A program made the translations under genes and the position numbers. DNA of 64,000 nucleotides from Prillingera fragicola (taxonomy: Eukaryota > Basidiomycota > Tremellomycetes > Trichosporonales > Trichosporonaceae), in NCBI GenBank assembly GCA_002335605.1, contig BEDY01000005.1:186001-250000 (forward strand), read 5' to 3'. The notes under the pieces were generated by a model that was not told where the DNA came from, did not search any database, and saw nothing but the letters and a program-made list of their open reading frames with translations. Positions 1 through 64,000 of this stretch are shown here, piece by piece. Positions within the stretch are counted from its first letter, which is position 1. Each line of letters starts with the position of its first letter.

Positions 1-894
1 CCAAACCATCATCCTGTTCCGCACGGAAGCGATCTCTTGGCCAAAGCTACCCACATTGCTGGCTCAGGACAGCCATCGCCTGCACTACTCGCGGGGAGCA
101 GACGGGCGCACGCAGTACGCAAATGTGCGTCTGTCTGCTGTAATCGAAAGTGACATACCGAGCTCGGTGCGATCTGTGCCTTGGGCCTATGTCGAACAAG
201 GCAAGATGGCGAGTCTGGGAATCTGGAGAAATGGCAGACCATTCAAAAGTACTGCAACGAGCCGAGACACCGGGGGCCCAGATCTGTACAATCTTCTGCC
301 CCGCCGCCGCCGCCCGCTTCGTCTCGCCACTCAATTGCTAATGTCTCCATGCATATGCTCTTGGTGGGCACTGCAATTCGCCCAGCGTAGCCACGGCGTG
401 CACAAGGTGTAGTGAATTCCCAAGCCCTGTCCACATGCCACCCAAAGCGGCAAAACGCGGTCAGATGGCATTGAGTTTGCAGGCGCACTATTTAAGCTCG
501 ATCAGGCACCGCCTCCGCCATTCCCTGGCCGGCTGCAGAATTGTTCCCCCGCCGCCCGTGGGTAGAAAACCATTCGCGTCTGCGTTATGACGTCGTCCTA
601 GAAACCTCATTTGGATGGCTACTGCACGCGTCCTCGGCCATCCGCCTGCGAGCACCAGCAGCCACTAGGCAGCACCACAAGTGGCGTCAAAAGTGTTACC
701 ACGCCAAAGGACAAGCGCAGGGTTTCGTCCTTGGTGTCAGTAGTCATATTACCACCCCAGGGTAGCCGTCGAGCTATCGAGCATGTGATCGTTCTAACAG
801 CAATGCATTTTGTAAAATAGAGAGAGCCCAAGGGAGTAGGGTTAGATGTGGAGAGCGGGGGGTGGAGTTACAGTTCTTCGGCAGGGGTACATGT
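1..894. other. Left-edge stretch without a recognised gene
   Basis: No reading frame here has a recognisable domain. The open frames are under 120 codons, overlap one another on both strands, and several lack an ATG. The right part should hold the 3' untranslated region of the URA2/CAD gene, whose stop codon lies at 895-897. The rest may be the flank of a gene beyond the left edge. No tRNA fold or repeat was seen. Confidence 0.5.
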
Positions 895-3800
895 CTATGC
901 GCCGAGGACCATGGTGAGCAGGGCCATGCGGATGAACAGACCGTAGCGCATCTGGCGGAAGTAGGCGGCGCGACGGCTGTCAAAGTCGACCTCGGGGTCG
1001 ATCTCGTTGAGGCGGGGGAGCGGGTGCATGACAATCGCAGACTCCTTGGCCTTGCGGAGGACGTCGTTGTTGATAATGTACATGTCCTTGACGGCCTCGT
1101 ACTCGGCCTGGCTGTCAAAGCGCTCCTTTTGCACGCGCGTGGCGTACAGGACGTCCGAGTGGCCAATGACCTCGTCGAGGTTGTTGTACTCGGCCCAGCG
1201 GATGCCAGCGCGGCTGGCCTCCTCCTTGACATAGTCGGGCATCGCAAGCGAGCGAGGCGAGACAAAGTTGAGGGTGACGTCGTAGAGAGACAGAATCTTG
1301 ACCAGCGAGTGCACAGTGCGGCCGTTCTTCAGGTCACCAATGAGGGTAATGGTGATACCGTTGACCGAACCAAGCTCCTCACGGATACAGAAGACGTCGA
1401 GGAGCGACTGCGTGGGGTGCTCTCCGATACCGTCACCAGCGTTGATGATGGGGACGGGACTGCTCTTGGCGGCAGTCTTGGAGCTGCCGACCGCGGGGTG
1501 GCGGAGAACAACGGCGTCCGAGTAGCAGCCGACAGTGCGGATAGTGTCCTGGAGCGACTCGCCCTTCTGGACGGAAGAGGTCTCGGCAGTGACCTGGACG
1601 ACCTCACCACCGCAGCGCTTCATGGCGGCCTCGAACGAGGTCGAGGTGCGGGTAGAAGGCTCGTAGAAGAGGGTGCAGAGAACACGGCCACGAAGGGTGT
1701 CGACCGATCCCTGGCGCTCGACCTGGGTACGCATCTCCGACGCAAGGTTGAAGAGGGCGTGGAGGTCGTCACGGTTAAACTGCTTGACCGACAGGATGTG
1801 ACGGCGCGAGAAGGCAGGGTGGGGCTGCAGCGAGGGCATGGCAGGGAGGGGGGTGGCGTGCGCAATGGGCTGAGCGGCCAGCGACATGAGCGAGGGCTGA
1901 ACACCGGGGGTGTTGAGACCAACGGTGGGGGGCGACTGCATCGAGATGCTGGGGCGGCCAGTACGCGAGAACGAGCCACGGCCAGCCTTGGCGACCTTGC
2001 GGGGGCCAGAGAGCGAGACGTCGCGGCCAAGGGGCATCGAGAAGGCAGTGCCGTCGAGAACAACCGAGTGGTTGTTGATGACAACACGGTGGACAGCACC
2101 GAGAGTGTTCTTGCCGTTGAGGGGCGACCACTCCTCGCCGTCAATCTCAAAGACCGAAGGGCGGTTGACCTCGACCTCGATGTAGGTGTGAGCCTGCTCG
2201 GGGACGTCAAAGATGGCGCGGGGGTTCTCGCTCAGGCGAGTCGAAATGTCCTCGAGGGTGAGCTTGCCGTCGGCAACGGCACCGAGGAGAAGAGGAAGCG
2301 ACTCCTCAACACCCGAGCGGGCCGAAACCTTCTTGCCAAGGGCCGAGCCGAGCTCGTAGGGGAGAACGCCAACCGAGAAGATGTCAATGTGGGCCATGTT
2401 CTCCCAGAGGGCAGCCTGGTCCTCGGCAGAGGGGAGGACCTTGGCAGCCTCGGGGTAGTCGGCCTGCGAGTAGAAGAGGGCGTAGACCGAGACGTCGCAG
2501 GTGACGGCGAGGCCCTTCTCCTTGGCGAGAGCAATGAGGGCAATGTCATCGCGAGTCGAGACCGAAGCAATGTGAATGCTGCGGCCGTTCAGGCTGGCGA
2601 GCAAGAGGATCGACGCGAGGTCGGTTCCACGAGCGTCAGTGACAATGGGCTTGTCCTGGGGCCAAGCAGCGAAGTGCTGGGCGACAGAGGCAACCTTGTT
2701 GACCGAGCCAAAGAAGTTGTTGAAGGGGATGAACAGAGCCTTGGCACCGGCCTCGATGGCGTCGCCGAGACGCGAGGCGTTGTCGGCAGTGGCAGCGACC
2801 GAGAAGAAGTAGTCGCAGTGGGCCTGGCCCGAAGCGTTCTGCTGGGCGACCTGGAGCGAGATCTCGTCCTCGACTGACGACTTGACACCCTGGGGGACCA
2901 TCTGGACGGCGGTGAAGCCACCGCGGATGGCAGACTGAGTCGCAAGGCCGAAGTCCTCCGAGTTGGCCTCAGCGGCGCCGGGCACAAAGGCCTGGACCGA
3001 GACGAGACCGGGGAAGGTAAAGGTGTCGTGGCTGGTCTTGGCGTCGACCGACGAGATCTCGAAAGTGGGCTTGCGGATAATGGCCTCAATGAAGAGCTTG
3101 GCGCACTTGACGTTGGTGATGAGAGGAACGGCAAAGTCGACAGCCATACGACGCGAGCGGTAACCCTTCGAGATGTACGAGGCGGGACGACGGAAGCGGT
3201 TCTTCGAGGGCAAGTTGATGTACAAGTCAATCAGGTTGTTGCCCAGGTGCTGCTGAAGCGAGTACTCGGCCTTCTGGGGGTCGGTCTCGTCGTCGCCACC
3301 AAGAGCCTCGAGGTACTTGACGGGGATACCGTGCTCCTGGATAAAGTCGGCAGTACCGGCAGTGGCAAAGAGGTTGTAGCCCATGCGGTGAAGCTTGTGG
3401 ACCGAGGGGAGCATCTCGAGCTTCTCTTTGAACGAACCGATCGAGAGAAGGACGTTCTTCTTGGGAGGCGTGATACCAGTCGAAATGAGGGCCTTGAGGT
3501 AGGCATCGTAACGGTCCTTGCCGAAGCAAGCAACCTCACCAGTCGAGGCCATCTCGACACCGAGGATGGGATCGGCGCCGCTGAGACGGGAGAACGAGAA
3601 CTGGGGGACCTTGACACCGACATAGTTGGGGGGCATCTTGACGTCGGGGTAAGGAGTGACGGGGAGGCCGAGCATGACCTTGGTGGCCATCTCAATGGCG
3701 TCAACGCCGGTAACCTTGGAGACGAAGGGGAACGAACGGGCAGCACGGAGGTTGCACTCGATGACCTTGATCTCATTGTCCTTGGCAATGAACTGAATGT

Positions 3801-6800
3801 TGTAAGGGCCAGTGACGTTGAGGGCGGCACCGATCTTGGCAGTGGCGACCTCAATCTTGCGGATGGTCTCGGGGTCGAGGTCCTGAGGGGGGAGGACGAG
3901 AGTGGCGTCACCAGAGTGGACACCAGCGTTCTCGACGTGCTCCGAGATGTAGTGCATGACCATCTTTCCGTCGCGGGCGATAGCGTCCATCTCAATCTCC
4001 TTGGCGTCCTCAATGTACTTGGAGATGACGACGGGGTGGTCGCGCGAGACGGCGGCGGCCTGGCTGAGGTACGACTGAAGGTCGTCCTCGGAGAAGACAA
4101 CGTTCATGGCGGCACCCGAAAGAACGTACGAAGGACGAACCAGGGTGGGGTAGCCGACCTTGTCACAGAACGACTTGGCCTCGGCAAACGAGGTCAGCTC
4201 CTTCCAGAGGGGCTGGTCGACACCAATTTTGTCGAGCATACGCGAGAACTTGTAACGGTTCTCGGCCGTGTCAATCATCTCGGGCGAAGTGCCGTAGATC
4301 TTGACGTTCTGGCGGTGAAGGGCAAGAGCAATGTTGTTGGGGGTCTGGCCACCCATGGACAGGACGAGACCTGAAGAGCGCTCAATGTCGTAAATGTCGA
4401 GGACAGTCTCCATCGAAATGTTCTCAAAGTAGAGCTTGTCGGCCTCGTCGTAGTCGGTAGAGACGGTCTCAGGGTTGTAGTTGATCATGACCGTCTTCAT
4501 GCCGTTCTCGCGGAGAGTGCGGATGGCGCGGACGGCACACCAGTCAAACTCGACCGACGAACCGATGCGGTAGACACCGGAGCCAATGACCATGACACCG
4601 TGGTCGTTGAACTCGACGTCGTGCTCCGAAGCGTTGTACGTGGTGTACAGGTAGTTGGTGAACGCAGGGAACTCGGCGGCAACCGTGTCAATCTGCTTGA
4701 CGAAGGGCGTGATGCCAGCCTCGACACGGTGGCGGCGAACGGCAAGCTCGTTCGAGTTGAGAGCACTGGCAATCTGGCGGTCAGAGAAACCAAGCTGCTT
4801 GGCGTTGCGGAGGAGCTCGGTGGGGATGGTCGAAGCCGAGTACTTGGCCATGACGTCCTCAGTCTTGGAGAGGCGCTCAAGGCGGCGGAGGAACCACTTG
4901 TCAATGTTGGACATCTCGTTGAGCTTGTCAACCGAGTAGCCACGCTTGAGGGCAGTGGCAAGCGCAAAGAGACGCTTGTCGGTGGGGTTGGCAATCTCGT
5001 GATCAATGTCGTCGATCTCGAGGTTCTCGCCGAAACCGGGGAAGGAGTCGTCGATGCAACGAATAGCCTTCTGGATAGTCTCCTCAAAGGTGCGGCCAAT
5101 GGCCATGACCTCACCAACTGACTTCATCGATGACGAGAGCGAGGTCGAGACACGGCTGAACTTCTTGAGGTCCCAACGAGGGATCTTGACCACGCAGTAG
5201 TCGAGCGAGGGCTCAAAGCAGGCGGTGGTCTTCTTGGTAACCGAGTTGCGGATCTCGTTGAGGGGAATGTTGAGACCAAGCTTGGCGGCAATGAAGGCCA
5301 GGGGGTAACCAGTGGCCTTGGAGGCGAGAGCCGACGAACGCGAGAGACGAGCGTTGACCTCGATAATGCAGTACTCCTGCGAGTAGGGGTTGAGAGCGTA
5401 TTGGATGTTGCACTCTCCGACAACGCCGAGGTGGCGAATGACGTTGACCGCGGTGGTACGGAGCATGTTGTAGTCCGAGTCCGAGAGGGTCTGCGAGGGT
5501 GCGACGACAATCGAGTCACCAGTGTGGATACCGAGAGGGTCAAAGTTCTCCATGTTACAGACGGTGATACAGTTGTTGCGGATGTCGCGAACAACCTCGT
5601 ACTCGACCTCCTTCCAGCCCTTCATCGAGCGCTCGACAAGAACCTGGGGCGAGGTTGCGAAAGCCTTGTTGCAGAGCTCGACGAGCTCGGTCTCGTTGTA
5701 GGCAAAGCCAGAGCCAAGACCACCAAGGGCAAAGGCAGCACGGACAATGAGGGGGTAGCCAATGTCGTTGGCAGCGGCAACAGCCTCCTCGATCGACGAG
5801 GCCGACGACGACTTGGCGCACTTCTCGCCAATCTGGTCCATGGCGCGAGCGAAGAGCTCACGGTCCTCGGTGGTGATAATAGTGTCGATGGGGGTACCGA
5901 GCACCTTGACGCCGAGGCCCTCAAACTCGTCCTTGAGCTTGATACCAACGTTGAGAGCGGTCTGGCCACCGAACGTGCAGTAGATACCGTCGGGCTTCTC
6001 GTGCTTGATAATCTTCCTGACAAAGTCGGGGGTGACGGGGAGGAAGTAGACCTTGTCGGCCAGACCCTTGGAGGTCTGGATAGTGGCAATGTTGGGGTTG
6101 ACGAGGATGGTGTAGATACCCTCCTCCTTGAGTGCCTTGATGGCTTGCGAACCAGAGTAGTCGAACTCTCCGGCCTGACCGATGGAAAGACCACCCGAGC
6201 CAAGGACAAGAACCTTCTTGACGTTCTCGCGGGGGTGGGCAGCCTCATGGACAGCGAGCTCACCACCGGGCATGTCAATGGAGACAAGACGGCCCTCGGC
6301 GGCAGTAGCCTGGACGCTGGTAAGGAAGACGTCAAAGAGGAACTCCGTGTCGCGGGGACCGGGAGCGGACTCGGGGTGGAACTGAACCGAGAAGAAGGGC
6401 TTGCCGTTCTTGCCAGTCCAGATACCCTCGTTCGAGTCGTCGTTGGCGTTGGTGAAGAGGGGCTCCCAGCCGTTCTTAAGAGTGGTGACATCGACCTCGT
6501 AACCGTGGTTCTGCGAGGTAATGTAGCAGCGGCCCGAGGTCGCGCAGGTGCAGGGCAAGTTCATGCCACGGTTGCCGTACTTCATCTTGCGAGTGCTGGC
6601 GCCGGAAGCGAGGGCAATAAGCTGGTGACCGAGACAGATACCAAAGATGGGGACCTTGGACTCGGTAAGAGCAACCTTGAGGTTGGCAATAGTCTTGGTG
6701 GCCATCGAGGGATCACCGGGACCGTTGGAGATGAAGAGACCGTCGTAGGCGCCGACCTCCTTGTTGAAGTCATAGTCCCAGGGGACGACCTTGACCTCGA

Positions 6801-7845
6801 CACCGCGCTTGCGGAAGCAACGGATCTGGTTGTACTTGATACCGACGTCCACGCAGAGAATGCGCATGGGCTTGCCGGTCTTGGGGTTGAGCATGGGCTT
6901 AACGTCCGAAGGGACCGAGTAGACGACAGGCTCCTTGATGGAGACCTTGGCGACAAGGTTGGTCTGGTTGGGGTCCGCGAAGGGAATCACCTCAAAGGCG
7001 GCCTTCCAGTCCTGGGACTCGGTGATCTCGGCGGCGGGGTTGAGGCCGCTGACGAGGCGCTGGATAACGCCAGTGGGAGCAGAAACGTCACCCTTGTGGG
7101 CAAGCACGCGACCAAGAGTCGAACCGCCCTCACGGAGCTTCTTGGTGAGCATACGGGTGTCAACACCCCAGATGGCGGGAATGCCCTGCTCCTTGAGCCA
7201 CTGGCCAAGGCTCGACTTGGCGAGGAAGTGCGAGTAGCTGGGGTGGTAGTTGGCAATGACGACGGCAGCGACGTGGATGCGCGACGACTCAAACTCGGCC
7301 GGGATAGAGTCCAGGAGCGACTCGGGGCCAGCGGCGACTGGCTCCTGAGCAACGCGCTCGGGAACACCATAGTTGCCAACGAGGGGGTAGGTGAGCACGA
7401 GGATCTGGGACTCGTACGAAGGGTCGGTGAGCGACTCGGGGTAGCCGACCATGCCTTGAGCACGTCAGTTATCTCTCTCGCACCAAACTTTTTTTCAAGG
7501 GAGCAGTTGGGACCTCCACTTACCGGTCTGGAAGACGCATTCGCCAGAAACCGACTTGTGGGCACCAAACGAGTGACCCGAGAGCGCAAGGCCGTCTGCA
7601 AGCTCGAGGACCATGTCAGGCTCGCCCATGCTGTCGTTCCAGTCGGTCTCGCCAGCCATAAAGTCGATACCCTTGCCAGAGGCGGGGGGGGGGAGAGCCC
7701 CCTGGGGAAGGGGAGCGGGGACTTGGAAAGCCGCTGGGTCGCGGCTGACGACTGGACGCGTGGTAGCGACGCCCTGGGCGGGGGAGCCAGGAGGGGAGAC
7801 CAGGTCGCGAGCGACACCGGCGGGAATCTCGTCAAGAGCAGCCAT
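895..7845 (-). CDS. URA2: Multifunctional pyrimidine enzyme: glutamine-dependent carbamoyl-phosphate synthase / aspartate transcarbamylase (URA2/CAD type)
   Basis: This cytosolic protein makes carbamoyl phosphate from glutamine, bicarbonate and ATP and joins it to aspartate, the first two steps of UMP synthesis. The two exons are 7524-7845 and 895-7454; the junction restores the conserved stretch [14 protein letters not shown]. The product is about 2293 residues. Domain order is: glutamine amidotransferase (nucleophile Cys near 381 in GICLGHQ, then FHPE), the two-half CPSase synthetase, a dihydroorotase-like linker, then aspartate transcarbamylase (last ~310 residues; STRTS phosphate loop, HPTQ, MHPLPR). 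The linker lacks the HxH metal site of a working dihydroorotase, as is usual in fungi, so that step must be done by a separate URA4-type enzyme. UTP feedback is known for the family but cannot be read from the sequence. Strong antisense open frames across the gene are codon-bias artefacts. Confidence 0.97.
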
Positions 7846-8615
7846 AGTGGAGATGGATGTCTTTTTACGCCGAAATCGACGGACGCTAGATACACAAAGG
7901 GGTAAAGGGGGAAGGAAGGGGAAAGGAAGGGCTAGCGATGGAGAGAGTGTGGACGAGTGTTTTGTGTGTGTTCTAGGTGGTGCCTCCTTGCGCTATTGGG
8001 GCTTTTGAGGGGATTAGCACAGAGGGGAGGGGGTGTTGTGAGGGTGGCACCTTTTATTCATAAAGAAGAAGAAGAGAGGAGAAGAGAGAAAGAGAAAGAG
8101 GATGGGTGCAATCGACTCTGGGTATGAGTGTGCACGCGCACCCAGGGTCGGCCCAGAAAAACAGTGTGTCCGGCGATAAAATTCTCGAATTTTTGATTCC
8201 GTCGTGGTGGTTAGTGACGTTGACGCGTTTGTCTATCGGATCCCCCCATGTATGACCCTGAGTAGAACGCCGAGAAGGCGGGATCAAATTTGCAGACTGG
8301 CCGAATGAGGGATCCAGGGCAGTGGTGCGGTGGTGGTACTGCTAGGTGGCCATGGGTGGTGGACAGCTGCACAGTGACGCGCCTTTTATTCGCCCCCTGC
8401 TCTTATTGCCCTGTACGACCAGCCGTCTGTGGACTGATCCTGCATTTACAATCTCGCATCACTCTCTGCTTCTTCAATGCCTTGTACTCCTCGTCTTTTA
8501 CCACTCTGCACATCCCCTTCCTAACCCCTGCAACATCTCCTCACACCATCGCAACCTTACACCCCCCTACGACGGCTAGTGGATTCACACAGCCGTCGCC
8601 ACCACCAGCACCGCC
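7846..8615. promoter_or_regulatory. Shared divergent promoter region of URA2/CAD and the sirtuin gene
   Basis: About 770 bases separate the two divergent start codons. A pure purine tract (GAAGAAGAAGAG type) runs from 8062 to 8102. The sirtuin side has a pyrimidine-rich leader (about 8385-8600), common just before fungal starts. No coding sequence is recognised. Promoter function is inferred from gene orientation. Confidence 0.5.
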
Positions 8616-10201
8616 ATGACTACTCTGGTCCAGATTGACCCATCAGCGGCACCAGTGGCAGGCCCATCTCGATCCTCCTCGGGACGCCCGTTTGCAGAAT
8701 CCGGCGAGGAGGGGGATCCTGATCTGGCCACTGTGGTGCGAAGGGTGCGCACTGCTCGGCGAGTCGTCGTCATCTGCGGTAAGTGCTTGTTATTGCCGCT
8801 ACGCGAATGATTCTAATGCCCACCAGGTGCCGGTGTATCCACGCATGCGGACATTCCAGACTTTCGATCTTCAGTAGGTCTCTTTGCTGGGGCAAAGGGA
8901 GGTTCAGTGAAAGACCTGTTTCATGTCAAGAGCCTGAGTGTGAGTCGGCGTGTACTTTGGATGCGCTAACGTCCTAGTCTCCCTCAATGCTGTCACAGCA
9001 TCACTCGCTCATCAACGACTTACACCGAATGGCCGTCACTGCTCAGCCAACACCCTTTCATGCCATGTTGGCAGAGCTGGACTCTGACGGACGGTTGTTA
9101 CGCTGCTACACGCAGAACATTGACGGTCTCGAGGAGCGTGCAGGTCTCAGCACTGGGATACCTGTGCAGATGAAGCGGACCTCTAGCAAGAAGGGCAAGG
9201 AGCGTTCTGTGCCAAGTGGAACAGCTTCAGAAGCAGCAACATCAGAGGATGACCGTCCTGGAGCTCTGGGAGACATTGGGCCAACTCTCAATCCTGATCC
9301 TCCAAGCTACCCCCCTGCTCCACGGTGCATCCCTCTCCATGGGCTGCTGAATCAGATGCACTGCACGCTGTGTGCCACCAAACAGCCCATCGGCTCGCAT
9401 CTTCCCCTCCCTGCCTCGGCAATACCATGCCCGGAATGCTCCCTGGACTCGTCTATCCGCTCTGCTCTTTCTGAACGATCGCGCAAGGTGGGCACGCTGC
9501 GTGCGAGCGTCGTGCTGTACGGCGAGGAGCATCCTGAGGGAGAGCAGATTGGAGCCGTTGTTGAGAGGGACTTGCGAGGGACGGGGCGACGCGGGGAGAA
9601 GGAAGGCAGGGCCGATCTGCTGCTTGTCGCTGGTTCCAGCTTGTCGATTCCAGGCGTCAAAAGGATCATCAAGGAGATGGCGAAGGCGCTTGCTACACGG
9701 ACTCCTGGCAGCGTACGCGATGGCAAGGCGCCGCCTGTACGGGTCGTGTACATCAACAACGAGCCCCCTTCAAAACCAGCAGAATGGGACGGCGTCTTTG
9801 ATGTCTGGGCGCAGGGTGACATCCAGCGGTTTGCCGAACTAGTAGCGGACCAGTCCTTTGCTCCTCCCCTCCCCGTCACTCCACGCAAGTCAACCCCTCG
9901 CAAACGTACTGGCGGCCTCCCCACCCCCAACACGACACCCACCAAGCCGCGCGCCCGCAAGGCATCCACCAATGACGGCTCGGGCGAGTCCACACCGTCA
10001 AAGCGCAGCAAGACCTCCACACCAGTCCTCCCCCTCACCCCCCGCCCGACCCCTCCGCGTCCACGTCCAGACAGCTCGAGCTTTGACCGTCTGTCCATGA
10101 CACGCGACAGCTCGCCCTCGCCAGAACGGCAGGAGATCCGAGGCAACCCATTCGCGGAATATACCGCTCGTAAATACCAGTCCGTAGACACCCACCATTA
10201 G
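8616..10201 (+). CDS. HST3: NAD-dependent histone deacetylase, HST3/HST4-type sirtuin
   Basis: This class of nuclear sirtuin removes acetyl groups from histone H3 Lys56 after S phase and guards genome stability. Exons 8616-8778, 8827-8939 and 8978-10201 give 499 residues. Splicing rebuilds the NAD-binding motif as GAGVSTHADIPDFRS; the usual Gly before IPDFRS is Asp here. Next come YTQNIDGLE, the catalytic His in PLHGLL, and zinc cysteines in HCTLC and PCPEC. The family NAD motif GSSLSIPG is also present. The last ~110 residues are rich in Pro, Ser, Thr, Lys and Arg (repeated TPRK/TPTKP), a likely disordered nuclear tail. TQNIDGLE with a long tail fits HST3/HST4 better than SIR2 or HST2. It is divergent from URA2/CAD and convergent with the MPP alpha gene. 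Confidence 0.93.
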
Positions 10202-10597
10202 CATGTAACATTTTTTTTATTCATTTAATTTTTTGGCCACAGAACACCGATCCACCATCCATTCTCGACGTCGACACTGCACATCTCGCATCTCTGCAGG
10301 GCAAACCCAGGCTAGTGCGAGAGCTCGGCGAGCTGCATAATCTCGGATCTAGAGCCTATGAGAACCAAGCACTGCAGATCTTCCCCTCGCCGCACACCCC
10401 TCCGGGGCCAGCCCGACGACACCGGACGAGCGGAGTTTCCCCACACCCGCCGTCCGTGCTGTCCGGACCTCGTGGCGACGTATGCAGCGGGGCAGCGGGG
10501 GTGGCAAGAACAGTGTGCATGATGCGTGCGTGCGTGCGTTGGTACAAACACAACAATATGATCCATCTAACGCTCTCTCCTTCGGGCGGGGGGTGGC
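10202..10597. other. Convergent 3' region with T-rich tract and GTGC microsatellite
   Basis: This lies between the ends of the sirtuin (+) and MPP alpha (-) genes. An A/T-rich run (about 10210-10236) sits just past the sirtuin stop and may act in 3' end formation. A short GCGT repeat (about 10524-10541) is a simple microsatellite. No gene is seen. Confidence 0.45.
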
Positions 10598-12307
10598 TTA
10601 GTACGGCTGGCGCCCGAGTCCCCAGGCTCTGAGGGTTGCGCGGACGTCGCCGAGCGCTTCGACCTGGCCCTGTGCGACGATCGTGGGCTCGCCCGAGCCC
10701 AGACCGTAGTTGAGCGGCTGGGTGCGTGACGACGGGCGGAGAACGCGGGTTGCGGTCCGGTGCAGGTCCTCGATGGTGAGGGCGTCAATCTTGGCGCACA
10801 TCTCCTCGACGGGGACCTTGTTGCCGTGGATCTGAGTCTGGCGGCCGAGGTCTGGGGTTGTTAGTTTGCGTCGTTACTGGGAGTGCTCACCCTCAACGGC
10901 GGTCATGCGCGACTCGAGCGCCATGACGAGCTGGCTCTTGAGCATGTTCTTGGCGCGGCTGAGCTCAATCTGGGCAATGCCACCCTTCTGGGGACGGGTG
11001 AGGGTGTCGAGCTGGTGCGCAATGACGTTGGCGGCACTGCCAGCAAACTGCGGGTAGACACTCATCGCGATACCAAACAGACCCGAGTCGGCGTAGCAGT
11101 GGTGGAAGCCCGCGCAGTAGTCAACCGCGTGGTAGCGGTTCAGGACATTGGTGTACAGGCGGGTGTACATGCCCTTGCCGGGGCCACCAGCCGAGAAGGA
11201 TCCACCGCCACCAAGAAGAGTCTGGAGAGTCGCAAGCGCGTAAATGTCCGGGTCGTGGACACCCAGGCCCTCGAAGCCAACATAGACGTGAACAAACTCC
11301 TCTTCGGGGCGGAGAATGTACTCCTCGCCGCCAGTGTAGACAGCCTTGGCGCTGGCCAGCGACAGGTAGTCCTCCGAGACACCGGCGGGGGCGTCGGCAA
11401 CAGTAGCGTAGCCCTGGGCACCGGAAGGCTGCGTCGAGGCGCCGTCACGACGCAGAGATGAGCTGGGAGCGTCGGTCGTAGGCGACGTCACACTGCCAAA
11501 GAAGCGGTCGGCAAGCTCCACGAGCTGCTCGTGTTCCATACCAACACCAGCGACGACCATGCGCTCCGGGCGGTACCAATCGCGCATAAAGCCGCGAATG
11601 TCCTCCTCGTTGAGGACACCAAGCTGCGACTCGGGGCACAACAATGGCATGCCAAGTGTGTTGTTCTTGTACGCAACAGTGTGAAGAATCTCGGGCAGGA
11701 TGAGCTCGGGCTTGGCCCAGATCTCTCGGATCTCATAAGCCGCAGCGGCCTTCTGCGCTTCCATCTCCTCGGGGAGCAACAATGGGTGCAGGATAGTCGA
11801 GGAGAGGAGCGACATGGCGAGGTCGAGTGACTGAGGGAAGACGGTCGATTGGTACATGATAGTCTCACGGGAGCTCGAGCAGGAGATTTGGGAGCCAAGT
11901 TGATCAATAAGAGTAGTCATCTCCTCATCAGTGTGCTTGTTCGTGCTCTACACTGTCAGCGACCTTCCGCCACCAATGTGCCCACCTTGAACGCCAATCG
12001 GTCGAGCAAGTGAGAAGTTCCGCTCGTCCGGGGACTCTCGAAACGGCTTCCTGCGTCGACATAGACACCGACAGCGTGAAAGTGTCCTGGAGTAGTCTCG
12101 GTAGCCACCCGAACCTTGTTCGGCAATGTCGTGACCTTTGAGTTGAGAGTGGGGTCCTGCTGGTCAGCACAGTACATGGAGGCGAAAAGACGACGCCACT
12201 CGACTCACAAGGGCGGTGGAGGTAGACGCCAGACGGGCCAATGACGGCGACGCCCGTGGTACGCGGCGGAGCAATGCTCCTGCAGAGGTGGACAATGGGA
12301 GACGCAT
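10598..12307 (-). CDS. MAS2: Mitochondrial processing peptidase alpha subunit
   Basis: Matrix enzyme subunit that binds presequences and hands them to the catalytic beta subunit for cleavage. Exons are 12209-12307, 11986-12156 (or from 12159, since two adjacent CAG acceptors are possible), 10891-11947 and 10598-10851, giving about 526 residues. The first exon encodes an Arg/Ser/Ala-rich, acid-free leader, a good mitochondrial targeting sequence. The alpha-type hallmarks are present: GTSHLLDRLAFKST where the beta subunit would have the HxxEH zinc site (so no catalysis), and the glycine-rich loop GGGGSFSAGGPGKGMYTRL. The C-terminal region LNYGLGSGEPTIVAQG is also typical. The gene is divergent from SAC3 across about 300 bases. 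Confidence 0.96.
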
Positions 12308-12609
12308 GTGGACGCTTGACGCTGTCGCGTTTGAGGTGAAGTGTGTGGTTAGTAGTCGTAGTCGTAGTCGTAGGCAAGGTCCGAAGTCGAAAGGATACAG
12401 AAGTCACGTGATTTAAGACTGGATGTCTGTTTCTAATTTCTAATTAACATTAGAAAACGGAAGCAGATTTGTATTCGCACTATGACGAGGATGATCTCAA
12501 TCCATCGGTGCGCAACATCCACTCCTTCGTTGACTTTCATCACCATCAGCTGGCTGCCGCGTCTGGACTCCGACACAGACCCGGCCGCGCGGCACGTATA
12601 CCCACCACC
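12308..12609. promoter_or_regulatory. Divergent promoter MPP alpha / SAC3 with CACGTG palindrome
   Basis: About 300 bases between two start codons. It holds the 8-base palindrome TCACGTGA (12404-12411), a classic basic-helix-loop-helix (Cbf1/E-box) site. It also holds a GTAGTC-type triplet repeat (about 12350-12373) on the MPP alpha side and an A/T-rich patch (about 12430-12470). Binding by any factor is inference. Confidence 0.5.
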
Positions 12610-15600
12610 ATGGCTGCTGCCAACACTCTTGGGAGCGACCCGGACGGCGATGACGAGCTCCGCAAGCGTAGCAGGCTTGAGGCTCGCGCCGCCCGCTTCA
12701 ACAAAGAGTTGCCCGGCAACCGCTACAAGGAGGTGAGTGGCTGCACTTGTGGATCTTGAGATAGCGGCTGAAATTTCTTCAGCTTGAGGAGCAGCGAAAG
12801 CGAGAGCGCAAGGTCTTTGAGGAACAGGGCTCGATCGGCTCTGGTCAGACGACTCTCGGCGAAGCCGTTGACTTGCGAGGGTCTTGCGAGGACATGTGTT
12901 GCGAGTATGAGCGCGAGTTCCGAGACTTTACCAGGGAGGTCAATCCTTTTGAAAAGGTGCGTCAGGAAGACAATGGTAATGCAGCTGGCTAACGACCGGT
13001 AGCTGCCTAACGGCCGCATGGATCACTTGAAAGCCGTTGCCGCCTACACACGCTCAGATGCAGGTGCAGGTGCGGGCGACAAGAAGATTCTCCCGTCCGA
13101 TATGCGTACTCCGGGTGCTCTAGTGGTGAGTCTAAGAAGCCGAGAGAACGCTGCTGAGCAAGCCAGCGCTCCCTCGACTACCTTGTCAGCGCAATCATGC
13201 CACAACAACCTTCACCGAATCCCAATGCTGTCAACCCTCCAGCCCCGACCGAGCGACGCGCATTGGGGTACTCTGCTGGTTTTATTCGCGATCGTACGCG
13301 AGCCATTCGCAAAGAGTTTGCCATGCAGTCCAGCTGGGGCCACGACGAAGCTATTGCTACCTTTGAGCGCATTGCCCGATGGCACATTTTGTGCTTGCGA
13401 GAGCTCCAAGAGGAGACAGGAAGCAACACCGACATGCACATCGACTCGGCTGAACTGGGACGTTGCTTTGTCTCTCTTCGTCAACATTACAATGACCGAC
13501 GGGAGGAGCTAGGTATCGACACTCCCTGTCCGAACGAGCCCGAGTTCCGGGCCTACATGCTCATTTACGACCTCACCAGCAAGTCGGTAGCCATTCCCAC
13601 GTCCGAGCTTCCTACTGCCATTCTTGATCACCCTATGGTCCAGCTTGCGTGGCAATTGAGACAGGCAGCGCAGCGAAACTTTGATTCGCAGAAGGAAGGA
13701 TCCAAGTTGAATGCTGAGCTCGGAGCAAACTTGATTACTCGATTCGTTCGACTTCTCAAGCAGGACAGCGTCCCCTACCTTCTTTCTTGCCTCGTGGAGG
13801 TACGCCTCCGTGAAATGCGTCGCAGTGCTATCCGTGCCCTTACTCGCACGTATCCTCGTCTCAAGACGGAGGCAGTTCGCTACGGCGATGACGGGATGGT
13901 AGCTGAGCGCAAGATGATACTTTTCAGCGCTCTGGACCGCATTCTGGGTGCTGAGCACCAAGAGGACGAGGGCCCGGCATTTGACGACATTGATCCTATA
14001 TCAAAGTCGCCGGAGGACGAGTCGGCTTCTATCATGGAACGCTTTGGCATTCCTGTTCACTACGAAAACGGGGAGCCAGTAGGAGCGATGATCAATCTCG
14101 GCGCTCCTTACAACGATAACAAGGACGCCCCACACACCCGTCGCTGGAAGCTCATCTCGGACAAGAAAGGTGCCAACTCTTATGGCGACGTTGTCAATGG
14201 CAAGGCCGGAGTTGCCGTCGGCGGGGCAGGGGCTTCTCAGCCTGTGACCTTTGCTCCTCCTCCCGTTGTGCGGCCTACTATGAGGCCATCGCCCCTCTCC
14301 GGAAAGCCGCTTACGGCCTCGGCTCCTGCATTCAAACCGACAGCACCGATAGGTGCGTTCTCCAGTGGCGCCCCGAAGCCTGCATTCCCTGCCAAAAGCG
14401 CATTCCCTTCAGCAAGCGCTTTTCCTTCGACAGTTGCACCTACGTCGGCGGGCGCCTTTTCGTCGGCGAGCGCGTTTGCCTCGAATGGCGCCTTTGAGCC
14501 CTCAGTAAAGAGCGCATTCCAGCCTGCGCAACCAACACCGACTAGTAGTTCTACTTTGCCTTCCACTGGATCAGCCTTCGCTACACCAAAGGCGGAGAAG
14601 ATTATAGAGCCTGCCCCATCAACCACCCCTGCTGTCCCCCCACCTGCCGTTCCCAGCTTCTTTTCAAAGCCTGCCACGGCGGCTCCATCCGCCACCCCAT
14701 CTGCTCCTCCTCCACCAAAGTTCGAGTTTGCTGTTCCGCCACCAAAAGCGGCGCCAGCACCCCCACTCCCGAAAGCGTCGTTCTTTCCTGCTGCCAGTTC
14801 GTCAGAAACTGGTCCCTCAGCAGCTGGTCCGTCAAAGCCGTCCTCATCCATTCCATCATTCTTCAGCACACCGTCCCAAACGCTGCCTCGGCCGCCGACA
14901 GCGACGAAACTGCCATCACCTCCGAAGAAGGCCTCGCCACCCAAGCCACCGCCTGAGCCCCCAAGGATCAAAATGGCTCGCGAAACTCTCTGGACTCTTC
15001 CTGGCGATTTGCGCCACCGGCTGGTTCGTGAGGTCGTTGATCAGCTGGTCGAGGACGCGTCGCCTTCGTTGAGGAAGGTCTGCGAGCTGGAGGTTGCGAC
15101 AAGAGCCGCATCGGCACGAGTAACTCAGCGACACAGACTCCTCGCTGAGGCTGCTCCTGAGCTGTTTGATCTGCTCTTGGATGAAGTGATCGAGGAGCAC
15201 TGCAAAGTGGTATATCTCCGCCGCCGACGTGCTGAGCGGCTCGCAGGTCGTATCGCCCGTGCATGGAGAGCGTGGACCAGTCGTCAAAAGGAACAACGAG
15301 CGGCTGCGGCCAGGGAAAGGGAGCTCCGCTACAACTATCTCCGTGACATGCCTCTTGCTCGATCTCAGATTACATTCGGCACAGACGCCTCTTCATCGCG
15401 GTCACAACGCAGCGAGTCTGTGTGGTCCACACGAACAACTACCCAGGAGCAGGTGGACGAAAAGGAAGTTGAGAGGTCGTTGCGGCATACTGAGCACGCG
15501 CGAAAGCGTCTTTTCCAGCCCTCTACATTCCTTCTCGCCATCTCTGAGCACGTGGCGCCTCTATTGAAGCCTCGCTCGACGAAGCTGCACTTTGACGACG

Positions 15601-16874
15601 AGCCTGTCTGGGAGACGGTTTTCTTGAGTGCTGAGCACGCAGGCACGCCGGCTGCTCCGGACGCTCGCCAATGGCTTGTGTCCAAGTTCACCACCACGAA
15701 CGGCGACGACTTGTATCACGACGGTGTTGACTTTGCCACCACGGTGTCGGATGTGCACGGCGATCTGCCTGGGTCTGCGGACGCTGGGCTGTACGTGCTC
15801 GAGGCGCCACTCAACACCATCAAGTCGAAAGAGCGGGAACTGAACAGGGACGATGCGTCTGACCGTTTGGAAGCAGCTGCCGGTGCCGCTCAGCAGCGTA
15901 GCAAGTACCACACGGGCTTGCTCATTCTCACCTGGGAGGACGAGACACTCAGTGAGGTGACCGGGCGACTTGGCATCGAGGACGACATTGAGCAGTTTGA
16001 CAATGTTGCAACGCTGTCGCTTCAGGGTGCGGACGACATTGACGAGCGCTTCCAGGATGCCCTGTTCGAGCTCGTTCCAGGGGACCCACGAAAGGGCCAG
16101 GTCGTGGTGCCAATGGAAGAGGTAGTCGCTCGCGTCGAGGCGCGGTGGGACAATCTCGCGCATTTCGTCTCTTACGTTCTCAAACAGATGCCCAAGGATG
16201 CTGCGTTGAGCGCGCAGGCTGTGGCCACCTGCGTGGAGACACTGTCACGGCTACCAGGGCTAATCGACGCTGTGATCGATGACCTTCCAGTCAGCGCCGA
16301 CTCTTCGTATGACCCGCCCATCATTCCTGCCCTTCCAGCCTTGTCCAACCTCGACCTGCCCGCATTAGCGTCAACGCTCGCAGACTACCTCTCCGAATCG
16401 ACCCTCGGTTTGGTCGACGGAGTTGCTCTGACGCTTCCCCCCTTACGCCAGGCGGGTCTTCAAGGCCAACCCCTCCCACTTCTCTCAGTCATCTCAGCAC
16501 TGGCAGCAAACATGTTCTCGACAATAGGCCGCCAGCGTCTCCGCCTGGACGTATGGCTGACGTCCACCGAACCCATCGAGGCGGCCGACCGGATCCTCAC
16601 CAGAATCAGCGCCGAGTTTGACACTGTCATCGAAGCATCCACGAGCAAGATCGCCCAGACCTTCCGCGAGGCCAGGGCCGCAGAGCTCGCCCGGGCAGCG
16701 GCGGTACCACTGCCCGTGTCGCCCAAGACGCCGAAAAAGCTCCCCGAGTCAAAGGGAACGAAGCGCAGAGCCGACAGCAGCAGCCCGGCTGAGAGCAAGA
16801 GTGCGAAGACTGCTCGCCTGCTGCGTGTGCTTGCTGAAGCGAACAAGAGCATGTCCAACCGAGTGAGCGCGTGA
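12610..16874 (+). CDS. SAC3: SAC3/GANP-family nuclear mRNA export scaffold (TREX-2)
   Basis: Scaffold of the TREX-2 complex, which couples transcription to mRNA export at the nuclear pore. Exons 12610-12732, 12783-12956, 13003-13125 and 13167-16874 give 1375 residues. The start has a near-ideal context (ACCACCATGGC). Residues from about 75 to 400 form the SAC3/GANP domain: LPSDMRTPGALVRSLDYLV across a splice site, FIRDRTRAIRKEFAMQ, CFVSLRQHYNDR, EFRAYMLIYDL. A ~220-residue low-complexity stretch follows (encoded about 14270-14970), rich in Pro, Ala, Ser and isolated Phe, with many SAF/AFPS units. Then comes a helical Arg/Glu-rich region (about 15000-15330) that could be the Sus1/Cdc31-binding helix. 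The remaining ~500 residues look like the conserved fungal C-terminal part. The end is Lys/Arg-rich. Confidence 0.95.
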
Positions 16875-16967
16875 ACGTAGAGTAGATGTAGTGAAGGGTG
16901 AGCACAGTGTGCATGCATTGTGGTGTATTATGAGCCAAGATTAACAGACTGTACTGAGTGGTGGGGT

Positions 16968-19006
16968 CTACTCCTCGAGGGCGTGGGCTGTAGTGTCAGT
17001 AAAGGACCCAGCATAAAGAGAAACAAAACTTACACCTAACAGGGGCGCGGAGGTTGCTGACGTCGTCGACCGTGACCTCGTGCACCTTGCCCTGGAAGAG
17101 GTATCGAACGCGCAAGCGCTTGTTTTCGCCGATACACGGGTCCCAGAATCCGATAACGTTGTGCTTTGCGCGGCCGCCGGGAATGTTGAGGCGCGACTCG
17201 GACACGAGCGCCTGCACGGGAATGGTCACGTCAATGACCACGTCCATGTTGTTGCCCTTTTCGTCGACAATCTCCTTGAAGCCCTTTGGTGTGAACGCGG
17301 ACCCCAAGCCGTAGTGCGCCGACAGGATGACGAGGCCATTCCGCTCGCGCTCCCTTGCAGTGATGCGTGCTGCGGGGGCGGTGAGGAGGAGGATGGCGTC
17401 GTTGGCCTCTTGCTGCTTCTGGGCAATGTAGTCTGCGTGCTCGGCGCGGAGCTCGGCGAGGCGCGCCGAAATGGCCTTGGTGTAGCTTGGCTTGACAACA
17501 AAGTGGTACAGCGCGGCCCAGGCTGTGGTGGGCAAGACGACGGCGGCGAGGAAGAGGGGCCGGTTGAGGTCCTGTGACAGTAGAATGGGAAGCGACACGC
17601 GCTGGCCGAGACGCGAGGCGTGGAGCTTGATCTGGAGTGCGCCGCTCATCTGCAGCTGCAGCATGGCGCCAGCCTTTGTGTACTGTGTGACTTTGCCGGA
17701 GGCGTCGGCAAAGATGGCGCCGCCGCCAAAGTCGAGAGAGGCGCCAAACTTGATCTTGAGACCGAGGGCGTGCGTGCTCCAGTCACCCGAGAGCATGTTC
17801 TCGACAATGCCCGTTTGCGCCTCCATGGTCCATCCGGTGCCGGTGCGCCTTGCGGTCGTGACACCGATGGAGAGCGCAGACTGATCGGCGTAGCGCATGT
17901 TGTCGGGCATGTTGCGGCCCCATGGTCCAAAGCTGAAGAAGCCAGTTTTGTAGGCTGTCTGTCAGTCTGACCTCGTGATGGCTCTTAAGATACTCACTGA
18001 GGAAACCAGTCGTCTCCTCGTAGATCCTTCGTCCCAGAGTGAGCGTCATGCGCGGTGGTGCCTGCAATGTCTGCACGATTGCCGTTCCGGTAACAAAGCT
18101 GCCCCATTAGCGACATCCCAGAAATCCTGCCACTCACGTATTCTCATCGATGGTATAAGTCGCTTTTCCAGTCGCGATCCGAGGTGCCAAAGCCGTCTGC
18201 GTAAACTGCCTCGTCAGCCAGCCACCTCCCAACCCAAACGGCCACACACGACTCACCGAGAGCCATAACTTAGGCGAGAACTGATGCTTGATTGTGCCAG
18301 ACACATTGGCTCCTCCCTGATTATTCCTCGCGACCATTGTCCCCTCCCAAACGACCTGCGTGCGCTCATTGATGGGCGTCTCAAAGCTGTGCCGCATAAG
18401 CACCTGCCCCGGACGCACCCTCCGAATCCGCGCGAGCACACTATGGTCCACGCGCTCGGGGTGCTGAAACGCCTCTGGGCGCACGAACACGGCACGGGCA
18501 TCGACGACGACCTGATCGTCCGATTTGGCCTGCAGGAGCTGCTCGGCGTCGAGCAGCCGCTTGGCATTCGCCTGCTTCGTGTAGTGCGCCTGCATCTGCG
18601 CCGTGGTCATGTTGCTCGGCCCGACGTCCCAGCTCGTCCGCAGGCCCTCCTCGCCAAACGTGTCGTACACATGGCGTTTGGTTGGGTCGGACAGAATCTC
18701 GTACGCGCGTTTGATGGCTGTGAACCGCGTGTGCGCCGCCAGGCGCCGCTGCTCGTCCGGCTGCTTGTCTGGGTGGTACGTTGAGGCCAGGGAGCGGTAG
18801 CGCTCTTTTATCTCGGAGAGAGACGCGTCGGTCTCGACATTCAGAATGGCATACAGCGACCCTGCGGCTTGGGTGTCCATAAACTGCTGGGCCGTTTGTG
18901 TTGGCCGCAGGAGAGGCGAGACTGGTGGGGAGGGGGGTCGGATGGGGCCCTCGGCCGTGTCGGGGAAACGGCGGTAGTAGGCCGCCGAGGGGCCTGGGTC
19001 GTTCAT
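16968..19006 (-). CDS. DNAJC11-like J-domain protein (DUF3395), mitochondrial membrane organisation
   Basis: Exons 18257-19006, 18138-18196, 17998-18098, 17034-17954 and 16968-16987 give 616 residues. The J-domain lies near residues 45-115 (LYAILNVETDASLSEIKERYR, catalytic HPD in TYHPDKQ). The middle is a predicted beta-rich region, and the C-terminal third matches the DUF3395 part of DNAJC11. A hydrophobic stretch (PLFLAAVVLPTTAWAALYHF) precedes a charged helical segment. In animals DNAJC11 associates with the MICOS/SAM complexes and shapes cristae; the same role here is inference. The first intron is exactly 60 nt and stays open in frame, so a simple frame reading would wrongly include it. 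The last exon is only 20 nt. Confidence 0.88.
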
Positions 19007-19250
19007 TGTTTCTCGCTGGTGGTGGTGGAAGCCAGTACAACGATGATGAGCAGTCAAGTCGCCAAAGTCGAGGCTGACGACTGAAACCGGCGAGCCGGAG
19101 ACCCGAGCTCGCACGTGTCTGTAAGTGGGAGGATCACATAAATGTCATGTCCAAGTCACGTCCACTTGGGTCACATTACATGTACGATGCGTCGTCTACA
19201 CTGCTCTAGCTGTAGCCTCACAACCGATAATCACTGCAGAAACGGGCCAT

Positions 19251-20791
19251 TTAACCCCAGATGTTCGCAAACGGGTCGCGCTCCTCCTTCTTGGCAGCTG
19301 GCGCGGCTTGCGCCGGTGTCACCCACGGGTCAGCAGCAGGTGCTCCCCAGAGGTTGTTGTTGTTGCTCTGGAACTGCTGTTGCTGAGGCTGTTGAGTCTG
19401 CTGGGGTTGCTGGTGCTGCTGCTGCTGCTGCTGCTGAGAGCTGGCGGGGGCACCCCAAGCGGCCTGGTCGTTGAAGCCGCCCCAAGTGGGGACTGGAGAC
19501 TGCGTCGCCTGAGCAACGGGAGGCTGCGACGAGGTCACACCGCCGTTCCACGAGCCAAACTGGTTGTTCTGGATGGGGGAAGTGGCGGCAAAAAAGCCGC
19601 CAGTGGCAGCTGGAGCAGCGGGCTGCTGCGAGAAGAGTGACATTATGTCGGCCTTGGCCGTCTGGGGCTTGGCGCTCTGAGCTGCCGGAGCCTTGAAGTC
19701 GAGATCAAATATGTTTGAGGGCGGCGCTGCAGTGGCAGTGGCCGTAGCAGTCGGTGCGGGAGCAGCAGCGGCAGTGGTAGCCTGGGTAGGTGCAGCCGCC
19801 GCAGCAGCAGTTGGAGCAGCAGTGGGCGCAGCGGGGGCAGGCTCGTCATCGCCAAACAAGTCAACAATGGGGGCAGCCTGTGCGGGGGGAGCTTTGGAGC
19901 CAGAGTTGCGCGACAGCAGAGGGTGGCCGCCGCGCGGGGCAGGGACAGCTCCGGCGCGGGGAGGAGGTGCAAATGTGCCAGTGGCAGTAGGGCGGGCGCC
20001 GGGAGCCGCCGGTGGGGGGTTAGCAGCTGCCGGCGAGGCCGACGCAGCAGGCTGCGAGCCGTCCAGAATACTCGGGTCCCTGGGTGGCGGGCCCTCCAGT
20101 GCCCAGCGTCGCGACTCGTACTTGGAACGGATGAACGATTCGATTTTGCTGAAATGTCAACAAACCGTCGCCAAAGGTGTACCCCAACGGAACACTCACT
20201 GGTCGGGCGGGACGTGGCCCTTCTTGAGGTGTGCCTCCCAGTAGAGGTTTGCGCGGACATTGCCCCACTTTTGAACAGACTGGAGAATGTCAGCACGACT
20301 GAGACCGCCAGGCACAGAATCCATGTTGACGAAGCACTGGGCTCATACTACACGTACCTCCATCTGCTCGGGTGTCCAGACGTCGAGATCAATGCTTTTC
20401 ACTGCAGAGTTAGCGACAGCGTGAATAGATAGCACTCACCCTTCGAGATGTGCGTGCCCATCGAGCGGTGGATACCCGAGCATCGGATACAGAGAAATAC
20501 GCCGCTGGAGGGTCAGCAGATGGACGAGCAGGCGGCGCCACGCGCGGAGCTGCTACGTACAGGTTCCAAGAAGCCCAGCGAGCGTCTGAGCCACGTTAGC
20601 ATTGCTCTGAGAAGGCTTAAACACACCATTTGTGCGACAGTCGGCACACGCTTTGTTGTCGGGCTGCTTGACCAGCTCTCGCAGCGTGCGAGCGTTGCGG
20701 TCCGTCGTGGCCTTGTCTGGGTGTGTGAGCGTAGTGCGGAGTGGGTGGTGGAGTCATAGCTAGCAGTATGAAACGTACCCTGCCTTGACAT
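19251..20791 (-). CDS. AGE2: ArfGAP of SMAP/AGE2 type
   Basis: GTPase-activating protein for Arf, acting in vesicle budding at Golgi and endosomes. Seven exons: 20779-20791, 20627-20716, 20561-20585, 20440-20504, 20358-20401, 20200-20279 and 19251-20148, for 404 residues. The N-terminal ~125 residues form the ArfGAP zinc finger CADC-x16-CIRC with the invariant WAS-W and SGIHRSMGTHISKVKS, then LDVWTPEQM and ANLYWEA. The rest is low complexity: Pro/Ala/Thr-rich, then a Gln tract (encoded near 19360-19435), then repeated WG and DPF/PFANIWG units at the C-terminus, likely adaptor or clathrin motifs. The first exon holds only 13 coding bases and the third 25. SMAP/AGE2 assignment rests on domain layout. 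Confidence 0.92.
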
Positions 20792-21223
20792 TGGCTCTAG
20801 ATGTGTTGTTGAACTGATGTACAGAGAAGGAAGAATGCACTCACGAGATGATGCACCTCTGCGTTGGAGTCGCCAGCGCGTCGGGACCTGCCCGCACCAG
20901 GATCACCACCCCTGCCTGTGCACTCAAGCCGCGGTCATCTCCCTCAGCCACGACCACGCGATCTCACGCCTATTTGTTGTTTTGTGATCGTCGCATGCCT
21001 AATACTCGGCCCGGTGTCCGGTGTGTGCATGCCTGTGCCAGGGCTGGCCGTGCCCCTGTGAGGTGGAGCTCCCCCCACACTGCCGTTGCCGCATGAGACC
21101 CACGTTTTCGGGCGCAGGCAGGGGCGGCATTGACCACCCCGCTCCAGCCTACGTTCAATAAAACTGTCATCGACTGCTCCCCCAACCTGACCTCTCACCA
21201 AACACCAACACAACCCTCACATC
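20792..21223. promoter_or_regulatory. Divergent intergenic region ArfGAP / GDT1
   Basis: About 430 bases between divergent start codons. No open frame with recognisable content. The GDT1 side is CA/CT-rich just before its ATG, typical of a short fungal leader. No clear palindrome was seen. Confidence 0.4.
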
Positions 21224-22529
21224 ATGGCCACAGCTCTCCAGGAAGAGCCAGGCAGCATGCGTACGTACAGCTCATATCTGCTGCTTCAATGCTAACCCCA
21301 TGCAGAGGCAATGGCCCATGCGTTCGTCATGATTGTCGTGTCTGAAATTGGTGAGCCATGTTCCACGCGCGTCAGCTGCGGCAGACCACTAGCACCCAAT
21401 GCTGGCACTGCCATGTCCATCCGCGGCCTCGGCGGCAGAGATCAAAGAGTGTAGACTGACAACATGTAGGCGACAAGACCTTTCTCATTGCTGCAATCAT
21501 GGCAACACGACACTCGCGCATCACCGTGTTCGCTGGTGCCTTTGCCTCGCTCGTGGTCATGTCAGTATTGAGCGCGGCGCTCGGAAAGATTATCCTAGGT
21601 CTCATTCCAAAAGTACGTGCACACAGATAATACTGACATGGGCGAGAGACTGTGCATCGCTCGCCGCGTTGGGCAACCCGAGCTGACATTCCAGCTTTAC
21701 ACCTTGTACGCCGCAGCCCTGCTGTTCCTCGTCTTTGGCATCAAGATGCTGCAGGAGGCTCTCGCAATGCCGGCGTCGCATATGGCCGACGAGATGCGCG
21801 AAGTTGAGGAAGAGCTCGAGGAGGACAACAGCCTGCACGACCCATCCAACCGCCCGGGATCCATGCCGCTCGAGGCGCTCGAGGAGGGACGCGTCGCCCG
21901 CTCCAGACCGCTCGAGAATACTCTTTCTGGCGCCGCGCGCAGCCGAGACGCATCCCCAGCCCCGCAGGCTCCTCCTCGTACCCGTCGATCTCGCTCGTCG
22001 TCGCCGTCTGTGCCCCGCCGCATCGGGTTTGGCCGCGCGAGCATCTCGCTCGGCAATGGCCTCGGACCACTCAAGGAGAGCGACTTTGTGACGCGCATGA
22101 GCGACGCCGTCCGTGCCAGTCTGCAGGTGGCAACAAACCCCGTTTTCGCGCAGGCATTCATCCTCACTTTCCTCGGCGAGTGGGGCGACAGGTCACAAAT
22201 TGCGACCATTGCTTTGGCTGGAGCGCACGTAAGTTGCCCCCCGCTGTCGTATAACTGGAGCTCCCAGCTAACACGATAACAGAGCATCCCCGTCATTGCC
22301 TTTGGAACGATTATTGGCCACGCCCTGTGCACATTCATCGCTGTCGTCGGCGGACGGCTGCTGTCCACAAAACTCTCAGTCAAGCACAGTGCGTCCTGCT
22401 CACATGCGCGCGTCACTGACAAGCACAGTCTCCCTCCTTGGCGCCATTGCCTTCCTGATCTTTGCAGTCATGTACGCCTTTGAGGCGTATCACGAGCAAG
22501 TCTCACCGACCCCCATCGAGGTCATCTAG
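21224..22529 (+). CDS. GDT1: GDT1/TMEM165-family (UPF0016) Ca2+/Mn2+ transporter
   Basis: Golgi cation/proton exchanger that supplies Mn2+ for glycosylation and helps Ca2+ balance. Exons 21224-21260, 21306-21350, 21470-21612, 21695-22228, 22283-22388 and 22429-22529 give 321 residues. The two signature motifs are clear: EIGDKTF, rebuilt across an intron, and EWGDRSQIATIALAGAH. Each belongs to a three-helix repeat. The central loop between the repeats is long, acidic first (EVEEELEEDN) and then Arg/Ser/Pro-rich. A cleavable signal peptide, usual in many relatives, is not evident: the start MATALQEEPGS is short and acidic, so targeting may use the first membrane helix. Confidence 0.93.
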
Positions 22530-22989
22530 GCTGGGGTCACGAGACGGGGACGTAAAGTTCCGCACAACTAGGACCCGATCCCACCCAGTCGCCAACCCCT
22601 CCCCATGCTGGCTCGCGCGGGGATGTGCATCCCAGCAACGGCGGTTGGCCAAGTGGGCAGGCATCGCGGCACAGGGCGGGGGCGCAGCGAGTGGCACAGG
22701 TGGCGTCGGGCGCCCCACGGCACAGCAGACATGACAATAGAAAACGAGACGTGTGTCCGCGATTGATGAGCGTGCGCCGCCCGCGCGCAGAGGACATGCC
22801 GCTACGATCATTGGTTGGTATTAGAGCCGCCAGCACATAATGCATAGATTTGGTTTAGAGTCTTTGTCTGGTGCTTGCTGGCCCCGGGGGTGGTTGCGGG
22901 GCGAAATTGGTACGAGTTGGCTGCTGCATACATTGTCACAAGGCCGTCTATCATTCTATCTTAACATGTTGGAGTCTTGCAGCTGGACA
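22530..22989. other. Convergent 3' region GDT1 / PPCDC-NUS1
   Basis: About 460 bases between two convergent stop codons. No supported gene; overlapping short frames have no recognised features. Presumably the two 3' untranslated regions. Confidence 0.4.
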
Positions 22990-25800
22990 TTATTTACCAC
23001 GGCGCTGCTCGACTTTTTCCCAGCTGCTCTGCGCGCCATCCCACTCGTCGGCGTCGAGCACGCCAATGTCCCCTTGGGCGGGGAAGGCTGCGCCGATCTT
23101 GCGCAGGATGGGGAGGTGCGAGTTGTGCAGCAGCGAGCCGACAAAGGGGACGTAGAGCGGGAGTGTTGGCGGGTGCGAGTAGATTTCTGTAATGCGCAGA
23201 GCCCAGGGTGGGTAGCCCCACAGCTCGGGGGCGGGGCGGGGGAGGAGACCGCGCCAGAAGCCTGGAGGGGAGAGTTGGTGGATTATGGCCAGTTCCGGGT
23301 CCGAAGGGAGGTGCAGGACGTCCATGATCGCGCGGTCGAGAAGGTCCTGCTGGATCTCGTCGGGGGAGACGCCGTCCATGATATAGCCTTGGGTGACTTG
23401 GGCGATGGCGTCGGCGGCAGAGGGGGCGAGAAAGTGGACTTCGACGCGACGTTGGCCCGAGGTCGTAATGACGTTGACAGTGCTGGTGATAGTGTCGTTG
23501 CCCATGGCTGGGGGGATAATGTCGAGAGAGGTGCGTGGCGGAGTGGCGGGACGCGAGGAGGGAGGTGAGAGGGGGAGATCGAGAAAGCCCGCGGTGACAG
23601 CGCTGTGGTTGGTCATGCCGAGACCTTTTCCATCCCAGATGCTGATGGTCGTCACACCCCATTCAGCACTCCACTGAACGGCGCGGCGGACACTCTCCAC
23701 GTAGCGGTCAGCCACGACGCGCCTGGCTCCGTTGCCGGGAACCAGGATTAGGGCGAGGTGCTGCGGTGCAGGTTTGGTGAGCTCAACGGGACTTGAAGGC
23801 TGGGCCTGGACCACACGGAGGACAATTGATGATAGCGTGAAGATGATGTGCAAGAGCAGGAGGAAGGGAAAGAAGAAGATGCGTAACAGTGACGCCGGCA
23901 CCCCAAAAATCTTTGACCACATCGATGGAGGCCTTTTCTGGCCTAGCTCGCTCTTAGGCCTGTGCTTGCCGCCGTGCTTGTGTTTGTGATCCGACGACTT
24001 CTTGCGGCTGTGACGCTTTCCGGCCGATCGGCCCATGGATCCCTTGGGTGAGGTGATGACAAACGTCGCCCCATCCGCCGGCTGCTCAATTTCAGTGATC
24101 AGCCTCTGTAGTGTCGCAGAGTGGCTCTTTTCAGGTGCCGTAGAAAAGGCGGCGGCATATCCACGGATCATCTTGACAATGTCGGTCCACTCGGTCATCT
24201 TACCAGAGCCAGCATCGCCGCACGCAAGAAGACCGGCACCCTGGGGACCCAGAATGTGGTATCCCAAGACCTCACGCGCGAAGGCGAGGTGGCGGGCTGT
24301 GTGCGCGTGCTCGTACATGTTGGTGTTCATGGCCGGGCAGAGCACCACTGGCGTAGTGGGTGCCAGAGCGCGGAGCAGTGACAATGGGAGATTGTCGCAC
24401 AGTCCGGCGGCAATCTTGCTCAGCATGTCCGCTGATGTCGGTGCAATGACAACAAGGTCCGCCCAGCGTCGCAACTCAATGTGCAGAATGGGGTCACCAA
24501 TCTTCTTCCAGTCGGACCACTCGTCCTCGTCCGTCCATACAGAGACCCCAGGGTACTTTTTCTCAAGTAAATCCTTGTCAAAGAAGTGCGTGGCCGCCTT
24601 CGTCGCCACTACCTGGACGAGGACCTGGCGGTCCTTACTGAGCTCATCGACAATGTTGGGGATCTTGATACTGGCGACTGATCCTGTCGCAATCACTACC
24701 ACGCGTAGCTTTCCGTCTGACAGTGCTGGCCGGTGGTCTGCTGCAGCAAATGGAACACGGCCACGAGGGATGCGCGGGGTGAGGTCCTTGCCAACTGGTG
24801 CGCTGGGAGCTTCACCGTTGGGTTCAGCGATGAGACTTGATGACGGTGCCGCCATTGTCGTTGGGGTTGGTGTAGGAGGGGTTGATGCTGCAGCGATCGC
24901 TGCCGCACGCTCAATGTTGATGGCCTCGCCCACAGCGTACATCTCCCGCCTTGCCTTGGTACGAGGGCTCTCGGGCTGCTCTCCCTTTGCCAAGGGCATG
25001 GTGTCGATCGCCGGCTTGGCAGCTGCATGTCCAGCAGTGGAGATTGTTGGGCTGAAAACAGTACTCTGCTGCACAGACGCAGGCTTCGCTTTTGGTGTCC
25101 CATGTGGCAACATGCCCAGGCGCTCGAGGTCCTTCTCGTCCACAAAGTGTGCGCCACAGCTCACACACTGCCGGCGTCCGTCCCGGGTTCCATCTGGGCG
25201 ACGCGGGTTGCCGACCAAAGGCACGCCCTCGCACTCGGGATTGGGACAGCTGTCACCAAGGAGTGAATAGCCCTTGAGCATGAGGTCACCAATGGCGTCG
25301 CTGACCTCGTCTGCCTTGCGGCGACGGCTGGGCGTCATGGGTGACGTAGCCGAGCGAGGACTGTGGACGGGGGGAGTGGATGGGTGAGCCGAGCTGCCGG
25401 CATGCTCGTGAATGGACGAGGCGGCATCCTCGTATTCAGCTGTCATGTACGACGACAACGACGTTGCCGAGGCGGAGCTGGGGGCCACAGGCTCACGTTC
25501 GGATGCAGTGCGGCCTTGAGGGCCGCCGTCGCAGAGAGCGCAGAACTGAATCGGGTCTCGGCCTGCACGCTCAGCCAAGTAAGCCGGTTCCCTCATGAGA
25601 GGAGTACTGTTGCACCGATCGCAGTGTCGGTCAGTGAGCGTCCAGCCCTTGAGCATGTAGTCGCCCAGCTGTGGGAGTCAGCAAGATGAATCAGCAGATG
25701 GGTGGGTGAGACTGCAGGGCAATGTTCGTATCGGCGCTCGAAGACATCGCTGCTAACAGAGACTCACAATGGGTGCCGACCTGTCCAGTTGAGAGGACAT
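22990..25800 (-). CDS. Three-part fusion: p27-type zinc ribbons + Hal3/PPCDC flavoprotein + Nus1-like cis-prenyltransferase subunit
   Basis: Exons 25768-25800 and 22990-25668 give 903 residues with no internal stop. (1) Two zinc ribbons of the Sjoegren autoantigen p27 type: MLKGWTL with Cys 27/30/54/57, and MLKGYSL with Cys 152/157/179/182. (2) Residues ~330-520 are a Hal3-type phosphopantothenoylcysteine decarboxylase (coenzyme A synthesis). It has the ATGSVAS flavin loop, catalytic His407 in HIELRRWAD, Asn459 in PAMNTNM and Cys494 in LLACGDAGSGKM, so one chain carries all active-site residues. (3) A basic Lys/His-rich linker, a membrane segment (~603-630), then a Nus1/NgBR-like region (RYVESVRRAVQWSAEWGV, ISIWDGKG) ending in RRGK. 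This matches the C-terminal RxG motif of the dolichol cis-prenyltransferase partner. An own start for part 3 (Met at 24036) cannot be excluded. Joining CoA and dolichol enzymes in one chain is unexpected. Confidence 0.85.
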
Positions 25801-26092
25801 TGTCGAAGAGGTGTGAATGATGGGTAAGAGTACGGTTGAGAGATTGTTCTCGGAAGAGGACGAGACCGAAATGTCACGAGCTCGATCAGCCGTGCCTGTG
25901 ACATGGCAGATCATGGTTTTTACGTAATCAAAGGAAGTGGAGGATGGCCGTTATCCTAATTGTTACTCGGTGTATCTCTTCCTATCCCTGGCCACATTCG
26001 GCAGGCTGAGCAAGATATACAGAGAATGTACAGTGAGACATACTAAACGTTAACGAGTCCAACATGTACTTCAACGCTAGGTCTCGATAACC

Positions 26093-26997
26093 TTACTTCC
26101 GCTTCAGAGAGGGGTTGGGGAGCGAGAAGGGAATCTTCTCCGACTCCCACAGGGCTGAAGCCCCAACGTAGTAGGCAATGATAGCAGTGAAAATACCAAA
26201 GGCTCCTGCGTATGTGAGTGAATGGGGCTCACGTTTGCCACTCACCTCCGACCTTGTTGAATGCCACGCGGTCCAGCATGTGCCCAATAACCAGGAACAT
26301 GTAGGTTACGAGGAGGAAGAAGACTGGCCGTCAGCGAAAATACCACTGCAGCCTTACAAAGAGCGCAGAGCCCAGTGTTGGCCCGAAGGCTGCCGATGAA
26401 CAGGATAAAGGTCAGAATCATCCTGATGGCCATGTTAGCATTCCTTAGGCTGGCATCACTTACCATACAATGAGGAAAAGGCCGACAGCCGAACTGAGTG
26501 CGTGAACGTCCGCTGACTCCTTGTAGGGCGTAATCATTCCCGAGGAGGGCCAGTGGAGCAGCCCAAACGCAATCCAGAATGAGCCATACCTGCGCCACTC
26601 AGCGTTTCTGTTCGTCAGGGAGACTCACGAGACAAAGGCTGTGAACCCGAAAGTGTTGCCGACGACAAACTCGCAGATGCCGGCAATCATCTGGGCCGTC
26701 CCACCACAGGCAAACGCCATGCCGACGTCAATGTTAGGAGCGGTGAGCCCGCGGGTCTGGATGTTGAGGAGCGACAGAAGCAGGGTTGTGGACGCAAAGG
26801 AGAACAGGCCGAGTGGGCCTGGGTTGGCAAACATGGCTGCAGCAGCTGTAAGTGAGTGCTCGGAGCGTAGAAGCAATGCCACACTTACGGGCTTGAACAG
26901 GCAGGTGCACATTGTTTCCGACGTGATGCTCGAGATGATGCGGGCCGGTTTGCATATCTTTCTCGACGTAGTGCTGCGTGGATGTAGTCTCTGACAT
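26093..26997 (-). CDS. Acetate/ammonium transporter, GPR1/FUN34/YaaH (ATO) family
   Basis: Plasma-membrane acetate/proton carrier family (yeast Ady2/Ato). Exons 26889-26997, 26629-26845, 26464-26589, 26358-26422, 26246-26323 and 26093-26205 give 235 residues, the usual family size. The signature NPGPLGL follows a short hydrophilic N-terminus. Six hydrophobic helices follow, with SYGSFWIAFG rebuilt across an intron. The tail is short and basic (NPSLKRK). It begins the accessory block and could feed acetyl units to the cell alongside the acetoacetyl-CoA synthetase gene further right; that link is inference. Confidence 0.93.
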
Positions 26998-26999
26998 CG

Positions 27000-27356
27000 T
27001 GGTGTTCGGGTGTTAACCTTTTCGTGGAGGAACACTGGTGAATGACTTGCTGTTTGGAAGCGTTTGATCCTATACAGAGACTGGGCTTTTAGCTGTGGTA
27101 GACGTTGGCAGAATCCCTTGGGCAGATTACCGACGTACTCTAAGCCTCTTGCTCCGAAGGTCAATGCCGCCTCAAACGCACAGCCTGAGGACGTTTCTCA
27201 CACCTGGCTGTGTATCGAATGATTGATACCAAGTCCCTGTACAACTATGATTCCTCTTATTATCGCCGATCGTCGAAACCCGGAACACTGCGATCTCCAT
27301 CATACCCCTTGGACCCACACATTCGCCCTCTCCATAGCTGGCTCGTCCTTTCGGCT
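27000..27356. other. Intergenic region between ATO transporter and UNC93-like gene
   Basis: Upstream region of the ATO gene (-) plus the 3' flank of the next gene (-). No gene or clear motif recognised. Confidence 0.35.
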
Positions 27357-29081
27357 CTAAGCTGGCTGTTGACCTTGCTTCCTCTCAACCTCGGCCTCGG
27401 CAACAATCGCATCAAGCTCGAAGGGCGCGTCAGGCACCATGCGGATCAAGGCGACCATGGAAGGGATAGTAGCAACAAGGAGGGCGCAGTTGACGTAGAG
27501 CAGGATCCTCTTGTCGCCCGCCTTTGAGTTTACAGCGTACGTGACTGCACTGCCAGCTGCCTCAAAGCATCGGAAAAGACCACCAGTACGCGAGCCAGCT
27601 TTGACGTCGGTGGAGAAGGTGCCGATCACCCAGTAGATGTAGAGCTGGCACCAGTAGCCGGTAACAAAGATGATGAGATAAGGAAGCCAGGCAACTGCCC
27701 ATGCGCCCTTGTCACTGAGATGACATCAGAACTCTGTCCTTGCAGGAATAGAGTAAAACTCACAGTCCGTAGTCATGGGCGTGATATGTCTTCTGCTGAC
27801 CCCATTTGCCGTAGAGAATACCGGTCCAGATGAAGGCGATGCACTGAGGAATCATCCAGCCAAAGAATCCGCACCATGCCCTGGTCTTGGGCTTCATGCG
27901 CTTGTTGTCGAGGAACTTGCCAAACAGAAGGACAGTCACGACAATAACGGCGGCTGGCTGTCAACATTGTTCCATGCTCAGTACGCACGAGTGATCAGAG
28001 AGGAGAGAGCGCGAGCTCGCACACTAAAGTGCAGAGTTAGGTAGGTGCTGTAGGTACCGCCGTAGTAGAATGAGTAGAATGCCGGGAAGAAGAGCAGCCA
28101 TGTGCGGGGAATCTTGATGTGAGCCCAGAGCGCCCGCATCTCGCCACCCCAGGTTAACTTTGCAGATTGGGGGACGGGGGTGCCGTCGTAGCGGCGAACC
28201 TTGGAGGTCTGCGAGAGCATGACGGCAAAGATGATACCGGACGCCTCTAAGACTGTCAGATCCGATGTAACTTGGCGCACTCACCAAAGCCGATGAAGAC
28301 AAGATAGGTCGACCAGGCAATTCCGCCAGCCTGCGAGTTGGTGTTGTTGTTGCCAAAGTTGATGCCACCGCCCGCAAGAGATCCTAAGTTGCGCATGGCT
28401 GTCCAGATGCCAAGGTACTTGCCGCGCTCGCCAGCGTAAGGGTAGGACAGCATGGCTGTTGCTTCGGCAACGTAGAGAAGCGCATTTGTAAAGCCACCGA
28501 TGACCTGGGAGATTGTCAGTTGTCTTGCAAAGAATCTCGCTCATCCCACTCACCCTTGCGCTGAGAAGATAGTTTTGATTCTTGAAGCGAGCCATGACGT
28601 AGTATCCAGTTCCGGAGAACACATAGCAGCCGGCTGAGATCATACAGGCATACTTGATGCCCAGCTTGTTGATGACCGGCCCACCAAACAGAGACATGAT
28701 GCAGGTCCCGGTGTAGTTTAGTGTGGACGCCAGATTGGCAAGGTAGGGAGAGGCAAGACCTCCGCCGCCGAGTAAGTTGATGGCGTCGGTCATGGCCGGG
28801 TCAACAAAGGCCAGACTGGTCAGAGAGTTAGCAAGGGACCTTTAATTGGATCAAGAGTCAGCTCACCAAGCAAAGAGAATCATCTGGAAGAAGACACTGC
28901 GCCAGAACTTGTTGCGCTTGGACGAGTTCATGTACTCCTGGTCGACCTCACCATGCTCGGTATACATGTCTTGACTGCCAGCTGAGGTCACTCGAGTCAG
29001 AGCTGGGTCCTTGGGCAGGTCCGGATCCAAGTCCCTTTTCAGCTCATCCTCCCTGTTGTAGTCCTGCTGTGTGGTAGCCAT
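27357..29081 (-). CDS. UNC93/DUF895-like major-facilitator transporter (copy 1)
   Basis: A multi-exon membrane protein with 11-12 hydrophobic helices. The N-terminal cytosolic tail is acidic and charged. The family-typical stretch FVDPAMTDAINLLGGGGLASPY follows the first splice junction. Later come GGPVINKLGIKYA, GERGKYLGIWTAMRNLG and NFGNNNTNSQAGG. Fungal DUF895 proteins are MFS-type carriers; substrates are mostly unknown. Several short introns interrupt the gene; I checked the first junction (...ILFAC-LAFVDPAM...) by phase and did not fix every other one. A second, clearly different member lies at 45688-47186. Position beside the oxidoreductase/HAD pair suggests uptake or export of a substrate of this block. 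Confidence 0.87.
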
Positions 29082-29594
29082 TGTGGAGATTGTGGGAGGC
29101 AGTTGGTGAGATCAAGCCCGACGCGCGGCTTCAAGTACTGTTTCGCAGTCATGATCAAAGACAGCATTGCCGCTGTTGGGGAGCCTGTTATCTGTTTGAG
29201 CGATTCTGAACACTGCAGCGAGGTGAGTGCAGTCTTGCCGGCGCTTATGCTAAACGTCGCGTCGTGGATGCGACTGACTCTTGCCGGCCAGCGCCGGGCC
29301 GGTCATGTGACTTGGTCCGATCAGCAGACCGATCGCTTGTCCCACCACCACCCGCCTGACATCTGGCAGGTAGCTATGCATGGAGTCGTACCACCAGCTG
29401 CTTTGCTTGCGATGAAAAGATGAACCTCGCACGGTCAAGTGGGAAAAATCCAGGTAAACAGGCAGGGCAGCTGCATGAATACTGTAGAGTCGTGCAAGTG
29501 GATGTGGCACAACCATTCGAGCAACGCCAAGTGACCTCCACAAGCGTAATCATCGCCAGCGACTTTTCGGCTGGGTAGGCAATGCATATGGTAA
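29082..29594. other. Intergenic region upstream of UNC93-like copy 1
   Basis: About 510 bases. The left part is the likely promoter of the UNC93-like gene, with GC-rich self-complementary words near 29285-29310 (GGCCAGCGCCGGGCCGG). The right part is the 3' flank of the FAD oxidoreductase. No gene recognised. Confidence 0.35.
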
Positions 29595-31291
29595 CTATTT
29601 CGAATCTAAGGCAGAACTTCGCTTGTACCCCATTGAGTCAAAGATGGCAAAGTCGTTGGACTGGAAGCGCTCCGGCGTGAACATGTACGGACGAGGAAGA
29701 CCAGCCTTGTCCATGACCTCCAGACCCGCTTGGCCTCGCGACCCGGACAGAATCAGTCGACTCAGAGCTTTAGCTGATCCTGGAATGCGACTGATGTCAG
29801 CTTTGTAGGTCTGTTCTGAGGACTCACCACATACCGTGCCCGTGGAAGCCGGCCATAATGTAGAACCCATCTTGTTTAAACGGCACCTGTCCTATCCAGG
29901 GGAACTTGTCCGACGAGTATCCCATGACTTGCATACAGTAAGCGGTGTGCCGCAGACGCTCACTCACTTCCTGTCCACACCTTGTCAACGTGAGAGGTTG
30001 GTTCGGGCCAGTTTACAAAGTGTTTGGGCATGTAGGCTTTGAAGTGCTCGAACGCTCCAGGGCTGATTGTCAGCCGCTCTCCAAGACAACCCACACTTAC
30101 AGCTGCTCCGAGTCGTCCGTGTTACCGTACCATGTCTTGAAGTCATGGAGGTATCCTTCCTTGGCGCCGCCAATGATGACCTCCTTCTTTCCATCCTGGC
30201 GGCTAATCATGTACTCTCCGCGGCCTCCGCCAAACTTGAAAGCGAACGAGGTGAACAGAGGACGGAAGACCTTGGACGGTGGGGTGTTGGCCAGCTGAGG
30301 ACGTGGTGGGAGGATCGACGCAACTGTGCCGCGAATAGGTACGATCTTGTAAGTCATCTCGGGCAAGATATTGGAGGTATAGCCATTGGTGCAGACGACA
30401 ACGTTTTCAGTGGATACGCTGCCCCGTTCTGTCTTGACAGTGAACCCGGTGGAGGCAGAATTAATGGCCACAACGGGTGTGGTGGTCTGCAGGTTGAAAG
30501 AACCCCCACCGTCACTCGCCGTCGAAAAGCAACGCTCCAGCAGCCCAGTCGCCAGCTTGTATGGCCAGATGCTGGCTACGCGATACATGGTACCCCATAT
30601 GCCGCCCTTGACGCCACTCAGCCGTTGCAGTTCCTCTGCGTCAGCCAGCTCGCGGAATTTGACAGTGTCCTCGGGCCAGTCGGCCAATCGCTCCCTGTAG
30701 CTGTTGCGCGCGATCTTTGCCATTGGTTCTGTAAGACAGACGTCGAACGCAGTGGTCACATGAAAGGAGCATGGAATGTCTTCCTTCTCAAGCAACGCCT
30801 CGTACATGGCAAGGTGATTGGTTTCAAATGTGGTGAGCTCGTTGGCAAGCTGTGGGCCGTACTTTGCCTTCCTGGCACGATCTTCTGTCAGAGGAGTCTA
30901 CAATTGGCCGCTCACATGTAATGTAAGGCTACTGTTAGCGCCTGGTCTATACGACTAGACGTACATCTGTCTTTACCTGTCCGCCATTGCGAGCTGACGC
31001 GCCACTGCATGCCTCCCTCGCCTCGAGCATGAGGACGTTAAGGCTGGGGCGCTGGCGGAGCAGCTCATAGGCCACCATCGAGCCGGATAGACCTGATCCA
31101 ATGATCAAGACATCAGCGGTGCGAGGAAGCTGCTCGGTAGTTCGATGCCGATCAAGCGGAGAGCGCTCAGAGAGCCAAAATGGTTGCGTTGAGTTGGCGA
31201 CTGGGAGTGCCGATGGGGTAAGAGCATACTCTTCGGACAACCCCGGCGGCGGGGAGGCCGTGGCATTTGCCATGCTTGGAGAGGTACGCAT
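29595..31291 (-). CDS. FAD-dependent oxidoreductase of the DAO / gamma-glutamylputrescine oxidase type
   Basis: Flavin amine/amino-acid oxidase family. The N-terminal Rossmann motif is VLIIGSGLSGSMVAYELL, followed by EAREACSGASARNGGQVK, the pattern typical of PuuB-like DAO proteins. The long second exon group (encoded 30097-30921) holds the substrate domain and VVCTNGY. Near the end are VMGYSSDKFPWIGQVP and AGFHGHGM, the C-terminal FAD-binding part. At least five short introns are present. One plausible path after QVKTD uses a small exon (PYIT) before KAKYGPQLAN. No signal peptide is evident. It is divergent from the HAD gene across 243 bases. With GABA aminotransferase and SSADH nearby, an amine or polyamine substrate is likely, but substrate is inference. 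Confidence 0.87.
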
Positions 31292-31534
31292 CGCTGACGA
31301 GGTGGTGGGAGCAGAGCAACCTCAGAACGCAGTGCATTGCTGAGTGAATATAATTGGCATGTGTCAGAGATAGAGGATGTACCAGTTCGACGCCGAGAAG
31401 GTGGGCAGTGTAGCCGTCGCTTGATCAATCGGTGACTTTGTCATCCCTTGCCGGCGTTTATATGCTAGCAGGAAGTCCTATCGACGTATTTAGGACTTGG
31501 CGGGTGTGAGATACGCATCATCACTGATACTGCC
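31292..31534. promoter_or_regulatory. Divergent promoter FAD oxidoreductase / HAD hydrolase
   Basis: A 243-base region between two divergent starts. It has a TTTATATG element (31458-31465) about 70 bases before the HAD start and a perfect inverted repeat at 31473-31498 (separate entry). A shared promoter implies the two enzymes are expressed together. Confidence 0.55.
31473..31498. promoter_or_regulatory. Perfect inverted repeat, candidate operator
   Basis: AAGTCCTA (31473-31480) and its exact reverse complement TAGGACTT (31491-31498) are separated by 10 bases. The repeat ends 36 bases before the HAD start codon. The layout fits a dimeric DNA-binding protein, or less likely an RNA hairpin in the leader. 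It does not match the CGG half-site usual for Zn2Cys6 factors. Confidence 0.5.
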
Positions 31535-32411
31535 ATGCCATCTGCCTACTGTGAGCTCCCGTGTGTGCTGTGATTGCGGCTGATCCTCCCAGTTGACATT
31601 GTGGGCACCTGCTGTTTGTCTCCGGGCCGCATCGCTCAACGCTGACTCCAACAGTTTCTTACGAAGCCGCTGAGGAGGCCGTTCGAACCCGCCTGGGTGA
31701 CAAGCTCGCCAAGTACGGCCTCGATGCAAAGCTCTTCTTCCACTTCTGGCTCGTAACAGTCGAGCGTGATTCCGCATTCATGGTCTTCACTGAGCGGCCC
31801 AAAGACACCAATGTGGATCGGTGGAAGGCTGATCTTCCGCGCGTCCTGTTTCAATCTGGTGTCCCCCCAGCAGATATCGACGGCCTGTACACCGATGAGG
31901 ACGTTGATGCCATCATGGACGCCTATCTGAATGGCCTACGGCCTCGTCCCGGCTTCGCAGAAATGCTGGCCACTCTGAAAGCCGGGGGAATCGACTTCTT
32001 CGCCTGCTCTGGTGCGAGTCCCAAACGACTCAAAACGTACTTTGAGAAAGCCAGTCTTGAACTTCGCGATGATCAGATCTGGGATGTTGCCACCCAAGTT
32101 GGGGTCCATAAGCCTCAGCTCGCAGTTTATCGACGTCTGAAAGAGGACTGTGAGAACAAGAATCCGGGCGAGGTAGTCATCTTCGGAGGTAAGCGTGACA
32201 GAGTCGTGCCTGAGCAGGCTGACCGATATCAGCATCGCACGCCTGGGATCTTGCAGGTGCAAAGGCGTGTGGATTCGAGACTGCGTACACGCTAGAATAC
32301 GAGCACTACGAGTGTACGGGAATGTGGGGCAAGCACGATGTTGTAGCCCCTAACCTTGCCGAGCTTGGCAAGGCCATTGTGGCCAAATATGGCTTGCGCA
32401 CTCCAACTTAG
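31535..32411 (+). CDS. HAD-superfamily hydrolase (2-haloacid dehalogenase-like)
   Basis: Exons 31535-31550, 31593-31613, 31655-32188 and 32257-32411 give 241 residues. The second exon is only 21 bases but carries the HAD motif I, reading FDIVGTCFSYEAAEE when joined; its Asp is the nucleophile. Later motifs: a Ser in FFACSGAS (motif II), Lys in VGVHKPQLAVY (motif III), and IFGGAKACGF where motif IV acids are usual. Without the tiny exon the protein would lack its catalytic Asp. The family splits C-halogen or phosphoester bonds; substrate is unknown here. It shares a promoter with the FAD oxidoreductase and lies 143 bases before an MFS gene on the same strand. Confidence 0.87.
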
Positions 32412-32554
32412 TGGTAGATATGTAGACGGATCTAGCCGACGGATAACGTGGGGTGGTGCTGTCGGTGTTCGGCAGTTGACGCATTCCATATCATACGTTG
32501 CCTTATAAGTCGCGATGCACCCCTGCAGACGTCTCTTCATCGGACACAGAGACC

Positions 32555-34525
32555 ATGAACGGGGACTTGGAAAAGGCAGATGAATCGATCTTCTCGCCTT
32601 CGCTGCCAACGACGCCACTGGAGCCCTTCTCCACATCGCCCTTCAATCCACGGAACTGGTCCAAGTCCAAGAAATGGCGCATCACCCTTACAGTCTCGGT
32701 AACTTCATTCATCGTGACTAGTGGAAGTTCGATAGGAGTTCCCGCTCTCCATGCGGCCATGCACGAGTTTGGGGAGACGGAAGCCAAGATTGGCTTACTC
32801 ACCATCGCGTCGTACGTCTTGGGACTGGGGTAAGTTTGGTAAGTATGGAGCGAGGCTGACTCAAGCTCCGGACCCTTCCTCTCAGCCCCAATTTCAGAGC
32901 TGTACGGACGACAGCCGGCATACCTCTGCAGTATGTTACTCTTTGGCCTCTTTTGCCTCGGCACTGCCGTCTCTCAAAGGTATGTGGCTGCATGAGGGTA
33001 GAGACTGACGCCCAGTATGCCTTCTCTTATTGTCCTCCGATTGTGAGCCTGGGCAGTAGCCATCAGAGGCTGATAGCAGCTTCTGTGGAATGTTTGGATC
33101 AACCTCTCCTTCATTAGGAGTAGCCACTGTGGCAGATGTGAGCTCAATACTCAGCCATTACTGATCGCAAGCTTTGGTCACCACAGGAACGAGGAAGGCC
33201 AATGTCTATCTATGGCATGGGCCCTATGGTACGTCCCAGGACTGCTCGAACTGTATCTAATCTGAAGGCTGGTCCAGTCATGGGTAGCATGTTGGGGTAC
33301 TGGATCTTGAACGGAGGCTGGCGGTGGGACTTTTGGGTAATCACAATAGTGGCACTAGTCAACTTTGTGGCCTTCGTGTTGCTCACAGACGAGACCCACG
33401 CGCAGTGCGTAGCCGACGGTGCGATGGCTTGGACTGACGGTTCAGGACCATTGAGAAAATTTTGCAAAATCGTTCTCCGAAAGCATTGGGCCGGAAGCTC
33501 ACGCACTTCGATGCTCTTCGATGCATGAAAAACATGGTATCGCGCGAAGAGGCGAAGCAGGTGTTTTCTGCGGCGTTTTCGCGGCCACCAAGATTGTTGT
33601 TCACCAACCCCGTCTGTATGATCTTTTCGGCATACTACGCCTATCTCTACGGTGAGGTAATGTCGTTGGTTTTGCTGATATGGTCAGCCATCATATACCT
33701 GTTTATCGTCAGCGTACCCCTCATGTTCGGAGCGCCTCCATTCGATCGACCGTCATTGTTCTCCTATGGCTGGTCGCTGAATATTCTGCCCTTCGCTTAC
33801 ATCGGACTAGGTTCATTCGACATGTCAATGCTTTCACTGACAGTCCAGCCATTGGCTTTGGTCTAGCCGGCCTTACTGGAGCCATGTTACAGGACCGCAT
33901 CTACCGCCACCTCTCCAAAAGGGCAGGCAACCCCGGCGTCGGTCAGCCGGAGTACAGGGTGAGTATACGTCTGTGAATACATCTAACGGAAAGCTGGTAT
34001 TGACACAGTTCGGGGCATGTCTGTTGCCAATAGGACTCTTCATCTTTGTACGTCTTGGAAGGAGCCCCGCACAACTAATGTCAGGGTTGGACTGCTCAGA
34101 ACCAGACACATTGGATGGGACCGCAAGTTGGCATGTTCTTCATTGCTTATGGGCTTGCAACGGCCTTTCCTAGCATCCAAACATTGTGAGGCGTTTTTGT
34201 CAAAACTTAACTGACGAATAGCATTGCTGATGCTTTCTTCCCCTACTCGGCGGCAGCGATAGCTGCAGCAACGGCTGTGAGTTATGGTACCTAGACGTTG
34301 TTGACATTCAGTTGCGTTCCATTGCGGCTTGCGTACTGCCAATTTTCTCTGGGGACATGTTTGAGAATCTTGGATGGGGATTGGGAGGTACTGTCCTTGC
34401 TTGCATAGCTCTTGCAGGAGTTCCAGCACCGACTATGGTGAGTTGGTCCCCCTGAACCGAGAGCTGATAGTCAGATGTTCATCTGGGGAGGAAGGCTCCG
34501 AGGACGCTTCAAGTTTGAGGGTTGA
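32555..34525 (+). CDS. MFS transporter, drug:proton antiporter (DHA1-like) type
   Basis: Twelve-helix carrier of the fungal multidrug-type MFS group. The N-terminus MNGDLEKADESIF leads to NPRNWSKSKKWRIT, a hallmark of this group. The loop motif ELYGRQPAYL and the stretch ERGRPMSIYGMGPM then GPVMGSMLGYWI follow. Many short introns are present. One checked donor/acceptor pair removes 33420-type sequence so that DETHAQ joins TIEKILQNRSP; the first junction reads VLGLGSGPFLSAPISELY. The C-terminal helices are cut by several introns (34000-34500) and the protein ends GRFKFEG. Likely moves a substrate or product of the neighbouring catabolic enzymes; the direction is unknown. Confidence 0.85.
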
Positions 34526-34858
34526 TCTGTAGCCACAATTGATCTCATTGCATGCATGTAAAGGGGTAAATATGGAGGCTAACAGCTTGATCTTATTTGT
34601 TACCCGATGTCGCCGAGTCCCAGCTCACAACGCTCCAGCTTGTGGCATCTACCCCAAGCTTCAGCAGCAACCCTCGTAGTGGTGCGTAAGGACTCTGAGG
34701 CTACTTTATTATGTTTTCAGCTGTTGTTTTCTATCTCGTCAGTCTCATAGGGAAAATACAGCTGCAAAGTAGCCGAGTGGTGAATGTCGAACTGTGTGTT
34801 CAATAGTGCATCGTATTCCCGGCTATCCACCTGATAACGCAACCGTAAGCCGCGAACT
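34526..34858. other. Convergent 3' region MFS / cupin
   Basis: About 330 bases between two convergent stop codons. No supported gene. Confidence 0.35.
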
Positions 34859-35430
34859 CTATTGCCACTCCGCCTCCGCCTCAAGAGGAGCCCTAGTACC
34901 CCGACTGGTAACGCTAATATCAGCCCGGCTCCAGGTGCCCACTCACAAGAAGGCCTTGAACGGAATACTGAGTGAACGGAACTTGCACCCCATGGGAAGG
35001 TAGACAAGGTCACCTGGCTTTGCCACAATCGTTCGGCCGTCCTCTGGGAGAATGCTTTTCATATCAGATCAAGAACCTTAGTTGCGAGCAGTTTGCGAGC
35101 AAGCAACTCACTGCCATTCACCCTCAAGAATATACTTCCACTACAACTGTCAGCGTCCGGGACTGTTTGTAACATACCTCGTAGACAGGGAAGCTCTCGC
35201 TGATGAGCTCCGGCCCCTCGGCAGTTTTGTCAAAGATACCACCAGTGTACTCTAGATCGCAGGGAGCTGCTGTTCCCATGTCATCTGCGGAAGCTCAGCT
35301 TATATTCTACACAGGCGTTTGGAGACGTACACGCAGAGACACCTTCGCGAATTGGAATAAGAGCACGGGTCCCGGCGCCAACATAGTGGCGGATCTTTGG
35401 GCGCTCAGAGCTGGAGGCGGCGGTGGACAT
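34859..35430 (-). CDS. Small cupin protein, EutQ-like
   Basis: A short single-domain cupin of about 125 residues in five exons. It starts MSTAASSSERPKIRHYVGAG. The cupin core reads EWKYILEGEWHILPEDGR, then VAKPGDLVYLPMGC, matching the two cupin beta-strand motifs of EutQ-like proteins (G-E-x and PGDxxYxPxG). The last exon choice is less sure. One path splices after AFF and ends ...RAPLEAEAEWQ at 34859; without that intron it ends earlier near 34940. Metal-binding His residues are few, so it may bind ligand rather than catalyse. EutQ-like and PuuR-like cupins sit in bacterial amine-use operons; a similar supporting role is inference. Confidence 0.72.
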
Positions 35431-35903
35431 TGTGAAGAGGCGATTTGGTAGGTGGGGCTGTAGTTGATGCCTCGTTGTCAGAGTCGTCAGGTATCATGTA
35501 TAAATAAAGTCAATGTCGGGTCGTCTCATGCATGTGACGAAGTGAATTGGTACGAGCATGAAGTCAAGATCAGAGGCGACGCTTAGGTCCACCCTGATTT
35601 TATCACTCCTCCGCAATGGTTCCGGCGCTACCCTCCGCTTATAACCCGCGGATAAGAGATTGGGGACATGTGCATGTGATTCTAGCCTTGCTGGGTAGTT
35701 ATGGATGGATTGCATGAGCATGATACCGTGCTGACGCAGACGTGCTGGATTGGCACGCTGACGTGTGGTTGTGAGGCATGTGGCGCTTTGTCTTTGGCGC
35801 GTTGGCTTCACCAGATTTCAACAGAACACGCCATGTAGGTAATTTGATAGACAACACAAAGAGAGCTGGTTCAAACAAGATGCATATGATTTACGGACCA
35901 GAC
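35431..35903. other. Intergenic region cupin / SSADH
   Basis: About 470 bases: the upstream region of the cupin gene and the 3' flank of the dehydrogenase gene, both minus strand. No gene or clear repeat recognised. Confidence 0.35.
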
Positions 35904-37629
35904 CTAGACATCGCCAATAGTGATGAGTTTCTCGACCATGTACTCGTCGATGCCACTTTTGCCACCCTCGCGTCCAAAACCGCTCTGTTTAACTCCACCA
36001 AACGGAATGCACGGCTGGGACACAATACCAGTGTTGACAGCCACCATGCCGACCTGCAGTTGCTCTGCTACGCGGTAGACTCTTGATACGTCTCGAGTAT
36101 AAAAGTACCCGGCGAGGCCGACTTCCGTGTCATTGGCCCATCTGATCACCTCGTCCTCGGCTGTGAACTTGAATAGGGCCGCTACAGGGCCAAAGGTCTC
36201 CTCTTGTAAGATGACACTACTGGGAGCAAGGTTGACAAGGACAGTGGGTTCAAAGAACGAGGAGCCTTCCTCGTAGCCCTCTGCCCGCTTGCCGCCACAC
36301 AGGACATGGGCGTCTTTCTTTACGGCATCCTCAACGTGACGCTGCACCTTTTCGACGCCACGCTCATTTACAAGAGGACCGATGTTGACGCCGTCTGTCA
36401 AGGGGTTGCCCATCTTGAATGCTTTGACACGTTCAGCAAGCCGCGAGGCAAACTTATCGTAAACGTTGGCGTGAATGAAGATGCGGTTCGCACAGACACA
36501 GGTCTGGCCAGACGCTCGGAACTTCGACGCTATCACCCCGTCCAAGGCTAAGTCGAGGTTCGCGTCGTCAAAGATGATGAAACTGAGGTCAGCCGGTGTC
36601 CCATCAATGCCCTTACGCAGCATTTCCTCCTAGTTCAAAAGAGAGCTTCTTGAGAGTTGGGCTGCTTTGCTGCATGAGCAGACGCCCTACAGGAGTTGAG
36701 CCTGTGAAAGAAATCTTCGACACGAGGGAGCTGAGCGTCAACCGAGATTCGTTAGGGAAGACCCACTTCTCGCAGAGCTCCAGACCACAGGCAGCTTCAC
36801 GCTCTCCCTTGTCAACAACGACAACATTGATGACACCCTTGGGAATGCCACCTTGCTCAGCGAGAACACACATGGCCAAAGCAGACAGCGGGGTCTCAGC
36901 TGGTGCTTTGATGACAACAGTGCAACCGGCCGCGAGCGCTGGCGCCATCTTGCGAGTGATCATAGCGTTGGGAAAGTTCCTATCGTCAGGCTGGTTCACT
37001 GGCTGAAGCATACCAAGGAGTGATTAAACCACAGACCCCAATGGGCTGCCGAATGACAGTGTTTCGCGTTCCCGGAATGGATGCGGGGACAGTGTGGCCA
37101 TAAGTTCTGCCAATCAGTCGTCTGTGGCAGCAGAACTCAAACTCACCTGACAGCCTCGGCCGCAAACCAGCTTAAGAACCCGGCTCCATAAGCAATCTCC
37201 CCCCTGCCCTCCATAAGAGGTTTTCCATTCTCCGCCGTCAGAATGAGGGCCAGATCCTCAGCGTTTGACTCCATTGCGGTCAGAAGCTTCAGGAGGTAAG
37301 TTTGCCGCTGGTATGCTGTGAGCTTGGACCATGCCGGAAAGGCGTCATGCGCGGCCTCCTGATTGTATCAGCAGATTCTATTATTTGGGACTCACAATAG
37401 CGCCTTTGATCTGGCTTCGAGGCATATCGGGAACCTCGAGAATCTCTGCTCCGGTGGCCGGGTTGATGACGGGGAAGGTGGCGCCGTCGGCTGATTTCAC
37501 CCACTGGCCATTGATGTAGCCTTGGCCGCGCAGGAGCGCCTTGTTGGTAAGCTGAGCCTAGATTATTAGCACTGTTTACAGATAGAAGCCCCTTACACCG
37601 AGGTATTGAATACGTCTAGGAGTGTGCAT
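35904..37629 (-). CDS. UGA2: Succinate-semialdehyde dehydrogenase (UGA2/GabD type)
   Basis: Oxidises succinate semialdehyde to succinate, the last step of the GABA shunt. The model starts [11 protein letters not shown] and joins [19 protein letters not shown] across the first intron. Core motifs follow: [42 protein letters not shown], the general-base Glu in FELGGNA, and the catalytic Cys in [23 protein letters not shown] and [17 protein letters not shown] also match; [11 protein letters not shown] is typical of SSADH rather than other ALDHs. Several short introns are present. One lies in ELGGNA-AFIIFDD, where most relatives have Pro instead of the second Ala. It lies directly downstream of the GABA-type aminotransferase on the same strand. 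No mitochondrial leader is obvious. Confidence 0.92.
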
Positions 37630-38049
37630 GTTGGGTGCAATGGGATCGCTCCACCCAACAATGTCTACTGGCAAGTTATAACGGTCTCGCGAAATTGGCC
37701 GATGATCGTACATAGCAACGCAATCAAACAGCCGGTCGAGCCGTCGCTTAACGCAATGGCCATGCCGCCGCTTACTCGCAAGCATTATGTGAGTAATAGC
37801 CATAGTCGGCTCGGATTGTGACAATACAGCCCTTAGCTCTTGTTGGAGACAATGCGCCACGCGAGATCTCCTCAGCGGCAATGAAAGTGGCGATCTCCCA
37901 TCATGACCTGCATTTTAACAAACATTCCGATGTTCAGTTTCAGTCCAGTCAATGTGAGTAATGCTATCCAACATCTTAAGAAATCGATCGGTGAACGTGT
38001 GTGAGACGGTTGCATACAGGAGGCACCGGCAATTGCTATTACATATTTT
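37630..38049. other. Intergenic region upstream of SSADH
   Basis: About 420 bases between the aminotransferase stop and the SSADH start. Presumed SSADH promoter. No classical CCG-N4-CGG site was seen by eye. Confidence 0.35.
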
Positions 38050-39687
38050 CTACGTTGTTGATCTTGCCACCTCGGCAACTGCTTCCTTCATGATTCTCAG
38101 CATCTCAGATACGTCCTCCTCGCTGAGAATAAGGGCCGGAATCAAACGGAGTACGGGGTAAATGCTGGTGGTGAGAGTGAGTAGACGACGATTATAGCAG
38201 GCATCCTGCACCAGCTTGTTCAGGTTGGGAGGCAGTTTCACGCCGTACGTATTGGACGAGGTGAGTTTGGATTTGGGGTCCTTGAACTCCAACGCCACCA
38301 TCAGCTGAGCTGTTAGTCATCGTTCACTGAGGTGAGCTTACTCCAAGTCCTCGGACCTCTTCAATGATCCAGCCTCCTTCAGCCTCATCGGCTTGAATGG
38401 CTCGGAGGCCATCGAACATTTGCTTGGATCTCGCCCGAACGTTTGCCAAAATGTCGTGGGTGCGCATGTACCGTGTGGTAGCGAGGGCAGCCGCGCATGC
38501 TACAGCGTTACCGCTGTAGGTGCCTCCGAGAGAGCCCGGGGGCATTACTGACATTATCTCTGAGCTGGAAACAATGCCAGAAAGCGGCATTCCGTTGGCG
38601 AATCCCTTGGCAAAGACCAAAATATCCGGAACGACCTCCGAGTATTCAATTGTGAACATCTTGCCCGTGCGGCAGAATCCTGTTTGGATCTCATCTTCAA
38701 TGGTTAGGAGAGTAATCAGACAGAAACTGCTCAGCATACCCACCGACCACGAGAAGAATGCCATGCTGAGTGCACAGAGTGCGCAGGTGGTGAATATAAG
38801 CAGCTGGGGCGGGCACGTAACCGCTTAACGTCAGCGAAAACCAAACACGGGAAACCACTCACCCCTCGCCGATAACTGGTTCCAGAAAGACTGCTGCCGT
38901 GTCCTCCGGGGCCGACTGCTGCTGAAGCAAGTTGTCAATGTCAGTGATTGCTCGCTGAACAAGTTCTTCCTCTGGAGTCTCCCTTGGGAGACCCATGGCG
39001 TGCCAGTAAGGGAACGACGTGGTATAGACGCAGGGCTGCTGTCAGTGATCGCCTGTGCAACAAGCCTCACCATGAGAGGGCCGCTACCAGCAAAGAAGCT
39101 AGTCTTGGATCGAGTGAGTCCTGCAGCTCCGTTTGTGCGCCCTGGAATCAGAAACATCACCGGCTTGTCCCTCACCATGGTAGCCACCCTGCATGACGAT
39201 AATGTTGTTTCGTCTCGTCTTGGTCCGTGCCACCTTGATAGCAGCCTCAATCGCCTCACTGCCAGAATTCCAGAAGAAGAAGGAATCCAGCGAAGGGTCG
39301 GGCATCATATCAACCAGAGATTCCACCAGCTGTACATAGGGTTCAGATAGGCCAATGGCGCATTGGACGTGCACGATTGACTTGGCTTGAGCGATGATGG
39401 CCTCGGTCACGTCTGGGTGGCAATGACCGAGGGAAGTCACGCCGATGCCAGAGGTGAAGTCAAGGAGGACTTCATCGTCCTTTCCTGTCAGCCTTGAGCA
39501 GGCGGATCTCACTCACGGTTGTGAGGACTTGTAAGCCTCTGCCTTCTTTGAACACATGGTCACGGAGCCTGCCCAGAGCCTTGGTGATGTGCTGATCCGC
39601 CACTGCCTGAAGTTCCGTGGTAGTGCTCGCAGCCTTGGTGACCTTGTTGGGTAAGAACGGAATGTGATTCACAGTGATGGAACCCAT
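38050..39687 (-). CDS. UGA1: Class III PLP aminotransferase, probable 4-aminobutyrate transaminase
   Basis: Moves the amino group of GABA (or a close omega-amino acid) to 2-oxoglutarate, giving succinate semialdehyde. The start MGSITVNHIPFLPNK is chosen as the first well-placed ATG. Motifs: DFTSGIGVTSLGHCHPDV, NSGSEAIEAAIKVAR (PLP phosphate), HG at an exon end, ETPEEELVQRAITDI, EPVIGEGGYVPAP across a splice, and the PLP lysine in LVFAKGFANGMPLSG. C-terminal LRLIPALILSEEDV fits the class. Introns are short and numerous. It could also accept beta-alanine or a polyamine-derived substrate; the adjacent SSADH favours GABA. Confidence 0.9.
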
Positions 39688-39790
39688 TATGACTATGCAG
39701 GAGGGGGGGAGCCACGCGCAGGAGCTATGAGTCTTTAAGACTGTGGATAGAGTCGGTGAATAGAAAGAAGGTCGCATGGAGCCCGGGCAA

Positions 39791-39824
39791 TTAGGCACTA
39801 AATCGATAAGCGGCGCTTAGGCAC
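39791..39824. promoter_or_regulatory. Direct repeat TTAGGCAC upstream of the aminotransferase
   Basis: TTAGGCAC occurs at 39791-39798 and again at 39817-39824, spaced 18 bases apart, about 105-140 bases before the aminotransferase start (39687). Between them lies AAGCGGCGCTT, itself partly symmetric. Candidate regulator site; binding is inference. Confidence 0.35.
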
Positions 39825-39931
39825 CACACATGGTGAGCATGTGGTGGTGCATCCGCAAACAAGCGCATTGGCAACCGAGTATTACCAAGCGTCGCATGCG
39901 CATGCACAAATCTCAGGTCGGCGTGGGTAGG

Positions 39932-42301
39932 CTAGATGAGGAGTACAGATCGGCCGAGTTGGTCCATGACCTCCTGCCACGGCCGCTTGCCCAGCCCGGC
40001 GTCGATTCCGCGCCATTGTTCCTCCAGCAGCTCTTTCTGGGGGTCAGTGGCTTGAACTTGATAAGGAGGACTCACAGCCGCTACAAGATCTTCAGAGTAG
40101 TCGGAGCGGAACGCATCAAAGAGCGACCTCACTTTGGGCCGCGCGCTGGGTAGACAGAAGACGCCCGCGATAAGCAGTGGCCAGATGAGCATGACCGACA
40201 TGCGCATGGCTGAGGCTTCACTGAGGAGCTCAAGTACACTGTCGACCGCTTTGACTATGCGCTGGGTTGACACTGACTGACCGAGAATCTGGGATTAGCC
40301 TCTTATCAAGTTGATTGACTCACATCTGCGAGGATGTAGATCACGCCCATGTTCTTGTAGATGTGGTCGCCACACTGGCATAAGCAGGAGCTCTAGACCC
40401 GCACTCACCGTCACGCGGACGTGCTGTGCCATGGCACTCAGATTATTGCCCCAAATGTCCAACTCCACCAAGAGGCAGTGGCTGGCCTGCACAAGATGTT
40501 CGGCCACCTTCAGCATGTCACTTGGCGGGTCATCGATGTTTATCCCGAGGCGACGTTTGTGGGAGTCTACCACGGCAATGCGCGCCAAAAAGCCCATCAT
40601 TGAACGAGATACTCCGAAGCTTTTGTCAGTAATCTCCTGGTAAGGTGCTCACCTTCGCTCCACTGACTCCCATTCCCAGCGCGTCTGGGATGTTTCGACG
40701 CTCTCAGTCCACCACAGGTCACAGTTGCCCAGCAGTAGTGGTTCTCTTCCGGTGACGAACGAGCCTGAACGTCAGCCAGCCCTGACGTGTCGCTCACCAA
40801 AGACGTCATGAGTGGCAAGATTCTCCAACAGATACCGTCGTGTAAACGAGTATCCGTCTCCTTGGAGCATAGCCTGTGGCCCACCCCGTTTGTGAATGAG
40901 GCTAATGGCAAAATCGAGATTGTCTCGCCAGGTCGGATCGGCGCTGATGACCTGCCGTCAGTCACAGCCCAGACTGGTGACTCACATCTCGAATACACAG
41001 GAGAGTACATGCGGCCAGGACGCTGTCAACTTTGGGTTAGCGTGGAATGAACTCAATCTCCTCACTTTGAAGATTATCCGCTGCCGGCGTAGCTGCCATG
41101 AGCACATTGGCCACAGCAGCTTTCTTGAACTTGTCTCCCATGGCGCGCAGCAGGTCCTTTTGGGCAGGCCAGTCGGGGCCGAGAAGATCTGGCGCAAATG
41201 CCTCGTTTGTGTCGTGAACCAGGTGGGCAACGCTGATGCTGAGCATACTCATTCGCATTGCAGCCGAAGCTGCAGAGCTCGTGTCCAGTAGGCGCAAAGG
41301 TGTGCAGAGTGCCAGAAGAGGATTTGGCCCGATGTTGCCCATGGTGATTAGAAGCTTGCTTGTTGTGTTACAGTAGTGTGAGAACAGTGATCGAGCAGCC
41401 GGTGACGGAAATGCGTTTGAAAGCTGGTCAATGCTCCCAGTCGCAGCGCTCAATGCGGCCACCGAGGCTGAGACGGCTTCCCGACGAGGGGGTGGGCCAA
41501 ACTCGAACAAGTTCTCATCAAAGGCGAAGGCGCTGCTGTCAGCTGCTATCTCCTAGGACTGCCCACCTAAAGATGCTACCAAGCACCAGTTGACGAGCTG
41601 TTGCCTGGGTTGATGGAGGTTCCACGGCAAACGACGGGCTGCGATACTTGCCCTTGGCAGCTCGCCGGCTGTGCAGGGACGATTTCGACAGGTCAGTGAA
41701 TGGCAGCGGGGGGAGGTTCACAGGGGAGGCAGTCTGAGATGCCTGTGACTGCGACAGCTCCGACAATTCAGACATCTCAGAAAACATGACCTCAGCGTGT
41801 AGTGGCAATTCGTTGACATCGACGGGCTCGAGGTCGAATGACAGAGCTGCAATCGACTGGTCATTGGGCGCAGGTGGCGACTCTGAGAGAGGTTCTGTCC
41901 AGTCCGTTGTCGTCCGCCCAGGTGCCTCTTCCGTCTGGTGTGATATAGACCGTTTACGCTTGCAGGCCGAATCCGCTGGAGCTGGCCACTGACACTCACG
42001 TTGAGCACCAATGCATCGGAGGCAGGTCGGGGATGTTTCGTCGCATTTGACCTTTTGCCGGCGACATGCAAGACAGCCCTTTGTGCTGCGGCTGTACTTT
42101 GGGCGCTTGCGAGATATGAGAGGAGGCTCGTCCTGAGTGAGTGTCAGCTTCCATAGATCAGCGTTGAGCGTGGCACTCACCTTTTGCCCAAGGACATCCT
42201 GTGCCCGATTGGCATCTACTATTCGGCCTAGAAGGTCAACTTCTGTGCTAATCCCAAGGAAAACACTCACGGGCTTGCCTGGATATCTCTGCCAGGTCCA
42301 T
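39932..42301 (-). CDS. Zn2Cys6 transcription factor with fungal_trans_2-type C-terminus (UGA3-like in context)
   Basis: Nuclear regulator. The suggested start is MDLAEISRQA at 42301, with two small exons before the zinc cluster. The binuclear cluster is C-x2-C-x6-C-x6-C-x2-C-x6-C (CLACRRQKVKCDETSPTCLRCIGAQREC), preceded by a basic patch KRPKYSRSTKG. A Ser/Glu-rich linker follows. The C-terminal half (encoded 41510 down to 39932) is helical (SLFSHYCNTTSKLL, FKKAAVANVLMAATPA), resembling the fungal_trans_2/DUF3468 family to which yeast Uga3 belongs. Many short introns lie in the C-terminal half and were not all fixed. Its position immediately upstream of GABA aminotransferase and SSADH on the same strand suggests it controls them; direct orthology with UGA3 is inference. 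Confidence 0.86.
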
Positions 42302-42969
42302 GGCTTGCCGACGATTAGAGTTAAGGTGTGTGTTTGTGAGGTGCTCGCTGATGGCCAGATGGGGCTCAAGGTGCCCACTTCAGTGTGCTCGAGGTGTTTG
42401 GTCCCGTTCAGCAGGCGGGTCAGTTGTTTAGCTGCGGTTCCGCGCCTCATGATCACAAGACAAGATAGGGGTTACAGCAGTCAAGCTCCTGGATCGGATG
42501 CTCGGTGGCAAGGCCGCAACCTCGAGAACCCGCCTTCCGCTAAGCCACACGTACGAACACGTACGAAGCCCTCTGAGATCTGAAGATCCGAGGACGTTTG
42601 GAGCATAAACAGTGCCATGCAGTGTGGGACAGGGAGTCATGTCGTACCCCAATGATCCAATGATGACCTTGCATGCAAGGGAGGTAGGGATCAGTGGAGG
42701 TGGTGTAGGTGGGCGGAGATGGGCATCACCTGACTGACGCCACCGGCTATGCGGGCAGATAACGGCTCGGATAAGCCCGGCTGTAGCAGTCACAAACCAC
42801 AAGCGACGGCTACAGGACGAGGGTGTTGGTGGTGCAATTCGTGATGTCAGTAGCCACAGGAAGCTCTATTCCAGACTGTTGCATAGCGCAGCCCAACCCT
42901 AGTGGTCCAGCGAGATACAGCAATAATTGCTATCAGCGTTTACAATTGTTCCTCTTCGGACAACAACCT
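42302..42969. promoter_or_regulatory. Upstream region of the Zn2Cys6 regulator
   Basis: About 670 bases without a gene. It holds a perfect tandem pair of CACGTACGAA (42548-42567), about 250 bases before the regulator start; each unit contains the palindrome CGTACG. The right end is the 3' flank of the acetoacetyl-CoA synthetase gene. Possible autoregulation is inference. Confidence 0.45.
42548..42567. repeat. Tandem 10-base direct repeat CACGTACGAA x2
   Basis: Two exact copies of CACGTACGAA, head to tail, in the upstream region of the Zn2Cys6 gene. One 10-base turn of helix per copy would put both on the same face of the DNA, fitting side-by-side protein binding. Confidence 0.55.
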
Positions 42970-45286
42970 CTATGGCATGTTCTCCTCCTTGCGCATCTTC
43001 TGACCCAGAGTCACATACTCGGCCAGGCACTCGGGGTTGCGCAGCGTCGCGGGGTTGATGGCCGTGACAGAAGATCCGTTGATGACCTTGCGGATGGGGA
43101 TCTCAATCTTCTTGCCAGTCAGGGTGTGGGGGATGTCGCTGACGGCAATAATCTTGGCGGGCACGTGACGCGCGCTCCTGGCAGTTCGGATGTTAGTCTT
43201 GATAAGCTTGAGGAGGTCGTCATCCAGCTCGGTTCCGGCACGCATCTTGATGAACAGTACGACCTTTTCGTCGGCGCCACCGTCGACCAGGAGGCCAACA
43301 ACAAGGGACTCTTCGAGACCGCGAGATGAGAAGATGGGATTCTCCAGGACCGAGTAGATGTCCATGGGGCCAAAACGGATACCGCTGGGGTTCAGGACAC
43401 CGTCGGAGCGGCCAAGCATGACGAGGCCACCGCCGTTTCCGTTTCGCGACTTGGAGATGTGCACAAAGTCGCCGTGGTCTGCAATGTTAGCTGACGCCCG
43501 GAGTCAACGCAGGCACTTACACCAGAAGTCGGTCCCCTCCTTGAAGTAGCTGTCGATGAAACGCTGCTTGGCGTACTCGACGTCGGCCTCCTTGATGTTG
43601 TCACCGTCTGGCAGCGACTCGCGAGGAAGAGGCCAGAAGCCAACTGGTTCGATGGGGAAGGCAGCGTTAATGATCAGTTCGCCCTCGCCGCCGGGGACAG
43701 TGGTGTCAAGGGCACTGGAACATCAGCTTGTGGCATTACAAAGACACTCACAATCCGAGCATACGAGTCTGGATCTCGCCACGGAACACGGGCAGCTCAG
43801 TGCAGCGGCCAGCGAACACGGAGCAGACGTCGGTACCACCAGTCACCGAGCCAAGGAGAAGATCCTTCTTGACGTTGGCGTACACAAAGTCAAAGAGCTG
43901 AGAGGGCAAAGGCGAGCCAGTGGACAGAATCTGCCTGAGTTTAGACAGTTTGTGCTTCTTGCCGACATCGGGGTAGTGCTTTGAGATCTGCTCAATGTAC
44001 TTGGCTGACGTGCCGAAGACGGAGATGTCAAACTCGTCGATCATTTTCCAAAGACACGCGGGGTCGGCGAGGGGAGAGCCGTCGTAGAGGACAATAGTTG
44101 CGCCGGTCGCGAGGCCGGAGACCTGGTACTGGAACATCATCCAGCCAGGGGTGGTGTACTGGAAGAAGACATCGCCGCGCGAGATGTCACCCTGGAGGTG
44201 GTGCTCGCGGAGCGAATCAATGAGCATACCACCCTGGCGGTGCTGGGTTGTGAGTTTAGAGCTCCGGTCGCAGCACTTACAACAATAGCCTTAGGCTTGC
44301 CAGTGGTGCCACTGGAGAAGAGAATCCAGATAGGATCATTGAAACCCTGGCGCTCAAAGGTGGGTTCGAAGTCTTCGACGCCAAGGAAATCGTCCCACCG
44401 CCAGACTGTGGTTAATCCATCGTGCCCAGCCTCACGGAAGTTAGCGACATCAGCCAGGGGGTCGATGCTGTCGGGGACGTGGTTGATGATGACGGTCGTT
44501 GCAGGAGGGTGAGTGAGGGAAGCGAAGAGGCGAGGCAGGAGGGGGAGGAGAGGGCGAGCCTTGCCGTTGTAGACCACACCGTTGGAAACAAAGAGGAGGT
44601 GGGGCTTAATTTGTTCCAAGCGCTCAATGACACCGTCGACGCCAAAGTCGGCCGCAGCAGACGAGAAAATGGCACCGAGTGATGAGGTCGCCAGCAAGAC
44701 AACAGCCGACTCGAGACGGTTGCCACCCCAGTACGCAACACGGTGTCCCTTCTCAATACCAGCAGTCTTCATGGAATCCTGGCAGCGGCCGACGAGGAGC
44801 AGCAGCTCGCGCTGCGTCACGCGACGGGGCTCTGGTGTAAAGTCCTGGCTCGGCGCGAACTCGGTGCAGTCAATGATGGCGAGGTCGTCCGGGTGCTCCT
44901 TGGCGTGCCTCAGCTGGTTCTCTGCCCAGTTGACGGATGCGTTAGAAAACCAGGAAGGGTTGGCCCGCGCAGATGCGCTCTCGTCGACGTACTGCCGCTG
45001 GTCAGCTCTCTGTACGCCTGTAGTTGGCTATGGAGCTCTGCCTCGAGCAGAAGCTCGCTCCTATGCGCACACTCACCGGACCGGATCCCTTGTCACCAAT
45101 AACACCCTCCCAGTCCCAAACCTCGCTCCAGAAGTCGCCGCGGTTCTTGCAGGTCCAGTTCCAGAGGTCCTCGTAGGTGTCGAGCTTGACATTGTGGGTT
45201 TTGGCAATGTGCTTGCGAAACTGGGCAGCCTGGGTTGCCTCGGGGTTGGCGGGTGCCCAGAGCATTTCGGGGTCGGCAGAAGTCAT
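42970..45286 (-). CDS. AACS: Acetoacetyl-CoA synthetase
   Basis: Cytosolic ligase that activates acetoacetate to acetoacetyl-CoA with ATP, feeding sterol or fatty-acid synthesis or ketone use. The start is MTSADPEMLWAPANPEA. The N-terminal ACAS-type part contains NPSWFSNASVNWAEN. The AMP-binding signature is WILFSSGTTGKPKAIV, followed across an intron by HRQGG. Then TTPGWMMFQYQVSGL, VFGTSAKYIE, GSVTGGTDVCSVFAG and, near the end, GRSDGVLNPSGIRFG with the catalytic Lys region TGKKIEIPIRKVI. The TSAKY and TPGWMM motifs separate AACS from acetyl-CoA synthetases. Six or so short introns. Its substrate links loosely to the acetate transporter at the left end of the block. Confidence 0.94.
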
Positions 45287-45687
45287 GCTGATGTCTACTA
45301 GAGTGTATGTAGTAGCCTGAACAACAATTGTGATAGCTGGCAGCAGCAGAGAAGATGACAGTGGACAGAAAGTAAATGGGGAGCAGCGTGGCCGGGACGG
45401 ATCCTCGGCTTTCGGATCAGTGCCGGGGCACCACTCCACCCCACACGCACACCACTGCGCTGTTAGATCGGTCAAGATCCGGATGAACCATCTTGTCACT
45501 GTCGCCCGTTCTTGCCCCTGCAGCCTGCCGCCGCATCTACGCCGCCATTCCCCCCCCTTACGGACGAGCAGCAAGGACGGGAACGGACGCGCTTGAACAC
45601 GGATGCGGGTGGAGGTCACTGATCAAACAGAGGCATTGGCATGTGCATCATTTCCCACTAATCGTCTGTATCAACCAAGTACGATGT
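45287..45687. other. Intergenic region AACS / UNC93-like copy 2
   Basis: About 400 bases, presumably the AACS promoter plus the 3' flank of the transporter gene. CT-rich patches occur near 45500-45560. No gene recognised. Confidence 0.35.
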
Positions 45688-47186
45688 CTATGGCAAGCGT
45701 GCCTTGTCCTCAACGCTCTCTGCAACACTAGGCGCTGCACTGCCCTCGACGCGACCTTCCAGCTTCTCGCGCTCATGGAACCTCTTTACGACCTGGAGCG
45801 TAGCCAGGAAGCTAAACGGAAGGGCGACAGCCCAGAACCCCATGTTCAGCCCGGCCGTAATCACCAGCGCAGTTGGCACGGCCTGAACACCAAAGCTCAC
45901 AGCGACTGACGCAGTCTCAATACCGCGCAGCAGAGACGAGTATCGGATCTGGTCGCCAGGCGAGTCGGACAGATTGGCAATGCACCAGTAGGCATAGTTC
46001 TCCACCAAACTGAAACTGACACGCTCAAGCATGTAAACTCCAAACCCGCGACCAAATCCGCTGTGTGCCCAGTCGAGCACCGGGTGTGTTTTCGAGTACT
46101 CGACCTGGATGACGACGGCCCAGATCCAGGTCGCCGTGTTGGCAGCTGCGATGAGACCACACATGACCAGGCCGCGGGTACGTCGCGATGCCCATGGATA
46201 GTCGACGATCGTACCGGCTACCCAAGTCGTGAGCGTGCCAACAATGGCGTACATCAGGCTGCCGAGCGCGCGGGACCGGACCGAAAAGTAGCGCGCAAGG
46301 TAGGTTCCTGGGTAGGCTTGGAGCCAGCCAAAGTACCAGAACAACGGGGAGAGGAGGAGAATGGGCTTGCTGGTCGCGAGACCCCACATGGCCTTTGCCT
46401 CGGTTAGCCAGTGGATGCCGCGCGGGGCTACGATGCGCGTGCCATCGTCTCGCCGCACCTTTTCCGGGTTGGACAGGAAGATTCCAAACACGAGGCCGAG
46501 GCACTGGATGGCGATGAACGCCTCGTACGTCTTGTATCCCACCTTGCCGCGGGTGGTGGTTGCGTGGTTGAGCGCGAGGGCGATCGAGCCTCCGATGATG
46601 TTTCCAAAGTTGCGAAACGTGAACCAGGTCGCAATGTATCGCCCACGCTTGTGCGCCTCGGGGTATCCCGTTGCGATAGCCCCTTCGACGGACCAGAAGA
46701 ACCCGGCGCTGATACCACACATGACGGCACCAAAGTATACAAACCACTCGGTGCCGTAGCGGTTGTTGGTATACAGACCCGCCGCGTAGAGGGGGTACCC
46801 AATCGAGCCAAGGGCGAGGGTCAGCTTGAAGCCGATGAGGTTGGTGATCCATGGCCCGGCAAAGCATGTCACGGTCATGAAGCCGTAGAGGATTGCGTTG
46901 GCGGCGTTGATGAGGTCGGGGGAGGCCGAGCCACCGACGCCGAGACCATTCATCGCGCTCCAGATTCCGGGAGCGGAGAAGGCGCATAGTCCCACGATGA
47001 GGATTTGGAACAGCGTTGAGCGGTAAAAACGGCTGAAGCGGCCCAGAGTGTGCTGAGCTTTTGGCGTCAGTGGGGCCACGATATATGTGGAGCCTACTCA
47101 CTTGAGGAAGGAGACTCGAACCGCGCCGCCTCCCCCTCCACCACAGTGGCGGATTCTTTGGATGGCAACGACATACCGAACAGCAT
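45688..47186 (-). CDS. UNC93/DUF895-like major-facilitator transporter (copy 2)
   Basis: Two exons: a short first exon from 47186 (MLFGMSLPSKESATVV...) and one long exon ending at the stop at 45688. The junction reads ...SPSSSTQHTLGRF, using a CAAAAG acceptor. About 490 residues with 11-12 helices. Family features: GIWSAMNGLGVGG, NAILYGFMTVTCFAGPWITNLIGFK, EGAIATGYPEAHKRGRYIA, WFTFRNFGNIIGGSIAL. It differs clearly from the first copy (27357-29081) in sequence and intron number, so it is not a recent duplicate. It is divergent from the TauD-type dioxygenase across 245 bases and likely co-regulated with it. Confidence 0.92.
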
Positions 47187-47431
47187 GTGGCTCCAACTTT
47201 GCGAGGCAAGTTTCCTTTTGTATGGTGGTAGGAAGACGGTCATGACCGCATCGCGTGATTGCGAGCAATGAGCTCGTTAGCTCGCTAGTCGCTAAAGATT
47301 ATTGGATTGATAAGATCTGAAACCGAGGAAGTCGGCGAATAATGTCGCCATCAGTCGTCAACAACAGTCTCCTCCGCTGAACTCCATCATATAAACCGTC
47401 ATGTCGACGGGTGTGCGCTCCACAGAACAAC
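47187..47431. promoter_or_regulatory. Divergent promoter UNC93-like copy 2 / dioxygenase
   Basis: A 245-base region between divergent starts. It holds the 12-base palindrome CGGTCATGACCG (47237-47248), a CGG-N6-CCG site of the type bound by Ppr1-like Zn2Cys6 dimers. A TATAAA box (47390-47395) lies about 40 bases before the dioxygenase ATG. An ATG at 47401 opens a 25-codon overlapping frame but is so close to the TATA box that it is probably not transcribed. Confidence 0.55.
47237..47248. promoter_or_regulatory. CGG-N6-CCG palindrome, candidate Zn2Cys6 binding site
   Basis: CGGTCATGACCG is its own reverse complement over 12 bases. Inverted CGG triplets spaced by six bases are the known target of Ppr1-class fungal zinc-cluster dimers. 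It sits near the middle of the divergent promoter. Confidence 0.55.
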
Positions 47432-48592
47432 ATGGCAACTGCAGCCTCGTTCCACCCAGAAGCTCTCAAGCTTGATGGTGCCGTCGCGGCGGCGCCGTTC
47501 TTCGAGCCATTCAAGCTTCCGGCAACCAACCAACGTGATCTCGGCGCACCTCACGCGCCAGGCACCGTAGTGCCACTAGCCCTTCGCCCAACCGATCCCC
47601 TCACTATCGAGGACGCGGTTGCCACCGTCCAGCGCTTGCAGAAGGATGGCACTCTGACGCATCTCCTCTCTCAACACGGTGCGATCGTCTTTCGTGGACT
47701 GCCAATCCAGTCTGCTGAGGAGTTCAGTGCTGTCGCTCACGCGTTCAACTATTCGCCACACGAGATTATCGGTATCGTTGTTGACCGCCCTGCCCTGGCT
47801 CCAAACGTCGCGCCAGCCAACGAGTCACCCCCGCACGTGCTGGTTTACAACCACAACGAGAGCCCCCAGGTGCCTCATGCACCAGAGTACGTCATGTTCT
47901 ATGCCCACAAAGCTGCTCGTGAGGGTGGCGAGACACCGATCTCGTCCTCTGCCGAGCTGTTTGCTCGTGTGGAGGCCGAGATACCAGAGTTCATCGAGCA
48001 GCTGGTAGCGCACGGCGTTCTCAGTAAGGTGACCTACAAACCTGCGGCACAATACGACGGGGGCTCGACTCTCCGCCAAGCATTCGGCAAAGACATTGTC
48101 GAAGGCGACGACCAAGCCACACAGCGCCGCAAGATTGAAGCCCAGATCGCTCGCTACGGCCGCGGGGAGAACACGACCTGGGAGTGGTCTGACGACGGCA
48201 CCCTCGTACTCTCCCACCGCCTTCCCTCTGTGCGGACTCACCCGCACACTGGTGTGCCAGTTCTCTTTACTGGCCTAGCGGCGTACTATCGCAACGCCGA
48301 GCGCAACGGCTCGCGTGTAGGGGTCACGAAGCAGCTGTACGGTAACGGTGTGCCCATTCCCGAGGAGTACCTGGCCAAGCTTGCTGAGATCACCGACGAC
48401 ATCCGTGTGCTGCACAAGTGGCAGCAGGGTGATTTGCTCGTGCTCGACAATGTGCTCGCTCAGCACGGCCGTGAGCCGTGGGTTGGTGAACAGAAGGATC
48501 GGATTGTCATGGCTAGTCTTTGGGACGGTGTCGTTCCCGGTGCTTATGGTGAGCAGGAGTGGGCGAAGAGCGTTCAGGCTCTTGACGGGTAG
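47432..48592 (+). CDS. TauD/TfdA-family 2-oxoglutarate Fe(II) dioxygenase
   Basis: A single-exon gene of about 386 residues, rare here, which may hint at a transferred or retro-copied origin. The start MATAASFHPEALKLDG is preferred over nearby alternatives because of its ACAACATGG context. The family core: GAIVFRGLP, the iron ligands His and Glu in VYNHNESPQVPHAPEY, FYAHKAAREGGETPISSS, and the distal His in DNVLAQHGREPWVG. Arg for 2-oxoglutarate is likely in EQKDRIVMASL. Such enzymes hydroxylate taurine, sulfonates or other small acids; the substrate is unknown here. It shares a promoter with an UNC93-like transporter. Confidence 0.92.
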   Translation: MATAASFHPEALKLDGAVAAAPFFEPFKLPATNQRDLGAPHAPGTVVPLALRPTDPLTIEDAVATVQRLQKDGTLTHLLSQHGAIVFRGLPIQSAEEFSAVAHAFNYSPHEIIGIVVDRPALAPNVAPANESPPHVLVYNHNESPQVPHAPEYVMFYAHKAAREGGETPISSSAELFARVEAEIPEFIEQLVAHGVLSKVTYKPAAQYDGGSTLRQAFGKDIVEGDDQATQRRKIEAQIARYGRGENTTWEWSDDGTLVLSHRLPSVRTHPHTGVPVLFTGLAAYYRNAERNGSRVGVTKQLYGNGVPIPEEYLAKLAEITDDIRVLHKWQQGDLLVLDNVLAQHGREPWVGEQKDRIVMASLWDGVVPGAYGEQEWAKSVQALDG

Positions 48593-48903
48593 TGTCGTCA
48601 GCGGAGTTGTAGCAGTCAGATCAAAATGTATGTAGCGTGGTGGAGATGGGAGTTCCGGAGAAGGTCCGTCAGCGACGAGTTGCTTAAGGCTCTTTCTGCG
48701 TCTCGTGCGTCTCGCAGGCTCACCCAACCGCCTCACTGTCACATGTACAGCGAGACCGACTTGGCGCGGCAACCATCGCTGCGAATGGAGGGAATCCTCA
48801 GCCATGCAACTGCGGGTAAACCATGTCAGATGGAGGCTGGGTTTAGCTTTTACGTAATGGTTTCAGTTTGCTTATCAACCATCTTTTTAACTAATTTTTA
48901 TCG
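48593..48903. other. Intergenic region dioxygenase / tRNA
   Basis: About 310 bases: 3' flank of the dioxygenase gene, then an A/T-rich stretch (48850-48900) just before the tRNA. No further gene. Confidence 0.4.
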
Positions 48904-49002
48904 GCCTTCTTAGTTCAGTGGTTAGAATTTGTCACTAGTAGTATCCCCTTCTGTGATTTACAGTGTATGACAGGGTCACTCGTTCGATTCGGGTAGAAGG
49001 CA
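48904..49002 (+). tRNA. tRNA-Thr (anticodon AGU) with a 26-nt intron
   Basis: The cloverleaf closes well. Acceptor stem GCCTTCT (48904-48910) pairs with AGAAGGC (48995-49001). The D arm is GTTC/GAAT, the anticodon stem TGTCA (48930-48934) with TGACA (48968-48972), and the T arm ACTCG-TTCGATT-CGGGT. The anticodon AGT is at 48937-48939 followed by A37. An intron of 26 nt (48941-48966) sits at the canonical site after position 37. A T-run right after the gene (from 49004) is a Pol III terminator. Confidence 0.9.
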
Positions 49003-50110
49003 TATTTTTTTTGCCGCATGCAGGACCTGCAACGCGTCTGTAAAGGGCGTGTGCCCAATCTCAAGCCGCAAGAGTGCTCGGTTGGTTAGTTTTCACCCGT
49101 TGCGGATGGCGGTTTTGTGTCGTGTGGCACTTTCTGCGCTTTCTGCCGCACGCGACTTTTTTTTTCGTTTTGCTCGCCCTCTCGGTGCAACTTGCCACAT
49201 ACATACCTTGGTGACCGATCAGCTATTGCAGCAGGTGCCAGTCGCCGTCGTACGTAACAGTACTCGGCCAGGAAAGATGATAAGGTTGTCGAAAACCGGG
49301 CATGCGGCGCTTCCCACACAATTCCTGGATCGTCCCTGTATCGACCTGGGCAGTCACCAGCGGTGATGGCCGCTTTGTTATCATTGGATGTGTGCAGTCT
49401 GCAACGGCGTTACTGTGCAAGGGTACAAAGGTGCAATGCCGTCTGGTTGTCACCATAGGAATGCAGTAGGGTTTTATAAGGGAGGTTGGAGGAGCAGGCA
49501 TGTATGGTGGGGGAGGGGCTCATGTGGCGCAGTTGGGGTCTGTGGTCCGTGTCGAACGTAGCTAGACAAGTATTGGCAGTGGGATCCGGAACATCTGCGC
49601 AGTTTTGTCCCCAGCTGCGTCTGTGTAAGGTCGTTTTCCTATCGAGATATCCAGGGCAAAGAACTACATACCTTGTGGCGCGGTCGGCCTCCTGGTCCCT
49701 GCAGTGTCACGGAGGAGCCGTTTCTTCACATTTGCCGGATGGATTTGGATGGTCGGTGATGGGATGGGGCTGCATTCTCGGAGCTCGGATGCGGCGTAAC
49801 ACAGATTGGATAACCCGATCAGCGGGATATGAAGTCGAAGGCGAGCGGGAAAAGCCTGTGCGGGTCAGCATGTTGATCCGTTTCAAGAGGACGGACCGTG
49901 TCTTACAGAATTACGGCAAGTACTGTAATCAAATGATTAAATAATTAATATGAAAGCTGGACAGCTTGGAGCGACTTTGGACTGTCACGTTTGTGTCCAC
50001 CATTAATAAGTCGGTGAACTTTGCTGTTCTGGACGAATGACCCATTGACATTGGCCTAATGTATTGACGATAAAAACGAAAAAAAGTCCACTAAAAGGAA
50101 GGGAAGCTTC
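49003..50110. other. Gene-poor stretch after the tRNA
   Basis: About 1.1 kb with only short, unsupported frames. The longest (49486-49944) has no recognised motif and an odd, Trp-rich composition. A/T-rich patches occur near 49925-50100. Confidence 0.4.
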
Positions 50111-50269
50111 CTAGTGGGTAGCCTGGTGCTTGTACTGTAACGTCCCTCCCACCTTTTTGCACAAACACAGCATCTGATGTGCCATATTATCTCTGTGGCA
50201 TTTAATGCAGCGAGACATCGGAAAGACTGCTCCAGTGCGGCATATATCACACATCACCAACTTTCCCAT
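50111..50269 (-). CDS. Possible 52-residue Cys-rich zinc-ribbon-like small protein
   Basis: A short frame from ATG at 50269 encodes three close cysteine pairs: CDIC, CIKC and CLC, with His between them. The spacing resembles a small zinc-binding knuckle protein. There is no homology I recognise, and no splice partner was found. It may be spurious or an exon of a larger gene. Confidence 0.22.
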   Translation of the reverse strand: MGKLVMCDICRTGAVFPMSRCIKCHRDNMAHQMLCLCKKVGGTLQYKHQATH

Positions 50270-50879
50270 GTGCCACATGCATGATGCTATAAAGAAAAAC
50301 AAGGTCAGGTTTCTCGGTTATCCATCCTTGTTGGCAGAATAGAGGAGTCTTATAAGCCCAAGTAGACTGATATGAAGACTCAAGGCGCACGACAAGGAGG
50401 GTTCATCATACCCAAGAGAACTTGACACTTTGTCTGTGGCGGCTCACTGATAGTTGTTTGCTGAACAGCCGGTGACGGCCCGGCCAGCATAAACGAGCTC
50501 ACGAGCCACCAGGGCTGGGTCTTCCAAGATAATTATTGTTATAAGAAGGGATTGCGCTCAAGTCTGCCTTCAAGACTCTTTGCTACACCGCCTATGAACG
50601 AGGTTGTCCCATTCCGCGAACCATGAACAAATGACGCTTTTCCGTGAATGCCCGTGCCGGAATTTCATCAACTCTTCGGCACTCTGCATACACGTTTTTC
50701 CGTTCACCATTGACGATTCTCTCCCTGTATTGCGCTCTCTATCTCTGTCTTCCTTGCCCTATCCGCTCGGCAACACCAGCTAGCTGGCTGGGCTCCGTCC
50801 GTGGTCGCAATCTGATGCTGTTCTGAAGCCATCTGCTGTTTACTCTCCTGGCTCTTCTTACTGCCACATCTTCTGGTGC

Positions 50880-51762
50880 ATGCCCAAACCCGTTGTTGAG
50901 TCGGTTACTGCTGCCAGTAAACCACTTGCACTCGAGGAATTCGAGGGTCATATTCCACTTCCAATCTTGTACCTCGTGCTAATGGTTGGTTACGCTCCGC
51001 GTTTTAGCGGCTGTCCCTGTTTCGAGTGCATGCTACTGGATGTGCCCAAGTATCGAACCCTCGACATCTTTCCTTCGCTGCAAGCCAAAGCGCTTGCGCT
51101 TTTTGGGCTAGTTCGCGATTGTGGATCTGTGGAGGTGATACCTAGGGCCCCGTGTTTCGAGTACAGGAAGCTGTTCCACTGTCCCTATGTCAATTGCCCT
51201 ATTCCTGCCAGTGACGCCAGCTGGGAACTGAAACGCCATCGGTGTCTTGCTGGCTGGGATCTGAAAATCGTTTTACCTAGGACATGCACTGGTCGCACTG
51301 AGAGACTCGACAATACCCTCAATCCATTGGCATGTCTAGTCGAGGTAATGACTGAATTGGAGGGCGTCCATTTCTGACTCGGTTTCATCACGGGCAGATC
51401 CTCTTCTCTACCGTGAATGATCAGTGGCTAGGTATGCCTGGTGGCTACCGAATGCCTCGCCTGGAGAGGTATGGATCTGTATCGGCAACTGGTTTGATAC
51501 GCGTCGCCGTAGCTTAGACAAGGTGATGAGCTGCGTCGCGTCGAGTGTTTTCGATGGCTTTGGCCAAGACGCGCCAATGAGCCAGAGGCAGAAGTCTCCC
51601 AGCACCTGTCCAGCTGATTCACCGCTCATACACAATTTTGTGTCTCAGACGTACCGCGGAAAGGCCATGAACCACAACTCGGAACGCAAATTCACGCTGG
51701 CATGCAAGAGTGTTGCCGAGCGCCTTGGTGTCAATATTGGCTCAGCCACATACCCCAAGTAG
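50880..51762 (+). CDS. Predicted orphan gene, three exons, function unknown
   Basis: Exons 50880-51344, 51398-51468 and 51513-51762 join with correct phase to 261 residues. Both introns have good signals (GTAATG...CGGGCAG; GTATGG...GCCGTAG). The first exon has CxxC in CPCFEC, and later CPYVNC followed by KRHRCL, which could bind zinc. A hydrophobic patch (LPILYLVLMVGYAP) lies near residue 30. The C-terminal part is basic and Ser-rich. A pyrimidine-rich leader at about 50690-50770 supports a promoter. I recognise no family. It lies alone in the gene-poor stretch before the HMG-box gene. The start could be further upstream, and the third exon is less certain than the first. Confidence 0.45.
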
Positions 51763-54700
51763 TGGGAGAGACTTGATTTGCGCAGTCGGTGGCCCCCCTC
51801 GGCCTGCACAGACGCGGCAACACGCACGTGAGCAATCCTCCTCCCAGTTTCCCCAGCAAGTGGCCATGCTATCCTACGCAGCGATCGGTGAGTTAGCCTG
51901 AATGTGGCGTTATTATCGTTAGCAGCAGTGTGGTGGACCACATTTTCCCTCAAGCCACGAGCGATTCCTCGGCCGGCCCCGGGAATCGCTCAGTTTGGAA
52001 GAAGAGCGCCCAGATCCCCTTTGCCAGATCCCCGAGGTAGTGAAGACAATCTGGAATGTTTGTGGCGTGATGCGCAGACGTTCTTTGGTGCCATACCGCT
52101 GGCAGCAGTCAAACTAGTGTCAAGCAGCGGACACTTGTTGCACGAGTGCACAAAGACATGCTTAGAAATCTGGTTTCGACGCCTGCTGGCTTGGGGGCTT
52201 TCTCGCTCGGCACCATGGAAAGAAAAGGGGGTGGGGGGTTTGCGCCGTGATGTGTCGCGGCTGCCGTCGGGTCCGAAGATCCTTGGTGAACCCTGTGCTT
52301 CCGAGCTCTTGGGTTAAGATTAAGCCTTGAGCTAGCGTCAGGCACTGATGCTTCCAAGGATGTGCTCGTGACACGAGTGCTGCTACGGGCACTTTGGAAG
52401 GATCTTCAGGGCACAGGCAGTGGCGGCTGCACTTGGCCGGGGTTGGTTGAGCCCATGGCCAATCGTTCTTTCGCACTGCTTCGGCCCCGCCGCGGCCTTC
52501 CCTCTTTGCTCCTGGACAGTGGAGATTATACGCACACACAGGTGTACGATTGCACGCATAGGAACATGGACATTTGATCCTGAACAGTGGTACACTGGGA
52601 GCCCCTTATCAGCCACCTGAGAACAGGCGACTAACCCCCCTTCTCCGCCGAACAACGCAGCGCGCCAAAATCAGCCACAACAAGGACCAAAATCACAAGT
52701 CAGACACACAAAGTTGCCGCTCACAGCCGAGCAACACAGACGCCGGCAGGGATTAGGTGGTGAGAGCTGCGCCGCCGCTGGTCTAGGTCTGTGTGGCCGT
52801 CGCCGACGCCTCTTTCCGTACTTCCCCAATCGAACACGCGTGGCGCCGTCGGAGTTTCTTGGCGTCATCTTCCCCACAGCAGAACAAACGTGCACTTTGG
52901 TTGATGCACCTCGCACCACGTTCAACAGGAATAACGTGCGTAGACAACCGACTCGCAGGTTCTGTCTCCCGTGCACAATGGAAAATCGCGTCCCTCGGGG
53001 CCTCGGAACCACGGCGTACGCGTCTGCTCGTTGAGGTCCTGTCTGCGTAACTGGGTAACGGCAGAGATAGCGTTCACTTTATTGATCCGACGGAGGCGTT
53101 GCAAGCTTTGCCAGCTTGCGTCATATCTAGTGGCACCTTTGTCTGTGGCGCCGGGCATGCACGCGAGATGGGCTCTCGAATGACAATACTCGTGTCACGC
53201 ACACTCAAGGCTTGGGTGGAGGCGTCTTGCCTGCCTGGCCGCAGCCCCGCAGCATCCCTCTCTGCCCCATGCACATGCACATCCAAGCAAGGGTCATGGT
53301 TGCTAGCTGCTAGCAGCACATGGGTGGGTGCACGGCTGAACACTCGGTGATCCTGCCCTCTGCCGCGGCTGCTCCCTGTTTTTTGTTTGAGTGGCGTCGG
53401 GTGCGGCTCTAGAGACAATGAATGACAAGGTTTGCCGGCTTGTTCCGTCAACATCCGGACGAGGGATCAGATCCCCCGTGTGCTCCACTAGACCATACTT
53501 CTTCGCTTCCTGTCCACAAGTTAGACAGCCTGGCCTGCGTGTCTTCCTCTGAGTATACTCTCCCTGGCCCCCTGGAGACACTCTCTTGGCCCGGCTCTTA
53601 CGGAGCAGGTCGCGATGGACAAGGTGATCTCTTCATCTTTGTGTATACAGCGTTACGCTGTTGTCTGGAGAGCTGGAGAAGTCTGGAGGCCCTGAAAGCT
53701 AACAAGCTTGCCGCCGAGTCGCACAAAGGAACAATAAGGGCACGTTCGGACAAGACCAGACGCCTATCTTGCCTATCAGCAAGGGTAACATGGTTTGGCA
53801 CGGTCTAACCCAAACATGCCTGCACCCCATGATCTCCCCAAGACCTTCTTCCAGTCCTGACCGCCCGCCACGACGCGTTCCTCTCGAGACAGATTCAATT
53901 CAACAACCCAGTTCTGTCTCTCATGGCAGCTCACTCGTCCGGCTTCCGAAGGGCCGCAGCGATCGAACAGAAGCCACTGGCGCGCCTCTGTGAACGTCGC
54001 GCAGCGCGCGCAGGCATGGAATTTGGAAGATCACGTCTGTGGGATCCTGTGACATCTGGTAGAGCAATGCCCGTATGCGGCCAGTGGCGATTTGCGTGGC
54101 GCTGGGCATGCATTGCATGACGGCGAAGATGAACGGCGTCCGTACGTCAAGTGTCACGGTTGACGGCAAAAAAGACTGCAGACGTGTCTCCCTGAGGATT
54201 GCACCTGCTCACCCTGACGAGTCTCTCATGATAATGGCCCTAAAGGGCAAATCACACACCACAGCCCCGACTGGCGCCGCATTGCACTGCTGGGGCAGCC
54301 GATTTGCAGCCAGCAGGCCAGCAGATGTGCTGTCTGAGTGACACGTCCAAAGTTTGCCGGCACCTGGCCGCTGGCCAAGCCTGGCCGTCCGTCGCGGACA
54401 GCCTCTTGCCAAAAAGCATGGGGTGTGGGCCGGCCGGCATCTACGGCAGAAGCTTGGTCAGCGGTACTAACTTCTTCTCACCTTTGACAGGAACCGCCAA
54501 CGCCTCGTCAGGGCTTCTAGATGCCCTGTCGTCGGTGCCGTGGCGTTGTCCAGAGTGGGGGAGGGTGGTGGTGGTGGATGGAGGGGGGTTGTCTGAGCCT
54601 CTTGACACAGGCGGCGGCGGTGGCGGCGCTGTAGTGCACGCCGTGGAGGTGGTGAGGGTGCCGTGAGGGCAAAGGAAGGATGTGCGAGACATAAACTTTG

Positions 54701-55310
54701 AGTTTGCCTGGATTCCAGGACTCAGCATCTCAGGATGCCACAGAACATCTGGTGGACGGAGCAGCAGCAGCTGCCACGGGCCTGGCTCTCGGTATGCATC
54801 TGGCACGGACGCTTCGATCGCAATCCTAGATTGTGTCTTGCATATCAGTCGCGAGGAGGAGCAGCGGCAGACTGCGCGCAGAGCACCCAGTGTCCATGGT
54901 GCTGCTGCTTTTGGACAACAAGGTAATCTTCTCTGCGTCTTCTGTCTCTCACTCGCTACCTCTCACCTCGTGCCTCTTGGGCTGCTGTTCGTTATCGATT
55001 CCTCATCTTTGGGTTTCCCTTAGATCCTAGCCAGGGAACGTCTGGCCATTCAACCTCTGTTCGCGGGGTTCGTCGTCTATTCTCTGCTCAAGAGCGCAGC
55101 CGGGCATCTTTGTCAGTAGCAGCCCGATACACTCGTCATCTTGCCCTACTGCTGTATATACTTCGACCCAAATCCCACCCAGCATCCCCGCTCCGATCTT
55201 CAACCCTTCTGCCAAAGATATCAACAGTCTACCCAACCTATACACGCATACTCCTTTCGCCGACCCAAACACCCGACGTCTCCGTTCCTTGCCTTTTGCT
55301 ATTGCTCAAC
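51763..55310. promoter_or_regulatory. Long gene-free upstream region of the HMG-box gene
   Basis: About 3.5 kb with no supported gene. A TATATA box at 55155-55160 lies about 155 bases before the HMG start. A pyrimidine-rich segment at 54923-55023 begins GTAATC and ends CCCTTAG, and could be a leader intron. Short upstream frames precede it. Long upstream regions are known for fungal cell-fate regulators; that role here is inference. No transposon, inverted terminal repeat or tRNA was seen. Confidence 0.45.
55155..55160 (+). promoter_or_regulatory. TATA box of the HMG-box gene
   Basis: TATATA about 155 bases upstream of the ATG, followed by a CT- and CA-rich leader. Position and leader fit a fungal core promoter. 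Confidence 0.5.
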
Positions 55311-56695
55311 ATGGCCGCAGCTGTCAGCATGGACAAGCCAGCCTACGGAAGCATGACCCCAGTGGGCTACGACTATGACTCTTCCCTGGCGAGCATGAGA
55401 GCCTACCACCTTTCGCCCATCAGCGTTACCGCTCCGCCCCCTCCGTCTTCCTCGATGTCGGTGCAGCCCCTCACCCCCCTCACGCCCCTTACGCCGATCA
55501 ACGATCTGTCAACCAGCTCCGAGTACTTTGGCCGGCGCGAGTCCTATCCATCCGAGCGCTCAAAGCCCAACTGGGCTTCCTCTTCTGCTTCGGCATCAGC
55601 TACCTCGGGTCCTAGCTACACTTCGCCCTCGTACAGTGATGAGCCATCTCCTATGCAATCGAGCGGTGGCACCGTTTCAAGACGTGCATCCGACCCCGCG
55701 GCAGTGGCCCAGTCGCCCACTAGCAGCGACTACGACCTCACTTCCCCTCTGACCCGCATGCCAGAGACCGACTCTAACATCAACATTCCTCCTCTTGCAC
55801 CTCCCTCGGTCCAGTGGCCTCAGCATGCATTCGACGACTGGGACTCGCTCCCGGACCTTCTCCGCCAGGACCGCAAGGCCGACTACTCTCCCCGCCGTCC
55901 GATGAACAGTGAGTGCCACATATCAAAGAAATGCCTAACCATCCAGTCTACTTCATCTATATGCGTGTCCGCCGTCCCGAGCTTGCTCACCACAATCCCA
56001 ACCTGTCTACTGGGGACCTGTCCAAGCTTCTCGGCAAGGAGTGGAACGGCATGAGCCCCGACCAGAAGGCACCCTGGAACGAGCTGGCTGAACGTCTCAT
56101 GCGTTCGTTTAAGAAAAAGTTTCCCGACTACCAGTATGAGCGTGGAGGTGGCAAGAAAATGTCCAAGAAGATGCGTCCCCGGAGCGCCCCCACTCCTCTT
56201 TCCCTCGTTCAGCAGCGTGGCATGATGATGGACGGCTCCGTCATGCGCCGCCCATCGCACCCGCACCACGGGGGCCACTCGCACCCCTACTACTCGCCCC
56301 CGCATCATCAGCAGCAGTACGTCATGACTGCTTCAGTCCCTGTTCACGGGTCGATGGGTGGATGGGAGGCTGCTCAGGCCGAGTATGACATGCAGCACGG
56401 CTACAACGGTATGCCATCGCCCACCGCCTACTACTACCAGCAGTCGCCTCACGCACAACGTCCCCCCTCACACTCGCTCTCATACCCTCCCCCTCAATAT
56501 GTCACTGTCTCTGCACCCGCAGATGGGACGCCAGGCCAGACCTATCTTTCCTCGCCCGTGTACGATCCCCAACAGCCAAGCCCACAAGTTGTTGCCCAGA
56601 CACAATACTTTGCGCCTCCCCCGGCGCCTCAACCCATGGTCAGCAACAACAGCGGCGGTGGACCTCCTCCCTGGGACGAGTACATCATGCAGTAA
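55311..56695 (+). CDS. HMG-box transcription factor (Ste11/MATA_HMG-like)
   Basis: Exons 55311-55908 and 55947-56695 give 448 residues. The HMG box (residues ~197-268) reads RPMNIYFIYMRVRRPELAHHN, then LSTGDLSKLLGKEWNGMSPDQKAPWNELAE and FKKKFPDYQYERG. The intron lies inside the box, right after RPMN. A basic patch KKMSKKMRPRS follows. The N-terminal part is Ser/Pro-rich with repeated LTPLTP; the C-terminal part is Tyr/Gln/Pro/His-rich, a likely activation domain. Sequence-specific HMG factors in fungi control mating, morphology or hypoxia genes. It is not next to pheromone genes, so it is not the mating locus itself on this evidence. Confidence 0.93.
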
Positions 56696-58042
56696 CCTTC
56701 CCACCCCTGAGAGCAACCTTCTCCCCAGGCGTTCTATTCTCTCATGGGAGTCTCTAAACGACGCCACACCCAGTGCCCAGGTGGCGCCGCACGGACAATT
56801 CTCTTGGCCATCCCGGCCTTGAAATCCAAGCACTATCCAGTTTCTCTTGACGTGATATCCCTCATCCGCATCCTAGACCAGCCACGCAACCTTTGTACGA
56901 GTAGCCACATTTCTTCCGTAACGACAACGAACATTGTAGGATGTTATGCCTGATTCCACTACTGCTGTCTGCTGCAATCGGAACGGTGCCTCTTCAGTCA
57001 AACAGGTCCTATTCAGCCTCTTGTCATTGCACGACCACGGAGGCTGTGGCGCTGAATCCATTGTTCCGGACAAGGACCGAAGGCGGGGTCCGTTGCTGAA
57101 CAAAGTCTGTCTTCCAGGACTCGAAACGAGCCAGAAGCCGCTCTCGTCCTCGTCCGACGGCACCCGGTATGCGTGCGAGCGGATGTACCAACATGCGCAC
57201 TGTACACTCAGCTCCTCCGCACCACGAGCCACGCAACGGCCACTTTCTTCCGCACCAGAATAACATTGCAGGCTCGGAGAGGACACACGGGACGACGTAG
57301 GCTCACATACCCCGCCGCCTTGTGGCAAACAGTTCCTGCGGCGCCGCTGCAGGAAGCCAGGTCACCAGCATTGGGACAGGCAAGCAACGCCTTTCTTCGA
57401 TTTGCGTAGTTGTGGTTCCCATGCCGCCTCATGCCTCCCTTTCCGTTCCGTCTCGTAATCCTGGCCTCAGTTACCTGGTGGCACTACATGCGCAGGGCAA
57501 TGCAGTGAGAAGAATTCCGATTCCGCCGGCTCGCCCCACGTTCCCCCCTTGTCGAACGCCTCGCGAGGCGGGGCAGACCGTTCCGTCGTTACCTACCGAC
57601 GCACGGAAGTCGTCCTCGTCTCGAGAGCATTCCTGTCTACATTCCGTATTGACCGTCTCAGCCTCGCTATTCATCTGCCCCTTGGTCCGTTACGACCAGC
57701 TCGGCGTGCAATGATTACACGCCAAATGACTACCTACCCCGCTGTCAAGCCGCATAGCTCGGCACATGTGGTCGACGGGCGACCAAGCCCAGTGAGGCGC
57801 CGCCAACACCCCTGGCTACCTGCATGTGTGTGTCCGTGTTGAGGGGACTAACATAGGAATGCATGACATCACATTTATTTTCCGACAATAAGCCGTGCCC
57901 TCGACGCCATTTGGCGGCGCCATAAGGGATTTGACAAAGGATGTTGCAAGGGAAAAGACATCTTTGCGGCCATGCAGATAGGGTCCACAGAGAAGCAAAC
58001 AGGATTCCAAGGGCCGTCGCCGTAGGTGCAGCCTTTGCTGCC
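56696..58042. other. Convergent intergenic region HMG / aminopeptidase
   Basis: About 1.35 kb between two convergent stop codons. It is C/T-rich. Several short frames on both strands carry no known features. It is long for a convergent spacer here, so a non-coding RNA or a long 3' untranslated region is possible, but nothing specific supports one. Confidence 0.4.
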
Positions 58043-60536
58043 TTAGAGTTGCACACCGAGGTCCTTGGCGATCATCTTGCGAGCGATGGGGTGCTGATCA
58101 GGGAGGCCAGGTGTCAGCGGACATTGCTTGGAAGTTTGTTGCTAGCTGAACCCTCGACAATGGCGCCCACCGTGCCCTGGCAACTGCGTCGGCGTCGCCA
58201 CTACTGATGGGACGTCCAAAAGCACAGGTAGTCTTCTGGCCGCCGACGCCGAAGAGAGCCTCATCTGCTAAACAGCGCAAACTCACGTAGAAAGCGGCGT
58301 GCTCCGTAAAAGTCTTGCGAGCCAGCTCGGGGGTTTGCTTGTCCAGGAGACGGAAAATGGGCTGAATCAGGTGTCGGACCACGGGTCAGCGTTTTGCCAA
58401 GCAGTTTGACAGCAAGGTAAGGGTTGACTTACACGACAGAACTTCATGCGCCCCTTGGTAACAACCCATGCTGCAGAGGTGCGAGTCAGCTGTCTGAGAA
58501 CGCAAAGCACTGGACGCCGCCGGACAGATCGAAGACAGAGAGACCATGTGGTGCTCTCGGAATGCACGATGAAAACAATAAGGCGTCAGGTACGTACCAG
58601 CGGCGGACTCTGCATATTCGGGTCCTGACTTGAGCGCAATCTTGTAGAATCGCAGCTTGATTTCGGCGTTGTCTTGGTTATCCAGGGTATAGAGCTCGTC
58701 CAGTGCCTTGGCCACATTGGGCTCGAACGACGTCTTGGCGTCTAGCTCGTCTAGGAAGACACATTTCTGTGTAGACGAAAAGTCGGCCACGTCCGTTGGC
58801 GAGAACTGCGTCAAGTCGAGACTGTTGCGAGCCTTGTCCCAGCGATCGGCGAGCGCAACGCAAGGCTTGGACAGCGAGTCATCGTACTGCAGGTCAACGC
58901 ACAGGTCGAGACCACTGCCGTGAAGCCACTCGTCCCAGTCCACTTGGCCGAGCTTCTTCAGGTACTCTTCTGCGTTCGGCTGGCGGCCAAAGTAGTCAAA
59001 CAGGTGGGCGCGCCACTGGCCAGTAGTTATCGACGTGTTGGTAAACGTCTTGACATAGTCCTTCATATAAGGAAGGAAGTGGTCGAGACCACCAACAGTG
59101 CGCTCGAGGTAGAGCAGGAAGTTGGAGCCCTTCTCGTAAGGGACCTGGCTAAAGGCGTCATCGGGATCCTCGTGCTGCTTGTAGTCGGGAAGCATGCGCT
59201 GGAAGCGGGGGATGTCCTTGTAGCCCTTGAGCGACTCCTTGAGACCGACGCGGCCAATAATGTAGGACAGGTCACGAGCCTCCTTGCCATGCAGCTTGCC
59301 AATGATGAGGCGCTCGAGGTACGTCGTCCAGCCTTCGTTGAGCCAGAAGTGAGCCCACGAGGCACAACCGATGCTGTTGCCAAACCAGGAGTGACTGATC
59401 TCATGGGCAATGACATCCACGAGCGAGCGGTCGCCAGCAATGAGAGTGGGGGTGGCAAAGGTGAGGCAGCAGTTCTCCATGCCGCCGTAAGGGAACGAGT
59501 TGGGCAGAATGAGGAAGTCGAAGACGCCGAAACGATACGCCGAGGTAAAGTCCTCGGCCGTAGCGACCTGCTTGGCAGTGTCCTCTTCAAACTCCCAGTA
59601 TGCCGCCTTCATGGTCTCGGGCTCAGTCCAGACACCCGTGCGCCATGAACGGTCCTCTATGTCAGGGAAGGCCTTGTAGATGACCTCTCCAGAGGCAATG
59701 GCAATAAGGTACGAGGGAATCGCGACAGGCTGGTCGTAGACGTACTCGACCTTCTTTCCGGGCTCAAGGGCCTCCTCGCTGGGAGGAGACTGGCGGAGAC
59801 CCGACATGAGCACGGGGAGGATCGAGGTGACGCGCGACGAGTACGTGGTCTTGATGGCGGGGGTGTCCTGGCAGGGGAGCAGCGAGCGGCCGTGGATGGC
59901 CTGGCTCTGCGAGTAGAGGTAGGGGTATTTGCCGCTCTTGGTTTGGACTGGGTCAAGCCATCCGACCGAGGTGCAGTCCTTGGTCGTAGAGTAGTCAACC
60001 ACAACCTTCACACTCTTGCCCTTGGCGAGAGGCTCGGCGAGCTTGATGAATAGGCCCTCGCCCATGACCTCGATGCGCTGGCCGAGCTTCCAGTCCTGCC
60101 GGTCAGTATCTGCCATCCCGCAGAACAATCTACTCACTGCCTCCGCACCATCAACGGTGACCGAGGACACGTCGAGATAGCTCGCATCGAGGACAATCTC
60201 GTCAAGCTTATCTTTGGTCGCCTCGAGGGTCAAGGTAGCCTTGCCGCCGATAAGCTTCTTGTCCCAGTCAATCGACCAGTCAAGATCGATGTGGGTAGTG
60301 CGAACATCGGTATAGTTGGAGAGAGTGGAGAGGTCGCGGTCGTGAGGAGCCTCAGCCTGGGGGTAGAGAGGAGAGAAGGACATTGCGCGAGGAGTGGAGG
60401 TAAAGGGGCGAGGACGAGGAGCGCGTTGGTTGAGAGAAGGAAAGGGAGTCAAGAGTCGGGGGAGAGTTTTGAGAGATGTCAAGTGTCTCGGGTAGCAGAT
60501 GGTCTGACGAGTAGCTAGCTGCTGAGCGATACGCAT
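58043..60536 (-). CDS. LTA4H: Leukotriene A4 hydrolase-type zinc aminopeptidase (M1 family)
   Basis: Metallo-aminopeptidase with likely epoxide hydrolase activity in the family. The zinc and catalytic site is complete: PYGGMENCCLTF, HEISHSWFGNS and the NEGWTTYLERLI Glu. HEISHSW plus NEGWTTYLER is the LTA4H rather than the broad aminopeptidase-N pattern. The C-terminal helical domain is split by short introns and ends ELARKTFTEHAAFYHPIARKMIAKDLGV, typical of LTA4H. An in-frame intron (GTGAGTAG...CGGCAG near 60090-60137) must be removed before DWKLGQRIEV. The first ~50 residues (MRIAQQLATRQTICYPRH...) are Arg/Leu/Ser-rich and acid-free, like a mitochondrial leader. A second Met (MSFSPLYP) begins the usual cytosolic form. 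Confidence 0.93.
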
Positions 60537-60829
60537 GGAATGTCAAAAACAGGCTTAGCATGCTGTTCAACCTCGCGCTCTCGACGTGTGACCATGCGGG
60601 TGACGGCGACCTCCACCCGGATCTTGCCGTCAACGAGCGGGATCAAAATGAGATTATGGCTATTTCCAGCTTAGACATGACCCAATTCAAACGGGACGCA
60701 AGACTAATGCATTATGCATGAACAAGATATGATAGACGCAGATGGCGACAATATGTATACAGCTCTAGATGTGGGATAGATATTGCCGATCAATAGGCGG
60801 AGTGTGTGTTGGGAACCATGGCTTTTCTA
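60537..60829. other. Intergenic region aminopeptidase / EamA transporter
   Basis: About 290 bases, the aminopeptidase promoter and the 3' flank of the transporter gene. A T-rich area lies near 60690-60760. No gene seen. Confidence 0.35.
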
Positions 60830-62378
60830 CTACTTCAAGTCGTCGCTGCGCTTGGGCGAGTTGTTGGCATTCAGCGTTGCCGAACTGGACGCGTTGCTGG
60901 TCGCATCGCACGGTGAAGGGGTGCGGACAACGGGAACTCTCAGATTGTTGGAGGAAGGGTCATCTGTGGGAACAGATGCGTACGAGTATGACTCGCCGCG
61001 GACTGTCCTGGTCCCCCGTGGCACAGGCGAGGGCTCACGGGAGATGGGACGCGATTCGGGGTCGGAGACCTGCTTGGGAGGGTTGCTCTTAAGAGTGCCC
61101 ATCTGAGGGAATTAGTCGCTGGTATCTGGAATATTACAACGTGACTCACCGCAACCCAACCTGCAGCCGACAGAATGATCACCATGCCGCAGAAGCTGAT
61201 AAGGGAAGGGATCTTCTGGAAGACCAGGAATTCGAGAATGACAGCAAAGAAGATCTGGACATTAGCAAGCCAACATTGTGGGTCACGCCTGTGGCACTCA
61301 CCTGCATGTACATTGCCAGGCCCGCACGACCGGCCTTCTCGCGTTGCAGGCCAAAGGTGAGGAACGCCTGTGCACAGAACCCAAATATGCCAATCACGAA
61401 GATGAGCACAAAGCCCAAGGTGGTGTTGGGCCACTTGAGTGGACCAGGAGTGAGGAGTACGGCTCTTGGTGGAGTCAGCGGGCGGAAGGACGTGATGACG
61501 ACAGCCACATCCGGATGCTTATCCGGAGAAGACCGATGTAATCGACTCACATCCCAGAAGTGACAGTGCATGCCAGCGAGAAAGCGCTGATCGAATGCAA
61601 AGCGTTTGCGCGTTTGCCGATGTGACGAATTGTGAGGTCTGGCGAGTCAACACGGGAAAGAAATGGTCGATAACTCACAAGCGCCAGCGGAAAAGAATAC
61701 ACCGATGACGGCGGCGGTAGCGGCGAGGGTTCGAGTGTTGGACGGCTCGTCCTCTCCGGGCAGAGGGGCTGCTCCGCTTCCATGAACACGGACACCCTCG
61801 GGGTGGGCAATAGGGGGCGACTTGTCAAAGTGATGCCCAAAGAGGAACGGGGGGCGCGAGATGAGGATAACACCGAACAGAGATGCCATCCCTGCAACGC
61901 CTTCCCGGACACCAAACGTCTCCCCTAACAAAAGATATCCAAGCAGAGCAGTTACCGTAGGCGTAAGGAAGCCAATGGTAATGGCGTCGCTCACACTAAG
62001 ACCACGGAGTGCCAGGTAAGCGCACAGAAGGCCAAAGAAGCCACAGAGGCCGCGGAATGCCAGCAACTTGCGCAGCTCTGGGGGCCCAAAGAACGGGTAG
62101 GGGTCTCTTTGCAGCAGAAGCGTGGCCCAGCAGCAGACGCCTGTGATGCCCATGCGAACGAAGATAAGAGTGAGAACAGACATGTCTGTGTTCTCCATGA
62201 GGTACTTGACGGCGGTTGACATGCAGGCGAACCAAAGCTGGGCGACGGCGATGAGAAATAGGCCGTAGTTGGCGTCCACGAGTGCCACGACGGTGGGGGG
62301 AACCCATGCACGTAGCCCAAGTCTTGCCTTCTCATACTGGCCCGCCAGCTGGTCCGTTGCATCTTGCATGGGACCCAT
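60830..62378 (-). CDS. EamA/DMT-superfamily transporter (SLC35G-like)
   Basis: Ten-helix drug/metabolite transporter with two EamA repeats. The first repeat starts YGLFLIAVAQLWFACMSTAVKYL, and the LRGLSVSDAITIGFLTPTVTALLGYLLLGE stretch is typical. A long polar loop (about 25 residues with PLPGEDEPS) joins the repeats. The second repeat is split by four or five short introns (encoded 61100-61690). The last exon from 61102 encodes a ~90-residue Ser/Pro/Asp-rich cytosolic tail. The start MGPMQDATDQLAGQ is preferred. Substrate unknown. Confidence 0.9.
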
Positions 62379-62780
62379 GGAAGCGGTTTGACGTAGTCGG
62401 ACGAGGTAAAGTTGGAGCAGCCACAGTTGGTGTTTGTCGGGCCGGGTGTTTTACTTGTAGATTTTGGCTGATCGGTTCGGGGGTAGTTGTTTCCAGACCT
62501 CTTGAGAATGGCTTTTCACAAGTCGAGTTGCAGACGAGGTCGAGCTTGATAAAAAACTGGCGCAGAGCTCGTTGAATGCGTACGTTGTGAAAGCAAAAAT
62601 GGAGCAGCAGCCTTCCGACGTCTTGGCCGCCTACCAGGGTGTGGGGTGGGGGACAGGTGTCGGTTACATCCGCCGTGCCCGGGCCCTGGCCGACCCCACC
62701 CCTGCGGTCAGTCAAACCGGAATTTCAGTTCGCCACCCAAATCCTCAAACTCGACATCACATCAACATCATCCATTCACC
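62379..62780. promoter_or_regulatory. Divergent promoter EamA / NXT1
   Basis: About 400 bases between two divergent starts. The NXT1 side has a CA/TC-rich leader (62740-62780). A CCACCC/GGGGTGGGG-type GC patch lies near 62640-62705. No gene seen. Confidence 0.4.
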
Positions 62781-63446
62781 ATGGCCGACGCTCAACCGTA
62801 CGCATCCATGCTCATGCATCGCTGACAACCAAAGACCAGCCCCGTGGTCATCTTCTGCTATTGACGCGGCGTCTCACGGTGCTATAGCGTTTGTCCAGAT
62901 CTACTACGAGGCATACGACGAGCCAACACGTCGCGCCCAGGTAGGTCCTATCAGCTGCCGATGTTGGCATCCACTGACACCTCCGCAGGAGGTCCCGCAG
63001 TTCTATCTCCCCTCAGCCAAGGTCATCTGGAACGGCAACCCCGTCACCCCCGATGCGCCGTCGATGACCGCGTTCCTCGAGGCGATGCCGCTGTCGCGAC
63101 ACGACCTGCAGACTCTTGACTGCCATCCTCTCAAGCGTGCGTTTGTGTGCACTGATATGACTCTGTACTAACATTTTAGCTCTTGAAGGCACAGCGGCGG
63201 GCGCCCCCGAGCTCCTCCTCACCGTCACCGGCTCGGTGCTGCACGGACCCATGGTCGTGAAAACCGGCGACAACCTCCCAACTGTCCCCTCCGAGAACCC
63301 GCGCAAGTTTCGCGAGGTCTTTGTTCTTCGCCCGATCGAGTCGGCAGAGGGCATGCAGCCCAAAGTGAGTCTTATTTGGACAGCAGACGGCCGTACTGAC
63401 TCTTTAGTACGCGATCCAGAGCGCAAACTTTCGTTTCATTGGGTAG
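62781..63446 (+). CDS. NXT1: NTF2-fold mRNA export factor, NXT1/p15-like
   Basis: Small partner of the Mex67/NXF1 mRNA export receptor. Exons 62781-62797, 62835-62940, 62989-63136, 63180-63364 and 63408-63446 give 164 residues. The NTF2 fold is clear: FVQIYYEAYDEPTRRAQ, FYLPSAKVIWNGNPV (the NGN is diagnostic for p15), FLEAMPLSRHDLQTLDCHPL, LLTVTGSVLHG, and a final SANFRFIG. In the family this dimer binds the NXF1 NTF2 domain. The loop between HPL and LLLTV is about 15 residues, near normal. It is divergent from the EamA gene. Confidence 0.94.
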
Positions 63447-63719
63447 TTGCCGCGACACTATCCCGAACCCGGCTCGGCACAGCCAGCGCGAGCAGAGCAT
63501 GTATCCTACACCACCATCGACAACATTAGAATGAATGCATACTAGACACCCCATGCCCACAGATGCCCTCCTCACTTACTGCAGCATCGCTTTTGTTACT
63601 GTTCCGTGTTTCTGAAACGACCAAATTTACCTCCGCTTTGGTGCCCCGCAGTCGCGGCGACGTGCGTGGTGACGCGTGAAGGCCGTCGACGGGTCACTCT
63701 TGACCATCCCACACTCACC

Positions 63720-64000
63720 ATGAGCAGCACACCTCGAGCGCGCAAGGCGCAGAGCGAGAAAACCGGTGCCACCGGCACCGCTGATGTCAAGCCTAAAGGA
63801 AAGCCTGTGGTGAGCTTTGCTGCAAATCGCAGCTCGGTCTGCGACGAGTGTTAACACTACCAGCAGAGTCAAGGATCTGGCGCACCTTTAGGTCTTCTAG
63901 CGCTTGCTTTGGGCGTAGGATTACTTGCATGGTATGGTGCAAAGGTAAGCTAGCCATACCACAAGGTTTACTGACCCAAAGACGTTTGGCCTCCTGGGCG
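63720..64000 (+). CDS. Small membrane protein, partial at the right edge
   Basis: Starts MSSTPRARKAQSEKTG, a Ser/Lys-rich, charged N-terminus. After the first intron (63810 to about 63862/63865) comes a single hydrophobic segment, PLGLLALALGVGLLAWYGAK. A second intron (from about 63944) leads to TFGLLG before the window ends. This resembles a one-helix tail-anchored or small organelle protein. No family is recognised and the C-terminus is missing. Confidence 0.55.

Follow-up and report, generated by a model that had tools for sequence, protein, structure and literature searches.

We found that the basidiomycete Prillingera fragicola carries, within the 64,000 nucleotides of DNA analyzed as a whole (the window), a gene whose product joins two p27-type zinc ribbons, the PPCDC domain of coenzyme A (CoA) synthesis, a hydrophobic membrane segment and a Nus1-type domain. 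In our judgment, it is likely that three genes have truly fused here, that the fusion became fixed in the Trichosporonaceae, and that its one bifunctional, membrane-bound product holds the third step of CoA synthesis at the membrane where dolichol, the lipid carrier from which sugars are passed to proteins, is made. The domain combination is new, but it belongs to a known type, the metabolic gene fusions in which PPCDC takes part.

The gene lies on the minus strand. The list of open reading frames (ORFs) in the window gives an ATG-started ORF of 888 codons at 25656..22990, and the open frame of exon 2 by itself spans 892 codons. Joining it to an 11-codon exon 1 (25800-25768) across a 99-nt intron (25767-25669) gives a protein of 903 residues. 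We infer this splice from the sequence and from the gene models of relatives (records P0001 and onwards); the resulting N-terminus, MSSQLDRSAPI-LGDYMLKGW, resembles MSSRLEATSAI-LGEYMLKGW in P0002 and P0003. The sequence-only reading had reported one uninterrupted frame of 903 residues; the length stands, but the frame appears to be split over two exons. Residue numbers refer to the 903-residue protein, and those marked ORF to the 888 residues counted from Met16. The features are as follows.

25768..25800, minus strand: exon 1, residues 1-11 (MSSQLDRSAPI), an N-terminus kept in P0002 and P0003
25669..25767, minus strand: putative intron of 99 nt, GTGAGT...CCACAG, from the sequence and relatives' models
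22990..25668, minus strand: exon 2, residues 12-903 and stop, from the ORF list and splicing
25528..25671, minus strand: p27 zinc ribbon 1 (Cys27, 30, 54, 57), PF06677, contig 211528-211671
25153..25293, minus strand: p27 zinc ribbon 2 (Cys152, 157, 179, 182), PF06677, contig 211153-211293
24166..24705, minus strand: PPCDC (flavoprotein) domain, PF02441, contig 210166-210705; match to 6eoa_A, E 3.9e-77
24481..24483, minus strand: catalytic His407 (HIELRRW)
24325..24327, minus strand: catalytic Asn459 (PAMN)
24220..24222, minus strand: catalytic Cys494 (ACGD)
23932..24075, minus strand: predicted disordered basic linker from PPCDC to the membrane helix, pLDDT <50, ORF residues 528-575
23803..23922, minus strand: predicted hydrophobic membrane helix with invariant Pro (ORF residue 597); helix ORF 579-618, hydropathy peak 2.35
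22993..23784, minus strand: Nus1/NgBR-type pseudo-cis-prenyltransferase domain, by sequence, profile and fold comparison
22993..23004, minus strand: C-terminal RRGK (RxG motif)

The gene and its domains are confirmed as a real observation. His407, Asn459 and Cys494 lie exactly where the sequence-only reading had placed them, the RRGK C-terminus is present, and both p27 ribbons were recovered, PF06677 matching twice over eight cysteines in two sets; its match to ribbon 1 extends one codon beyond the exon, into the intron. On the plus strand, a 411-codon antisense ORF (24035-25270) over the PPCDC and p27 parts is probably a by-product of codon use, and an exon of a GDT1-type cation/proton antiporter (21617-22279, plus strand; PF01169, E 4.7e-9) is convergent with the fusion gene.

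PF02441 matched ORF residues 318-497 with an E-value of 7.8e-31 (107.3 bits against a cut-off of 22.7). The closest solved structure is 6eoa (E 3.9e-77 over ORF residues 298-503), which we take to be Cryptococcus neoformans Hal3 and whose chain of 325 residues is without p27 or Nus1 parts; Arabidopsis HAL3 and 1qzu, presumably human PPCDC, come next. Two functional PPCDCs are reported for C. neoformans (PMC9604783). The catalytic His, Asn (PAMN) and Cys (ACGD) are invariant in 12/12 rows of alignment A1, which holds 12 of 17 sequences (P. fragicola and 16 matches), P0012-P0016 being omitted as partial or without Nus1. Judged by sequence, the domain most likely assembles into a trimer, as is usual for PPCDC, faces the cytosol and acts as the decarboxylase of 4'-phosphopantothenoylcysteine; PPCDC is described as homotrimeric in most eukaryotes (PMC6168597).

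In the N-terminal part, PF06677 reached 65.8 bits against a cut-off of 24.1 over two stretches, and residues 1-200 contain exactly eight cysteines, in the sets 27/30/54/57 and 152/157/179/182. Solo p27 proteins of Tremellales (P0039, P0053 and P0061) and of Cryptotrichosporon argae (P0064) share the N-terminus and both ribbons. Many solo Tremellales p27 proteins also have a C-terminal HTEA[MIV][RK]D motif, unlike the fusion: this motif occurs in 14/26 p27 chains without PPCDC, some of them partial, and in 0/13 p27-PPCDC chains, P. fragicola's included, so the p27 part of the fusion is probably truncated. In a search limited by design to proteins of 220-700 residues, p27 without PPCDC was found in Kwoniella, Naematelia, Saitozyma, Dioszegia and C. 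argae (27 matches). The last belongs to the Tetragoniomycetaceae, in the same order as P. fragicola, and its p27 without PPCDC suggests that p27 joined the fusion inside the Trichosporonales after that family split off.

The C-terminal domain, preceded by a hydrophobic segment (ORF residues 582-618, peak 2.35), was recognized as having a pseudo-cis-prenyltransferase fold. When the PDB was searched with the single sequence by phmmer, NUS1 came top but not significantly (E 0.58); the profile search gave E 2.4e-6. Pfam detected the Nus1 part neither in the fusion nor in the solo proteins tested, and PF01255 was not listed for any of the 12 A1 rows at E up to 10; a Pfam-only check would therefore wrongly reject the Nus1 claim. 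A DUF1513 match (E 0.027), weak and under the cut-off, was discarded. Residues 641-903 contain no DGN/DGQ catalytic motif, and the one Rer2-type gene that PF01255 detects, on contig C13, reads MDGNRRFA. The fold and a G[YF]PxWxLR-type motif are common to the fusion, solo Nus1 proteins, yeast Nus1 (6jcn) and human NgBR (6w2l, 6z1n), while the C-terminal RxG is found in the Tremellomycete and human forms, as in the fusion, and not in yeast Nus1. The role of the RxG motif and its absence from yeast Nus1 itself have been described (PMC7573591). The solo proteins (n=14: P0018-P0022, P0024-P0031, P0035), from Kwoniella, Cryptococcus and Naematelia, are separate proteins of 339-375 residues; they share the hydrophobic segment with its invariant Pro and, in Tremellales, start close to it. 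Profile match, predicted fold, RxG and kinship with solo Nus1 together back the earlier assignment of a Nus1-like C-terminus.

The join is conserved among relatives. Searching with the whole protein returned 16 proteins, seven of which (P0001-P0007) run full length to QRRGK and cover the whole query (100%) with 45-50% identical residues. In P0001-P0011 (n=11), the PPCDC end is found together with the membrane segment of Nus1; three of these, P0008, P0009 and P0011, break off early within the Nus1 domain, probably where an intron begins. An apparent intron in PPCDC is where P0012 and P0013 break off, and P0014-P0016 have no Nus1 part. Across 66 chains (65 and P. fragicola), the PPCDC end is linked to the Nus1 segment in 18 and p27 is linked to PPCDC in 13, in a pattern scan that missed the membrane segment of P0028 and left P0032 and P0038 unclassified. 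The named species carrying PPCDC-Nus1 are Vanrija albida, V. humicola, Cutaneotrichosporon cavernicola, C. spelunceum and C. oleaginosum, all Trichosporonaceae; in V. albida, C. cavernicola and C. spelunceum, all three parts lie in one model. The check proposed with the sequence-only reading, that both parts match one protein in related species, thus comes out positive in the Trichosporonaceae, with Nus1 separate in Cryptococcus, Kwoniella and Naematelia.

In a tree of 24 rows (10/18 fused chains and the 14 solo proteins), the fused Nus1 domains fall on one side of a 100/100 branch. As the tree is unrooted and a solo Naematelia row sits on a long branch, it is compatible with a single origin without proving one; on the sequences compared, the fusion was probably fixed once in the Trichosporonaceae lineage. 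Two further sets were drawn up, A2 from P. fragicola and 14 of 23 matches of a Nus1 search, and A3 from 20 of the 66 chains. The p27 and Nus1 genes lie on contigs of different length in Kwoniella newhampshirensis, K. shandongensis, K. shivajii and Naematelia encephala, the four species with both genes among the matches listed, and so are not neighbors there. Cryptotrichosporon contributed neither a Nus1 nor a PPCDC, fused or solo, to the matches, which leaves the point of fusion unfixed. Overall, sequence, fold and phylogeny support both the domain assignment and a real fusion.

An assembly or gene-model artefact that merged neighboring genes is next to impossible. P0008, P0009 and P0011 do end early, but the identical join recurs in five named species and further records, the fused forms make up one group in the tree, and the locus is contiguous on a contig of 1.79 Mb; for practical purposes, the sequences of relatives refute such an artefact. 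Quite improbable, too, is that the locus yields two proteins, with PPCDC set free at the linker through internal initiation, proteolysis or alternative polyadenylation, so that there is no tether. The linker of ~85 residues (516-600) contains 20% K/R and 7% D/E and is largely disordered by prediction; being long, basic and disordered it would be easy to cut, three Met codons lie in the linker region of P. fragicola, and cleavage would also settle the topology problem considered below. Yet a split by an internal Met start was rejected, as the Met is not conserved in relatives: the alternative start feared near 24036 (Met556) is kept neither in P0001, where the 97 linker residues next to the membrane segment's conserved His are free of Met, nor in P0004-P0007, whose sole linker Met is inside that segment. 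A separate Nus1 would thus have no conserved Met to start from, the NCBI-named P0001-P0003 are single full-length models, and the join is on one chain in 18/18 chains carrying both motifs. The sequence-only reading had argued from a linker without stop codon or room for a promoter. The frame is indeed open, but the same 85 codons also stay open in 305/2000 dinucleotide shuffles, so that the open linker alone is no proof of the join; conservation of the join across many records is. The missing room for a promoter is, taken by itself, a weak argument too. In vivo, a single protein with both activities would be expected.

We searched the P. fragicola genome (20.2 Mb, 17 contigs) exon by exon in six frames, scoring the best candidates only. 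A solo Nus1 query found the fusion locus with E 2.2e-39 and no other Nus1 in this one genome, the next match having E 0.116; PF06677 had no second match above the cut-off elsewhere in the genome, and PF02441 had one other, on contig C6. By these searches, no Nus1, no PPCDC with a complete catalytic set and no p27 zinc-ribbon protein was found besides the fusion.

The second PPCDC-like gene (contig C6, 285282-286671) would encode 363 aa in six inferred exons. It is nearest to 6eoa (E 3.6e-64), but its catalytic His is replaced by Ser, PAMN reads GSMN with the Asn kept, and the Cys is missing. By analogy with the division of labor between yeast Hal3 and Cab3, it may be a partner of the fused PPCDC without catalysis of its own, or its regulator. 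The reverse assignment, in which the fused domain is a Hal3-type phosphatase regulator no longer making CoA and the C6 paralogue makes CoA, is very improbable. Hal3/PPCDC proteins do double as Ppz1 inhibitors in Saccharomycotina (PMC9604783); the presence of a second PPCDC-like gene would also fit. However, the fused domain retains His407, Asn459 and Cys494, and the C6 paralogue is without the catalytic His and Cys. The marks of Hal3-type Ppz1 inhibitors are absent from the 903-residue protein: by the criteria of PMC9604783 it has neither an N-terminal BBxxxVTF/VSF-type motif nor an acidic stretch past residue 500 (the acidic C-tail), and that source records poor or null Ppz inhibition for the S. 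pombe, C. neoformans and U. maydis proteins tested.

In the arrangement we propose, the PPCDC trimer would act on the cytosolic face, tied by the flexible basic linker to the hydrophobic helix of Nus1 itself in the ER or lipid-droplet membrane. The Nus1 domain would pair with the separate Rer2-type catalytic subunit encoded on C13, whose active site the free C-terminal RRGK would complete. The third CoA step, perhaps with the rest of the PPCDC-scaffolded CoA complex, would then be held where dolichol and storage lipid are made; a basic, disordered linker of this length would let each domain assemble with its own partner. CoA feeds the mevalonate pathway and hence dolichol, and tethering of CoA synthesis to the ER, as the sequence-only reading proposed, may bring the two pathways a benefit of co-location. 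In yeast, Cab3 is the scaffold of the CoA-synthesizing complex (PMC8494682), and Nus1, Rer2, Cab5 and (data not shown in that paper) Cab4 have been placed at lipid droplets (PMC4076087). As context and not as evidence for the fusion, a fly study links raised CoA synthesis to enhanced mevalonate-isoprenoid activity (PMC13276073).

It is unlikely, in our view, that a real fusion with a single protein product is nonetheless neutral, with the enzymes working as if apart, PPCDC at the membrane without metabolic use, and reversal hard once the separate copies were gone. The different contigs of p27 and Nus1 in the four species above would then mean that the parts were joined by rearrangement rather than from an old cluster, and the linkers are poorly conserved among relatives. 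The droplet proteome of PMC4076087, as reported there, does not include Cab2-4 and hence PPCDC (Cab3), which, like the single-helix model described next, counts against the membrane tether. On the other side, the join is kept across relatives at ~50% identity, the searches of this genome showed no further copy of any part but the dead PPCDC, and in yeast, lipid droplets are where counterparts from the two pathways come together (PMC4076087).

The membrane tether raises a topology problem; the sequence-only reading had mentioned neither this problem nor the absence of another Nus1 from the genome. A simple single-pass helix would put PPCDC and Nus1 on opposite sides of the membrane, a misfit for two cytosolic enzymes, and AlphaFold2 built the hydrophobic stretch as one continuous helix in two models, the full-length one being weak (mean pLDDT 64.4, pTM 0.36). 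By eye, the 903-residue protein has no N-terminal signal peptide. A re-entrant or half-membrane segment would resolve the problem. While the single predicted helix speaks against such a hairpin, an invariant Pro in the segment (12/12 rows of A1, 15/15 of A2), its strongly basic N-terminal flank and an extra hydrophobic stretch in Cutaneotrichosporon speak for it; among lipid-droplet proteins, PMC12687448 describes hairpins of the monotopic kind that have a proline at the center and positive charges on the flanks. Two alternative topologies of the human NgBR C-terminus are given in a review (PMC7348171). The extra stretch lies directly before the shared segment in P0002, P0003, P0010, P0017, P0033, P0034, P0036 and P0037. 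The named chains among these (n=3) are all Cutaneotrichosporon, and it is absent in P. fragicola, P0001 (V. albida) and P0004-P0007; in the Cutaneotrichosporon forms it could bring both ends to one side. The fusion is thus a natural topology reporter for Nus1, with an enzyme expected to be cytosolic N-terminal of the segment and the Rer2-contacting side C-terminal of it. A possible, though doubtful, extension of the preferred tethering is that in fungi at large the PPCDC-scaffolded CoA complex docks on Rer2-Nus1 at the ER or lipid-droplet surface as a hidden, older contact, which was made permanent in the Trichosporonaceae. If so, the Nus1 segment would be monotopic and kinked at the invariant proline, with both ends cytosolic and room for a cytosolic enzyme on either flank; this would also bear on the dual topology of NgBR.

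When genes fuse, a metabolic or physical link between their products suggests itself, in this case one between polyprenol synthesis and the supply of CoA. The family in which one polypeptide serves these two essential pathways includes oleaginous yeasts such as Cutaneotrichosporon oleaginosum, and loss of the gene should hit both pathways. The named relatives are annotated merely as hypothetical, uncharacterized or flavoprotein-domain proteins, so that an automatic reconstruction of metabolism from these genomes may seem to lack a part of dolichol synthesis. Molero et al. are said to have described in 2013 that Schizosaccharomyces pombe Hal3 is a fusion of PPCDC with thymidylate synthase, likewise a fungal gene that couples PPCDC/Hal3 with an enzyme from a different pathway, though with another partner; to our knowledge, it has no membrane segment, Nus1 domain or p27 ribbons. 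A 2022 review of fungal Hal3/Cab3 noted that a few Trichosporonaceae have extensions, 9 to 480 residues long, and the text of that source contains no mention of Nus1, prenyl, dolichol, zinc or p27 (PMC9604783). Open-licence PMC full texts yielded no report of a PPCDC-Nus1 fusion, publication elsewhere being possible; in them PPCDC and cis-prenyltransferase never appeared together, nor did Nus1 and Trichosporon, and by title neither the papers naming PPCDC and dolichol nor the best-listed matches of a broader look at fusions and Trichosporonales concerned such a fusion. PPCDC is also fused to PPC synthetase in bacterial CoaBC. In P0015 (1317 aa), a VPS9 domain is joined to PPCDC, which is another PPCDC fusion or a gene-model merger.
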